Shown here: piece by piece, positions 1 through 64,000 of the stretch | Layout of the letters: the number at the start of each line of letters is the position of its first letter | Numbering within the stretch: position 1 is the stretch's first letter | DNA from: Hysterangium stoloniferum | Lineage: Eukaryota > Basidiomycota > Agaricomycetes > Hysterangiales > Hysterangiaceae | DNA length: 64,000 nt | Direction: 5' to 3' | Assembly: GCA_015178975.1 (NCBI GenBank) | Contig: WHVD01000032.1 | Span: 186,001 to 250,000, forward strand | The notes under the pieces: generated by a model | What the model saw: the letters and a program-made list of their open reading frames with translations, nothing else | Database searches by the model: none | What the model was told of the DNA's origin: nothing | Translations under genes and position numbers: made by a program

Positions 1-1640
1 AGTATAAAGGCATTCCAAACATCATTGCGGTCTCTCGGGCCTCTCGGGGCGACTGTTGAAGTCACGGCAAAGCAAAATGTGCAGGCAGCAAAACAAGCAG
101 ATGCCACACTTCTACGTAGATGCATTACAGACTGCATATGTAAGCTGTAAAACTCAACTTGTTCATTCGATCCTCAACGAGAATGGGATGAGAGAGACCT
201 AGAAGACAAACTTCTCATTAGCATTCTTGCTGGAGTGACGATCTCTCAACTGAAGACCCTCGTTAATCCTTCCACAAATGTTTATCGGAGAAATGCCATG
301 CCTAAGACCCCTTGCAAAGTCAGGCCCTACTTGCATTCAATGTTGTTCTACTAACTTCTTGTTTATGGCCTTTAAGATCCGAGCGGGTATGACCGTCGTA
401 TCTACCACTCCCGCGTCTCAAGACACGCATTGTGACCGTGCTATCATTTTGACAATTTTTGAGTCAATTGACGCTGCAGAGTTCTTGAAGAGAAACATTT
501 CGACGCTTGCACCGCCTTTTCCGGCTCTGACCCTACTTTCGCTTGTATTTTCCTAGAGGCCATGGCCGATGGGGTGTCATGATGGGTCTGCCTCGAGCAG
601 AGGCTTTGGAGCTCGCTGCACAGAGTAATCATCTACGTAAAATAACTTTAGTATGGTTGAATGACTTGTACTTGTATCCAGGTATACAGGGCGCCGCAAC
701 AATGGCTCTAGCCTGGAGCTCACCCCGCACAGATTAAAGATGCAGTCACAAATGCGCATGCTCTTAAAATATGCGGTTTGTCAATACTCACACTTGTCTA
801 GCTCCTGGTGGTTGTACTATTTCTTTGACTAGAAGACGGTAGAGTGCGATCAACTATTGTACGCCCTATTCAAGTAGCCACCGAACATGCTAGTCAGCTA
901 GGTCAGGTTTCAGAACAAATGATCAAGTGGGGTCGTGTTTGGAGTCAAAAGTCATACATTGACAATAAATTCATGCAAATAATTGAGGAACCGTGTCCAT
1001 ATATTCAATTACTACCTAGTACTATGATACAACATGAAAAGCGTATAAGTAGGAGAAGAGTGTAGCCCTTAACCCAGCCAAACATCTCGATCATAAGATG
1101 GTGTACTGGGGGAATGGCAACGACTAGGCCAAATCATCAATTTTGCTCACATAAAATGAAGGCGACGCGTGGAAATCAACGAGCGACGCCCAGAGTGTGA
1201 GGGAGCAATGTGAACAGTGGCCTTGACAGGTCAAATAGAAACACGTTTTCTTCAATCATCCAGGAAGGTGATATCGGCGATATATTCCATCAGCATTAAG
1301 TTACCCTAAAACCACCGAATTAACTCACGTGTTACAACGCACTCTATAGGCAGAAGGGAAAATAAGATAAAAAGGAAATGTCACCTACGTGTGAACCCTA
1401 CTCCCGTCAACGAGGTAATAATAACGTCTACTTGAAGGACTATGGCAAAATTAAATAATAGGATCATTCTCTTACCCATGAAATGAGCCATTCGCTGTGG
1501 AATTCAGCAAATCGCTAAAGTGAAAAGAGCTGAAATGTAGCGCATGGACAGTCACAAGTCGTAATGAGAATAGTGTAGCGAATTAATAAAGCGGTTAGAT
1601 ATATATACCTGCATCCATGTAATCCTGCTGGCTTACCAAC
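1..1640. other. No recognisable gene
   Basis: Only short open frames without recognisable domains were found on either strand. Composition is mixed and no terminal repeats were seen. A 73-residue plus-strand frame at 844-1065 matches nothing I know. Confidence 0.5.
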
Positions 1641-1650
1641 ACAGACCCAT

Positions 1651-1760
1651 TTCCACCGGACACCCAACTCCATTGTCTATCCGATCGCCTTCCCAATTCC
1701 ACCGGACATCCAACTCCATTGTCTACCATTTCAATCCATTGTCTACCCGATCGCCATTGT
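1651..1760. repeat. Short imperfect direct repeat
   Basis: A phrase starting TTCCACCGGACA and continuing into CCAACTCCATTGTCTA occurs at about 1651 and again about 44 bp later. A partial third copy carries CCATTGTCTACCCGATCGCC. The copies differ by single transitions. It lies in a non-coding stretch and its function is unknown. Confidence 0.6.
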
Positions 1761-2514
1761 TCTCGGGCCAATCCGGAACTCCTTTGTTCTTCGGACTCCG
1801 AATCGTTGCCTTTTGTTAGGAAGATTCATTTGGTTCCTTATGTCTCATGTCGCCACACCATTGTTCCGTGAGGATATATAATCACTCCCCTATATGTAGC
1901 TAAAAGGACAGAAGCTTCTACCACTTGTATTCACGTATCGTAGATTCATCATTTGATGTATTCCTCATGACATCTATCAGCCCCTGAATGGCAAACGGCC
2001 GTTCATTTCCTCCCTCGCACAAGAGCTTGCAGTTCACGTCCAGAAAGAAAAGAAAGGATAGTTTGTAATCGGAGGAGATCGTCGTGTAGAATGTTGAGTG
2101 ATGCAGCGTCGTTCGGAGTGTCCAATGGCGAAGGACTCGGGGAGTCTTGAGGTCGGAAAAAGTTTGCAAAGGCCCTAATGGACTCAAACGAAGGAAAATA
2201 TGCATCTGAATTAGTCGGAGGAAGGGATGAGGGCTCCTTGATAGAAGATGAGGGTTGCGGAGGCCATGCCTGTATGAGATGTCTGACCCGTGCTTGTAAA
2301 AGTTTGAATCCTGCCGGACTCATCATGTCGATAAGGAGATTGAAAGATTCAATCGCTTCTTTCAATCGCTTCTTCAGTTGAAGAATTAGATGTATCATTA
2401 GAGGACTCGTCAGACGGTGCCATTGACGTGGAGAACACCATCTAGTGTGCAATGGCGGAGATTCAAATACTTGCAAGTCCGGCGTCCCATCATCGTCACC
2501 GTTCGGTGAGCTTG

Positions 2515-2966
2515 CCGCCGCTTGTGATGTAACCGTACTTCCGGGTGGATCAGCAAGCCACGTCTGAACCTTACCATCGCTCACTTCCCGCAAGTATCGT
2601 CCTATTCCAGCAAGTGTACCACCAGTACCTGTGGAACAGATAAAACCGTCCAATTTCCCGTTCGTCTGCTGCCATATTTCTGGGCCAGTTGAGATATAAT
2701 GCGCATAAGCATTAGCGGTGTTATCGAACTGGTCTGTCCAGACACTGTTGGGCACTGTTTGGGCATAATCGCGTGCTTGGTGGTTATAATTTTTTGGATT
2801 CTCATATGCAACAGCAGGAACTGGCCGTACATCGGCCCCTAACATCCTGAGAAGATCGATCTTCTCCTGACTCTTGGTCGGGGGTTAATATTGTGAGAAG
2901 GGACGAACAAGACGTATTAACCTGAGTGTCTGGCATGTATATGACACACTTGTAACCTCTGGCCAC
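2515..2966 (-). pseudogene. Cysteine synthase (O-acetylserine sulfhydrylase) fragment
   Basis: Two exons encode an internal piece of a PLP-dependent cysteine synthase of the kind that makes cysteine from O-acetylserine and sulfide. The upstream exon ends in ARGYKCVIYMPDTQ. A 49-bp intron (2873-2921) removes in frame to SQEKIDLLRMLGADVRPVPA, followed by the STGTGGTLAG motif of the family's PLP phosphate-binding region and then ADPPGS. Homology stops abruptly on both sides. The N-terminal third with the PLP lysine and the C-terminal third are missing, and the frame downstream of 2515 reads into unrelated low-complexity protein. A full enzyme would be about 350 residues and only about 130 are present. 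It is therefore a relic or a captured fragment. The donor GTTAAT is weak, so splicing may also be lost. Confidence 0.75.
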
Positions 2967-3432
2967 TGTAAATCGTCTTCCAGGCAGCGGCGGCACTTTC
3001 CGCACTTCTTACAACTCCACAGTACGCAAGCATGGAATACTTTCGGTTCTTCTTCAGATGTCTCCGAACTTGCTCTGCCCTTGACCAAGTTTGATCGCCA
3101 GGGTTAGGACAGAAGTGGGTAAGATATTGCTCTGCTCTCTGAAGCTTGCTACTGGTGTCAATGAAGCATCCATCACATAGTTCGATTCTCTTGTTGGCGG
3201 TGGCTCGTAATTCATCCCGAATATGGACCACCCAATGTCGCAGAGGATAGCCCAACATTGTGGATAGACTGCATACTGTTTTCTTGCAATGCATGTTTCC
3301 GTAGGGACAAGGCACTTGAAATGCAAGTAGAGGCGAGTCCGCTGATGAGGGTAAAAAGCAGGTGGGAGACGAGGAGGTGGAAGGTTTGGCCAGATTTTTT
3401 GGTACCTTTACCCGTGTTCTCTTGGAACCCAC
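2917..3432 (-). pseudogene. C2H2-zinc-finger-like fragment
   Basis: This frame of 171 codons overlaps the 5' edge of the cysteine synthase fragment. It contains CPYGNMHC, then CDGC, then CPNP followed by SRAEQVRRHLKKNRK. The spacing hints at degenerate C2H2 zinc fingers of a fungal DNA-binding protein, but no finger is complete. I do not recognise a specific family. The direct abutment with the synthase fragment suggests a chimera of two gene pieces. It could also be a chance frame. Confidence 0.3.
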
Positions 3433-3619
3433 AAGGTTCGTCTTACCAGGGTACGGAGCTTGCTTACCTTTCGTTTAGGTATTTGCAACAATGTGGCTGT
3501 GGTCGGTCCCGAGCCATACGGAATCTAAATAAGCGAGTTGACAGGCGAATGCCCGCGTACTCGCTGGTTAATGGGATTCCGGTTGAAGGTTTTCACTTCC
3601 CGTCCGTGGTTTAGGACCT

Positions 3620-5290
3620 ACAGAATAACTTGTTGGGTTGGCGGGTGTACGCCTGATTTTGTATTGTATTAGCGATTTATTGTTGACATTTGATAAAATA
3701 ATGACATACATGTGCGCCCCGTCAACTTAAGCTGTGGCCGGTGGCCAGTTTGGTGTCAGCCCTCTTGACCTTCTTTCGGATGAGATGGCAAGGTCGTCAA
3801 ACTACATCACATGCGTCAGCATGTTTATTATAAAGCTCTCCGTAGAAACGCCGTACCTGGCAGAATGACCTGCCTGTATAAAGTCTGGCGCAACGGGAGC
3901 GCCCCATGGACTCATGGGGAATGCAGACAACGAACCAGCGGTAGTCGAGTCATTACCAGCAGAGCCGAAAACCCTAAATTCAAGTTGAAACATTAGTGGC
4001 GCTTTTGAGTTTAGATCATATCCCATTCCCGTTCCGTCCAGTAAGTGATGAATACGAGATGCTCGCGTTGCATTGAGATTGCTGCGACATCTCCATTGGA
4101 TACTTCATGTTGGATGGTGTCTGTGGACCACTTGGAAGCACCACAGGGTACGGTGATAGATTCCACGGGAGGGAGGAGGTTTGTTAGAATGCATCCATGT
4201 ACTCTCCGGAAGGCTAGGGATGTAATGACTAGTTAGACGAAATAACTATAACTGGGAGTATTGACTCATCTGTCGTCAGGAATCGCATCCCACCTCGATG
4301 AGGAACTCGCGTTGTTGAAATTGGATGGATCGTCAGGCATGCATGAGTCTGAGATATTCTATGACACGATCGTGCGTTAGATCTTGCAATATCTCGGATC
4401 CGCTCCGACAACTTACCTCTGGTAACCGTGCTCACCAGTACCTTACGGTGGGGCTAAAAGAGGGGCTTCTACGCTCCTCAATTTCATTCCGGACTTGTTT
4501 GCACCACGAAAATATTGTCCATAGTGGGGTTAAGGCCTGAAGGAAAAGACTGGCTATTGCTAACATAATCGTAGGTTAGGTGCGGAAATTGCAAGACGTC
4601 GCATCTAATACCCCTACCACTTACCTCAGATCATACTGACTGACCCCTGGCGGTGGGGCCGAAAACGAGGCTATTATATTGTCCAATATCACTCGGACCT
4701 GTCTACACTGTGCAGACATCGACTGCACTGCAAGTTCAAAGTTGAAGGAACAGCCCAATCGTTTTGAGACGCCAATCCTGATAAATCAGGAACATAAACA
4801 AGCTGGGGACGAGTGTCGCCAATATCGATGCCAGGCACCGAGCGGATGCATTTCGCCAAGTGGTCCTTGTGAACAAATACATTTTAAGGCACCGTCCTCC
4901 CCAAATGCATTCATGGATGGCCCTTGGACGCCGGGACAATGATTGACATCAGTGTACACGACATGACTACAGAACGATTGATGACATGGCACCGGCCTTA
5001 AACGACAACAACACAAACAATTGATGAGTCTGTCGGAAACGTGAACATGCTAACGTATAGATCATATGAGTGGGGAAAAGAATTATTGGAGATATTGCGT
5101 GTTCCCTGAAAAATGGTTATATTAGACGGATGGTGGAGGTAGATCACGGAGACAAGGTTCACGAAATGTCGTGGAACAAGAGTTTTGAGGTTATATCTCC
5201 GCTTATCCGCACCGATAAACTCAAATTCAAGTTTTCCGTGATTGTTTTGTTTTACAATATCCTAGTGAGGATGAAGAATCCTAACCCTCG
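3620..5290. other. Intergenic, no recognisable gene
   Basis: Open frames here are below 90 codons, overlap on both strands and show no domain. No terminal inverted repeats or RNA genes were recognised. Confidence 0.45.
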
Positions 5291-5300
5291 CGTATAACAT

Positions 5301-5322
5301 ATATTGAGTGTCCACTCAATAT
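5301..5322. other. Perfect small hairpin
   Basis: ATATTGAGTG and its exact reverse complement CACTCAATAT are separated by two bases. It lies between unrelated open frames. It could be a terminator-like or cruciform structure, or a remnant of an element end. Confidence 0.5.
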
Positions 5323-6260
5323 CACTTCGGAAGCGGTCTACTGCTGGTAACCTCGTTATCAAGACGTTACCGGTTAAAGATAAGAAGGTATTTGACAGGT
5401 AAGGAAAACAGGGGCCATGGGAAAGTGCCGCGCAGGTGTCGCGACTGCCGCGACTGCCGCGAACACCTCAAAATGCCTTCAAAGACACATTTACCTAGCA
5501 TAAAATAGACATAGTTTTGTCTATGTTCTTCATAATATATCAATCTGTTCATTGGGGCCCTGTTAATTTACTTTAAGACTGGGTTTGGATGTTTAAAATT
5601 GTAAATAGTCCTTTTTTGAAGAGCATATATCATTTAAAATGGTGTTTTGAGTATTACCATTCAAAATATAGCTATGTTTTAGTTTGAAGCCAAAATGTAT
5701 ATTCGCGGCAATTGTCCACTTTTCGCGGCACCCCTCACAGCAGTGCGCGGCACTCCCACAGTGAGATTCAATGTCGGAGTTTGAAGTCTTTTTGAGCCGC
5801 GACAGTCAACCTCTCCAATTCTTGAGCCAAATCACACTATATCTTTTGGTGACACTCTGATCAGCTTCTCTATTCATCCAGTGTTATAGAGCATTGTTTC
5901 TTTCCAGTTATTCTACACTTCTGTAAGAGTTTTGGGAATCTCTTGCTTTGGAAAGATACTATCCATTCTCTTAGATAGCCATCTCTTTTCGTTCTCTGCT
6001 GGTGGAATATCATATCAGTCAAGAAGCATTATCTGTGGACACTTTGGATCCCTGTGAATGTATACTTTGGAAGTCTTGGCTTACTGGATCACTTACACTG
6101 CTTATTAGACTTTTTGAAATTTATTCAGCCATTCCTCTTATCTGGGAACTATCTCTCTTATTTCTCTAATGGTATATTATTATAATACCTTTTGAATTAA
6201 TTCTTATATACTATTTATATAGTTTCTGTTCCATTATTTTCACAAGTTATTTGGATTTCA
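5323..6260. other. Leader region of the Mutator-like element, boundary unresolved
   Basis: No long frame is present. A GC-rich triplet of the phrase GCGACTGCC lies near 5435-5465 and GCGGCA-rich text at 5700-5750. These may be part of the left end of the Mutator-like element, but I could not match them convincingly to a right terminal repeat near 21.6-22.3 kb. Confidence 0.3.
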
Positions 6261-6266
6261 TTCCAG

Positions 6267-6511
6267 GCCTGATATTGTCAATATCAAAGACTGTGAACCA
6301 ACAATATCTACCCCTGGAAAAGGTATGCCAAGTTTCCTTTAATCATTTCTATGTTTTACTAAATTATATATGTAGTTGCTGGACTATACCATCATGGACC
6401 TTATCCACCTAGGATGTTACCTGGTTATGACCTGGAAGGTACAAGTTATACTCAATTATTTAATACAGAATAATTAATTCATTATTGATAAGAAATCCTT
6501 TTGGTTATTTT
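6267..6511 (+). pseudogene. 5' exons of the Mutator-like transposon gene
   Basis: Three short exons can be read. The first encodes PDIVNIKDCEPTIST. A following intron starts GTATGC and ends TATATGTAG. The second encodes VAGLYHHGPYPPRMLPGYDL, followed by an intron from GTACAAG to TTGATAAG. The third starts NPFGYF and is interrupted at 6511 by the gypsy insertion. After excision it continues at 15880 as FLNPNHITPSIF. The last splice join is off by one base, so either the boundary is misplaced or the gene is damaged. The true start codon is further upstream and was not located. Confidence 0.45.
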
Positions 6512-7246
6512 TGTTACGACTGTGTCACAACCCTATTGGCCCCAAGGTTATTGCCACTTATCAACGATTCAAGTTACTGTTCAAGTCACCACTTTGGAAA
6601 CCCTCAGCCCCGAAGCTGATGTATGTTTTCACGATGATCAAACTCTGTTTACACCCACATCAAAATATCTCGTATTGTCTGGTTAAACTTTTGATACGTC
6701 CCTTTTATTATGTTGATACGTTCAATCTTATGTTTCACATATGTCTATCTATATTTGTAGTCCTTGAACTATTTCCTTTTATTGTAATCCCGCTCTCAGT
6801 TATCATTGGCCTCCGAACTAATCATAAACTTCCTGTTCCTAGTCAAGCTTATTGTTAATACCGTTTTCCACCCTTCTCCCCGTTAGTATTTTCTAGACGC
6901 CTGTTACTTGTATATGAACCCGCTGTAGTTGTAGTTACTAGGCAATCAGAATATCGACTCAGAATACCCTCATACGTCTGTAACAGTCTCATACTAAGAA
7001 TCCCCCCATCCACCTTCGCGTGCGCTCGCCCACTCCCGGCCCCGACCCCTTGGCCCGAGGCTCGACTTGTCCTTCGGTCCCGATTGGTATCTTGCTGAAA
7101 GGAACTCTTTAGGATTAGTCTTTGCCCATCCGAAATCTAAGGACACCCTACGGACATTTGCGAGGGCGCAGCACATAAGCTGAAGCCAAGTCCTTCCGAT
7201 TGGTCCCTGTCGGCCACCGACATTAGTCAGTTTTCAGTTCTTAACA
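6512..7246 (+). repeat. 5' LTR of gypsy A
   Basis: The 735-bp repeat starts TGTTACGACTGTG and ends AGTTCTTAACA. It contains a TATA box at about 6909-6915 and a predicted transcription start at 6944. The U5 part holds GCGCAGCACATAAGCTGAAG at 7166-7185, which recurs in unrelated-looking solo LTRs of this window. Confidence 0.92.
6908..6944 (+). promoter_or_regulatory. Gypsy A LTR TATA box and start of R
   Basis: TTGTATATGAACC provides a TATA-like box at about 6909-6915. About 30 bases downstream, 6944 begins AATCAGAATAT, the 11 bases complementary to the primer site. In self-priming elements the transcript must start exactly there, so box and primer pairing support each other. Confidence 0.7.
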
Positions 7247-7248
7247 GT

Positions 7249-7259
7249 ATATTCTGATT
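7249..7259 (+). promoter_or_regulatory. Self-primer binding site of gypsy A
   Basis: Two bases after the LTR, ATATTCTGATT is the exact 11-base reverse complement of 6944-6954 within R of the same LTR; pairing stops on both sides. This matches the Tf1/sushi mechanism, in which the 5' end of the element mRNA folds back, is cleaved and primes minus-strand synthesis in place of a tRNA. No tRNA-like TGG start is present at this junction. Confidence 0.78.
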
Positions 7260-7284
7260 TCACACTCGCATTTTCCATTTAATC

Positions 7285-8583
7285 ATGCCCCCGAGAAAAA
7301 ATGCCAAGCCAAGCGGCGAAGCAGAATCTTCCACTCTCAAGTCTCCTTTCCTGTATACAGCCCGAGCTACTCAGAGAACCCCGCTACCAGAAACCTCCGA
7401 AGAATCTCGCTTCGTGGAAATTACTGGCGATGCTGAAGAAGCAACTGAAGCAACCGAACCCGAAGCAGCTGAAGAGATTAACAATCAACCAGTTCCGGAA
7501 CACAAACCCGAGGATGGCGACCAACCTCAGGCTAGTGGTTCCAAGAAGTCCACGAAAAAGAAACCGGCTCTCGACCCTGAAGAGACATGGGAATTGTTCT
7601 CAGGTACTCTAGGATCCCTTAATGAATTCCTTAAAAGCAATATCAAGGAAAAGGAATCTGGGCAAACCCGAGTCAACAAACCTGAACCATTCACTGGCTC
7701 AAACCCGAAGAAATTGCAGACATTTCTTATGCAATGTCGATTCAACTTTCAGGACCGCCCGGCTGCATTCGCAACGGATGACCGAAAGGTAAACTTCACA
7801 CTCTCATACCTTAAGGATTCCACAGCAGCCTGGTTTGAACCCGCATTCTCTGGCCTCACCTCTGAAGATCCCGATTGGCTTCACGATTGGGATGCCTTTG
7901 TTGAGGAACTCGAAACCAACTTCGGTCCCTACGACCAAACCGGCGATGCTGAAACAGCGCTTTCTAATCTCAAAATGAAAGACACCCAGCGCATCACCGA
8001 TTACATTGTCCAGTTCAACAACCTCGCCATGCGTTACGACTGGGGCGATTCGGCCCTCCGTTACCAGTTTTACTCTGGCCTTCCGTCTCGCCTCAAAGAC
8101 GAAGTTTCCAAAGGAGAGACCGGCAAGCCAAAGACCCTCCCTCTCATGCGTCTGAAAGCCCAAAATGCAGATGCCCGATACTGGGAACGACGTTCGGAAA
8201 TTAGTCGCGAAAACCCCTTGGACAAGAAATTGTCAGACAATAAGAATGCCAACAAGTCTGGTAATCAAAACACCAACAACAGTGGCAACTCGACCTCCGA
8301 TAAGAAGTCCGAAAACAAAGGGGCTAACGACAAAAAAGGCAAGGGTAAACAGTCAAATAAGTCTCAAGACAAAGACAAACCCAACTTAACTGGCAAACTC
8401 GGCTCCGATGGCAAGCTCCTACCACAGGAAAAGCAGTGCCGAATGGACAACAATCTTTGTTTGTTGTGCGCAGATCCCGGACACCGAGTCGCTGCATGCC
8501 CAAAAGCCACAAAAGCCCGATCGGCCAATATGGCCATGACCTCACAACCGGCCAAGCCAGCTGCCGAGTCGAAAAAAGATTAA
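7285..8583 (+). CDS. Gypsy A gag polyprotein
   Basis: An uninterrupted 432-residue frame starts at the ATG 25 bases after the primer site. Gag forms the virus-like particle and packages element RNA in the cytoplasm. The first 100 residues are charged and low complexity. Residues about 120-290 look like the retrotransposon gag domain, with FLMQCRFNFQDRP and AWFEPAF typical of fungal gypsy gag. A lysine/asparagine-rich linker leads to one CCHC zinc knuckle near residue 390, CLLCADPGHRVAAC, with spacing CX2CX4HX4C for RNA binding. Unlike pol, it has no internal stop. Pol lies in the -1 frame and overlaps its end, so a programmed -1 frameshift is plausible but no slippery site was identified. Confidence 0.9.
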   Translation: MPPRKNAKPSGEAESSTLKSPFLYTARATQRTPLPETSEESRFVEITGDAEEATEATEPEAAEEINNQPVPEHKPEDGDQPQASGSKKSTKKKPALDPEETWELFSGTLGSLNEFLKSNIKEKESGQTRVNKPEPFTGSNPKKLQTFLMQCRFNFQDRPAAFATDDRKVNFTLSYLKDSTAAWFEPAFSGLTSEDPDWLHDWDAFVEELETNFGPYDQTGDAETALSNLKMKDTQRITDYIVQFNNLAMRYDWGDSALRYQFYSGLPSRLKDEVSKGETGKPKTLPLMRLKAQNADARYWERRSEISRENPLDKKLSDNKNANKSGNQNTNNSGNSTSDKKSENKGANDKKGKGKQSNKSQDKDKPNLTGKLGSDGKLLPQEKQCRMDNNLCLLCADPGHRVAACPKATKARSANMAMTSQPAKPAAESKKD

Positions 8584-11500
8584 GCAACTCTCTGGATTCT
8601 GTGCGGTTGGAGAGTTGCGTTGAATCTCCTCGCACACCGGAAAATTGTCACCTTAACGCATCCGCCTTGTATGATCCTAATTCCTTGTTCATAAATCTTA
8701 CTTCGGAACCTCTTGGGAATCTCACTTTTCAAGCCCTCATAGATTCAGGTTCAACCCATTGTTTTATAGATACAAGTTTTTCCCGAAGAAATCAGTTAAA
8801 AACCTATGCAATAGACCCAATTCTGCTCCAACTCTTTGATGGTACCTCAAACTCCATAATCTCACAAACCTGTGAACTCCGACTTAGGTTCCTGTGTGGA
8901 ACCTTTCAGACAGTTACGTTTTTTGTAACACAGTTGGACCCGAGTTGCTCCATGGTTCTAGGACATAACTAGCTCACCCGCTACAATCTGTTGATTGATT
9001 GGGTATTGGGCAGTATCCATTTCTGAACCTCATTGTCACCCGATACGACTGGTCCGTTTCCACCTGTTTCGGCAAATATGGCCTCTACAGCACCTCCGGC
9101 CCCCGTGGCAAATCCGAGCTCTCTGCCGCCCGTCTCTCTAATAAACACCGCAGCTTTTATGAGAGCCATCAAGTTGGATGGCTCCCGAGCATTTGCAGTC
9201 AATCTTAAAGTTGACGAAGTCACCAGTCGCTTTGCATCCCCGGTGGCCGACCTAATTGCAGATTTGGAAGGTGTTCCCAAAAAATACCATGAATTTGCAG
9301 ATGTCTTCAGTAAACAAAAAGCTGATCGACTCGCCCCTCACAGGCCTTACAATTTGAAAATTGATATTGAAGATGGTGCACATCCGCCCCTAGGCCCAGT
9401 TTATCCTCTCTCACAGTCCGAATTATCGGCTATCCAAGATTTTTTGGATGAACATTTGGCTATAGGTTTTATCCGACCCTCAAAGTCTCCTTATGGAGCC
9501 CCTGTCCTATTCGTTCGGAAAAAAGATGGTTCCCTTCGACTTTGCATTGACTTTCGAGGACTAAACGCGATCACTCAAAAAGATAAGTACCCATTACCAC
9601 GAATCTCCGATTTACTCTATGCCCCTCGGAAGGCCCGAATTTATACAAAGATAGATCTCAAGCACGCCTATCATATGGTTTGGATTGCCAAAGGTGACGA
9701 ATGGAAAACGGCTTTTTGCACTCGCTATGGCTCCTTTGAATGGTTAGTGATGCCTTTCGGCCTCACCAACGCTCCGTCGGTCTTTCAATGTTTTATCAAT
9801 GACATCTTTTCCAACCTCCTCAACGTCTTTGTCATTGTGTACTTAGACAACATCCTCATATTCTCCGAAGATCCTACACTTCATGATGAACACGTTTGTG
9901 AAGTTCTCCGAAGACTCCGAAAACATGGTCTTTTTGCAAATGGTAAAAAATATTCCTTTGATGTCGACACAGTTGAATATTTAGGTTTTATGATAGGACC
10001 TGACGGTCTCCGCATGGACAACTCTAAAATTCAAGTCATTGAAGATTGGCCAGAACCCCGAAAGGTTAAGGATATTCAATCCTTTTTAGGCTTTGCCAAC
10101 TTTTATCGTCGTTTCATTCACAACTACTCAAAAATTACCATTCCGCTCACTCATCTTACTCGTAAAGATGCCCCGTGGATTTTCTCCGAAGAATGCTGAT
10201 TGGCATTCCAGGAATTGAAAAGTGCGTTTACATCTGCCCCTATTTTGTCGCACTGGAAGCCCAACGTTCAACTCATCATGGAAACTGATGCCTCAGACTA
10301 TGCGCTTGCTGCGATATTGTCCATTCTGGACACCGATGGTGAAGTACACCCAGTAGCTTTTCTGTCTCACACGTTTTCGGCGCCTGAACTCAACTATGAT
10401 GTTCACGATAAGGAACTACTCGCAATATTTGAAGCTTTCAAGACATGGCGACATTATTTGGAGGGCTCGGCCCACCCGGTAGATGTTATTACAGACCACA
10501 AAAATTTAGTTTACTTTTCAACCACAAACCTTCTCACCCGTCGACAAGCTCGATGGTCTGAATACCTCTCTGCTTTCAACATGGTAATTCGTTTCCGTCC
10601 CAGCCACCTTAGTGGAAAACCTGACGCTATGACTAGATGATGGGACATCCATCCTAAAGAGGGGAGTAGTGACTACACCACAGTTAATCCACATAATTTC
10701 AAGCCTATGTTTTCATCGGAACAACTGTCCGCGTCTATCCGAGCCACTTACCTCATTCATCCAGTCTTGCAAAGTGTTATCCTTATGGATACCGAAAAGT
10801 TACATCAAGACATACTATCGGCAATTCCATTAGACCCAGTCACCAAAGCACACCTCGATAACCTGTCCGACCCCAATCAACCCCGATGGTCATTAGACCC
10901 ACAAGGTTTCATTAGATTTGACAATTGCATTTATGTACCGGATTCCGACACCCTTTGGCTGCGAATCCTACAACATAAGCACGACCACCCAATCTCGGGA
11001 CATTTCGGCCTCAATAAGACCCTCTCACTCATTAGAAGAGAATATACATGGCCCGGCATCTGAGATTTTGTTAAGCACTATTGTAAATCTTGTACTACAT
11101 GTTTACGCTCTAAATCACAGTGACACAAACCATATGGCCTACTCAAACAATTACCGATACTGGAAAAACCTTGGAACTCGATTTCTATGGATTCATTGAG
11201 CACCTACCGGCATCCGAAGGTCACATAGCAATCCTAGTTGTTGTGGATCAGCTCACAAAACAAAGTATTTTCATTCCAACATATGACACAATAACATCTG
11301 TACAGTTAGCTGAATTATTTGTCACCCATGTATTTTCCAAGCATGGCGTTCCATCGCATGTCACATCCGATCGCGGATCCGAGTTTGTCTCTCACTTCTT
11401 TAGGTCACTCGGGAAAGCACTAGACATGAAGCTACACTTCACTTCCGGCTATCACCCGGAAGGTGATGGCCAAACCGAACGCATGAATCAAACCTTGGAA

Positions 11501-12262
11501 CAATACATCCGTGTCTATTGCAACTATCAACAAGACAATTGGAAATCACTACTAGCCGAATTTGCATATAACAACGCACCAAATGCCACTACTGGCATTT
11601 CACCTTTCTTCACAAATAAAGGCTACAATCCCAACATCGCAATCCACCCGGAACGCGATCTCGCATCCACCTGTGCTCAAGACTTTGTTATAAACCTTGA
11701 CGAGCTACATCAAGAACTTTGTAAAACTATTGCAATGGCTCAAGAACGATACCAACGGTCTGCAGATAAGAACTGACTTCTGCCTCCTGACTTCAAGATC
11801 GGAGACCGAGTATTCATTAAAGCCGAGTTTTTCCAAACTACTAGACCTTCTAAGAAGCTCTCTGAAAAATATTTAGGTCCTTTTGAAGTTATAGCACAAG
11901 CTGGCACGCTTTCATGGACGCTTTGGCTCCCCGACAACATGCGTGCAGTGCACCCGGTATTTCATGTATCTATGTTAGAACCTTGTGTTCCTAACAGTAT
12001 ACCGGATCACATACAACCACCACCTCCACCCGTGATTATTGATGGGGAACCCAAATTCGAGATATCAGAGATCCTAGACTCAAAAATCGACAATCGCCGA
12101 TGCTCATGCAAATTACTTTACTTGGTTAAATGGACTGGCTATGAAGGTACAGATGAAGAAACTTCATGGATCCTAGCTACCGAGCTTGGTAATGCCTCGG
12201 AAATTGTTTTAGGGTTTCACCAAGCTTATCCAAACAAACCCGGTCCTCTCAATTCTTTATAA
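8584..12262 (+). pseudogene. Gypsy A pol: protease, RT, RNase H, integrase, chromodomain
   Basis: The frame opens within the end of gag and holds in order: aspartic protease (ALIDSGSTHCFID near 8730-8770), reverse transcriptase (about 9330-9960, with LCIDFRGLNAITQKDKYPLP and VMPFGLTNAPSVFQ), RNase H (ETDASDYALAA), integrase zinc region (HYCKSCTTC), integrase core (VVVDQLTKQ to TSGYHPEGDGQTERMNQTLE) and a C-terminal chromodomain (LLYLVKWTGYEGTDEETSWI). Six in-frame TGA codons (9024, 10197, 10638, 11061, 11118, 11774) stand where CGA is expected, and a TAG at 8970 stands where TGG is expected. One T is lost near 11192. The RT catalytic box reads YLDN. The copy cannot make pol. Chromodomains of this class steer integration towards marked chromatin. 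Confidence 0.92.
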
Positions 12263-12377
12263 GTCTATCACGCGGTATCCGACCTTTTCCCGACTATGCC
12301 TTATGTTATCATGCTATGATTTGTTTGTTTCTTTTAAAAAAAAAAAGAAAAGAAGAAAACCGGTATATTTCTGGTAT

Positions 12378-13303
12378 CTAAGTTTCGTCTTCTACAACTT
12401 CCTCTCCAGCCTCCGAACCTCCCTCTGCACCAACAGCCACCGATACCGCACCACCGACCTTTTGCGACACTCCAATCTCCTGCCCAATTCCATCGCAACT
12501 CGAGACTTCCAAGTATTGCTCAAGCTGACCTCCAAGAGACTCGATAATGCTGGTCTGCTTCTCCAGCCTGACACCCAAAAGTCGCAACTGCTCGGTCATG
12601 AGCCCTTGATGTCGCAGAGTCTCATATCAGAACCGAGTCGTCTTTGAGAAGTATGTCCGCATAAGGTGGTTTTGCTCTTCTAGAGCATCGGCCTGTCGCT
12701 CCTGGAACGATCCATCGGCCCCCGGGAAGACACACCCAAGCTTCTGATCGGTGCACTCTTGACAAGTGTGGCCCCAACCATTGGCCCGGGGATGGCAGGT
12801 TCGACCCCGTTTCATGCACCGATTGCACTTAGGGTCATTTTTGGGCCCCACCTTGGGGGCCTGCTTTTGTTTCTATAGGAAAATTATTTAGAAAAGTTTT
12901 ATTTAGGGAAACCGAACCCACCTTGGGGCTTGATGGCCCCGGTGCATCCTCCTCGTCCTCCTCTCCCTCTTCATCATCGGACTCCGAAGGCATCACAGCC
13001 TTGCACTAACAAATATATGTCAGTAAGGTTCACAAAAGATACCGGAGCCGACTTACCTTTCCCTCCCCCTTCTTTTTCATCGCCTCCTCCCACACCCGAT
13101 CGGCCTCCTGCTGCTTGTTCTTTGCAAGCACTGCTTCCCAGTGCTTGCGCGCGGCCTCTTCTGCTGCCTGTTTCTTCTCCTCGGCCTCGATGGCTGCCAA
13201 CTCCTCCTTCTCCTTCCGCTCCTCCTCTTCACGTGCCTTTCTCTTCTGCTTGAGTAAAACGTCAACGCTCCTGCACGTTCGCCGTACCACTCGGGACCGA
13301 CAT
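12378..13303 (-). pseudogene. Antisense spliced accessory gene with Zn2Cys6-like cluster in gypsy A
   Basis: Between the integrase stop and the 3' LTR, the strand opposite to gag-pol holds a three-exon gene. Exon 1 (to 13057) encodes a charged coiled coil rich in Glu/Lys/Ala. A 51-bp intron (13006-13056) runs GTAAGT to TTGTTAG with CTGAC as branch site. Exon 2 (12922-13005) encodes an acidic stretch. A 49-bp intron (12873-12921) follows. Exon 3 (12872-12378) encodes CNRCMKRGRTC, ten residues, then CQECTDQKLGC, the CX2CX6CX10CX2CX6C pattern of fungal Zn2Cys6 DNA-binding domains. All joins keep frame. A TGA at 12627-12629, where CGA is expected, truncates it. The first ATG (13301-13303) is in another frame, so the 5' end is damaged or misread. 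A DNA- or RNA-binding regulator of the element is inference. Confidence 0.7.
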
Positions 13304-13517
13304 GGGCGCGACTGTTAACCTAACCGGGAAGGGTTTCGACCCCGAGCCTATGGTCATGGTGGTTAAGGGAAGAGAAGTAGAATTTCAAGTGCCAGGACCC
13401 CTTGAATTTTTATATGTAATTTTTTGCCGAGTCACATGATGTTTTGACACACCCAGCTGTACCCGACAGGTTTTTACATACGGGATCTAGATTTTCAGCC
13501 TCCTTGGGATTTTGGCC

Positions 13518-13530
13518 AAAAGGGGAGATA
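13518..13530 (+). promoter_or_regulatory. Polypurine tract of gypsy A
   Basis: AAAAGGGGAGATA lies immediately before the 3' LTR start at 13532. This is the usual primer site for plus-strand synthesis in LTR retrotransposons. Confidence 0.75.
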
Positions 13531-13761
13531 CTGTTACGACCGTGTCGCAACCCTATCGGCCCTGAGGTTATCGCCACTTATCAATGATTCAAGTTACTGT
13601 TCAAGTCACCACTTCGGAAACCCTCGGCCCCGAAGCTGACGTATGTTTTTGCGATGATCAAACTCCGTTTACGCCCACGTCAAAATATCTTGTATTGTCT
13701 GGTTAAACTTTTGATACGTCCCTTTTATTATGTTGATCCGTTCAATCTTATGTTTCACATA

Positions 13762-15368
13762 CAGTGGGTCAAAAAACTGCCCCAATGTTTGTGCATTTTA
13801 GAAAGATTGATATTGTGTGAAGGAATGACATCAGCAAAAATTCTGAAAAATTCACATGATATACTAGCACATGTTGGCTATCTACCAACTTAAGAAATCA
13901 TGTGATTCCAATCAAAACTCATTGCTCAATAAATCAAACAAAATAATCACTCATTGGGGCAATTTTTTGACCCTCTATTATTTTACAATCTAATACTTTG
14001 TATGACCCCCCTTTGCCTTTAAAACTGCCTGTATCCTCCTAGGCATGCTTTCTATTAGCTTCTGACATGTCTCTGGTGGTATTTCAGTCCACTCCTTTGC
14101 CACCCTGTCCCATAATTTATGTACTCCTTTGGGTGATATGTCATATTGTTGGAGTTTGGCCTTGAGGTGTTGCCAGAGGTGTTCAATGGGATTTAGATCA
14201 GGGGATTGGGCAGGCCAATTCATAGGAATGATGTTATTGTCAGATAACACTGGTCTGCCTTTTTTGAGGTATGTTTTGGATCATTGTCCTGTTGGAAGTA
14301 CCACTTATCCTCAGCCATCTCCAAACTTTCAATGCTCTCCTCCACTCCCTCCTCCAAAATCTCATAATACTGCACTGTATCCATGTTCTTCTGCACCTCT
14401 ATCAGCTTCCCCACCCCATTCCAGCCCATACACCCCCAAACCATCAAGTTATTCCCCCCTCCATGTTTGATAGTTGGTGTGGTGGTCCTGTCTGATACTG
14501 GTTCCCCTTGTTGCTTCCAAACATATACCTTCCCATCTGACCCAATCCTATTGATTTTTGTCTCATCAGTCCACAACACCCTCTTCCAGTCCTCCATAGT
14601 CCAATTTTCATGGTATTGGGCAAACTTTAGATGTTGCTGATGATGAGACCCCTTGAATATAGGGACTTTCTTCTTTGTTGCTGACCTAAAGCCAGCTTCC
14701 TTCAACACATTCCTAACAGTCTGAGGAGTGACAGAGGTAGATATGATGGAATTTATAAATTGGGTGGCTTGGACCGCATTGTCAAGCTTCCCAGAGCTGA
14801 TTTAATGGATAATTGACTGTTTATCATAAGGGGAAAGCTTGGAAGAATGGCCACCAGGATGATTTTCCTTATCCCCCTCTACCTCTCTACTGATCCTGCC
14901 AATAGTACCCTTTCCCAGACCAGTCCTAGCTTGAATTTGACACTGGGAATACCCCTCATTGAGGAGAAAAATAACAGAAGAATGCTTTTTTGCAGAGATG
15001 GATTTCATAGTGGTGGTAAGGAGTCAAGGAGATGAATGAACAAAGTTCAGCATGCCAAATTGATACAAATAAGGTCACATGACATGTTGATGATTCATAT
15101 GATCCACTCCTACCTTATACTGGTGTGTAATATTGAAAATCAGAGAAAATAATAGAGGGTCAAAAAACTGCCCCAATGAGTGATTATTTTGTTTGATTTA
15201 TTGAGAAATGAGTTTTGATTGGAATCACATGATTTCTTAAGTTGGTAGATAGCCAACATGTTCTAGTATATCATGTGAATTTTTCAGAATTTTCGCTGAT
15301 GTCATTCCTTCACACAGTATCAATCTTTCTAAAATGCACAAACATTGGGGCAGTTTTTTGATCCACTG
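13762..15368 (-). mobile_element. Tc1/mariner element 1
   Basis: This 1607-bp element, inserted at TA, has long terminal inverted repeats of about 220 bp. Outer ends read CAGTGGGTCAAAAAACTGCC on the left and its near complement on the right. The inner edge of each repeat carries the same motif inverted (CATTGGGGCA..TTTTTTGACC). The transposase lies on the minus strand. Confidence 0.92.
13990..15008 (-). pseudogene. Tc1/mariner transposase 1, broken
   Basis: This is a DDE transposase of about 340 codons that cuts and pastes the element into TA sites. The N-terminus has a helix-turn-helix (GYSQCQIQARTGLGKGTIGR). The catalytic triad is visible as WTDETKI, FQQDNDPKHT and LNPIEHLW, with spacing that fits DD34E. 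A TAA interrupts the frame near 14800 after SIIH, and one frameshift near 14245 separates the second Asp from the Glu segment. Restored reading continues to GGHTKY and a stop. The protein is not functional from this copy. Confidence 0.88.
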
Positions 15369-15879
15369 TATGTCTATCTATATTTGTAGTCCTTGAACTA
15401 TTTCCTTTTATCGTAATCCCGCTGTCAGTTATCATTGGCCTCCAAACTAATCATAAACTTCCCGTTCCTAGTCAAGCTTATTGTTATTACCATTTTCCAC
15501 CCTTCTCCCCGTTAGTATTTTCTAGACGCCTGTTACTTGTATATGAACCCACTGTAGTTGTAGTTACTAGGCAATCAGAATATTGACTCAGAATACCCTC
15601 ATACATCTGTAACAGTCTCATACTAAGAATCCCCCCATCCGCCTTCACATGCGCTCGCCCACTCCTGGCCCCAACCCTTGGCCCAACACTCGACTTGTCC
15701 TTCGGTCCCGATCGGTATCTCGCCAAAAGGAACTCTTTAGGATTAGTCTTCGCCCATCTGAAATCTAAGGACACCCTACGGACATTTGTGAGGGCGCAGC
15801 ACATAAGCTGAAGCCAAGTCCTTCCGATCGGTCCCTGTCGGCCACCGACATTAGTCAGTTTTCAGTTCTTAACAATTTT

Positions 15880-16448
15880 TTAAATCCAAATCACATCACT
15901 CCATCTATATTCAATTCCCAAGCCCCACCTCACACTATTTCTGATGATGTTACTTCCAAGCCATCAAAGCCTAGCATTACCATTGCTACTCCCTCAGTTC
16001 CTTTACCAAAATTAGAGCAATTATCACCATCTCCCAACTTCATGTCTAAAAAACATCTCAAGGCTTTACAATCATCTATCAGACCAATGGAGAATAAAAA
16101 AGTTCAAGACTGGGATGGATGGCCTGATGGTGAATGGTCACATCAGTTTACACATTCTGAATATGAAGTCCTCAACAAGTTATCTGTTCACTGGGCAACT
16201 GTAGTGCTAGGTGGGGATAAACACCATGATATAAATTCTCCAACTTTAGATCATGGAAAGCATACAAAACGTAAATGTTTGGGTATCATACATTGCAAAA
16301 ATCCTGACTGTGATATTATCATTCAGCCTCAGACTAGAGATACTGGTATTCAAAAACAATTAAACCACAGTTGTGACTGTGGATGGAATTTACAACATGT
16401 GATATGCAATGTATTGTCCACAATTATTCATTATAAGAATGGGATTAT
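15880..16448 (+). pseudogene. Mutator-like element: GCM/WRKY-type zinc finger exon
   Basis: The frame NPFGYF restored across the gypsy site runs through a Ser/Pro-rich segment into MSKKHLKALQ and then a cysteine/histidine module: KCLGIIHCKNPDCD, about 20 residues, then HSCDCGW and HVIC. This order resembles the WRKY-GCM1 zinc fingers found at the N-termini of many fungal Mutator-like transposases, where they bind element ends. The exon is uninterrupted to 16448, where solo LTR 1 is inserted. Continuation at 16997 gives YHNGGTHLHQ. Confidence 0.7.
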
Positions 16449-16991
16449 TGTTAAGTGCCGTGTCGGGAACTTATTCTGGAACTATCGGAAAGTCACCGGG
16501 AAGTCAGGAACTATCGGATAGGGTCAGGACGTCATCTTCAGCTTATGTGCTGTGCCTCTACGCAAACGCTCAAAGTCCTTCATTTCAGAGGTGAGACTTA
16601 CAATGGAAGATACAGACATTCAGAGTTCCGAAGAGTTCCGAATATTGAGCGTACAGAAAGACGGGAGAAGGAATAAGAAACTAAGTCGATATCAGATCTA
16701 AGGTAAAGTACAAATTCGCAGAAACTAATATAAGTCTACTCGTTATTGTACTACAAACTAAGACCATAATAAGACGGAAACGGAAGTGTTCTTAAAATGG
16801 AAATACAATAAGACATATTAGGGAGACAATATTCCAAAACGGGAATACAACAAACAAACGAGTGAATACTTGTCAACAGACAAATTACCAAATGGGAACA
16901 AGGGAAGAATGTGGATGATACGGTAACTATGATGTTCTGTAGTCGGAGATCAGAAGTCGGATATTGAAACATCCGGGAACAGGTCGTAACA
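16449..16991 (-). repeat. Solo LTR 1 (family S)
   Basis: This 543-bp copy starts TGTTAAGTGCCGTG and ends GGTCGTAACA. A perfect 5-bp duplication ATTAT lies at 16444-16448 and 16992-16996. Sense orientation is minus, judged by the shared U5 motif. There is no internal retroelement sequence, so it is a product of LTR-LTR recombination. Confidence 0.92.
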
Positions 16992-17165
16992 ATTATGTAT
17001 CACAATGGTGGGACACACCTTCACCAATGACCTACTCATAGACTCCATCTTCTTGCCAATGAAAGATCTCAGCTCCACCAAATATTTCAGCAACATCCAA
17101 AATGGGATCACTACAATTAGCTGTTGGTATTCCTGGATTTTCTGGTCCAGGTAAATCTGTCACAG
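16992..17165 (+). pseudogene. Mutator-like element coding segment between solo LTRs 1 and 2
   Basis: It encodes HNGGTHLHQ, a TGA where CGA is expected, then RLHLLANERSQLHQIFQQHP. One missing A shifts the frame, after which GSLQLAVGIPGFSGPGKSVT can be read. This stretch links finger and catalytic domain in related elements. It continues in frame at 17714 with EISPVLLNVDRVRYEKKIV. Confidence 0.7.
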
Positions 17166-17708
17166 TGTTATGACCCGTTCCCAGATGTTTCAATATCCGA
17201 CTTCTGATCTCTGACTATGGAACATCATAGTTACCGTATCATCCGCATTCTTCCCTTGTTCCACATTTGGTAATTTGTCCGTTGACAAGTATTCACTCAT
17301 TTGTTTGTTGTATTCCCGTTTCGGAATATTGTCTCCCTAATATGTCTTATTGTATTTCCGTTTTAAGAACACTTCCATTTCCGTCTTATTATGGTATTAG
17401 TTTGTAGTACAATAACAAGTAGACTTATATTAGTTTCCATGAATTTGTACTTTACCTTAGATCTGATATCGACTTAGTTTCTTATTCCTTCTTCCATCTT
17501 TCTGTACACTCAATATTCGGAACTCTTCGGAACTCTGAATATCCATATCTTCCATCGTAAGTTTCATTTCTGAAATTAAGGACTTGAGCGTTTGCATAGA
17601 GGCGCAGCACATAAGCTGAAGCTGACGTCCTGACCCTATCTGATAGTTCCCGACTTCCTGGTGACTTTCCGATAGTTCCGGAATAAGTTCCCGACATGGC
17701 ACTTAACA
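17166..17708 (+). repeat. Solo LTR 2 (family S), opposite orientation
   Basis: This 543-bp copy, inverted relative to solo LTRs 1 and 3, runs from TGTTATGACCCG to GCACTTAACA. The duplication CACAG occurs at 17161-17165 and 17709-17713. Sense orientation is plus. Confidence 0.92.
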
Positions 17709-17713
17709 CACAG

Positions 17714-17961
17714 AGATATCCCCAGTTCTATTAAATGTTGATCGTGTTCGGTATGAGAAGAAAATTGTTCACAAAGGAAATAATATTATTGGAGGGACTG
17801 CAGAATCAGGATTAGAACAGCTATCTGAGTTTGGATCTTGTCACTCTGATTTTCTACACTATAGTGAGGTTGAACCAACTACAATCCTTGTACTTCAAAC
17901 TTCTTGGATGGAGCTACAAATAATGCTAGATGTTGTTCAGTATGATGCTGTCCATGGATTT
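17714..17961 (+). pseudogene. Mutator-like transposase, N-terminal catalytic segment
   Basis: It encodes EISPVLLNVDRVRYEKKIVH through ILVLQTSWMELQIMLDVVQY. With the third LTR excised, this joins at 18511 to GFVSDAAHGYW, where the SDAAHGYW Asp is the likely first catalytic residue of the MULE domain. The frame is open throughout. Confidence 0.75.
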
Positions 17962-18505
17962 TGTTAAGTGCCGTGTCAGGAACTTATTCCGGAACTATCG
18001 GAAAGTCACTGGGAAGTCGGAAACTAGTGGATAGGGTCAGGATGTCAGCTTCAGCTTATGTGCTGCGCCTCTACGCAAACGCTCAAAGTCCTTAATTTCG
18101 GAAGTAAGGCTTACGATGGAAGATACGGATATTCAGAGTTCCGAAGAGTTCTGAATATTGAGTGCACAGAAAGATGGGAGGAGGAATAAGAAACTAAGTC
18201 GATATCAGATCTAAGGTAAAGTACAAATTCGCGGAAACTAATATAAGTCTACTCATTATTGTACTACAAACTAAGACCATAATAAGACGGAAACAGAAGT
18301 GTTCTTAAAACGGAAATACAATAAGACATATTAGGGAGACAATATTCCAAAACGGGAATATAACAAACAAACGAGTGAATACTTGTCAATGGACAAATTA
18401 CCAAATGTGGAACAAGAGAAGAATGCGGATGATACGGTAACTATGATGTTCCGTAGTTGGAGATCGGAAGTCAGATATTGAAACATCCGGGAATGGGTCG
18501 TAACA
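17962..18505 (-). repeat. Solo LTR 3 (family S)
   Basis: This 544-bp copy runs from TGTTAAGTGCCGTG to GGTCGTAACA. The perfect duplication GATTT lies at 17957-17961 and 18506-18510. Sense orientation is minus. Confidence 0.92.
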
Positions 18506-18510
18506 GATTT

Positions 18511-18930
18511 GTCTCTGATGCTGCACATGGTTATTGGAGAATGAGTGATTGGGTACTTATAGTATCATCTGTATATTCTCGACATCTTTATTGTTGGGTT
18601 CCAGTTCTCTTCTCAGCAGCTAGTGGCACCACTTCCAATCATTATCAAATACACTTTCTAATGCTGTTTCAAAGTATTGCCTCTCAATGTCAGAAGCAGG
18701 GACACCAATTAACTGATGAAATGTTTGCATGTGTTGTTGATTTCAGTCAAGCTCAAGCAAATGGCTTTGTGGAGGCTTTTATTCAGTTTTGGTCAACTAT
18801 GGAAGGTCTAGAAGGATTATTTTCATTTGTGAATCTTTTAGAGCTGCAGGGTATTGCCAAGCAATCAGGGATACCAGTGGCATATGGGACTATGAAACCT
18901 TGGACTAAGAATGCTCATCGGTTAGGATGA
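18511..18930 (+). pseudogene. MULE transposase core with internal deletion
   Basis: It encodes VSDAAHGYWRMSDWVLIVSS, then HLYCWVPVLFSAASGTTSNH and CVVDFSQAQANGFVEAFIQF, the hallmark blocks of MULE transposases in fungi. Directly after QFWSTMEGLEGLFSFVNLLE the text jumps to a downstream block (LELQGIAKQSGIPVAYGT). About 100-150 residues expected in between, including the third acidic residue, appear to be missing. A TGA near 18928 ends the frame. The deletion size is inferred from memory of related proteins. Confidence 0.7.
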
Positions 18931-19881
18931 ACTAAAGTCCACTGAAATCCAATTTCTAAAAGATTTCAAAATGATGGTCGTCCACCAGATACTGCTAAGG
19001 CACTTATCCTTGGTACCAAAGGCAAGAAAAAGAAATCTGTCTTTATTCCAGGATACCAATAGAAAGAAAACTCTTGTTGGTTGGATACTTCTCTTGAACT
19101 CATATACCAGGCAGTTGATCACCATTGGCAAGCATTACGTCAAGATTTTTCACAACTGGATACCCAGTTATTACTCTCATTTTTATACCATATTTTTGAA
19201 GAGCATTTAATTACTGTTGGTGGGATATTCAATAGTCAAGAGAATATATTGATTTCTACCGAACGTGATCAATTATGTGAACAACTCCTTCAAAAGAGGT
19301 TTATCAAAACAATTAATGAGCCTGATGTTCTTATGGGTTGGTTTGAGAGGGCTATTGGAGAGTTTCATAGCCATTCTTGTGATAATACAACACTTCCATT
19401 TCTTGAAGCCCAAATAATCCAACTCTGCTCTTGTAAAGCCCAACAAGAGGCCCATTATCAACTCACCAGCCTGCCAAAGACACGAACAGTTCACTACCTT
19501 CAACTCAAACACTACCAGATGGCAAATGGCAATTTGCAATCATGGTTATACTCACAGGTTCTTCCAAGCTCAGATCATATAGAATCTTGTTGGAAAAGGT
19601 GTACAAGTGAACAGATATGCAAGAGTACACCCTCTATAATGGAAATCTGGATACGCATTCCTATCATGCTTATTTTGTCCCTAGATTATGAGGGGTTGAC
19701 AGAGACATGGTGTCTGCCTAAAAAGCTCAAATTATTTCAGAATTCAAGCCATCTTGAATCTCTCCACTATAACCTTGTAGGGAAAGCTATCTATTCACCA
19801 TCTGTTCAACACTTTACATCAAGGTTCCATAATGGCAATGCTATCTATGAGCAATCAATCTCATATATCAATCCAATCTGA
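18931..19881 (+). pseudogene. Mutator-like element: USP-like cysteine peptidase region
   Basis: After short broken reading (NDGRPPDTAKALILGTKG), the frame gives ENSCWLDTSLELIYQAVDHH. This resembles the cysteine box of ubiquitin-specific (C19) peptidases, with Cys in NSCW. About 240 residues later, LHYNLVGKAIYSPSVQHFTS has the look of the histidine box. The intervening text is helical and unremarkable apart from a Cys-rich ESCWKRCTSEQIC. A protease module inside a Mutator-like element would act on host modifiers or on the element polyprotein; this is inference. Stops near 18928 and 19060 break the link with the transposase. Confidence 0.45.
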
Positions 19882-21599
19882 TGAAGATGATGAGGCATCC
19901 TATCCCCAACAGAAGCATCCTCAAAGATACCTTCAAAGAGTAGAGTCTGATAGTGAAGGCCAGGTAGTCATTCATAAAACAAAGCCCAAAAGACTTCCAA
20001 AACCTGTGTCTATGTCTACCTTATCTCCAATACCCACACTGGTGATGGTAATGAGGAAGTAGCTCAGGGGTTTACAAATGACTATATTCACTGTGATGAA
20101 TGTCATAATTGGTCTCATATTGCTTGTCAACGTGAAGGAAGAGCTAGTAACCTTGGAAATAAGCCATTCATTTGTGATGAATGTGATATGGTTCAGATTC
20201 AACTGGCATTGCGACCTCAATCAGAACGGTATGTGAAATGGTTTTAACATTTGGATAACCTCTTACAGATGTGTTTTAAATAGTTCAAGAGCTCAACAGC
20301 TAAAAATCCATGCTATTCAACCTTTGCACAAGCGTCTCTTGTAAGTTTCCAAGTCAAATTCACTTTCAATTGTCTTAATTCATGTTAATCACATTTAGAC
20401 CTGGTTTGGGTGCCCTTGCCCAACATGGGAAGTATTATTATCCTGTGCGGCTAATTCGACTTGATCATGATTCTGATCCCAAAAGATGGCATGTGAAATG
20501 GTGGCAACACAATCACTATCATAATCTATCTCCAACAGAGTCATGGATTCCAGAACATGATGTCATTGACTCCTTGTAGAGAGACCAGAAGAACAGATGG
20601 CAAATTAGAGTAAGCTATTTAAAGTTATTTGTAGTTATTAAAAGAACTTAAGTTTGACTTTTATAGTTGGGAAAATGGGATTTGGTATGCTCATTACCAG
20701 ATGAAGATGACAAGATCTTGGATTACCTTCATTATCCATCATCTCCAATGTTTGATACTCTTCTGAAACCTCACCTTCCATTCCTTAACAAGCTGGTGAA
20801 GACACCAAAACAAGTTAGAAGGGAAGAATGTCCTGCTCTGGATTACTTGTACACTGGGAAGGCTATGTCTGAGTTGAAGGCTGAATCCACCTACCTTAAA
20901 AACCATGTCATATTGTTTTCTGGAAATCTCTCTTCAATACAAATTGCCATGATACATTATTGGCTGCATATGAACCTAGACTCTGGTGCAAGGAACAAGG
21001 ATAAATGGATCCAGCAAGTACCTGCAGCCCATGCGATGACTCTTCTTATCCTGAAACAGTCTTATACCCAATGATCCCCTGATGGCCCACCTTTTGAGGA
21101 TCTTCCCACACATACACAGCTATTTCAAGACCTATTGAAGCACTCATGGTATATACAGTATAGCCAGGTACCACTATTCCCTGCCATAGATGTTCACAAA
21201 GAAGCCATTGGATTACTTGAACATGAAATGTTTGAGACTTCAAAAGCAGCAGGGCCTGCCAGCTTTCAACAATGGGGATTGGATGCAGGTAATCATCAGA
21301 GTAAATGGAGTCCATATACATTTATTCCCTACTCTTGGAATGAATGTGATATTCCTGAACCAGAGGAGACTGAATATCAGGTATTTTAGTATCAATTTCA
21401 AAATATGATATAGATTAATGCTCATACTTTCATGTAGCATGGGCCAGAATTTAGTGAAGGCAGTGAAGCAGATACTCAAGAGCCCCACATTTTCCCTCTA
21501 AATAGACCAAAACCCCAACCAGCTCAGAAGTGCAAAGGAGAGGGACTGTGCAAGGAAGCTGTATTTGAGAAGCAGTCTGAAAGAATACTCAGAAAATGA
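19882..21599 (+). pseudogene. Mutator-like element: PHD-like finger and C-terminal exons
   Basis: Several exons are recognisable. About 20070-20227 encodes YIHCDECHNWSHIACQ and PFICDECD, the second half of a PHD-type zinc finger that reads histone tails. Introns GTATGTG to TTACAG and GTAAGT to ATTTAG separate an exon from about 20400 with GKYYYPVRLIRLDHD and WHVKWWQHNHYHN, which looks like a small chromatin-reader module. Further exons (from 20670 and 21440) run through PSSPMFDTLLKPHLPFLNK to the stop at 21597-21599. A TGA at 21072 interrupts. Domain names are by eye only. Confidence 0.5.
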
Positions 21600-21786
21600 C
21601 CCAGGCTGAATTACAAAGAGACTTAGGGTATAAAATGTTTCAATGCAAATAAAAAGGTTCTCTGTACATAATATTCATTTCTTTTTAAGACATACATACA
21701 ATATAATATAGAACTTCTAAGACATAATATTTGACATTTTTTTGAGTCTTGGCCCCCCGACATAGAGCCTCCTTTGCCCCCTTTGC

Positions 21787-22085
21787 TTAGATATTAACAA
21801 TATCCTGAAACAGTCCTACATCCAATTATTCCCTGATAGTCTACCTTTTGAGGATCTTCCTAAACATACACAACTATTTCAAGACCTACTAAAGCACTTG
21901 TAGTATATACAGTATAGCTAGGTACTACCATTCTCTGGCACCACCATAGATGTTGACAAAGAAGCCATTGGATTACTTGAACATGAAATGTTTCAAACTT
22001 CAAAAGCAGCAGGGTCTGCTGGTCTTCAATAATGGAGATTGTATGTAGGTAATCATCAGAACAAATAGAGTCCATATTTTTTGTT
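21787..22085 (+). repeat. Diverged partial duplication of the Mutator-like 3' exons
   Basis: About 300 bp repeat the text of 21046-21330 (ATCCTGAAACAGTC, then TTTGAGGATCTTCC, GAAGCCATTGGATTACTTGA and GTAATCATCAGA) with many substitutions and small indels. It is a direct repeat lying downstream of the element stop and is not coding. Confidence 0.8.
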
Positions 22086-22111
22086 CCCTGCTCTTGGAAT
22101 GAAATCCTTGA

Positions 22112-22139
22112 CCCTAACCCTAACCCTAACCCTAACCCC
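22112..22139. repeat. Interstitial telomere-type repeat
   Basis: Four perfect CCCTAA units are followed by CCCCTAA. TTAGGG is the usual fungal telomere unit. The array is short and internal, directly after the duplicated Mutator-like fragment. Confidence 0.85.
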
Positions 22140-22258
22140 TAATGTGTTTTCTGTACATAATTTTCATTTAAAGAGCATATAGCACAATATAGAGCATTTG
22201 ACATAAAGTATTTGACATTTTCTAGAGCCTCTGTGATCCACAAGTAAAGTTCTTTCAG

Positions 22259-22339
22259 TGTCGCGGCAGTTCCTTCCTAATTAGGAAGTGCCATGACAAC
22301 TGCGCAAAATTACCCAATTAGGAAGGAACTGCTGCGACA
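22259..22339. mobile_element. 81-bp inverted-repeat element
   Basis: 24-bp arms starting TGTCGCGGCAGTTCC and ending CTAATT are inverted around a 33-bp centre with one mismatch. It resembles a miniature inverted-repeat element or a foldback end. No clear target duplication was found. Confidence 0.55.
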
Positions 22340-22899
22340 TACAGGTTTTTTGTGTAAACCTAGAACCCATGTCATTTAAAAGTTATATTTTGTTATTTTT
22401 GGACTCTGTTATGTATTTCTAAGTTTTTTCCAATTTTTAAACAATTTCCCCTAACAAATTGCGAAAACAAATATTCAAATGTAATTATATTGCGACGATT
22501 AAATTGTACAATATTTGTTTGATTTATCCTGAATTTATACAATTTATTTTGTATTTTTATCTAATAAATTGAGCAAGTAATTGAATTTCTACTTTTTATT
22601 CTTTTTTGATTAATATGTCGGCGACTCAGCGCTTATTCACAACGCGCGAGTAATCATGTGACATTCACATGATATTTCAAACTCCGACGCCGACAAAACG
22701 CGATTTGAAATACTCGCGCATTATCAAGGCGAAATATATATATTTTTATATTATTATAATAAAATATTATATTTATAACTAACTAAAAGTAAATATAATA
22801 ATTATATAATAATATAAAACCGGCCTGGCGTTTATTACACGGCGCGCGGGAAAATCGTCACAACGAGTGACAACCATCATAACAGGTGACAGTTGTCAC

Positions 22900-22990
22900 A
22901 AAGGCGCGCGACGGTCACAGAGGCGTGCGACAGTCACAGAGGCGCGCGACGGTCACAGAGGCGCGCGACTGTCACAACGCGTGACAGTCA
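22900..22990. repeat. GC-rich tandem repeat in the palindrome arm
   Basis: About four units of an 18-bp motif, GGCGCGCGACGGTCACAGA-like, alternate in an otherwise AT-rich arm. The mirror copy lies at 25796-25886. The short open frames here come from the repeat and are not considered genes. Confidence 0.8.
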
Positions 22991-23322
22991 CAAGACGCGA
23001 AGGGTGTCATGCGCGCGCACAGGCGCGAGAGCATTATGTCATCATATATGCTACTGCAACAAAAACAGGAAACTCTCTGGAACATTCCAGTGGCTTCCAA
23101 TGGAACATTAGTTAATAGGTACTAATATTAGATAGAATATTGTAGAATATTCTATAAAATTCTACAATGTTCCATTATGCCAAGAATATTCTATAGTGTC
23201 TTAGAAGTAGTTAGAACCTTCCACAATGCTCTAGAAAATTCTAGAAAATTCTAAATGACATCACTCCTCCCAGAATGACATCATTAAATCTTCTAGAATC
23301 TTCTAAATGTCTCAGACTAAAA

Positions 23323-23358
23323 TGTATATAAGGAGCTCAGCTCCAGCCTTGAATAAAA
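23323..23358 (+). promoter_or_regulatory. TATA box and AATAAA of the left arm
   Basis: GTATATAAGG near 23324 is followed about 28 bp later by AATAAA. This is the usual U3/R arrangement of an LTR. The mirror copy serves the minus strand near 25430-25463, so the two promoters point towards each other across the centre. Confidence 0.55.
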
Positions 23359-23414
23359 AATCAATCAATCATATTATCATATCATCTCACCACATCTGTG
23401 TGTGTCACTGCAGC

Positions 23415-23800
23415 AAGCAGGCTACTCCACCCCTATCTGGGCAGTTGGATATCTAATTCCACCTCTATCTGAGCTGTTGGAAACCCTTGCCACCTCTATC
23501 AGAGTTGTTGGCCCAATCAGATCCCTTGTCACCTCAATCTGAGCTGTTGACTGATCTGCTGTTCTCCTGTCACCTCAATCTGAGTTGTTGACTTTTGTTC
23601 CCCCTTGCCACTTCTTAATTGAATAGTTGGCTATCTTTTATATATTATTTCCACCTCAGTTAGAGTAGTTGGTTATCAATCAATAATATATAAATAATTT
23701 TATACTATAGTCACCTCTTAATTGAGTATTGATTATTAGTTTTCTTTACATTGTTATTTGTAGTTTAAGACTTCAGTCACCTCTAGTTGAGTAATTTGAC
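23415..23800. repeat. Degenerate tandem array in the palindrome arm
   Basis: Eight or nine units share CCACCTC, a short A/T spacer, TGAG and GTTGG or GTTGA, with irregular spacing of about 40-75 bp. The short CTC..GAG inversion inside each unit recurs. The mirror copy lies at about 24986-25371. Confidence 0.6.
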
Positions 23801-24372
23801 TGTTTATTGCATTACAAATAATCCCTGTTCTATTGTTCATTCATTGTGAATCAGTAAAGCATATTCACATAAACAAATACTGAGAATATCCTTGCAGAAT
23901 CCTTAAGACTACATTAAGATCCTGATAAGTTAATATCACAGTAGACCTTGTAGGTTAGTGTAAATAAAGCATATATTAGCCAAATAGTGTTTTATTCTAT
24001 ATCTAATCTTTTGACCCGTTTATAAATATTTTTACTGTTTGACAAATAGTATAAAATATATATAAACTAGCTAGCATTGAAGTTAAATCTAGCTTCGGAA
24101 TCAGTAAATTGTTATTCTTGTTTTAGTAGTTGTTATCACAGAAAAAGAACAAGCTTGCACAAGCAGCTCTCAAAACCTTCTTTGCGAAGTAGGGTGCATA
24201 TATTCAAGTAAACTCTTGACTTCAGAGGTTCTAAGTCTATTTAGGCTGCCACTGATTAATATCAAATACTTAAATTATTTTACCTTGTAGTGAATTGAGT
24301 ATTTGCACATTTTGATAGAGCATTGGACTCCTTTTTCGGAAAATAGTATTAAAATAAGGCTAATACATTACA

Positions 24373-24413
24373 ACGAAAGGTCCTGGGTTCAATTCCCAGA
24401 ACGTCCACCAATT
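24373..24413 (-). promoter_or_regulatory. Palindrome centre: tRNA 3' half in primer-binding position
   Basis: On the plus strand the 41 bp contain a perfect T-arm (CTGGG, loop TTCAATT, CCCAG), an acceptor strand AACGTCC, a discriminator A and CCA at 24408-24410. Read on the minus strand, the right LTR ends ATTACA, then AAT, then TGGTGGACGTTCTGGG, exactly where a tRNA primer site belongs. Similarity to tRNA continues for about 37 nt into CCTTTCG and then meets the end of the inverted left LTR after one base. A CCA encoded in DNA suggests the sequence was copied from a mature tRNA. The amino-acid identity could not be assigned. Confidence 0.65.
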
Positions 24414-26379
24414 TGTAATGTATTAGCCTTATTTTAATACTATTTTCCGAAAAAGGAGTCCAATGCTCTATCAAAATGTGCAAATACTCAATTCACTACA
24501 AGGTAAAATAATTTAAGTATTTGATATTAATCAGTGGCAGCCTAAATAGACTTAGAACCTCTGAAGTCAAGAGTTTACTTGAATATATGCACCCTACTTC
24601 GCAAAGAAGGTTTTGAGAGCTGCTTGTGCAAGCTTGTTCTTTTTCTGTGATAACAACTACTAAAACAAGAATAACAATTTACTGATTCCGAAGCTAGATT
24701 TAACTTCAATGCTAGCTAGTTTATATATATTTTATACTATTTGTCAAACAGTAAAAATATTTATAAACGGGTCAAAAGATTAGATATAGAATAAAACACT
24801 ATTTGGCTAATATATGCTTTATTTACACTAACCTACAAGGTCTACTGTGATATTAACTTATCAGGATCTTAATGTAGTCTTAAGGATTCTGCAAGGATAT
24901 TCTCAGTATTTGTTTATGTGAATATGCTTTACTGATTCACAATGAATGAACAATAGAACAGGGATTATTTGTAATGCAATAAACAGTCAAATTACTCAAC
25001 TAGAGGTGACTGAAGTCTTAAACTACAAATAACAATGTAAAGAAAACTAATAATCAATACTCAATTAAGAGGTGACTATAGTATAAAATTATTTATATAT
25101 TATTGATTGATAACCAACTACTCTAACTGAGGTGGAAATAATATATAAAAGATAGCCAACTATTCAATTAAGAAGTGGCAAGGGGGAACAAAAGTCAACA
25201 ACTCAGATTGAGGTGACAGGAGAACAGCAGATCAGTCAACAGCTCAGATTGAGGTGACAAGGGATCTGATTGGGCCAACAACTCTGATAGAGGTGGCAAG
25301 GGTTTCCAACAGCTCAGATAGAGGTGGAATTAGATATCCAACTGCCCAGATAGGGGTGGAGTAGCCTGCTTGCTGCAGTGACACACACAGATGTGGTGAG
25401 ATGATATGATAATATGATTGATTGATTTTTTATTCAAGGCTGGAGCTGAGCTCCTTATATACATTTTAGTCTGAGACATTTAGAAGATTCTAGAAGATTT
25501 AATGATGTCATTCTGGGAGGAGTGATGTCATTTAGAATTTTCTAGAATTTTCTAGAGCATTGTGGAAGGTTCTAACTACTTCTAAGACACTATAGAATAT
25601 TCTTGGCATAATGGAACATTGTAGAATTTTATAGAATATTCTACAATATTCTATCTAATATTAGTACCTATTAACTAATGTTCCATTGGAAGCCACTGGA
25701 ATGTTCCAGAGAGTTTCCTGTTTTTGTTGCAGTAGCATATATGATGACATAATGCTCTCGCGCCTGTGCGCGCGCATGACACCCTTCGCGTCTTGTGACT
25801 GTCACGCGTTGTGACAGTCGCGCGCCTCTGTGACCGTCGCGCGCCTCTGTGACTGTCGCACGCCTCTGTGACCGTCGCGCGCCTTTGTGACAACTGTCAC
25901 CTGTTATGATGGTTGTCACTCGTTGTGACGATTTTCCCGCGCGCCGTGTAATAAACGCCAGGCCGGTTTTATATTATTATATAATTATTATATTTACTTT
26001 TAGTTAGTTATAAATATAATATTTTATTATAATAATATAAAAATATATATATTTCGCCTTGATAATGCGCGAGTATTTCAAATCGCGTTTTGTCGGCGTC
26101 GGAGTTTGAAATATCATGTGAATGTCACATGATTACTCGCGCGTTGTGAATAAGCGCTGAGTCGCCGACATATTAATCAAAAAAGAATAAAAAGTAGAAA
26201 TTCAATTACTTGCTCAATTTATTAGATAAAAATACAAAATAAATTGTATAAATTCAGGATAAATCAAACAAATATTGTACAATTTAATCGTCGCAATATA
26301 ATTACATTTGAATATTTGTTTTCGCAATTTGTTAGGGGAAATTGTTTAAAAATTGGAAAAAACTTAGAAATACATAACA
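24414..26379 (-). repeat. Right LTR-like arm of the palindrome
   Basis: This is the exact mirror of the left arm. Its minus-strand end at 24414 borders the primer-site-like centre. Its outer end adjoins the duplication GACTC at 26380-26384. Confidence 0.7.
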
Positions 26380-26384
26380 GACTC

Positions 26385-26975
26385 TAATAGGTTGATTTGA
26401 GACTCAATATTGCTCAAGGAAGGACTAAAATTAAGGATGTGCCAATTAAGTAGTGCCCAAGATATATTTCACCAGGAAATTGTACACTAGATATGATATT
26501 TATCATGTTTTGATGCTCTAATATCAAATATAATTGTATTTTTGTGAATTTCCAACACAAATTTGAACAAGTATCTACTTGTTTTGAAAAAAAAAAACAT
26601 GTCGTGGCACTAGCCCGGCAGCGTGACACCCTGCACGGCACTTTCCTATAGCCCGGAGAACAGCCTTCCCTTGATTTAATTTGGAGAAGTGCACAGCCCC
26701 ATCGTGTCAGCCACCGAGAGGAACTTGGCTTGTTACACTATAGGTCTGGCTTTCAGGAAAACATTGCGGGGGTTTATTGTAAAACCAGATGGAATAAACC
26801 ATGAATACTCGAAGAGCTCAGTTGAATCTGTAGGCAGCTGCGACAAGGTTGATAAACAGATGTGTGTACTGTTGAAATTGGTGATGAGAACACTCTCTTT
26901 CCTAGGGGCAGTTTACCCATTTCTTCAATTTTTCATATGAAGATGCTAATTGTGGACCATGCATTCTGAGACTAA
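26385..26975. other. Repeat-derived intergenic stretch
   Basis: No gene was recognised. Positions about 26866-26975 recur inverted at about 54890-55010 (CTAGGGGCAGTT, CATTTC, then GATGCTAATTGTGGACCATG), so at least part is a dispersed repeat, perhaps an element end. A run of A and GC-rich CGGCACT-type motifs lies at 26588-26660. Confidence 0.5.
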
Positions 26976-27468
26976 GGAGGATATCTGAAAACTATTAAGT
27001 ATACCAAATTCTAATATACTCTAAAGGTCATCTAAACATCTGGGATGTGATTCAAACATAATTTGGTTTTTAAAAATTTCAAAAAGTTTTAAACTCTCTC
27101 ATACATTACAAACTAAAGAATCTTTATGGACATGAGTAGACAATAAAAAAAATTTAATACTTTGAAACACTAATACTTTTAAAAAATACATACCTTTAGA
27201 TAGTCTATTCCATGCATATGTATAGCATTGGCACCTCTAAATACATATGTATTACTTTGGAATGGATCTGTCAATCTGAACAGATTTCTACTTGATTCAA
27301 CATACCCAGAATATATAGGTGATTTCACCCAACTAAGAAAGTCACAGGACAAAAAAATTTCCAATGACATCTCACATATTTTACTGGGAAATAACGACAG
27401 TTTAACTTTTGAAAAACAAATTACTAACAAATGTATTAGCAAGTATTTACATAACTTGGAAAGCTATT
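26976..27468 (-). repeat. About 490-bp dispersed repeat, copy 1, with a possible coding exon
   Basis: It starts GGATATCTGAAAACTATTAAG and ends near ACATAACTTGGAAA. A copy at 29082-29569 is collinear with scattered substitutions. On the minus strand both copies keep an open exon (FLSWVKSPIY, SRNLFRLTDPFQSNTY, IHMHG) ending DYLK before a donor-like AAG/GTATGT or GTATCT. The family is not recognised. Confidence 0.7.
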
Positions 27469-27479
27469 CAATGGGTCAA

Positions 27480-29079
27480 TGTTGTGGAGTTTTTGATTTT
27501 GTACATGTTACGTATGACTGAATAAAATCTTGAATATCTTGTTGGAGCATAGCCAAAAGAAATCTCAATATATTGTTCAATATGTTTTCATTTGACTGAA
27601 ATGACCTGTGGTAATATGATCATGTCTTGATTGAAGATTTCAAAGTCAAATATTTTGGTAATGTAAATTCTGTTTCAGAAACATAAAAAGTCTTGTTTGT
27701 TCTGTTGCCAATCTTCCTCAGTACTGTCAGAAATCTGTTGAATTTTGTCAAGAGTAAATTGATCTTCTTTTTGAGCTTTGAATATATCTTTCAATAGTTG
27801 ACCTGTATCCATAATAAGAGTAGCTTTTCTGGCTATTGGAAGATAATATGTTGCATGTAAGGAAGCTTTGATTTATTCATTCGTAAATACCAATCAAAGA
27901 TTAGTCAGATTCTTTTTTGAGTAGTCAGGTTCATTTGGATAAACATCATTTCTTCTTGAAAAAACATCTGTTTTCAAATTTAGTTTTCCCAGTCAAAATC
28001 GAATAATTAGATTGAAAGTCGATAAATATTCTGCCCATCGAGCTTGTCATCGAGACAAAATTCGAGTTGTTGCAAAATACTCGAGATTCTTGTGATCCAT
28101 CAAAACTTCAATTGGTTCTTTTGTTCCTTTGAAATAATGTCGCCAAATTTTGAAAGACTCGAATATTGCCAATAATTCTTTGTCGTAAGTATCGTAATTG
28201 ATTTCAGAGGTCAAAAGAGTTCTTGAATGATAAGCAACTGGATGAATTTTGTTATCAGGAGTCTGCATAGAAAATATTGAAGCTATGGCATGATCAGAAG
28301 CATCAGTTTCGAGTATAGGTTTATAATCTGGATTCCAATGAATTAAACCAGAGCTTAGTAAATTCTTTTTTCAAATAGTTAAATGCATGTTGGCATTTTT
28401 CATCAAAATGCCATTGAACCTTTTTTTGAGTAAGTCGAGTCAATGGTAAAACAATTTCAGAATAACTTGGAATAAATCTTCAATAGAAATTTGCAAATCC
28501 TAAAAATAATTGAATGTCATGGACTTTTTGTGGTTTGGGCCAATCTTGAATAACTTTGATTTTTTCTTGATCCATATATACACCTTGAGGAGAAATAACA
28601 TATCCTAAACATTCAACACTGCTTTTGTGAAATTCACATTTTTTGGGTTTTACAAATAATTGATTTTGTTGAAGCCATTGAAGAACTTCTCAAACATGTC
28701 ATAAATGTTCTGCGAGATTGTCAGAAAATATTAATATGTTGTCAAGATAGATAATTACCCAAATATCAAGTAAATCTGAAAATATTTCATTCATTAATTG
28801 TTGCAAAGTTGCTGGAGCGTTGCATAGTCCAAAAGGCATAACCAAATATTTGAAAGATCCATATCAAGTCCAAAAGGCTGTTTTCCATTTGTCACCTGGA
28901 GCAATCCTAACTAAATTATAGATGCCTCAGAGATTGATTTTCGTAAAATATTTCACTGTTCAAAGTCAATCCAAAGGATCAGGAATTAAAGGAAGTGGAT
29001 ATCGATTTTTTCAAGTAATTTTATTAAGTCCTCGATAGTCAACACAAAGTCATAGGCTTCCGTCTTTTTTCTTGGAGGA
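27480..29079 (-). pseudogene. Gypsy B pol fragment: RT and RNase H
   Basis: On the minus strand the text runs from KKDGSL and CVDYRGLNKIT through [18 protein letters not shown] and [11 protein letters not shown] to an RNase H domain (LETDASDHAIASI, SEINYDTYDKELLAIFESFK, ARWAEYLSTFN). Integrase is absent because homology stops at the repeat near 27480. Stops are frequent, mainly TGA where CGA is expected, and frames shift. The RT catalytic box reads YLDN. It was separated from its 5' half by the repeat at 29082 and by Tc1/mariner element 2. Confidence 0.85.
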
Positions 29080-29569
29080 TATCTGAAAACTATTAAGTAT
29101 ACCAAATTCTAATATACTCTAAAGGTCATTTGAACATCTGGGATGTGATTCAAACATAATTTGGTTTTTAAAACTTTCAAAAAGTTTTAAACTCTCTTGT
29201 ACATTATAAACTAAAGAATCTTTCCAGACATGAGTAGACAATAAAAAAAATTAGTAGTTTGAAACACTAATACTTTTAAAAAATAGATACCTTTAGATAG
29301 TCCATTCCATGCATATGTATATCATTGGCACCTCTAGATACATATGTATTACTTTGGAATGGATCTGTTAATCTGAACAGATTTCTACTTGATTCAACAT
29401 ACCCAGGATATATAGGTGATTTCACCCAACTAAGAAAGCCACAGGACAAAAAATTTCCAATTATATATCACACACTTTACTAGGAAATAACTACAGTTTA
29501 GCTTTTAAAAAACAAATTAACAACAAAAGTATTAGCAAGTATTTACATAACTTGGAAAACCATATACAA
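29080..29569 (-). repeat. About 490-bp dispersed repeat, copy 2
   Basis: Collinear with copy 1 at 26976-27468. It interrupts the reverse transcriptase of gypsy B just after KKDGSL-type text. About 160 bp of unrelated AT-rich DNA follow before the Tc1/mariner element. Confidence 0.75.
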
Positions 29570-29731
29570 TAGGTTCTATTAATTGACTCTGAATTGTTTA
29601 GGATGTAATATGGAGAATTGTTTCTTATGGTTGGTGGCTAACAATATAATAGTCTCAGAATAGATACTGCTACATATTTAAAGATGGAGTTTTGTAGCAA
29701 TTTTGCTTTTATTAGTAAACATTTGATATTA

Positions 29732-31326
29732 CAGTGACTCAAAAAACCCTTCCAATGTTTGGTACTTCAGATGTATATCCTTGATACTCAGAGGAGAAAA
29801 TTGCCAAAATATCAAAAGTATTTGTGAATATGCTCTATCATATCTAGATTGTTGAAATACAATGCCATTACATAAGCTCCAAATATGGAAATACTACAAA
29901 TATATATATACAGGAGACTCATTGGAAGGGTTTTTTGGCTGACAACTCTGACCCACAAAACTACTAATATTCAGTACTTAGTATGGCTGTCCTTTGCCTT
30001 CAACACACCTGCAACCCTTCTAGGCATACTCTCAATCAAATTCTGACACACCTCTACATCAATCTTGTTCCACTCCTCCTCCACCCTCTCCCACAACTCC
30101 AGTATCCCTTAGCCTCCTCTTTTTATGATCCCACAAGTATTCAATGGGGTTGAGGTCTGGAAACTGTGCTGGCCATGAGAGGATATTAAAAATCATTATC
30201 TTGAAACCAAGTCTGGGCCTTCTTGCAGGTGTGTTCAGAGTCATGATCTTGCTGAAAGATGACATTACCCACATATTTTCCATAATAGCTGAGGCTGGCT
30301 TGAAGATTCTCCTCCATAATCTTGAGATAAAGGTACCCATCCATCCTCTCATCTATCTTGAAAGAATACCCAGGTCCTTCCCACAGCATGTAGCCCCATA
30401 ATATCACAAATCCATCTCCAAACCTCACAAAAAGTCCCTTCCAATGAGTCTCCTATATATAAATATTTGTAGTATTTCCATATTTGGAGCTTATGTAATC
30501 GCACTGTATTTCCATAATATAGATATGATAGAGCATATTCAAAAATATCTTTGATATTTTTGCATTTTTATTCTCTGAGTTATCAGGGATGTAAATCTGA
30601 AGTACCAAACATTGGAAAGGTTATTGAGGCACCCCCAACCATATTGAGACTATTGCACACAGTTTGGGTACAGATGGACTGGTTGGTGACATTCTTAAGA
30701 GCTTTGGCCACATCAAAAGCAGTGTCAGCCTTCCCAGAGCTGATGAGATGCTGTGCATAGTGAATATTGGTAGGGGAAAGCTTGGAGGGGTGACCACCAA
30801 TGGACTTAGAGAGAGATGACAACAATGCTTGGAGTAAAGTCTAAAGACTGTGCCAATGCCATAACCAGTAGGAGCTGCAATGTGGCTTGGCCAGCATCAA
30901 GCAGTGAGAGGATATGATTCTGGCTGGCAAGAGACAAAGTGCACATTTTGGGAATTGGGACATTGCTAGTTGCTAAAGGCCATGTATTTATACTCCAGCA
31001 CAATGTGATCATGTGACATCATGTGACATCACATGATTTTGTTGATAGGACCCAGTTGGAGGTGAACAATCAACAAGGTCACATGACTATAAGTATTTAT
31101 AGTCATCAAGGCTGCTGGCCAAAAAACCCTTCCAATGAGTCTCCTGTATATATATATTTGTAGTATTTCCATATTTGGAGCTTATGTAATGAAATTGTAT
31201 TTCCACAATCTATATATGATAGAGCATGCTCAAAAATATTTGTGATAGTTCTGCATTTTTATCCTCTGAGTTATCAAGGATATACATCTGAAGTACCAAA
31301 CATTGGAAGGGTTTTTTAAGTCACTG
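29732..31326 (-). mobile_element. Tc1/mariner element 2, internally rearranged
   Basis: This 1595-bp element is bounded by TA duplications (29730-29731, 31327-31328). The roughly 210-bp terminal inverted repeats have outer motif CAGTGACTCAAAAAACCCTT and an inverted inner motif (CATTGGAAGGGTTTTTTGGC). An additional, third copy of the terminal repeat lies inside at 30429-30632. It replaces the middle of the transposase, so the element is non-autonomous. Confidence 0.88.
29990..31012 (-). pseudogene. Tc1/mariner transposase 2, missing its centre
   Basis: The N-terminal helix-turn-helix region is at 31012-30640 (SLASQNHILSLLDAGQ, GGHPSKLSPTNIHYAQHLIS). Reading then runs into the internal terminal-repeat copy. 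The C-terminal half at 30428-29990 has GYLYLKIMEENLQASL, FQQDHDSEHTCKKAQ and FPDLNPIEYLW, so the second Asp and the Glu remain. The segment with the first catalytic Asp (expected WSDETKI) is absent. Frameshifts are also present. Confidence 0.82.
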
Positions 31327-31329
31327 TAT

Positions 31330-32334
31330 AATGATTATGGACAATCTCCCTTGATGAATAAAATCGGTGTGCCGGCGGGAGATTGTGATGATCAAATAAA
31401 TTTCTTCGAAAGGTTTTCTTGGAGATATTCTCGTAGCACTTGAAGTTCTGTCTCGGATAATGAATAGATTGGTCCCATCAGTGGAGTAGTTCCTTCTTCT
31501 AATGGGATAGCGTGATCATAACTTTGATGTTAAGGTAAAGCTTCAGCTTCTTTTTTGTCAAAAATGTCCGAGAAATCGGAATATTCAGTCGGAATGTTCA
31601 GTATGTTGAATGAAGTCAAAGTCATAGTTTTTGCACCAGAGGCCTACAAGTCTTGAAAGATTCATCATGAATAAAGACCACAGAGGTTTGAGAATCTTTT
31701 GTTTTTGCAGCTCATAAGAATGTCTTCTGATTGACTATATTGATATTCAGATTAATAGTCTCAGATTTTGATTCTTCATGGATTTTCTCAGATGTAGATG
31801 AATGACTCACCAAGGTCAAAGCATGCTTCTCTTCTGATAACGTTTTGATTGATGATTGAATCAGTTCAGATTTGTCGAAGGTGTCAAAGTAGGTTCAAAC
31901 TATATACAGCCAGATTCCCAGTCAATTGCAGGATTGTATTGTTTCAGCCAGTTGAGTACTTGACAAGACGAGTCCAGATTGGTTAAGGAGAATTGTAATT
32001 CTTGAATTTGCCTGGATGGAAAATAAACTTGTAACATAGTCATATATGTAATTTGTCCTGATGTTGGAATTGATCCATTGATTAATTTCAATGATAATGA
32101 ATTTTTCAATTGGTTGAAAGGTAAATTGTTTTGTTGTGCAAATGTTTTGTCCATAAAAATATGACTAGATCCTGAATCAATTAATGCTTTTATTTTTGGA
32201 ATTTTCTTCAATTTAAGTTCAATAATTAAAGAATCAGAAATTGTTACCACTCGTAATATTACATAGGAATCTTTTTCAATGTGATTGAGTTTTCTTAGAT
32301 ACTCTTCACATGCCTGAAGAGTATCCCTTTTCAA
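31330..32334 (-). pseudogene. Gypsy B protease and start of RT
   Basis: The frame at 32334-31900 encodes an aspartic protease with KALIDSGSSHIFMD (catalytic DSG). Downstream text to 31330 includes [20 protein letters not shown] and SPAGTPILFI, the conserved entry to the reverse transcriptase. The Tc1/mariner element at 31326 splits the gene here. Several TGA codons interrupt. Confidence 0.8.
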
Positions 32335-33572
32335 TTTTCCGATTTAACTTTCAATGTTTGATTCAACTGATCAGATTGATTTGTTGAATCTTGAACTTCA
32401 ACAATTTGTCCTTTTGCAATTTGACAAGTTTTTCTTCTCAGGCAATCCCTTGCTGAATGGCCTTTTTCTCCACATAATATACATAATCCTTCTTTAAATC
32501 TTCTCTCTTGTTCAGCAGGAAGTAATTGTCCATTGGGTCCTAAAATTGTTGAAGACAGTTTCACTTGAGTTGAAGGCCTAAATCTCCTTGAAGTTGAAAT
32601 TGTCAGTTTTGAAGTTGAAGGTGTTCATGATGTTGAAGGATAAGTCGAAGGCATCCTTTCAAATCTTCGTGGAGTCGAACTTGATTCTGTTTCACATTGT
32701 TGTTCATTTTCTCGCATCCAATAGTAAGAATCAAGTCGAAGGGCTGCTGTTCATAATTTGGTAAAACTTCCAGGTTGAACTTGAAGCTTCACTATTTCAT
32801 CCTTAATTTGATTTGGAAGTCCTTTGTAAAATCATTGTCATAAAGTGAATTCGTCATATTGAGTTTGAGCAGCGAGACTTGTAAACTGAATTGAATACTT
32901 CACAACATGATGATGAGCTTTCATTCAATGATTATCGAGTTTTTCTTCAGCTTCTCCTTCTGCATTGATTTCTCCAAATTGAGCATATAATTCATCTAGA
33001 AAATCAAGATAATCCACAAGGAAGGAAGGAGGAGGAATTGGAGGATTTAATAGATAAGGTTGTCACCACTCTTGAGCCATTTTCTGGAAATATGAAGTTA
33101 CCATCGTAATTTTCAATTGATCGGATTCAAATGATTTTGGTCAGGAGCGAAAAACCATTTCACATTGAGTGATGAAATTCTTTAACATCAAAGGTTCTTC
33201 TCCAGTAAACTCTTCGGGTTTATTCACTGTGATTTCAGGCTCCTTCAAAGACATCTGGTCCTTCAATACTTTTCCAAGTGCATCTCTGAAATGTCATAAC
33301 ATTATTTCATCATCAGACATAACAGGTTCAGGAGGCAGAGACTTGGGCAAAGCCGTTAAAGGGGATTCAGATTCTTAAATTGGCAAGATCAGCTCTTCTT
33401 GAATTTTTTCAGGTTCTCGAATTGAAGACATCGTAGCTCTTCTAGTTTTGGTTAATGGAGAAACTGGAATTTGTGATGGTCAAATAATTCTCAGTGAAGG
33501 AATGGGGGCCACAGATTGAAGTGCTGTAGTACTTGATGCTTTGGTAGTCTCGGATCACATCCTGGGCTTCAT
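32331..33572 (-). pseudogene. Gypsy B gag
   Basis: The likely start ATG at 33572 lies just after the primer region. The reading has TGA at two early positions where CGA is expected, then NKPEEFTGEEPLMLKNF, typical of gypsy gag. The C-terminus carries a zinc knuckle CILCGEKGHSARDC (CX2CX4HX4C) near 32480. It is decayed by many transitions. Confidence 0.78.
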
Positions 33573-33596
33573 CAACAGTTGATAGTCAAAATATAC

Positions 33597-34012
33597 TGTC
33601 ATGAATTGATTATTCTTCAATAAAGTCGAATAATATTCTATTGATCAAATTTGAAAGCCTCATTCGACAAAGTATATATTCACCCTGTCAATGAAGTAAG
33701 AGGCTATTACCAGTCGTGAGGACTCATGGAAGTGTTGTTGAAGAAGTTATGACAAGTTAGATTATTAATATGACTAATTTACCAATATTTCAACTGACTT
33801 CCCTCACTTCTTTCATGGCCCTTTTATGCTTTTCTTCATATCATTATGACTATATTATGATCTAATAATGAAATCATTTGTGACATTGAAATGAGACATG
33901 TTGAAAGAGATTTGATGTTGTCGAATAATGTTCAGGTTTGTTGAGTCGAAGAGTTGTTGAATTTTACCTTTGAATATTTGTGACAATGTTGTGACTTGTG
34001 ACGGTTGTGACA
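33597..34012 (-). repeat. 5' LTR of gypsy B
   Basis: On the minus strand 416 bp run from TGTCACAACC to CATGACA. The next bases, GTATATTTTGACT, closely match the GTATATTCTGATT that follows the gypsy A LTR, suggesting the same self-priming class. R-like text CAATAGAATAT occurs inside, near the expected position, though pairing is now imperfect. The right flank is a Tc1/mariner fragment, so gypsy B inserted into it. Confidence 0.65.
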
Positions 34013-34570
34013 GGATGGGGAGATGTACAGGGACATATTGGAGGACTATACCTTCAAAAAAGTGGAGTATTATGGATGGACAGGGAAGGGTTTGTCTTCC
34101 AGCAGGACAATGACCTTAAACATACTGTACTTGCAAGTTGGCCAAGAATTGGTTCAAGCACCATCAGGTGGAGGTTTTAGACTGGCCTGAACAGTCTCCA
34201 GACCTGAATCCAATAGAACACTTGTGGTGGGAGTTGAAGAGAAGGCTTGTAACATACCCTGAAGCACCCAAGAGCATGTTGGAGCTCTGGGAGAGGGTGG
34301 AGGTGGAATGGGAGGGTATTCCAAGGGAGAAAGGTAAAAACTGGTAGTTAATTACAAGAGCAAAAAAAGTGTCCAGATGCACTATGTCCATTGTTCATTT
34401 TTTACTCCCCTGATAAGGAAAGCTATGATGTCATGCTTATGTCATCATATAGGTCAGATGTATACCTCTTACTTCTGATTTGTTCTGTTTTTTTTTTCTA
34501 TTTTATTTCTGGAGCTGTGAACCCCTCTTTCCAATTTCACCAAACATCCAGATGCTTTTTTGGGTCACTG
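34013..34570 (+). mobile_element. Tc1/mariner element 3, 5' truncated
   Basis: Only the right half survives. Transposase text includes FVFQQDNDLKHT, then a frameshift, PEQSPDLNPIEHLWWELKRR and LWERVEVEWEGIPREKG. The right terminal repeat ends GGTCACTG before TA (34571). Inner motif AAAAAAAGTGTCCAGATG and outer motif ATCCAGATGC..TTTTTTGGG repeat the inverted arrangement of the other elements. The left half was lost at the gypsy B boundary. Confidence 0.82.
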
Positions 34571-34572
34571 TA

Positions 34573-34936
34573 AGAGCAAGAACAATAAAAAAATGAATGA
34601 ACATCTGTCAACCAGTCAGTTACCAAATGTGGAACAAAAGAAGTGAGTCAGAATATCCATGGATATCCAATACTATCCAGAAATGGACCCTAACACTATA
34701 ATGATTAAGTGTGCATATTTCCAGGAAAGCCACAGGTTCCAGACAGGTTGGAACATTGGCATAGAGAAGTGACAGGGATTGACAGGAATGATTGAGTGAA
34801 GGTTGGGTCATGGATTAAATATGTATATAGAACAAAGATGGGGAGTCTGGCTGAAGTCCAGGTTGGGAAATGACCAAGGACACTTGGAGATGCTATCTGG
34901 GAAAGGGCAGAGTCCATTGGGTTCTGGGTCATAACA
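34573..34936 (-). repeat. Partial LTR related to family S
   Basis: It ends GGGTCATAACA at 34936. It shares TTACCAAATGTGGAACAAAA with the solo LTRs near 17-18 kb. The other end is cut at the Tc1/mariner element 3 insertion. Confidence 0.6.
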
Positions 34937-35316
34937 GGAGGTGTCTAGTCAAGGGCAGAATACTAGAAGGGGATTTCAGGTGAAGGGTACTTGAGGGATG
35001 AGGGTTGGGTTCTGGTGTATTCTGGATCTTGATACTAGTCTGGAAGATGGTTTGGAACCTGATATGATAGCTGGGAAATACTCCATGGAGTTTCCAGGAA
35101 TTGATCTTTACAGTCATAAAGCAGCCTCACTCGGTTAATAATGGACAGAACAAAAGGGTGTTCTTTATTTTAGTAATTGTAGGTGCATGGTGTGATGATA
35201 GTGTTAATTTTTCAGTGTGAACCTCAAGTATTAACAATGAGTGATATTCACATTTGTCTGAGCCCTGTCAAATGCATAAGGAAAACTAACTACAATGACT
35301 TGACTAATATGTATCC
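34937..35316. other. Retroelement-derived non-coding stretch
   Basis: No domain was recognised. It probably belongs to the 3' untranslated part of gypsy C, since the same segment resumes after the solo LTR at 36181. Confidence 0.35.
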
Positions 35317-36175
35317 TGTTAAGGGTGTGTACACAAAGGGTTTCCAGAGAAACCTGCAGGAAAGCTGGTAGGACTTGGCTTCAGCTTATAGGCTGCACCC
35401 TTGCAAGATTGTCTTGTCCAATTTCAAATGGGTGGATGGGAATCCCAGAGAGTCTGGGCAGGGTTTGTGGGTCAAGAGGTTGGGGAGTCGAGATAGATAA
35501 GTTGGAGGTCGAGTGATAGATGCATCAGAGCCCATGGGCTCCAACTAGTAAGAGCGGTGTGATTCAAAGAGGAATTTAGAGTGGAAAATATACTAAGATT
35601 ACTGGGGAGAATCTAAGCTGATTTTCTGACTGGATTGTATGTACAACATCTGCCAGACTATATAGACTGTGGAATGAATAACATACCAAATCCAGTAATA
35701 ATGAAAACTAAACTAGCAAAGATAAAATGAGATAAATAAACACCAAACTTGGTGTTAGGAATGGGATGGAACAGAGCAGAGTCTGAATCGTGACAGGTCA
35801 TAAAACCATAATGGGAACAGAGCAGGAGTGGAGTCCAAATCGTGACAGGTCATAAAACCATAATGGGAATGGAGTGGGAGCAGAGTCCGAATCGTGACAG
35901 GTCATTTGACTATAATGGAAATGGGGCTCAGTTAGAGGGCTGACAGGTTTTTCGAGTGGGGTCCAGTGACTGATGCATGGGACGGGGTCAGAGATAAACA
36001 GGGATGGAGTTCGGTGGGTATTCTGGTGACTGATACATGAAGTAATGAAGTCGAATGTGGACAGGTCTGATGTACAAAGTCTGGCGGGGATTCCAGTAAA
36101 CTGACAATTGTGCGTTTAGGGTGCGGGTGCATATAAGTTAGTGCCCAGAGTCCAGTGGGAATTCCAGTCATAACA
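35317..36175 (-). repeat. 859-bp solo LTR
   Basis: It runs from TGTTAAGGGTGTG to CAGTCATAACA, with a perfect duplication TATCC at 35312-35316 and 36176-36180. It contains the shared LTR text CTTCAGCTTATAGGCTGCACC in antisense, so its sense is minus. A 52-bp tandem repeat lies inside. Confidence 0.88.
35762..35930. repeat. 52-bp tandem repeat, three units, inside the solo LTR
   Basis: Three units share AATCGTGACAGGTCAT (CGTGACAGGT starts at 35789, 35841 and 35893). The third is more diverged. It may act as an enhancer-like repeat in U3. Confidence 0.8.
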
Positions 36176-36410
36176 TATCCCATGAACCAGCTGACTAAGC
36201 TTCCAGTAGCTTCTAGCACTCGCAATACTTCAACAGATAGAGTAGCTACTGAAAAAATCCTTTTGTAAGCAACTGTAATGTTTGGATTTTCAAGGGGTGG
36301 GAAATTATGATTGGGAGAGATGATATGGTATTGGTGGCCAGGATTACACCCCTCCTCCCTCTGTAAACTTGGTCAGATTTACATCCTGTTCTCTGCTTCC
36401 CATACATCCA

Positions 36411-37955
36411 GGGTGGCAGTGTCTTCGAGTGCCTTTCTGGGCAGCTATTTATCATGGTCTTTGCTGTAACCCACCCAACACATTAAGTATTGTGTACCAT
36501 ACCCTCAGTGGTGGGTGTCCATAATTCTGTCAATCAAGGTTTCTTCTGACCCATCCTCATTGACCACAATGCCTGGATGGATGATCTCTCAGTTAGGGAA
36601 AAGGGCAGGGTCATTGAGAATGAAAGGTTTGAGGAGGCTGGCATGTAATCCAGGATAAGTGGTCAGATTGTTGGGCAGGTGCAAGGTATATTCAGATTTC
36701 TCAGGGAAGGCTTTTAGAACCTCATAGGGACCATCTAACTATGGCATGAACTTAGTGACACATTTCTTTCCCTTCCATTTGTAGTTTTGTTGCTGATGTG
36801 TAGTGGAAAGCATAACAGAATCACCATCCTTGTAGGTACCTCCTTACCTTGGTGTGGATTGGCATGGTAAGCTTGACATATTTTGGTGGCAGTGAGGTTG
36901 TCTTGGGCCTCTTTCACATCAAATTCGAGGTGTCACATGATTTTATAAGCTGACACCTCAGTGGGTAGGGGGGAATGGAGGGAATTAGGCAGGGTAAGCA
37001 GTCTATTTTCAGTTGGAAAGGAGAAAAACTGGTGGAGACATTTGTGGTATTCATGAGCACATGTTAACTTTTCTGGGATTTGGGTTAGCGAGGGATCACA
37101 AGCATTAGGGCTTGGGTCACTGTGGTTGGGAATTCACCACATATTTTGGGTTATATAAGGTCTATTTGTATTTGTTTAGTCCTTATCTGTTTACAACAAG
37201 TACTGTCACCTCACTCAGAGAAATGGAAAGTTATACAGTCTAGGAACAGCACCATGAAAACTTAACACACAAATCTTACATGAGGCAATTGGGCTACCTA
37301 GCCCTTTTGGTTAATGTCAACATGATACCTGATTGTCTGGTTGAGGGTCTTGTTAGTCTCTTGCTGGCACCATCAGTCTGGGGGTGGTAAGAGGTTGACA
37401 TCTTCAGTTTCACTCCAGTGAGTTTGTGTAGTTCTGACCAGACCTGGAGGTGAAGAGTGGATCAAGTCAGAGATGCTGTGAGACATTAGCCCATTTTCAC
37501 AGTACCACTCATCAAACAGGACCACTGTGTATGATGAATGTATGGCAACAAGGCATATACTGTATCTGCACCCAGTGTGTCCATCATCATCATTATAGTG
37601 TCCTTCCCATCTTCTTCAGGGAATGGGCTGACAAAATCAATGGCCACCACGTCAAAGCATTTATTGGGCACTGGTAGTGGATGCAGGGGGCTCATTGGCT
37701 TGGAGGTTCAGTCCTTGTTGCACTGACATTCAGTGCACAATGGGATGTAGGCTTGTTCCAGGTCCCTGAGCATGTGTGGCCAGTAATTTGAGTCCCACAG
37801 GGCCTCATAGCTCTTATTGAACCCAAAATGACCCAAGGTATCATGGGCCAGATGGTAGAGTCTTTCTCAAATGTCTTGGACATCATGGGGTACCAGACTA
37901 TACTATGCTGCCCCACTGGGTCAATGCCTACCAGGTGTGGCCTGGGTACACGCAA
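36411..37955 (-). pseudogene. Gypsy C integrase and chromodomain
   Basis: The frame at 37695-37486 reads LHPLPVPNKCFDVVAIDFV and FPEEDGKDTIMMMMDTLGAD, the integrase core start. Other frames towards 37955 give decayed upstream integrase text. The 3' end (about 36600-36411) encodes a chromodomain (LIDRIMDTHH, YLMCWVGYSKDHDK, LPRKALEDTATLDVWEAENR) with TGA where CGA and TAG where TGG are expected. The protease, RT and RNase H part is absent beyond 37955, so the element is 5' truncated. Confidence 0.8.
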
Positions 37956-37959
37956 GAGA

Positions 37960-38888
37960 GTTTTTATATCTATGTAGTTAATGACCAGTCACAGATCGTA
38001 TGGTGATCAGTGAGCCATGAAGGTCGTCGCAAGAGTGTACGTGTGTTATAAAACTGATTATCTCATAGTTTAGAAAATGCTTTTCGAACAGATCTGCCTG
38101 TATATTTAAGATCACATGTGCTAAAACCTCTCTGTATCCGGAGCTTACGACTATGAGCCACCGAATGTTAGCCCCAGTCGCGGCCGACCTCTCCATCGAT
38201 TAAACTGACAACGCTAATAAGGCATCAAGCGTCAATATGACTATAATTAATGAGATCGTAGAACAACAATGCAGCCCTACTTCTACATCCCAACCCGTCC
38301 TCTTCGTCAAGGGTGCTTCTCCAGCTCCCGCTCCTGCGCGTCCTCATCAGCGATAAAATTTCTATCCAATTGCGCCGGAGGAACATCACCGAGTTCTTTG
38401 GCTGCCGCGAAGTAAACTCCTGATGTAGATTGTGGCCGTCGTGTTGCACAATGTTTGCAGTTCTGGCACTCACCGCATCCCTCACTACCGGGAATCACAG
38501 TGCTAGAACGACTTGGGCGCAAGGCGACGACAGCGGTTTGCGTCTAGTTTTACTTCGAGTCGTCCACGGGGCTAGGATATATTCCTCTGTGGAACTTAAA
38601 ATTTAAACCCCTAGCTAATGAGCTGTAGCTGGAGGAGCTAACCAGTCTACATACAATCCTCAAATGTTGAACGTTTTAAATAGTTATAGTCGGTCTAAGT
38701 TTTGCGAAGGCGGTGCTTTGACTCCAATCGCTTTCTACTCCCAGTCAATTTCTAATGTCTAAGTACAACAATACAATGTATCAAGATATAGCCCATGGTA
38801 CACAAACAACCCGTGCACAGGTAAAACATGGATGTCAAAATGCATCAAGAGTAACTTCCCCCTCCAAGTGCAATACCAACTGATACAT
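37960..38888. other. Boundary between transposon zone and host gene
   Basis: There is no recognisable gene. The last few hundred bases are expected 3' untranslated sequence of the minus-strand ankyrin/RCC1/BTB gene. Open frames at 38225-38522 overlap each other and show no domain. Confidence 0.45.
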
Positions 38889-41800
38889 CTACACAGATGT
38901 CTTACCCACCGCATCTTTCTCCCCCCTCCCCTGCGCACCAGCCACAGCCCGCCCCTCCCCCTTCGAATCTCTACCCCGGCCTCCTCGTCTCGCTCCTCCT
39001 CCCCGTCTATTTTTTCCAGAAGATCGAGCATTAGGACCCCCTATAACCGGCAACCTTGCAGCCTGCGCCTGCTCCACCTTCACCCTCTCCTCCTCAGCAG
39101 CCCACCACCTCATGAACGCCTCCTCCTCCCGCTTCGCACGCTCCTCCTCCTGAATCTCACGCAGACTCAGACTCTGCTTCTCTCTCGAATGTCCCTGATC
39201 ACGTTCTTGTTGTTGTTGGATGGCTGCAAATGACACCGCTGTTGTGGGTGTTGGTGTGGACGCGGACGTGGACGCCTGGGTGGAGTGTGGTGGGTGCTGT
39301 ACAGAAATTGAAACGGGAGAGGTTGCTGTGGAAGCTTGCTGGGGTGGGAGATGCCACGGTGATGCACCTAGTGGGCGTGGCGGAGTCGGAGTCGGGGCTG
39401 GGGCTGGGGCTGCAGGTACCGCTGACGACTGAGCCTGCGTCTGTGACACCTGCCGTCGTTCGCGCTGGGAAATTCTTTGCGTCCGACGGGCAGTACTAGG
39501 AAGACTAGGAATGGAGGTACTCGTACTCGGGGCCGCCTTGAGAAGCTCTTTCATACCGCTTGGTGTACGTGCCAGGGTTGCAGTTTCGGTTTCAGCCATG
39601 ATGGTTTTCATGTCCACCCTAAGTTGCTTTGTCAGTGAATCACGAAAAGCATAATCCACCATAAAGATAATGCTCACCTGCTCTGCCTACCTGTTCCGCC
39701 CGCCTTCACCCCCCATGCCCCCACCTTGGGGACCGCATACACCTCGGCTGGTGGGGGCCCAGGCAGACCAACACCAGGACCAATATTAAGTGGTGGTATT
39801 ATCGCGCCGCTTTCCCCCATACCAGAGACATCCTCCATAACAAAAATATCATCCCCTGCCGCAGGTCCACCGGAACCAGCCCCAATGGGAGGACTCCCTC
39901 GCAGCCCCCCAGACACGCGGCGCGCACTGGGTACTAGCCGCGGCGAATTTTTCTCCTTCAAAGACCGCTGGCCCTGACTACGGACAATCGGGCCAGGGAT
40001 GTCCTGCTCCTCAAGCCACTTGGCATGTTTCTTCAGTGCTTCATCCATAATAACCTTCGCATGTCCATGCGTGAAGGGTGCATTATCCGCCTGCCGGGCG
40101 CGGATGAATGTGCCTAGGGCGGAGATGAGGTGAGTGTTGGATTCTGCGCCTTGTTGGTGTTCATGTTCACGGTCTAGAAGGCGCGTTTCCATGAGGCCTT
40201 CAAGGTTCATCGTTATGTAGTCTTGGAGGCTTGCGATGAGGGGGAGAACGTTGAGATACGTTGCGCGGGCGAGGATGGGGTGAACATTTGTGAGGGTTAT
40301 ATGTTTGAGGAGGGCGTTTGAGCAGAGGAGAAGGAGACGGTCAAGGAGAAGTTCACTCTATTGGCAGAATTAGTGATGCGTGTGAGTTTGATATGTTAGG
40401 TGAGATCGGGTGGTGTGAAGGGGTAGACGTACAGCTACAGCCATAACATCAAATATAAAGTCTATAAGATCCTGAACAGAGTCGATATCATCTGTAAACC
40501 ATATTCCTCACCGTCAGACAAATCATGGATAATCAACTCCAGGGAATGAAATTAAGTTAACAACAACTACATACTCACCAATGTCATCAAACAGCCCGCC
40601 CTCCTTCCCCTCCTTCTCACCAACACCATACATCCACTCCAAAGCATACATCACAGGCCGCCATCTCATATGTCCCAAATCTACACAAATAGTCCCCTGC
40701 GAAGTCCACCTATTAACAGTCCAGGCCTCCTCCTCGAAAAAGTGTTTAAAGAAAGTACAGCGCGCACGAAGGATGAGGGAGTGGCATGGGACGAGGGTGT
40801 CAGAGAGTTGGAGGAAGACGTCCGCGCTCGCGGAGGAGGCTGTGGATTCTGATGCGGGAGCTGCGGCTGTGGGGATGGAGGTGAGTGCACTAATGCCACC
40901 CAACCCAGCTTCAAAAATGCCCCATAAATGCCTCCCCAATGTCGATTTCACAGTTTTCAATCTATCCCCGTCGCCACCTAGCAAGTCTCCCACCCCAATA
41001 AGCCGCGCCAGCGCCAAAGCTTCGCTGCACACCTGCCTCGCCTCTGCGAATCTAAGTGTGTCAAGGACAGGAACAGCGTCTGCATATAGGAATTCGAGAA
41101 GGAGGAGGATGGGGAGTGGGCGGATATTTGTGATGGTGAGACAGGGATGTCGCCAGGGAAGTGTACTACTGCCCTTTCCTCGGACTTTATTGCTACTCCT
41201 GCTGCCGGCAGCACCATGATATGTAACTGTAATCACAACGCCCATATTCCCTCCTCTTAAGGTCCCACCACCAGCGTCAAAAAGGTCCTTAAGCACCGTT
41301 GAACGCGCGCCTAGTATAAGCCGATGAACTGGAATAGACATTCCAGTCTGGGCTTGGACGACCATATCCGCGCCGTGTGGGAGATCCCCCGTTCCAGATC
41401 CCGTTGCAGCTCCAGCTTTAAGACCGAATATCCCACGTCCGGTCTTCTTTCTCGACTCCTTGTCTCGATCAACAAGCCTGATCAGACGCCGTGCAGAGGA
41501 TGACGCCCGTGATCGCGATGAAGACATTGCGTCCTGATCGTGATCGCGCCCGTCGGAGTCCGCCTCCGCCTCCTCATCCTTCGTCACCTCATCCACACGC
41601 CCACCCCGCTCCTTCCCCTCCTCCATCTCCGCCTCCGTGTCCTCAACACCTCTCCAAGGCGCCATACGCCCCAAATCTTGCCCCAGCTCCACCCCCATAC
41701 CCTCTCTATCTCCATCCAAATCAACACTCCTCGCTACATAGTTCAATCTCAACGCCCCAAATGCTCCGGCGGCATTAGCGCACACGGCGACGGCGCGATG

Positions 41801-44156
41801 TATGAACGGGACGCGGTGGAACTTGCCCTTGGTCGTGGCAGGTGTTGACGATGAGAATGTCGTTGTCGTTGTTATTGTCATTGGTGGTGGCGTTATGGAC
41901 AACGCGAACAATGTCGGCGTTGGGCCTGTCGTGATGGGGATAGCGGCCGTGCTTCCTGGGATAGGTTTTGTAGGGTTCGTGTTGGTATTAATATTGGTAT
42001 TTCCGGATGAAGCCGAGGCACGCGAACGAACAAAGACGTGTCCGGACTCTGTGCACACTATAAGATCGCCGTCTGAGCCTAGCGCGATATCCTACGCAAG
42101 AAAAGAAGATCGAGTGAACATAATGATACAGGGGGAACCGAGAACCAGACTAGACTAACCCTCGCAGGATTAATAGATCGTTTCGCAGCCCAGACACGCT
42201 GAGGCTTCACAACACATCTCTCCCTCTCCCTCTCCCTATCACCCTCCCCGATTCCGATTCCCCCCGACCATGACCCCGCCGTGCCAGATACCCCAATAGC
42301 AGGGACACCAAACGTCCAAACATCGCCATGCACCGACAAAGCCCCAAACACCCCCTCACAAGCCGTTATCTTTACAATCGGCGTTTTACTAGGCAAGGGT
42401 GGCGCGTATGGTTGGAGTGAAGAAATTGAGGGAGTGGGAGGTAAGAATCTATGAGTGCGGTGTGGGTGAGTGAATGATTTAAGTAATGGTAGGGTGGGTA
42501 CACGGTAGACGTAGAATAGATCGACTGGGAAGGAAAAAGGTGAAAGAAGACGAGAACTTACTTGACGCGGAAACGAGTGTTTTCCCTGAAGCAGATTACA
42601 TCGTGGCTGGTGAGGAGACACGCCATTGCGGTGTCCTGTGATGAGGACCCATTACAACGGACATTCATTCAGATAATCCAAGTCAATACGTACAGTGAGC
42701 GCTATCCCAACCACGTCTTGCACACCAGTGACCTTACGCGGTAGGATCTGAACCGCCTGCGCGGCGCTATCATAACCTGTGCATCAACACATCTTCAACT
42801 CAAAGACTAATCGCAAAAGAAAAAAACTCACCCAACTGGCCATTATTAGTCCCCCACGTAAATACCTCCCCTTTAGTCCAACACGCCGACGCCATCTTGC
42901 ACGCCGCAACACCCATCACGTCTTCCTTCTTTAACACACCCGCAACCCTCTTCGGGACATGCTGAATCGGCTCCTCCATACTCAACCCACCACCACCAAG
43001 ACGAACGGCTGACCCTGACCCCGCCGAGGATGGCGACGACTCGACGACATACCCAAGCTGCGAAAAGCGGTTGAGGCCCCAGCTCCATACTTCGTTACGG
43101 GAGGTGAGCACGAGGGTGTGGTCCTGTGCTGGTGCGACGGCGATGACTGTGTGCGGGATTTGTGGGATGGGGAGGAGGGTGTATTGGGTGTGGTGGGTCG
43201 GGCCGAGGCTGGTGTGATTGGGCGATTGGTCAATTGTGTTGAAGAAGGTGGAGTGCATGAATGATTAGACTCACCGACCGCCGCTTCCGAAGCCGCAAAC
43301 GCGGAGATTGGGACCTTTTTCGTTTGTTAAAACGGCTAGGGAAGATCAGATTAGTTTATGGTTCGGTGTAGTATGCATACGACGCACTGGTATGCAGTTT
43401 CGCCATGCTAATGGCTTTGACTTGTACAGGTGTAAACTTATTCCAAGCATCGTTCGCTCCGCCCTGTCGTTGGATTGAGACATGATCGGGGTAAGCCCTG
43501 TCTTTACTGTCACCATGCCCAAGTGCTGCGTTTCTATTGTAATGGCTTAGCATTGTCCATTAACACGGTTAACTGAGCGTGCCTATTTCCACCCCAAGTG
43601 AAGAGATCTGCAGCCATGTTCTCCTTCAATGGATCCTGTCCTGGAGAGATGGAACCTGACTTGAGAGGCCTAGTGCCCTCCACGGTGAGATTGTACAAGT
43701 CAAAAGCAGTCAAGCCTTCGTTATCACGCAGTTGAGTGTCGATGTCGAATCTTCGTAAAAGAAGTTGGCTACAAAGGGGATGAATATATATGGCGAACAC
43801 AACATCAAGAACCTGACCGACCAGGCAGATACATTGCCAACATACAACGCTCTGTGTAGCGCTGTCCATCTCGATTCGACATCTTGAACATTAACATTGA
43901 TTCCGGGATGCGCCAACAGTAAGCGTACATAAGACAACGCATACGGTTCCGTGACCGAGCATGCAACATGCAGCACTGTCCTCCCCAGCGAGTCGCGGGT
44001 GTTAACATCAGCAGCGTTCGCAATTGTCATCGCCATCGATCGCTTCCCCGCGCTGCTGCTGGGGGTTGGAGGCTGGGCTTGGGCACGGCTGGCATCAAGG
44101 GCGTTGGAAAACGCCTGCTCATTCTTGAGAGCGAAATAAGCGTGGAGATTGTTCAT
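38889..44156 (-). CDS. Ankyrin-RCC1-BTB protein, IBtk-like (12 exons)
   Basis: A 1516-residue protein is spliced from 44156-43813, 43768-43574, 43533-43388, 43335-43275, 43208-42832, 42776-42694, 42635-42562, 42448-42160, 42091-40579, 40491-40433, 40357-39678 and 39618-38889 (sum 4551, divisible by 3). Ankyrin repeats (about 50-165, GRTVLHVACS, ESRWTALHRALYVGN) precede RCC1 blades (about 175-560, LFTWGGNR, GGRLGPTHHTQY, VWSWGLNRFSQLG, VFTWGTNNGQLG). Two BTB domains follow (about 760-900, MSIPVHRLILGARS; about 945-1050, VPCHSLILRARCTFFKHFFE). The tail carries RVDMKTIMAET, SLREIQEEERAKREEEAF and a Gly/Arg-rich end. The order matches inhibitor of Bruton tyrosine kinase, a cullin-3 adaptor in animals. 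A substrate-adaptor role in ubiquitination is inferred. The first donor (GTTCTTG) is weak. No damage is seen. Confidence 0.88.
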
Positions 44157-44159
44157 GCA

Positions 44160-46240
44160 ACAGGGGCTAGACGAATGAGCCTATCGACTGGGGATGTGCG
44201 AGGTCGCGCAACCCGGTCAGATAGGACAAGTCGTCTGTACTCGAGGAAAATAATGAAATATTCCCTCGATAATTATTTCTCTTCCTCTCACGTCGAAGTT
44301 CGTTGTTGTCCTACAAGAAGAATAGCAGAAGATAATAGTTGCAGAGGATAGCAGGCGATAGTAGTTAATTTAGTGATTGTAAACGTGGGTGTGACATGAA
44401 GCAGCCTGTGAGTCACGCGTCACAGGACGTAGAACGAGAATTACATAAGTAATCTACAAAGTAATCTCCTACAACTCGGTGGTTGGTGGAGCCAGAAAAA
44501 GCCCAAGAACATTGAGTGTTCATCAAATTACACACTACATTATCCTCATCCACTAGGACTTAGTTAGGTATCATGGCTGCTTATCAGTTCATGTCATCTG
44601 CCAATGGTCACTTTGGGTTGCCCACCCTGAGATTGCCCATGGCAGCCATGGCAGATGGAATAAGCCGGTAGTGCGGCAGCCAGTATACTAACTAGCACCG
44701 GGAAAAGCCCTAGCTCCAAAAATTTTTAGATCCTCCGAGGCTTAAACTCCGCTGGCAATCACTCATCGGTTAAAGTCGGTTAAGGATCTAACATGTGATT
44801 GCAGGGTTTAAAATCCAATAAACTTTCGGATCTCAAAAGGTCCCTAACCAATTTTAACCATTGTAAGGATTCAAGTAAATAAAATAAGGCTCTACTAGGG
44901 ATCCTAAATTTTTTTTGGAGAGGGGGGGTTATCCCAGTGTAGGTATTAGTAATCGGATGCCGTTCTCAAATTGTGAGAAATATGAGCTAGATACAAGAAT
45001 AACACTCAGAGATGCCAAAATAGCTAAGGTGTACAATCTACGAAGTTTGTATTTATGTTAAAAATAAAGCAACCATTTTTGGGGAACAAAATAAATGTAA
45101 GAAAATGGAAAATAACAAAGAGAAATAGAATGAACATGGTGGAAGTGTTGGAATGTACATCATGGACAATAGGTTCCGAAGACCACATCTATTTTTAGGA
45201 CATCAAAGGAGTTGTGTCACTTGGCCAACTTCCCTTTGTTGCCTTTCCATTGTTCTCACTGTTTCGTAGTCGGGACGTGTAACTGGAATGCGGACACGGC
45301 CCCTGATATTCGCCTGTATACCATCTTTGGCGAAAGATTGAAACACCTATTCTGAAAAGTCATTCTAAATGTCCCCATGTGCTCTCTGGCTTTAGGCAAC
45401 CATGAGTTTGTATGATCGGCAGCTGGGGTCGTGAGGCAACGACGGCCTCACGTTTTACAGTCAGATAAGGTGTATGTGGTAGGTGGTGCGTCGGTGGTAG
45501 GACTCGATGTCAACTGGGACCTTTTTCACGGGGTTCGTGGGCATTGATTGTTGTTAAAGCTTCCTGACCTTTTTAATCAGTCGAGCAATACACCGTGGTT
45601 CTATCAACCTGTGCGACCCTGACCCAGTGAGCCTATTTGGCGACAGGCTTTCAATCACGCTCTCTGTGACCCCCCCCTCCCCCCCCTCCACGACTGCCGT
45701 TCACGAGTAGTATTGGCATTATCAAATGTCTGATAAAACGACAAATTTGATGTCAAACAGTTATGACTCCACTATGGTGTAACATATGGCCAGCCATTGA
45801 GGGTACCATACAGACCTGAGTATCATCAACACATCAGAACATCAGATATAGTGAATCCAAATGGATTAAGAAGGATCATTTTTACCGACAGGAAGCATAC
45901 TGCACCTCGTCCAGTCATCGCAGTTGTACGGGTATCAAGTGCGATTGGAATATAAGACAATGGTTCCCTGCCTTCGCTCGGGCGAATCAAATTGTCAACG
46001 GATACCGAATAATCATGGCGTGAGTCTCACGCAATTGTCATATCTATTGCTCTAGCAAGACCCTCGACACTTGGTCTCATTTGTTCCTCTGCATACGGCA
46101 GCATCAGTGATAATCGAACCTCGCAGCGGTTTACATGATTTCGCGCACATCGGCCATCCCCAACACACGACTTGGAGAAGTGTCATATCCCATCTTACTG
46201 AAGGACTTGATGTAAGAATTACATAATAGGGTGAAAAGTA
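44160..46240. other. Intergenic, no recognisable gene
   Basis: It includes the promoter side of the IBtk-like gene. A C-run interrupted by T lies near 45669-45690. One member of a dispersed 70-bp repeat lies at 45583-45656. No open frame of note. Confidence 0.5.
45583..45656. repeat. Dispersed 70-bp repeat, copy 1
   Basis: It shares CAATACACCGTGGT and TCAAC.TGTG.GACC with 48343-48413. Both copies end in a small hairpin: AGCCT pairs with AGGCT here. Confidence 0.55.
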
Positions 46241-46241
46241 T

Positions 46242-46510
46242 TGACCTGAGTTGGATTTGAACCAGCAACCACTATGTCTGGATTACATGTCTAGTTGTAA
46301 GCCTGGTGGCTTACAACATACTGATTACGTTATCACAGACGCGCATAGTAGTTTTTTCATATCGTTTTACTTACCGTCATCATCGTGTACCGTACTCGCC
46401 GTTCTCGAGGAATACAGTTTGGTCCTATCAACGTCTGGACCGATGCCAATGTAAGGCTGCATTAGACAGCAGCCTTTCACTAGTGCTCTTAACTCCTGAG
46501 CTATCAGGCC
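46242..46510 (-). pseudogene. tRNA-Thr(TGT)-like gene split by an insertion
   Basis: On the minus strand, acceptor GGCCTGA (46510) pairs with TCAGGTC (46249-46243). The D-stem GCTC/GAGC and an A-box-like TAGCTCAGGAGTT are intact. The T-arm GCTGG, loop TTCAAAT, CCAAC has one mismatch. Removing a 184-bp insertion with one copy of its duplication gives the anticodon arm CTAGA CATGTAA TCCAG, with TGT at the anticodon (Thr) but A instead of T at position 33. The variable loop is about six bases too long. The T-arm style is closer to organellar tRNAs than nuclear ones, so a mitochondrial origin is possible. It is not functional. Confidence 0.55.
46296..46479. mobile_element. 184-bp insertion with hairpin ends inside the tRNA-like gene
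   Basis: It runs from TGTAAGCC to GCCTTTCA and is flanked by CTAGT at 46291-46295 and 46480-46484. The left end folds as TGTAAGCC/GGCTTACA and the right end as AAGGCTGC/GCAGCCTT. TG..CA ends and a 5-bp duplication suggest integrase-type insertion, possibly a miniature LTR-like element. Confidence 0.5.
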
Positions 46511-46514
46511 ATTA

Positions 46515-48340
46515 AGAGTAGTTCTGTTAGGAACCAGTCACTACTGAGATGGTTAGTCATCAGTAAGATATTAGTTTATCCAAGTCAACCATTGCTCATT
46601 CAACACTTGAGTCTTAGAAATTCCTTATGACGAGTGTCTATCCAGTTTAGGTTAGTTATAATTTGGCAATAAGACAGTGGGACCAGTGCTCATCTGGAAA
46701 GGAAATATCGACATATGTCTTTCTCTAGTCAAACTTTAGGATATTCTCCTAGCCAAATGCAGTGCAGACTTACACCGGACTGTACTCACGGACATTTTAT
46801 TCAAATGTGGCGATTTTACTCTTCGATGGACAAGGTGTCAAAGGTACACTATTTCCCGAACGCTTCGAGGGGCTCTTTGAAGAGGGAAATGTACAATTTT
46901 TCAAGATCACAAGGAATAAATCCAGGACTGTAGAAAGGGGGGTGCCTTACCAACAAAAAGGCTTGTCATTAATCATACCACATGGTTTATCATTCAGTGC
47001 ACTGCCAGGAAGGCATAGGAACTGGATACAACACAGATAGAGCTTCCTATCCTCGTACTCGCCGACAACAATGTGGTCATGTACCTCCTGTTGTGGAATA
47101 CATTGTTGAACATTCGATGCCCAGTACAGGTTCATGTAATGGAAAAACGCAATGTCTTATTAAACTTGACGCATTATCAGATACCGGGTAGGCTATCAAA
47201 TTCTAGATCCAGTCAGACAGCAGTCATTGTACAAGTTCTCTAGAGAGGACAACACTGTATAAAAATGGTTAGATCGACTTCTGTGACGCCGTTCGCCATA
47301 TACATAGATGGAGAATTAAGATATTTTGAAAATGCTCAAGGGTAGACATTTGTTCAAGGACCCATGTGTCATCTCATTCGTTTGGCAATTATCTGAGATC
47401 ATAGTCGTTGTGTTTCGAGTCTATGAGTTTAAAGTCGACACTGCAAACGGATTCCTCGAAGCTGGATGGATGCGGGTTCCATCATTCTCCGCCCTTTCAC
47501 CTAAATTATATGAGCCAAAATGCATTAAAATTTATCTCACGATTTCTTGCAGCAGTAGGCCATTCATATTGGCTGGTTTTACAAGTTCCCAATCCACATA
47601 GAGGCGCTGCAAGCCGATACACTGGGTCCCCAATCAATCGGCGCCGGTATCCTGGCCATCAGCAACCACCGGAAACCGTGCCAACGCTCTTAGGTGTTCA
47701 TTGTAGGGTTAAACGATCATTGGTCGGCACCGCATGTTTCTGTTGAACACTTGTCTGCAACAATGAACTATGGCAAGTACTCCCTGTGATTAGTCATATA
47801 TCATCATTCAACACTAGTTAGCGACGATGAACCATGGAAAATGCTACATAGTATTCAACACCGTTAAAGTGACGTGTACAGTGCCATATGAGCACCACCA
47901 ACATATACGTTACCAAAAACAGTATCAGATGGTGTCACTCAAACATGCACGGTTAATGTATAACAAAATATAATGAAGTCAAATGGTGGAGGTGACAGCA
48001 TCAGCGTCAAGAAGAGTAAATGGACTTCGTCAAGTTGACAACGGAATTGTTTGACTATTGCTTTCCGTCTGGCGCCTTGGACATCATTAAGCTTGAGCGC
48101 AGCGGCAACCAGATGCATCAAGGTTTCCGATAATGCATATACTCATGATCTCCGGAAATCATTAACAAGGTGAAATCAGTGCAAGCCTGGCACCCCAGTC
48201 TTACGCATTCACCATTGTTTGCGTTCGCCTTTTGTTCCACTTTAGTTCTGTTGCACATGATCATGACATATATTGCCCGGGGAGTTTTCTTCCTTCTTTA
48301 CCTTACCATACGCTACCTTGTTCTGTATCCAGTCTTGCTC
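46515..48340. other. Unassigned stretch with moderate open frames
   Basis: Plus-strand frames of 60-112 codons overlap (for example 46762-47040 and 47408-47746). None carries a domain I recognise and codon use is unremarkable. A decayed gene or element is possible. Confidence 0.35.
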
Positions 48341-48342
48341 TA

Positions 48343-48413
48343 GACAATACACCGTGGTCCTGTCAACTTGTGTGACCCGCCTGTGAGCCCATTTGACAAT
48401 GGGCTTCCAATCA
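48343..48413. repeat. Dispersed 70-bp repeat, copy 2
   Basis: It matches 45583-45656. The hairpin here is AGCCCAT pairing with ATGGGCT. The position that is T-A in copy 1 is C-G in copy 2. Confidence 0.55.
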
Positions 48414-48419
48414 GGTCAT

Positions 48420-50440
48420 ATAACACGAAATGTATTATTTGGTAGAGATTTGTATAGTGCGGTATCCATTCAAAAGCGGTTGGCTGAAATTCCATTATCT
48501 TAAAGAAAAGAAAAGAAAGTCAACTTGAGGTCTATCAGGGTTGCACGCTATGTGCAACTTATACATATATCTACCGATAGAGCATCAAGTGTATGTATAA
48601 GGGGTTCGATCTCTGCATATGTCTGCCTAGTGGCGGCTCAACGAGGGCGATCGCGACATATTTGTGATGTCGCACTTTGGTCAATAGCAGCCTCACATCT
48701 GGAGTGCTCAAGAGCTTTCTTGATCAACTGGCATGTCGATAATAATCTTACCGTCAGAAGCCAACTTCAGATATTCTTTTGTTGTTTTGACGATGGTGTG
48801 AACTTTATAAATTTTTAACATTTTCTTGTTCTCCGAGCGGTATAACTGGCGAACACCGTACGCTTTCAGATATTATTTGTTTTTGGCCAGCCCCATTCGA
48901 GTTTAAGCAAAATTTCTGGCACCGTATTCAGACCGTTACTGAGCCATCGTGACGATCTCTTCAACACAACGAAGCTGTGCAATACGGATGGCAACAGTTG
49001 AAGTACATATTACTTCATCATTCATTTGGTGATACGTCTTAGCGTTGGACAAGTACTTTAGCCTAAGCCGTTACATTAGCCTGAAGCCATCCACCATGGT
49101 AAAGTATTTGCAAAGTTATTGCAACAGAGTCTCGGCCAGCAACTTTCTAAGTCGTCACATCGCTTATGAACGTCCATCCAGATCTGACCGCCGACATACC
49201 GAGTAGTACCAATCCATCACTATTTTTTTTTCGTCTAAAACCCCACATGATTTTGGAGTAACCAAGTTTCTATGGGATTTAACACCTCTCTGAAACTCTA
49301 TACTCTCAGTTAACCCACCTCTGATAGGACAACGGAGAGGTATCAACGGAGAGGTATGGGTTAAGACAGTTGACTGTTCCCCTATTGTGCGGTGAATTTC
49401 TCTGACGTCGGGTTGGAAGTCTGGTTCCCGTTGCCTTAGCGCTAGGTGCGCGCGCTTGGCATCAAGAACCAGTGTTCGGCAACGCGTTCGGGCGAGGGAT
49501 TTAATCCCAATAAGTACTTTTTCATATTCAATTACATATTAACTGTTTCTCACAGTCATTCTTGACCAAAAAAAACTCTTCTGCACTCATGAGACCGAAA
49601 AATTAGCTATCTTGTCACTTACAGCTCTCCAGTTAGAGTCATTGCATGGAAAGTTTCCCTACATAAAAATGAAAAATTGGTTTTCAAAGCGTTGACGCAA
49701 TTGCCCGGCTTAAAGGCGCCCGTTCCTGGTGTCTTAGTGATAGTAGTAATTTTATTCTTTCCGTGGCCCCTTCCCGATACCAGGGGAGGCTAAGGTAGAT
49801 AAGGGAAGGTCAGTAGAATAAAAAAATGGCAGTAAAGCTGTGACAGAGGATAGAGTGGCGATGATAGGGCTGAGCGGAAAATGTTTTATAACTTAAGAGC
49901 CCGCAGTAACCAAAAACTCCCGAAGTCGGGTCATCTAAAATTGATATCATTGTTGAATTTTGGGGATTCGCTCAGCGCACTGCAAGGAACTCGAACCACA
50001 CGGGGATAATACTAACCGGGCTATTAGGCATATATGGATGAGACATGTATTCTAGTCACCCGTTTACAAATTAACCAGTTCTTTACCAGATACTAGCGCT
50101 CGCCACATCTGGAATAGCACAGAATTTAACCAGATAGTATCATTTCTTTTCCATTTCCGTCACTACATGTAAAATTGATGCATGTTCTACTGTGGGAACG
50201 AAGCCTATTGTAAGAGATCACGATGCAAGTACTTTTCGGTGTCGGAATCTGTGTATAGATCTTGTCCCTCATACATCTTCAACATCTGTTGGTGCCACAG
50301 CGCTGAGGCTCAAAGGATCTCCGGAGTCATGAGAGAAGTCTGAAATGCCGGCTCTCACTACCAGCGAGGGAGAAATAGATCTATAAAAGCATGGGATCGT
50401 AATGTCGAGAATTACAACTATATCTCGGTATTTTTCTCTG
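48420..50440. other. Intergenic, upstream of the P450 gene
   Basis: No gene was recognised. A near-duplicate of ACGGAGAGGTAT occurs twice near 49330-49355. A tRNA-like fragment lies at 49985-50031. Confidence 0.45.
49985..50031 (-). pseudogene. tRNA-derived fragment (Asp-like)
   Basis: The minus strand reads TAGCCCGGTTAGTATTATCC, then CCGTG and GGTTCGAGTTCC. A-box- and B-box-like blocks are present but most of the anticodon arm is missing, as in a deleted tRNA-Asp. No acceptor pairing was found. Confidence 0.3.
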
Positions 50441-50449
50441 TCTGTACTG

Positions 50450-52605
50450 ATGATTGACGGCAAAGCCACGGTACGTCTCTCACTTGATTTCTAACCCCTT
50501 TGGGAAAGACAGTAACATACCCTCGTTAGAAGGCTACATCTCTAAATATTGCTCTCCTCATACTGCTCACTGTTCTTTTTTGGCTCCTCACGCCTTACAT
50601 AGTGCGTCGTAAGATCGTCGATGCAAAAGGACATACCATTCCACCAGGACCCCTTTTCCGATATGTTTTCCTGCGTAAATATCCTGAACGTTCTCTTCAC
50701 AAATGGGCCAAACAGTATGGGTCATTATTTTCCATATTTATGGGAAATCAACTAGTGGTCGTAATATCTGATCCACATGTCGCACGCGAGCTACTTGTTA
50801 CCAACGGCGCAATCTTTTCAAGCCGCAAACCATACTTTATGAAGAACAAGACCATTCTTCGAGGAAGAGCAATAACTGCGTCCCAGTATGATAATATTTG
50901 GTATACTCTCCATGGAGCAGAATCACTCACACCTATTTACTGATTTACTCTGTTGTTCAGGCGGAAACATCGTAAGATTGCCATGAGTCTGTTGACTCAC
51001 AAGGCCATTTCAAAATACGCACATGTATTGGACTATGAGGCTCACATCTTCATCCGCTCAATGTTCCAGGAGTCGATGGCAGGACTTTTGCCTCTTAATC
51101 CTACGCATTATGCTGGTCGCTATGCTCTCAAGTAAGTGTAGATGGGTGTTTTCCAAGATATCTTGAACGCTGAACTCAATTTCTACAGCAACATGCTTAC
51201 CATTTCCTTTGGAACTCGGACTGACACTTCTAGTGATCCACTTGTGGAACGTGCGCTGAATCTTGCTATGGAGTTTATGGATCTCACAGGTCGGTTGGGT
51301 CCGGATATTATTGTGCATCAATCTGATACTTTATTGCAAATTAGAAAAAATGCCTGATGAACCTTAACAGCGACAGAGGGCCTGAGCAACGGATCAGGGC
51401 ACTGAAAGATCAGGCCCTTCCAGCGCCTTCTGTCGCTGTTACGGGTTCATCAGGCATTTTGTCTATTTTTGTGATATTCCCAACTAGGTCCCTTGTCAAA
51501 CGCTATCGACTTCATCGATGTATGGCAATTTATTCCAACATCCATGAGATGCCGCGGTCGACGACTTCACAACGATCTTATTGAAGTCTATGGCGCCATG
51601 ATTCTCCAAGTGAAGGCTAGAATGGAGTCAGGGGAGCCCGTTCCTGACTGTTTAGTGAAGACTTTGATTGACACGCAGCATGAAGAGAAACTAGATTGGG
51701 AAGATATGTGTATGCTCTCCGCCGTCTTTACCCTTGGGGGCGTCCACTCGGTGCATCAATTTGTTTTTGCGAAACGAGACTTATTCCCCGGAACTGACAA
51801 TCATCTTCCAGACGGCTGGCATAATCCAGTGGTTTCTTGCCTTAATCCCGTCTCATCCTGAAATCATGGTGCGTGCGCACCAAGAACTCGATCACGTTAT
51901 CGGCCAGGACAGATGGCCAACGGCAGAGGATGAACAAAGTCTGCCCTACATACGTGCGATTATCAAAGAAGTAAGAATATATAATACAATTCATTTATTC
52001 TTAGAAACTAACACCATACAGGTGCAGCGCGTTCATGCTCCCTTTTGGATGGCCACTCCGCATTACTCCACTCAGGATTTCGTATACAATGGACACTTTA
52101 TTCCAAAGGATACGGTCATGGTTCTCAATTGCTTCACGCTTCATCACAATGAAGAGAGGTACTCTAATTCGTGAGCTATCTTCTTGACTTGCAAATCATA
52201 CTATAACTTAATAACCAACAGTTATGTTTTTAACCCGGACCGTTATCTTGGAGACACGCTCAGTTGTGAAGAGTCGGCGAAACTCGGTGATGTGATGAAA
52301 AGGGACCATTGGACATTTGGGGCGGGGTAAGAGACCTGAATTCGCTCAATGCTCATGACATTTCTGAGCTACCTTGAAGACGTCGTATTTGTCCCGGACT
52401 TGCCGTCGCAGAAAGAGAGCTCTGGTTGGCCATTGCTCGCCTCTTGTGGGCCTTCGATATTCGCACTGTGCCCGGTGAACCTATTTCTCTTGAAGAGTAT
52501 GAAGGTAAATCGGGTAGAACACCACTTCCCTACCGAGTATACCTTCAACCAAGGCATGAGGGTGTCCGCATGATACTGGATCAGCAGGGAGAAATAAAGC
52601 TTTAG
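50450..52605 (+). CDS. Cytochrome P450 monooxygenase (9 exons)
   Basis: A 517-residue P450 is spliced from 50450-50470, 50530-50900, 50961-51131, 51189-51289, 51488-51750, 51812-51970, 52022-52158, 52222-52326 and 52380-52605 (sum 1554, divisible by 3). An N-terminal anchor (about 13-32, NIALLILLTVLFWLL) fixes it to the ER, followed by the proline hinge IPPGP. The K-helix has ExxR as EVQR (Glu362). A PERF-like FNPDRYL and the heme loop FGAGRRICPG with Cys447 are present. It would oxidise a small hydrophobic substrate with a P450 reductase; the substrate and CYP family are not assignable here. The I-helix reads GGVHST, lacking the usual acid before Thr. Intron 4 (51290-51487) is enlarged by a 114-bp foldback insertion. 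The start exon of seven codons is the least certain part. Confidence 0.9.
51347..51460. mobile_element. 114-bp foldback element inside P450 intron 4
   Basis: Outer arms AAAATGCCTGATGAACC and its complement are inverted, and the pairing continues through AACAGCGACAGA and GGGCCTGA with small gaps. The other seven introns of this gene are 49-71 bp while this one is 198 bp, so the arms account for the extra length. Target duplication unclear. Confidence 0.7.
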
Positions 52606-52609
52606 GGTA

Positions 52610-53254
52610 TAAAGCAACATATACTCACTAATAGCGTTAATTTGACCTCTTTCGCTACAATTCTATGCTAAACCACCATATTTGAGCGCGTTATGTAACC
52701 TTGATCTCTTTCTTTATCAAGGAGAAAGCATTTTATACTTTCACTACGTCCCTGAGCTTGAATTTGAAAAAAAAAATGGGCTGTATTGTAAAGCATTAGA
52801 GTATATTTGAAAGAGATGGTATGTCAGTGGGTTGAATGGTGTGCCTGTCAATATGAGGTACTCCATTAAATTAGCTAATAAAAATTGCTTGAAAAATGCA
52901 CTCTATTCATACGTTCTAAAGGACAGGAAGTGGCGGTAAACTGGCGGGTCACTGTACGCAAAAAAGAACGGAGTCCTCACGTGCTGCGATTGAACTTTGG
53001 GCATTGTTCAACAAATCTCACCTTCGAACCGGCCAACAAAGAGGGGTTTGTGGGCTGTTGTAGATCAAGTCTAATACGTGCTCAAGATACTGATATGTCT
53101 CAGATACATGGAGCATCATTTTATTAAAAATAGTATGAGTTGGCTTATTGTAATACACAATCTACAAGTGGGTAATAGACTTGTAATAATAGTACTTGTT
53201 TGTCAATCAATGTGTCAGTTAGTGAATCACCTTCCGACATGTTAGGTAGGATGC
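52610..53254. other. P450 3' flank, no gene seen
   Basis: AT-rich with a run of A near 52770. No domain in the short frames. The Tc1/mariner element begins at 53257. Confidence 0.5.
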
Positions 53255-53256
53255 TA

Positions 53257-54872
53257 CAGTGACCTCAAAAACCCTTTCCATGTTGACCCCAAATGCAGTG
53301 TTTGAAGAACACCACCTTACAGCATGGGAATTACACTTAGTTTTGGTGGAGTCATACATAGTATATCCTCTTGGCTACAATATTGCTCCCTGGTTCATGT
53401 GATTCCGATCACAGGGTGTAGAGATATGATTAATTTAAAACAGTAATACCATGGAAAGGGTTTTTGCACTTTTGAACTGATGACTAGGATCTCAGTCAAA
53501 TCATAGAAAAATGGCTATTATTTGTTGGTACAAATAGATATATACATGTAAATAGTATGTCTGAGTTTAAAAAAGTTCTCACACTTCCACACTTCTTGAT
53601 TCCTAACCACCATGGTCAGATCCCTCTCTCTTACTCAACAAAATACCATCCTCTCCTTGCTTGATTCTGGCCACTCTGGTGAAGCTATTGCCAAGAGAAC
53701 TGGTGTTAGCCCATCTGCCATATCCAAACTTCACTCCATACATTGTTCTCTCCTTCCCAAAGCTGTTGGGGGTCGTCCCTCAAAGCTTTCTCCTACAAAT
53801 ATTCGACATGCTCAGCATCTCATCACCTCTGGCAAAGCTGAAAATGCTGTCCAAGTGACCAAAGCCCTTACCAACATTATCAACCAGCCCCTCTCTGCCA
53901 GTACAGTTCGCCTCCACTTGAAGAAAGCTGGTATGAAGGCTGTGGTCAAGTCAAAATGCCCCCTTCTTTCCACTAGGCATTGCAAAGCTCGCTTGGACTT
54001 TGTCTATGCTCACAAGGATTGGACTATGGAGGACTGGAAGATGGTTATATGGTCTGATGAAACCAAAATCAATTGCCTAGGGTCAGATGGACATAAATGG
54101 GCATGGAAAAGGGCAGGTGAAGGCCTTAATGATAGGCTGGTAGAGGGAACTCTGAAGTTTGGAGGAGGTTCTCTTATGATGTGGGGTTGTATGACTTGGG
54201 AGGGAGTTGGATTTGCTAGCAAGATTGATGGTAGGATGGATGGAGATTTCTATCTTCAAATTTTGAAGGATGAGCTCCAGCAAACCCTGGAGTATTATGG
54301 TCTCAATCCTTCTGACATCATCTTTCAGCAAGATAATGACTCTAAGCATACCTGCAGGCTGGTCAAGAACTGTCTAGAAGAGCAAGAATTCAGGACTATG
54401 GTTTGGCCTGCAGTCCCCAGACCTGAATCCTATTGAACATCTCTGGGGTTGTCTCAAGAGAAGGCTTGCAGAGCATGAAAACCCCTCCAATGGAATTCAT
54501 GAATTGTGGGAAAGGATTCAAGTGGAGTGGGATAGAATACCAGTTGAGGAGTGTCAGAAATTGATTGAAAGCATGCCTAGAAGGGTTCAGGCAGTGCTTA
54601 AAGCAAAAGGTGGTTATACCAAGTACTGATAATATGTAAATACCCTGTTCAGTTCAAAAGTGCAAAACCCCTTTCCATGGTATTGCTGTTTTAAATTAAT
54701 CATATCTCTATACCCTGTGATTGGAATCACGTGACCCAGGGAGCAATATTGTAGCCAAGAGGATGTACTATGTATGACTCCACCAAAGCTAAGCGTAATT
54801 CCCACGCTGTAAGGTGGTGTTCTTCAAACACTGCATTTGGGGTCAACATGGAAAGGGTTTTTGAGGTCACTG
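53257..54872 (+). mobile_element. Tc1/mariner element 4, almost intact
   Basis: A 1616-bp element with TA duplications at 53255-53256 and 54873-54874. Terminal inverted repeats of about 225 bp are nearly identical. The outer motif CAGTGACCTCAAAAACCCTT recurs inverted at the inner edge as CATGGAAAGGGTTTTTG. It is the best preserved of the four Tc1/mariner copies, so it is likely the youngest. Confidence 0.93.
53612..54630 (+). pseudogene. Tc1/mariner transposase 4, one 2-bp deletion from intact
   Basis: The frame starts at 53612 and is open for 274 codons. It has an N-terminal helix-turn-helix (EAIAKRTGVSPSAISKLHS), a second one around GRPSKLSPTNIRHAQHLI, then catalytic WSDETKI and FQQDNDSKHT. 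At about 54413, text that should read AQSPDLNP has lost two bases, shifting the frame. In the other frame NPIEHLWGCLKRR follows, and the protein ends GGYTKY at 54630. The spacing between second Asp and Glu is 34, so DD34E. Expected length is about 339 residues. Confidence 0.9.
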
Positions 54873-54889
54873 TAGTTTAGGTGTATACT

Positions 54890-55010
54890 GGTTCTGGCAT
54901 GCATTAACCTCAGAAAACATGGTCCACAATTAGCATCCTCCTATGAAAAAGTGAGGAAATGGGTGAACTGCCCCTAGGAAAAGGGTGGTTTCATCATCAA
55001 TTCCAACACA
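54890..55010. repeat. Dispersed repeat, inverted partner of 26866-26975
   Basis: CATGGTCCACAATTAGCATC, then a short gap, GGGTGAACTGCCCCTAGG and ATCACCAATTCC-like text match the earlier site in opposite orientation. Probably the end of a repeat family not otherwise visible here. Confidence 0.6.
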
Positions 55011-55350
55011 TTTTCCTTTCTTTGCTTTCCCATTGTTTCGATTTACTATAATTACTACCTAATCAAAATGCTACCTCAGTCGATTTATCTACTTCATATC
55101 GGCTAAGGTGTGTTATGAATAGTTCGTCCTTTGTTATAATCAATTACTTACCTCCATGGTAGATATTATACTTGTTATAGGTATTACTCAATATGGGTTG
55201 ATTTTCCTACTCCACATCAGCTGAGATATTATACTTGTTATAGGTTATGGGCCCAGACCCAAGTCACTAAATAACAGATCAATAGGCATAAGATACCAAG
55301 CTGAATCTTGTTCTTGACCCCATGTTATATTGAGTAATGCTAGCAGTGTT
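55011..55350. other. Intergenic, no gene seen
   Basis: A 23-bp phrase around GATATTATACTTGTTATAGG occurs twice (near 55160 and 55230). Nothing else was recognised. Confidence 0.45.
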
Positions 55351-55356
55351 TCCCAG

Positions 55357-55427
55357 GGTCAGGTGGTGTAATGGTTAACACCCCTGCTATATATGTACAA
55401 GCCCTGGGTTCAATCCTCAGTCTGGCC
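55357..55427 (+). pseudogene. tRNA-like sequence (possible tRNA pseudogene or SINE head)
   Basis: A 71-nt cloverleaf can be laid out with acceptor GGTCAGG pairing with TCTGGCC (with G-U pairs), D-stem GTGT/ACAC, and T-arm CTGGG, loop TTCAATC, CTCAG. The anticodon stem CCCTG/TGTAC does not pair, so the gene is not functional. The loop would place ATA at the anticodon. A-box and B-box promoter text are preserved, which fits a tRNA-derived element. Confidence 0.5.
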
Positions 55428-55498
55428 ATTCATTTTCTACACTTCTAACACCCCATGCACCACATTGAACCACTGACCATTTGAGCTGAACCACTGAC

Positions 55499-56117
55499 TG
55501 TGAAGAGTGGTGGAAGTTCTAACTGTTCTATATATGAAGAATATTGACCATTTAGGTACAACACAAAGATGTATTGACTATCTAAGTCTACTATGGACCA
55601 AACACATATTGACTATTTAGTTCAATACGGTCGAGTGAAATAGCTATCTAAAGTAGAATAGAGAGCTAAAATGAATAAGGAGAATTGACTGTGAAGTATG
55701 ATTCTGAGTGACTGCTCGAGTGTAGAAGAGAATAATGAGAGAGTCAAATAACAGAGTAGCGTGGATTGAGATAAAGGTGGAATTTCGACTAGTATAGTTC
55801 AAAACTCTGATTGTGTAGATGATCAAAGCCTGTCTGTGACGGTCGAGATGATACCCCAATCACAACTTACAGGACACTAACTGGTGTCTGGGTAAGTCGT
55901 GGTTGTGGTGTAAAAGTGTCTGAGTTCTAACTATGGGCGCTAGAATACATAAGTCTGGTGTGCATGCACCCACAAGAGTTGATGTACCGTATACATAGGT
56001 CATTGAACTAATTATAAATGTATAATAAAATAGAGAGAAAGTAGAAATAATAATGGAAATATAGTATGAGCTCATCCAGACTATATTTCCTGAGTATATT
56101 TCACCATACCTCTCACA
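55499..56117 (-). repeat. 3' LTR of gypsy D
   Basis: On the plus strand it runs from TGTGAAGAGTGGTGG to CCTCTCACA. It shares its outer part and CCACAAG-type text with the two solo LTRs at 61804 and 62316. A G-rich tract (CTGGGGGGCAC on the minus strand) abuts it as polypurine tract. The copies differ in length (619, 474 and 402 bp). Confidence 0.75.
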
Positions 56118-56141
56118 GTGCCCCCCAGGTTGAAGAGTATG

Positions 56142-56534
56142 TCAAAGAAGGTGTCGAAGGATGCTTGGAACTCCTCCCCATGCATCCTGTGATGAACCTC
56201 TGAGGTGCAGGATAGCATTTCCCCAGGTGAGATGCTTGGCACAAAAGGAAAGGGCAATGTCTTCCCACTTCAAAATGTCGTTGGCAGATGTCAACCTGTC
56301 CAGTTTCTGGATTGAAGAGACCCAACGACCGTAGGCCTTCTGGTGTGTTCGAATGATGGCACGAACATGATCAGCAGAGGTGTCAGTAATGTGGGTGATG
56401 AGAGGAGGCTGGGGGTGTAGTGATGGCGGGACAGGAGTGAGAAGTGGTGTGCAGTTCACATCTCCACCAGAGGGAAGTCCTCCCAAGGTGTTGGAATCTG
56501 ACAACAGATGCTCCAACAGGTCGACTAGGTCCAC
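56142..56534 (-). CDS. Gypsy D accessory frame 3
   Basis: A 130-residue frame nearest the 3' LTR, in the sense of pol. It includes AIIRTHQKAYGRWVSSIQKL and WEDIALSFCAKHLTWGNAIL. No recognised domain. It may be the C-terminal part of the preceding proline-rich frame split by mutation. Confidence 0.4.
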   Translation of the reverse strand: MDLVDLLEHLLSDSNTLGGLPSGGDVNCTPLLTPVPPSLHPQPPLITHITDTSADHVRAIIRTHQKAYGRWVSSIQKLDRLTSANDILKWEDIALSFCAKHLTWGNAILHLRGSSQDAWGGVPSILRHLL

Positions 56535-56842
56535 AGCCGAGTGGATCAGTGCATGCTCAGGAAGGACACAAGAGGAGTTAACAAGCAGGGACTAAAACAT
56601 GGAGAGCTCAACCCATTCAATATCCTCCACTAAACACAGCTGTTCCTTAGGGTCGTTGACGCATAAGTAAAACATACTCATGTGGTCTGACAGCATGAGA
56701 GACCCACTATACCCTTGGATATGCCCTTTAAGAAGGGGGTGCCACAAGGTTGGCCCCAGTCACATTAACATGCGTCCCACAGTGAAAATGTCGGAGGGGT
56801 AGTTTATGGACACGCACATCCAACCTGCCTGTAAGAAGTGAG

Positions 56843-57811
56843 TCAAGTTGGCTGTGTCCCGAGAGTGAGGGGGAGAGGGTGGCTGTGGCAGGGGGCTGCA
56901 AATGGGGTCGGCTGGGAAAGGGTCACCTTCTGCTTCCCCTTCGCCTTTTCGCTTAAGGGGGGAGGCTCCTTGAAGACTTCCATGGCTGGGGGAGGTTCCT
57001 TGAAGACCTCCATGGCAGGGGGGGGTTCCTCGAAGACATCCATGACTGAGGGAGGCGCCTCGAGGACTTCCTCCATGACTGAGGGAGGCGCCATGAGGAC
57101 TTCCTGGATAGGGTGATCAACATCCATCAATGTAATATTGGGTTGATGAATGGGGCTCCCAAGGGAAATGCAAGGTGAGCAGGGAGAGATGGGCGGTGGA
57201 CTCTGTGCTGGCAGGGGAACAAGGGAAGTGTCTGACACCGCTGGGAACAATGGTGCCAGGATAGAGCAGGTGGACACAAGGGGGTCAGGTGACATGTGGG
57301 GGGGTGGGGTTGGCTGCAGTGCTGGAGAGGGCTTGGGTGCAGGTGAGGGCAGTGGTATGAGGGAAGGTCGTGTGGAGGGGAGGGGTAATGGTATGGGGGG
57401 AAGAGAAGGCAGGTCAGTGGATGGTTCAAGACCTCCTGGCAGCTCTGAAAAGGGTGTAAAGCACTGCAGTGGGGGTGTGGAAGAAACAGACAGAGGTGGA
57501 GAGAGGTGAGTGGAGCTGGATGGCATCACAGGGTCGGCTGGACGATACTCCCTCCAAACTCTGATGGAAGTTGGCAGTTTTCGTTGTTGATTAGGGTCAC
57601 TCATGAAGAAGTGAATGTTGTCAGGAAGTAAAAAAACCTTCATGGCAATCAGCACCAAGGTACTTGCTGTCGTAGGTGGGGTAGCACGATCGGTCATCCT
57701 CCAAATCAGATGAGAAATTGATGGGCCCCATCTGGTAGGTTTGTTCCTGAGGCCCACATTGGGAAGGAGGTCTGGGAGGTAGTGCAACTCCGTCCCCACG
57801 TTGCAATGCAA
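56843..57811 (-). CDS. Gypsy D accessory frame 2, proline-rich
   Basis: A 322-residue frame in the sense of pol. Its middle is dominated by Pro/Ser/Leu. Near the C-terminus a short repeat PPSVMEEVLEA, PPSVMDVFEE, PPPAMEVFKE, PPPAMEVFKE is visible. There is no transmembrane segment or envelope-like feature. Its position between integrase and 3' LTR is where accessory or env-like genes sit. Function unknown. Confidence 0.5.
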   Translation of the reverse strand: MHCNVGTELHYLPDLLPNVGLRNKPTRWGPSISHLIWRMTDRATPPTTASTLVLIAMKVFLLPDNIHFFMSDPNQQRKLPTSIRVWREYRPADPVMPSSSTHLSPPLSVSSTPPLQCFTPFSELPGGLEPSTDLPSLPPIPLPLPSTRPSLIPLPSPAPKPSPALQPTPPPHMSPDPLVSTCSILAPLFPAVSDTSLVPLPAQSPPPISPCSPCISLGSPIHQPNITLMDVDHPIQEVLMAPPSVMEEVLEAPPSVMDVFEEPPPAMEVFKEPPPAMEVFKEPPPLSEKAKGKQKVTLSQPTPFAAPCHSHPLPLTLGTQPT

Positions 57812-57815
57812 TGCT

Positions 57816-58630
57816 TTATAGTTTGATCCTCCGTACTTTGTCCCAATTGTAGAAGGTGACCCTGTCTTTTCCTTTCCTGCTTTTCTGTCCTACACTCCAA
57901 ACACATGGTGTGCCCCCATCACTGCAATCTGTCTCAGTGAAACCTGTCCATTTATGGCTCAGGGGGGGAGCGATGGTTGAAGGGTTGTTGTTTCCTTCCA
58001 TTCTCCTCCATTCCTGCCATGTCCGCTTTGAGGGGACATTATCCCTAGCACCCCTCTTTTGCTGTCCTTCTAAGTACTCCTCCCTCCTCTTCCTCTTGAG
58101 TGTTTTTAATTCCTCCTGAACCTGCACAGAGAAAGCCTTGGACTGCCATTTTTTCCTGATCTCCTTTTCGGTGGAAGGGAAGATACTACAAGGGGGTGGG
58201 GGGGTTTCACTCCATGTTCCTGAGGGAGCCCCCCAAGTACCAGAGGACAGGGGCACAGCTTTTGGAATGGGGTCTGTCCACGTAGGGTATGTGGACAAAG
58301 AGGCCTCCCCCAGGCACTCGACAATTTCTGTTCGAGGTGGGGAAGGAGGAACTGTTGTTTGGGGTCGAGGTATCCTTTTAAAGTTGGGAAGTCGGGGTCT
58401 GGGGGGAGGTGTATATGGAGTGACAGCAGTTCTGCTCCCTGAGTTGGTGGAGGCTCCTGCCATGTTGTCCTGCATGGTGGAGTGCATTGACGATGGCATC
58501 CCAGAATTACCCATACAGTGCTTGACATTTTCAGTACGAGATGACATGGTAGAAGTATTAATAGGTTGGGGTCATGGTATTCTTTTGAAGTTGGGGAACT
58601 TGGGTTTGGGTTGTTGTTCCTGCGACATAG
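57816..58630 (-). pseudogene. Gypsy D accessory frame 1
   Basis: Starts MSQEQQPKPKFPNFKRIP at 58630. A TGA where CGA is expected lies near 58575, then it is open to 57816. The phrase PNFKRIP recurs about 60 residues later, a small internal duplication. The C-terminal part is charged (KTLKRKRREEYLEGQQKRG, WQEWRRMEGNN). It lies 3' of the chromodomain stop, in the sense of pol. No family recognised. Confidence 0.5.
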
Positions 58631-58828
58631 TGTACTGATTTGAGAGGTTGACGTGGAGAGAAGAGATAGGGGGATAAAATTTTCTTTAGCAGATTTACGT
58701 ATTTTATATTAATTTTAAGCTCCGCTCAGTTATTGAGGTGAAAGGCCAAGGGGGATGAATAGTGAAGAGTAGAGTTAAAAGTAAATAAACAGTGTTGTCA
58801 TTGTGAGAAGGTGAAATGATCATTAGAT

Positions 58829-60187
58829 TCAATAAATAGTTTTGTAAGCTCTAAGAAGAGCGGGGGTGTTACGAAGGTTGTTGCCATTTAACCAGGTGTC
58901 CTCTTCCGGTCCATATCCTTTCCATCGAACTTGGAAAAGGAGTTGATTTCAATGCTTTTTGTGTCCTACTATAGCTTCTACTTCATACTCCTCATCGTTA
59001 CAGTCTAGTTCCCGAGGATTCTCGAGTAGCTCCCTTGATCCGAATTCCTTGGGGGAGAGATGGTACTTTTTAAGATGGTCTCGGTTGATCACTGGGTGTA
59101 GTTGATATTCTGAGGGAATGCAGAGTCAAAAGACTTGAGGATTGATCTTCTCCAAGACTTCGAACAGCCCTATCCATCTTTGTATAAGTTTCCTCCCAGA
59201 TCCTTTGGCTTCAACAAGCGTGAGGGAATGGGGATTGATTAGAACATAATCTCCTTCTGAAATATCTTCCACTGATCTCCTTTTCTTATTTTAGCTGCAA
59301 ACTTGTGTTTCTTGTGCTCGCGCAATCAAATCCCACACCACCTGTTGATGGTTTTCCAATTCTAAGATCCATTGGTCAGCTAAAGGGCTATCCGACAATT
59401 CCCTGGGAACCACGGGGTCATACCCTCCTAGGCAGCGAGACATTCCTCTTGGTAAGTATCCCATCAGCAAAAAGGCTGGTGTGTAGCTTGTTGAACTCTG
59501 AACCGTCAAATTGTAGGTATGAGCCACCACCTGAGTCCATTTACATAGACCATTCCTCTTTTGAAGAAGCACAGTACGCTCTGAGCATTTGCTCAACTAT
59601 AGCATTGGTGTTCTCCATTTGACTGTCAGTTTGAGGATGATGGGATGAGGATACCACGAGGGCACTTCCGTATTCCTTGCAGACCTCTCTCCAGAACCTA
59701 CAGGTCCATCTCTTGTCTCAATCACAGATTATCCTTGAGGGTAGGCCAAAAGGAGTGGCTATTTTATTCACAAAGATTCACGCAAATCCTTCTGCAGATA
59801 GATCTGAAGTCGTGGGCTCACAAATTAAAAAACGCGTGAGTTTATCCACAGTGACAAATATGGCTGAGTAAGCACCCTCTGCAGAAGGAGGCAATCCAGT
59901 AATCAGGTCCATTGGGACAACCTCAAATGGCCTTAAGGGTACATACATCCGTGGGTCGAAGAGCTCCTTGTCGAGTGGAATGATCAACCTTAGTTTTCTG
60001 GCATATGTCACAGCTGTGAGCATACACCACACAGTCCTGCAATATCCTCAGCCAGAAAAAATGGTCTTTCATCAGCTGAAAAAGTCTGTGACCACCTGCA
60101 TGAGCTTCTTCGAAGGGGTTGTCATGTATCAATTTGAGTATGGTTGACACCATGCTGCTAGGTACACAGATTCGACTTTTCCAGTTT
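58829..60187 (-). pseudogene. Gypsy D integrase and chromodomain
   Basis: The zinc region is visible (HAGGHRLFQLMKDHFFW with CVVYAHSCDIC, an HHCC arrangement). The core starts RPFEVVPMDLITGLPPSAEG with IFVTVDKLTRF. The C-terminal part has YTPAFLLMGYLPRGM and FKVGDHVLINPHSLTL, then a chromodomain (YEVEAIVGHKKH, LFQVRWKGYGPEEDTWL) ending at the stop 58831-58829. Several TGA codons interrupt. Confidence 0.85.
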
Positions 60188-61803
60188 TAATCTTGAAAGA
60201 ATAATAGCTTATTCTTGCCGATGAAATAGTGCAAAGGGGTAGCTACCACACTTGGGGAAATGGGATTGGCGGCGTAATGATTTCTGAAGGTGGGATCTTT
60301 CTGATATCCATCACAAAGTTCCTTAACATAATTCTCATCGATTTCTATAAGCAATTGGGGGTTCGAGAGAGTAAAGTTTGCCTCATCAATTTCATCATTT
60401 CTGGGGAGGTTGTGCAAATCCCATTTCATTTGGGGGACCTCTTCCATCATTCCAATTGGTTCAACTAACTCATGATGAGTGAGAAAGACGGCCTTTTCCA
60501 CCGGTTTGTTCTCCCATAATGTCTCATTGTCATTCCGGTTGTAAGAATCTGCTACGATTGGTAAGAGGTCATCTCTTGCAGGACTAGCACAGTCAGGTAC
60601 TCGAGGGAGTCTAGACAGTAGGTCAACATTACTGTGTATCCGTCCCACTTGATGTAGGATTTCCAGACCGGGGTATGCAGCATATACTGCCCCCCATGTG
60701 GCCAGTCGATGATTGGTATTCTCATAAGATCTAGCCCATTGTAATGCCACATGGTCAGTGATCAGAAGGATATGTTCTCCCTTGATAAAGGGCTGGAAAT
60801 GGACTAGTCCCTCCTTAGCAGCTAACGCCTCTCGCTCCGTGGCTGAGTAATTATATTCTGCTTTCTTGAGCATGCGGCTCCAATAGGCAATGACACACTC
60901 AACAGTGACACTGGTGTTGACAAAATCTGAGGCCCAGGAATCCGTCTAAGTGAATTCCAGCTCCTTGGTTTTATAACAAGTGACGAAAATGGGCACATCT
61001 TGAGATTGATTGAAGGCTGATCTTGCTTGGGCATAGATTTTGGTATCTTTTAGATCCTTGAGTGTCATTTTCTGTATTTGTTGGAGACAACATCCCAGCA
61101 CAAAGTCCAAAGCATCCATGTATAGCCAATAAGGCATGCCACTTGTGGGGTGTCCGAGTACTGGGGCAGAGCTCAACGCAACCTTGATGTCTTCGAAAGC
61201 TTGGGCATGTTTGGAATCCCAAGTCCAATGGACTCCTTTCTTTAAGAGGTTGAAGAGCGGAGCAACCGTCCAGGAATAAAATGGTATGTAAGCAGAGAAG
61301 TACAGAACCATCCCAAGGAAATGTTGAAGATCTTCTATCTTGGTAGGTGTAGCTAGTTCTAGTATGGCAGTGACTTTTTCTTGATGGGTCAAAAAACCAA
61401 GTCTAGACACCTATGTCCTAGTAATAGAATTGAGTTATACCCAATGTAGCACTTTTTGGGTGAGAGAGTGATTCCCACTGCAATTATGGCTTGTAGGACC
61501 TAGTCTATGTAAATGCTCTAAATGATTGTCCTATGTCTTAGAAAAGATCATGATGTCATCAATATAAACTAGGCAGAATATCCATAAGTAAGGTGCGAGT
61601 ACAGTTTGCATAACTCTCTGGAATATAGAGGGTCCATTATGAAGTCCAAAGGGCATTCTCCTGAATTGCCACAGTCCTCGATGGGATCTGAAGGCGGTCT
61701 TCAGTTTGTCTTCTTCTAACATTTCAAGTTGGGTAAAACCAGCTAACACATCAAAGGAAGATAGGATGTTGGATCCTGAAAGCACTTGCATGATTTCAGA
61801 CTG

Positions 61804-62277
61804 TGTGAAGAGTGGCGGAAGTTCTGACCGTTCTATATACAAAGAAATGAGTAGAAAGGAAGGATATTGACCTATTCGGTGCAATATAAGAGAAAGTGAG
61901 AGAAGGAGCACGAGATGACAAAGGAGTCAACGAGTGCAATGGTTCGAGTGGAGGCCTCGACTGTTACAGTTCGAGGCCAGAAGTGTTAGATGGTTCAGAT
62001 ATTGCTACCTATGTAGTAGCTGACATGTTACCCTGATCACCACTCATAGTAGACCTAGTTTATGTCTTATGAGTGGTGGTTCTTGGGTTAAAGTGTGTCT
62101 GAGTTCTAATTGGTGCTGGGTGCACCCACAAGTATACACAATGCTTCGAACTAATGAAATATGCAATATTCGAAGAATATGAAAGATAGAAAAATATGAA
62201 TAGAATATGTAAAATATAAATAAAATAAAAGGAGTGTTTTACCACAATGAAACTGTGGTAAAAGCATACTCCTCACA
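61804..62277 (-). repeat. Nested solo LTR in gypsy D reverse transcriptase, copy 1
   Basis: 474 bp from TGTGAAGAGTGGCGG to CTCCTCACA with perfect duplication GACTG (61799-61803, 62278-62282). Excision restores RT reading from RQSEIM. Confidence 0.9.
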
Positions 62278-62315
62278 GACTGGCGTGGCAATGGGAATTC
62301 ATCGGGAACTGTTAG

Positions 62316-62717
62316 TGTGAAGAGTGGTGGAAGTTCTGACCATTCTATATATGAAGAAATGAGTAGAATGGGAGGAAGGATGATTCGAGTGGAGGCCTCG
62401 ACTGTTATAGTTTGAGGCCAGAAGTGTTCGCTAGCTCAGATAATGCCACCTATGTGGTAGCTGACACGTTACCCTGATCACCACTCGCTGTAGACCTAGT
62501 TTGTGTCTTACGAGTGGTGGTGCTTGGGTAAAAGTGTCTGAGTTCCATTTGGTGCTGAGTGCACCCACAAGTATACACAGAGCTTCGAACTAATGAAATG
62601 GTGCAATATTTGAAGAATATAAAGGATAGAAAAATATGAATAAAATGTGTAAAATATAAATAAAATAAAAGGAGTGTTTTACCACAATGAAACTGTGGTA
62701 AAAGCATACTCCTCACA
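62316..62717 (-). repeat. Nested solo LTR in gypsy D reverse transcriptase, copy 2
   Basis: 402 bp from TGTGAAGAGTGGTGG to CTCCTCACA with perfect duplication GTTAG (62311-62315, 62718-62722). It lies only 38 bp from copy 1. Excision restores YRKLNSLTVPDEF. Confidence 0.9.
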
Positions 62718-63070
62718 GTTAGGCTGTTCAACTTCCTATAGTCAATCACCACTCACAGTTTCCCATTGCGATAGATGACAAAGGCTGGTGCCCCCCAAGG
62801 ACTTTTGGACGGTTTGATTACTCCCTGTTGAAACCAAGTATCCATTTGTTCATCAATGACCTTCTTATTGGCTGGGGAAGTTGGAAACATTGGCATCAAA
62901 ATAGGTTGTGTGCCTTCTTTCAACGGGACATTGACTTTGATGTCTACTTGTCCTAAATGCCCATCTACTCCAAAGGCTTGGACATTCTTAGTCAATACCG
63001 ACTCCAAGTGAGAGGAGACATCAGTAGGAATGTCAGGTCCTAAGTTAACCAACTTACGTAGGTAGTCCAC

Positions 63071-64000
63071 ATGAAATGTTTCCGTGGTGGCAACCTCTGA
63101 TATTTTAGGGCCTGCTGGTCGAAATCATCTGTGAGTTCCCATTCTGGGGGCTGTCTGGAAGGTCAAGGGTTAAGGACATGCTCCTCTTCTATTCTTGATA
63201 GGCTCTCTATGAGGTGAGCGATCTTGGTTGCCATTGACTGCATTGATGCCTTCTCAGTTGGAGATCTAGGCGTCTGAGCCCATTTGTTCATATCATGAAT
63301 TAATCCAACAGTTTCCCCTCATCTAATGATTCTTGGTGTCAGAGAGGGGTTAGTGAGAGGTATCACAGCATGTTCCCTAGAGATAGCAGTGGTGGGAGCA
63401 GCTAGTATACTTCCATCATCATTCTGCAAGACAACTCCCTCGACTATCCATTGGTCACCGATAAGATCTCTGACAAATATTGGTACTAATTGAGCTGATT
63501 CCGGCTCTATAGTACAATCCTGTAGTGCCTGTGCAACTCTTTCAGTATGCACCCCTTTGTCTGGTTTGGAAGTCAATTCAGGTGAGCCATTGCTCAAGGG
63601 GGATCTTGCTAATCGAGAAGGCTAAAGGTTGCAGCTCCTTGGAGGAACTGGCTGGGATAGACCCTGCCCTCCCTGGTAGAATCAATCTAGAGCCCAACAG
63701 CTGGTCTCGTAGTGTCCCGATCTCACGTGAAAGTCCTCCCCAAGAAGAATCAGTGCAGTCATGCCTCAGACAATGTACATTTTGGTGGTAACTTTAAGGA
63801 GCATACTGGTGTCATCTTAAAGGTAAATGGGGACATTGACGTATCCTAAGACCTTAGCATTGGTGCTTTACGTGATCTTCAATGTATTTTAGTAGTTCAA
63901 ATAACTGATAGTCTATAGTCATCCACAAACATGTACTTAGCTCTCCAGTTCATATCTCAAATTAGTCTTGACTCAGTCTCAAGTTAGTCTAATCTACTCC
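63071..64000 (-). pseudogene. Gypsy D protease region, continuing past the window
   Basis: The minus-strand text reads DDTSMLLKVTTKMYIV and MTALILLGEDF near 63740-63830, typical of the gypsy protease C-terminus, then a linker frame (63597-63319) with ESAQLVPIFVRDLIGDQW and VVLQNDDGSILAAPTTAISR. The protease active-site motif lies outside or in broken text. Stops interrupt. Confidence 0.65.

Follow-up and report, generated by a model that had tools for sequence, protein, structure and literature searches.

The retroviral plus strand, as described in the available part of PMC13191261, normally halts before m1A58 of the tRNA and runs on when the tRNA is unmodified; in HIV-1, minor plus-strand products pass m1A58 and stop at the modified nt 37, and products that do not end at 58, 55 or 54 are said there to be inactive as templates. 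We describe here a locus in the genome of the fungus Hysterangium stoloniferum that appears to record such an over-run plus-strand intermediate, known elsewhere from work in the test tube and in infected cells. We consider it highly probable that this locus, a 4-kb palindrome, is an integrated reverse-transcription accident of a gypsy-type LTR retrotransposon that uses tRNA-Ala(CGC) as its primer.

Two kinds of chromosomal element resemble the palindrome in part. DIRS-1 has inverted LTRs as the palindrome does; in the portion of PMC5633606 available it carries ORFs between the LTRs and a tyrosine recombinase, whereas the palindrome has no coding region and is bordered by a 5-bp duplication. 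A solo LTR shares with the palindrome the missing internal region, the 5-bp duplication and probably the same integrase, but it is one LTR between target duplications, whereas the palindrome comprises two inverted LTRs and a tRNA copy, which LTR-LTR recombination does not explain. DIRS-like elements are not known to make a target duplication, and the palindrome differs from them by the duplicated GACTC and by the mere 39 nt that lie between its arms.

An inverted pair of LTRs inserted in a dispersed repeat

The window analysed is a stretch of 64,000 nucleotides (C246:186001-250000), and the genome searched comprises 111 Mb in 554 contigs. Each of positions 22407-24373 of the window is the complement of its mirror position (the two adding up to 48786), 1967/1967 in all, after which the two sides diverge, both at the centre and outside; chance is excluded as the source of a perfect inverted repeat of this length. 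The gap-free inverted arms reported in a preliminary description of this DNA are thereby confirmed, and its arm length of 1967 bp holds for the extent of the perfect match, the LTR itself being 1966 bp and the 1967th base belonging to the linker (Table 1). A self-comparison of the kind that description had proposed, made with a second program, returned the same identical inverted pair with a spacing of 39 nt, its outer ends drawn 8 nt further, across the duplications. The outermost sequences of the palindrome are TGTTATGTA / TACATAACA.

Table 1. Features of the palindrome, in window positions
Feature	Position	Strand	Basis
Target-site duplication GACTC, left copy	22402..22406	.	once at the join in paralogous empty sites
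Left LTR, 1966 bp, TG...CA, U3 outward, U5 inward	22407..24372	+	whole-length relatives in genome
TATA-like box, left LTR (mirror 25454-25461 on -)	23325..23332	+	consensus match only
AATAAA, possible poly(A) signal, left LTR (mirror 24818-24823)	23963..23968	+	consensus match only
Single A beyond left LTR, first base of AAT linker	24373..24373	+	linker comparison
DNA copy of mature tRNA-Ala(CGC) nt 40-76, 37 nt (CCA 24408-24410)	24374..24410	+	exact match to intron-less CCA-tailed tRNA
Over-extension, 19 nt, tRNA nt 40-58, past the normal stop	24374..24392	-	absent from 16 sites compared
Ordinary 18-nt primer-binding site, tRNA nt 59-76	24393..24410	- (right LTR's sense)	16/16 sites
Linker AAT, right LTR to primer-binding site	24411..24413	- (right LTR's sense)	same at other subfamily sites
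Right LTR, 1966 bp, inverted, same sequence as left	24414..26379	-	arm comparison
Target-site duplication GACTC, right copy	26380..26384	.	direct sequence reading

The outer flanks of the palindrome differ from each other, and the sequence into which it inserted is a dispersed repeat. When both flanks were joined through one GACTC into a 278-nt query, many copies were found, several of them running through the join and the top one at 98% (best 40 of 212 candidates). GACTC stands once at the join in 5 of the 6 paralogous copies fetched, namely four and L086, the latter with a small deletion just beyond the join; in the sixth, L085, the join was unread. The GACTC duplication claimed for both edges is thus present, the existence of empty sites reading GACTC once is borne out, and these sites together with the differing flanks uphold the earlier view of a discrete insertion. 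Inverted repeats of short length (GTCGCGGCAGTTCC...) were noted in the target repeat (window 21900-22406 and 26380-26700), as was, near 22110, a run of telomere-like (CCCTAA)n.

The window holds further repeats. Another LTR element has direct repeats of ~507 bp, 94.9% alike (6740-7246 and 15369-15874), that are likely LTR parts, with frames for gag (7285-8583) and RT (9033-10199) inside it. A ~544-bp repeat occurs three times at 16442-18505, once inverted, the copies being 92-93% alike. Just downstream of the palindrome lie direct repeats of 503 bp, 92.6% alike (26976-27476 and 29074-29574), whose starts are 2.1 kb apart and which are possibly the ends of a small LTR element without genes.

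The preliminary description had called the arms LTR-like, and each does contain a complete 1966-bp LTR of a probable gypsy-type element; the search for single-arm copies that it suggested found many whole-length relatives in the genome (best 40 of 1205 candidates). We compared 42 LTR loci, keeping the 37 that were whole-length and unsplit and dropping five with split or partial matches. A primer-binding site follows three of the 37 and a polypurine tract, GAGAGGGG-ATTT, precedes two (L027 and L066). Among the 32 without a visible element an exact 5-bp duplication is found at 30 and is lacking at two, as expected if the same integrase had inserted them and the palindrome. Repeated matches at a 19-bp GC-rich tandem repeat that lies inside the LTR (window 22894-22970) were seen in the LTR copies on contigs C34, C259 and C531, as if the repeat had expanded there.

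The source family thus has TG...CA LTRs with a 5-bp duplication, a primer-binding site complementary to a tRNA, and a polypurine tract. Its full element lies at C59:54774-64579 (LTRs L026 and L027) between target duplications ATTCA. The long frame of this element gave a weak protease match only, and the domain scan detected neither RT nor integrase in it; an 892-aa part of the frame has a relative at 37% identity in the agaricomycete Clathrus columnatus (among 8 protein relatives). The sister copy L078, identical in its U5 end and primer-binding site, matches RVT_1 and RNase H and has a weak protease match; the RNase H models matched are what we take to be a mark of gypsy-type elements. No integrase domain was found in the scanned stretches of the two elements, which in L078 do not extend beyond its long frame. 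The C59 element may rely on the sister family, with which it has U5 end and primer site in common.

The arms differ at 0/1966 sites, which places their divergence below about 0.15%, whereas the 37 other LTR copies, compared in all 666 pairs, differ by a median of 1.7%; the one closest to the arm differs from it at 33/1966 sites. The LTR pairs of two elements differ at 10/1985 and 5/2005 sites, the latter pair lying on contigs C255 and C17 and being treated as one element by a shared ATAAC and matching ends. The identity of the arms would be compatible with either a recent insertion or arm-to-arm conversion. In a tree the end branch of the arm is 0.014 (median 0.0078). Private changes number 4 in the arm, where the 37 other copies have a median of 2; a strict count over the 27 nearest sequences gives the arm 5, among the highest. 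An old age with arm-to-arm conversion, as the long branch and the private changes might be read, was dropped, the counts being small.

The tRNA-Ala(CGC) copy at the centre

The 39 nt between the arms, in which the preliminary description had missed the tRNA, consist of a 37-nt copy of half a tRNA and two linker bases. The 3' region of this tRNA is common to four genes with 0 to 2 differences, and CCA is encoded by none of the four. The genes score as tRNA in Rfam. ARAGORN at default settings reported no tRNA in the window nor in three of the four tRNA loci and called the C431 locus tRNA-Ser, a call that was set aside; with introns allowed it recognised in the C1 gene a tRNA-Ala(CGC) interrupted by an intron of 9 nt. 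The spliced tRNA folds into acceptor, anticodon and T stems, but is not distinguished in this from shuffled sequences (z -0.80). Rfam matches over the centre itself (miRNA, virus element, tmRNA) were below gathering scores and were taken as effects of the palindrome or of the tRNA piece.

In the whole genome a query that includes the CCA has an exact match at the palindrome only; five other places match with 2 mismatches, two of them tRNA genes and three primer-binding sites of a third LTR family. The palindrome is also the only place outside the genes at which a whole-genome search found the 19-nt over-extension sequence. The centre was most likely copied from a mature tRNA, because the spliced, CCA-ended form is matched exactly at the palindrome only and the four genes are without CCA.

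The same tRNA end recurs in the family. An LTR end, an A-rich linker and TGGTGGACG occur together at 27 exact places in the genome, including the palindrome, and with up to 3 mismatches the LTR end and primer-binding site are found, in two subfamilies, at 33 places (the palindrome among them) in one and at 25 in the other. At all 16 distinct primer-binding sites compared from the two subfamilies the identity to the tRNA ends after 18 nt (nt 59-76), a match that allows C or T at place 10, where the sites vary as the tRNA gene variants do. In the palindrome, in contrast to these 16 sites, identity continues mismatch-free for 37 nt, to nt 40. The third LTR family (L034, L035, L036) has a TAAAC linker and the same tRNA 3' end; its primer sites match the tRNA over 20 nt except at place 9 (in one of them also place 10) before the match ends, and the 20-nt reach may be due to chance. 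Judged from these sites, tRNA-Ala(CGC) is the primer of the arm family.

Origin of the palindrome

The LTR arms, the CCA-bearing tRNA copy that reaches beyond 18 nt, the duplication and the empty sites are all established by the sequences, and we infer the following order of steps behind them. Plus-strand strong-stop DNA, consisting of U3-R-U5 and the linker, would have copied the attached tRNA past the A58 stop to nt 40. A58 was copied as plain A, which suggests an under-methylated tRNA primer; the break at nt 40 is 3 nt short of nt 37, and m1I37 is usual in eukaryotic tRNA-Ala. The over-long tRNA end would have been unable to complete the second strand transfer, as the sequence that follows the 18-nt primer-binding sites does not match the tRNA. 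A second LTR-only cDNA of the same origin, whose U5 end had kept one linker base, would then have become attached by that end to the U5/tRNA end of this dead-end LTR cDNA, and the resulting linear dimer would have carried U3 at both of its termini. Integrase could have inserted this dimer via two U3 ends instead of U3 and U5, with the 5-bp duplication of the family, which points to that enzyme; two U3 ends could serve since the two termini of the LTR, TGTTATGTA and TGTAATGTA, repeat each other almost exactly in inverted orientation (8/9 positions the same).

The joining may have been effected by an end-to-end jump of RT or by host end joining, and the extra A at the junction fits both alike. 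No microhomology is visible at the U5-U5 junction, so that RT jumping, host end joining and the self-priming considered below are all possible. Against the proposed accident stand the single case on which it is built, the failure to find an integrase domain in the stretches scanned, the 18-nt limit, which is not universal as the three sites of the third family reach 20 nt, and an extra trimming step needed for two clean U3 ends, because the over-extended strand first pairs with a minus strand that extends beyond U3.

A variant that is possible but to our judgement unlikely concerns the joining step only: the over-extended strand would have snapped back and, primed by its own end, copied its own LTR into a closed hairpin that later became a linear duplex and was integrated. 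The over-extended tRNA copy is common to this course and to the joining of two cDNAs, so that our estimates for the two overlap. A single molecule would suffice for self-priming and would make the identity of the arms automatic. A hairpin that the copied T-arm can form, at ~ -4.7 kcal/mol when DNA parameters are used, may place the end close to the linker, and the first base copied fits, being a T opposite the first linker A. On the other hand no pairing of the 3' end with the linker is visible, and a hairpin has one U3 end, so a further round of synthesis would be required before integration.

The preliminary description compared the locus to Mu killer, in which a transcribed hairpin yields small RNAs that silence its family. 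That the palindrome is a functional hairpin-RNA locus of this kind strikes us as very unlikely. The TATA-like and AATAAA matches in the arms would favour it, as would the Piwi-domain matches in the genome, which make silencing conceivable; the TATA matches do point inward, as had been said of the promoters, though they are consensus matches only. AATAAA, however, precedes the centre in LTR-initiated transcripts, and the stem of a transcript begun at the TATA box of the LTR would be ~1 kb long, unlike the ~2-kb hairpin RNA envisaged. A single such locus was found when exact U5 ends were searched, and silencing would in any case be a possible later effect and not the origin of the palindrome.

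It is highly improbable that the two LTRs arrived separately, a solo LTR being joined later by an inverted one, or that they were brought together by a rearrangement such as fold-back break repair. In favour of this, LTR ends that lack a primer-binding site abound (797 U5 ends against 33 with the site); but there is a single pair of GACTC around the whole unit and no duplication between the arms, the arms are identical where 37 other copies show a median difference of 1.7%, and at the join there is a tRNA copy ending in CCA. In substance this origin is already refuted by the centre with its CCA and by the single duplication. Two inverted solo LTRs ~6.6 kb apart were seen on C441 (712611-714579 and 721175-723123), each with its own 5-bp duplication; unlike the palindrome, this pair is by its duplications the result of separate insertions.

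Perfect palindromes are a known class of artefact, yet an inverted chimera or hairpin read from library or assembly hardly merits credence, as differing flanks, an exact 5-bp duplication and empty paralogous sites are unexpected from a fold-back read, and a non-palindromic centre built from the family's own primer tRNA both speaks strongly against such an artefact and points to the origin of the palindrome.

Solo LTRs and comparison with retroviral products

In the whole genome the palindrome is the only place where the exact U5 end TACATTACA stands on both sides of a gap of 22-52 nt; the search took in exact TACATTACA ends, copies ending in TACATCACA lying outside it. The arm family has 797 U5 ends but 33 primer-binding sites and the sister family 656 but 25, ends and sites having been counted with different mismatch limits; the palindrome accounts for two of those 797 ends and one of those 33 sites. 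The high solo-to-full ratio was discarded as proof that LTRs are born solo, since it is high in both subfamilies and fits recombination and direct insertion alike. It is nevertheless conceivable, if rather doubtful, that LTR-only cDNAs from failed strong-stop synthesis are ordinary integrase substrates for which two U3 ends suffice, that an appreciable part of the family's hundreds of single LTRs entered the genome as such, and that the palindrome is the rare revealing dimer. Were this common, it would challenge the view of single LTRs as products of recombination only. The CCA-ended half-tRNA between inverted LTRs is a precise signature that can be searched for in any eukaryotic genome.

We recognised no integrated LTR-tRNA-LTR palindrome in a full-text literature search in which subscription journals were thinly covered. 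Parts of the structure have nonetheless been met with in HIV. A reverse-transcribed tRNA-Gly at a deleted HIV provirus, described in the available part of PMC12220202, resembles the palindrome in that a tRNA cDNA was inserted together with DNA of an LTR element. In the accessible part of PMC5618025, aberrant HIV-1 2-LTR circle junctions likewise join LTR ends that retain primer-binding-site or tRNA sequence. Those junctions are U5-U3 and unintegrated, whereas in the palindrome U5 meets U5 in inverted orientation and the whole is integrated between copies of a duplicated target; the direct U5-U3 arrangement of a 2-LTR circle is thus not what is seen here. The over-extended plus-strand strong-stop DNA of HIV-1, P5, resembles the palindrome in having copied the tRNA past m1A58 and halted near nt 37, and the portion of PMC13191261 at hand describes it as unusable for the next step. 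P5 (PMC13191261) is an intermediate made on tRNA-Lys3 by a retrovirus, whereas the palindrome is a chromosomal insertion in a fungus that involves tRNA-Ala. The palindrome would thus represent one fate of such an over-long product, an LTR-only cDNA joined U5 to U5 and integrated by its U3 ends.
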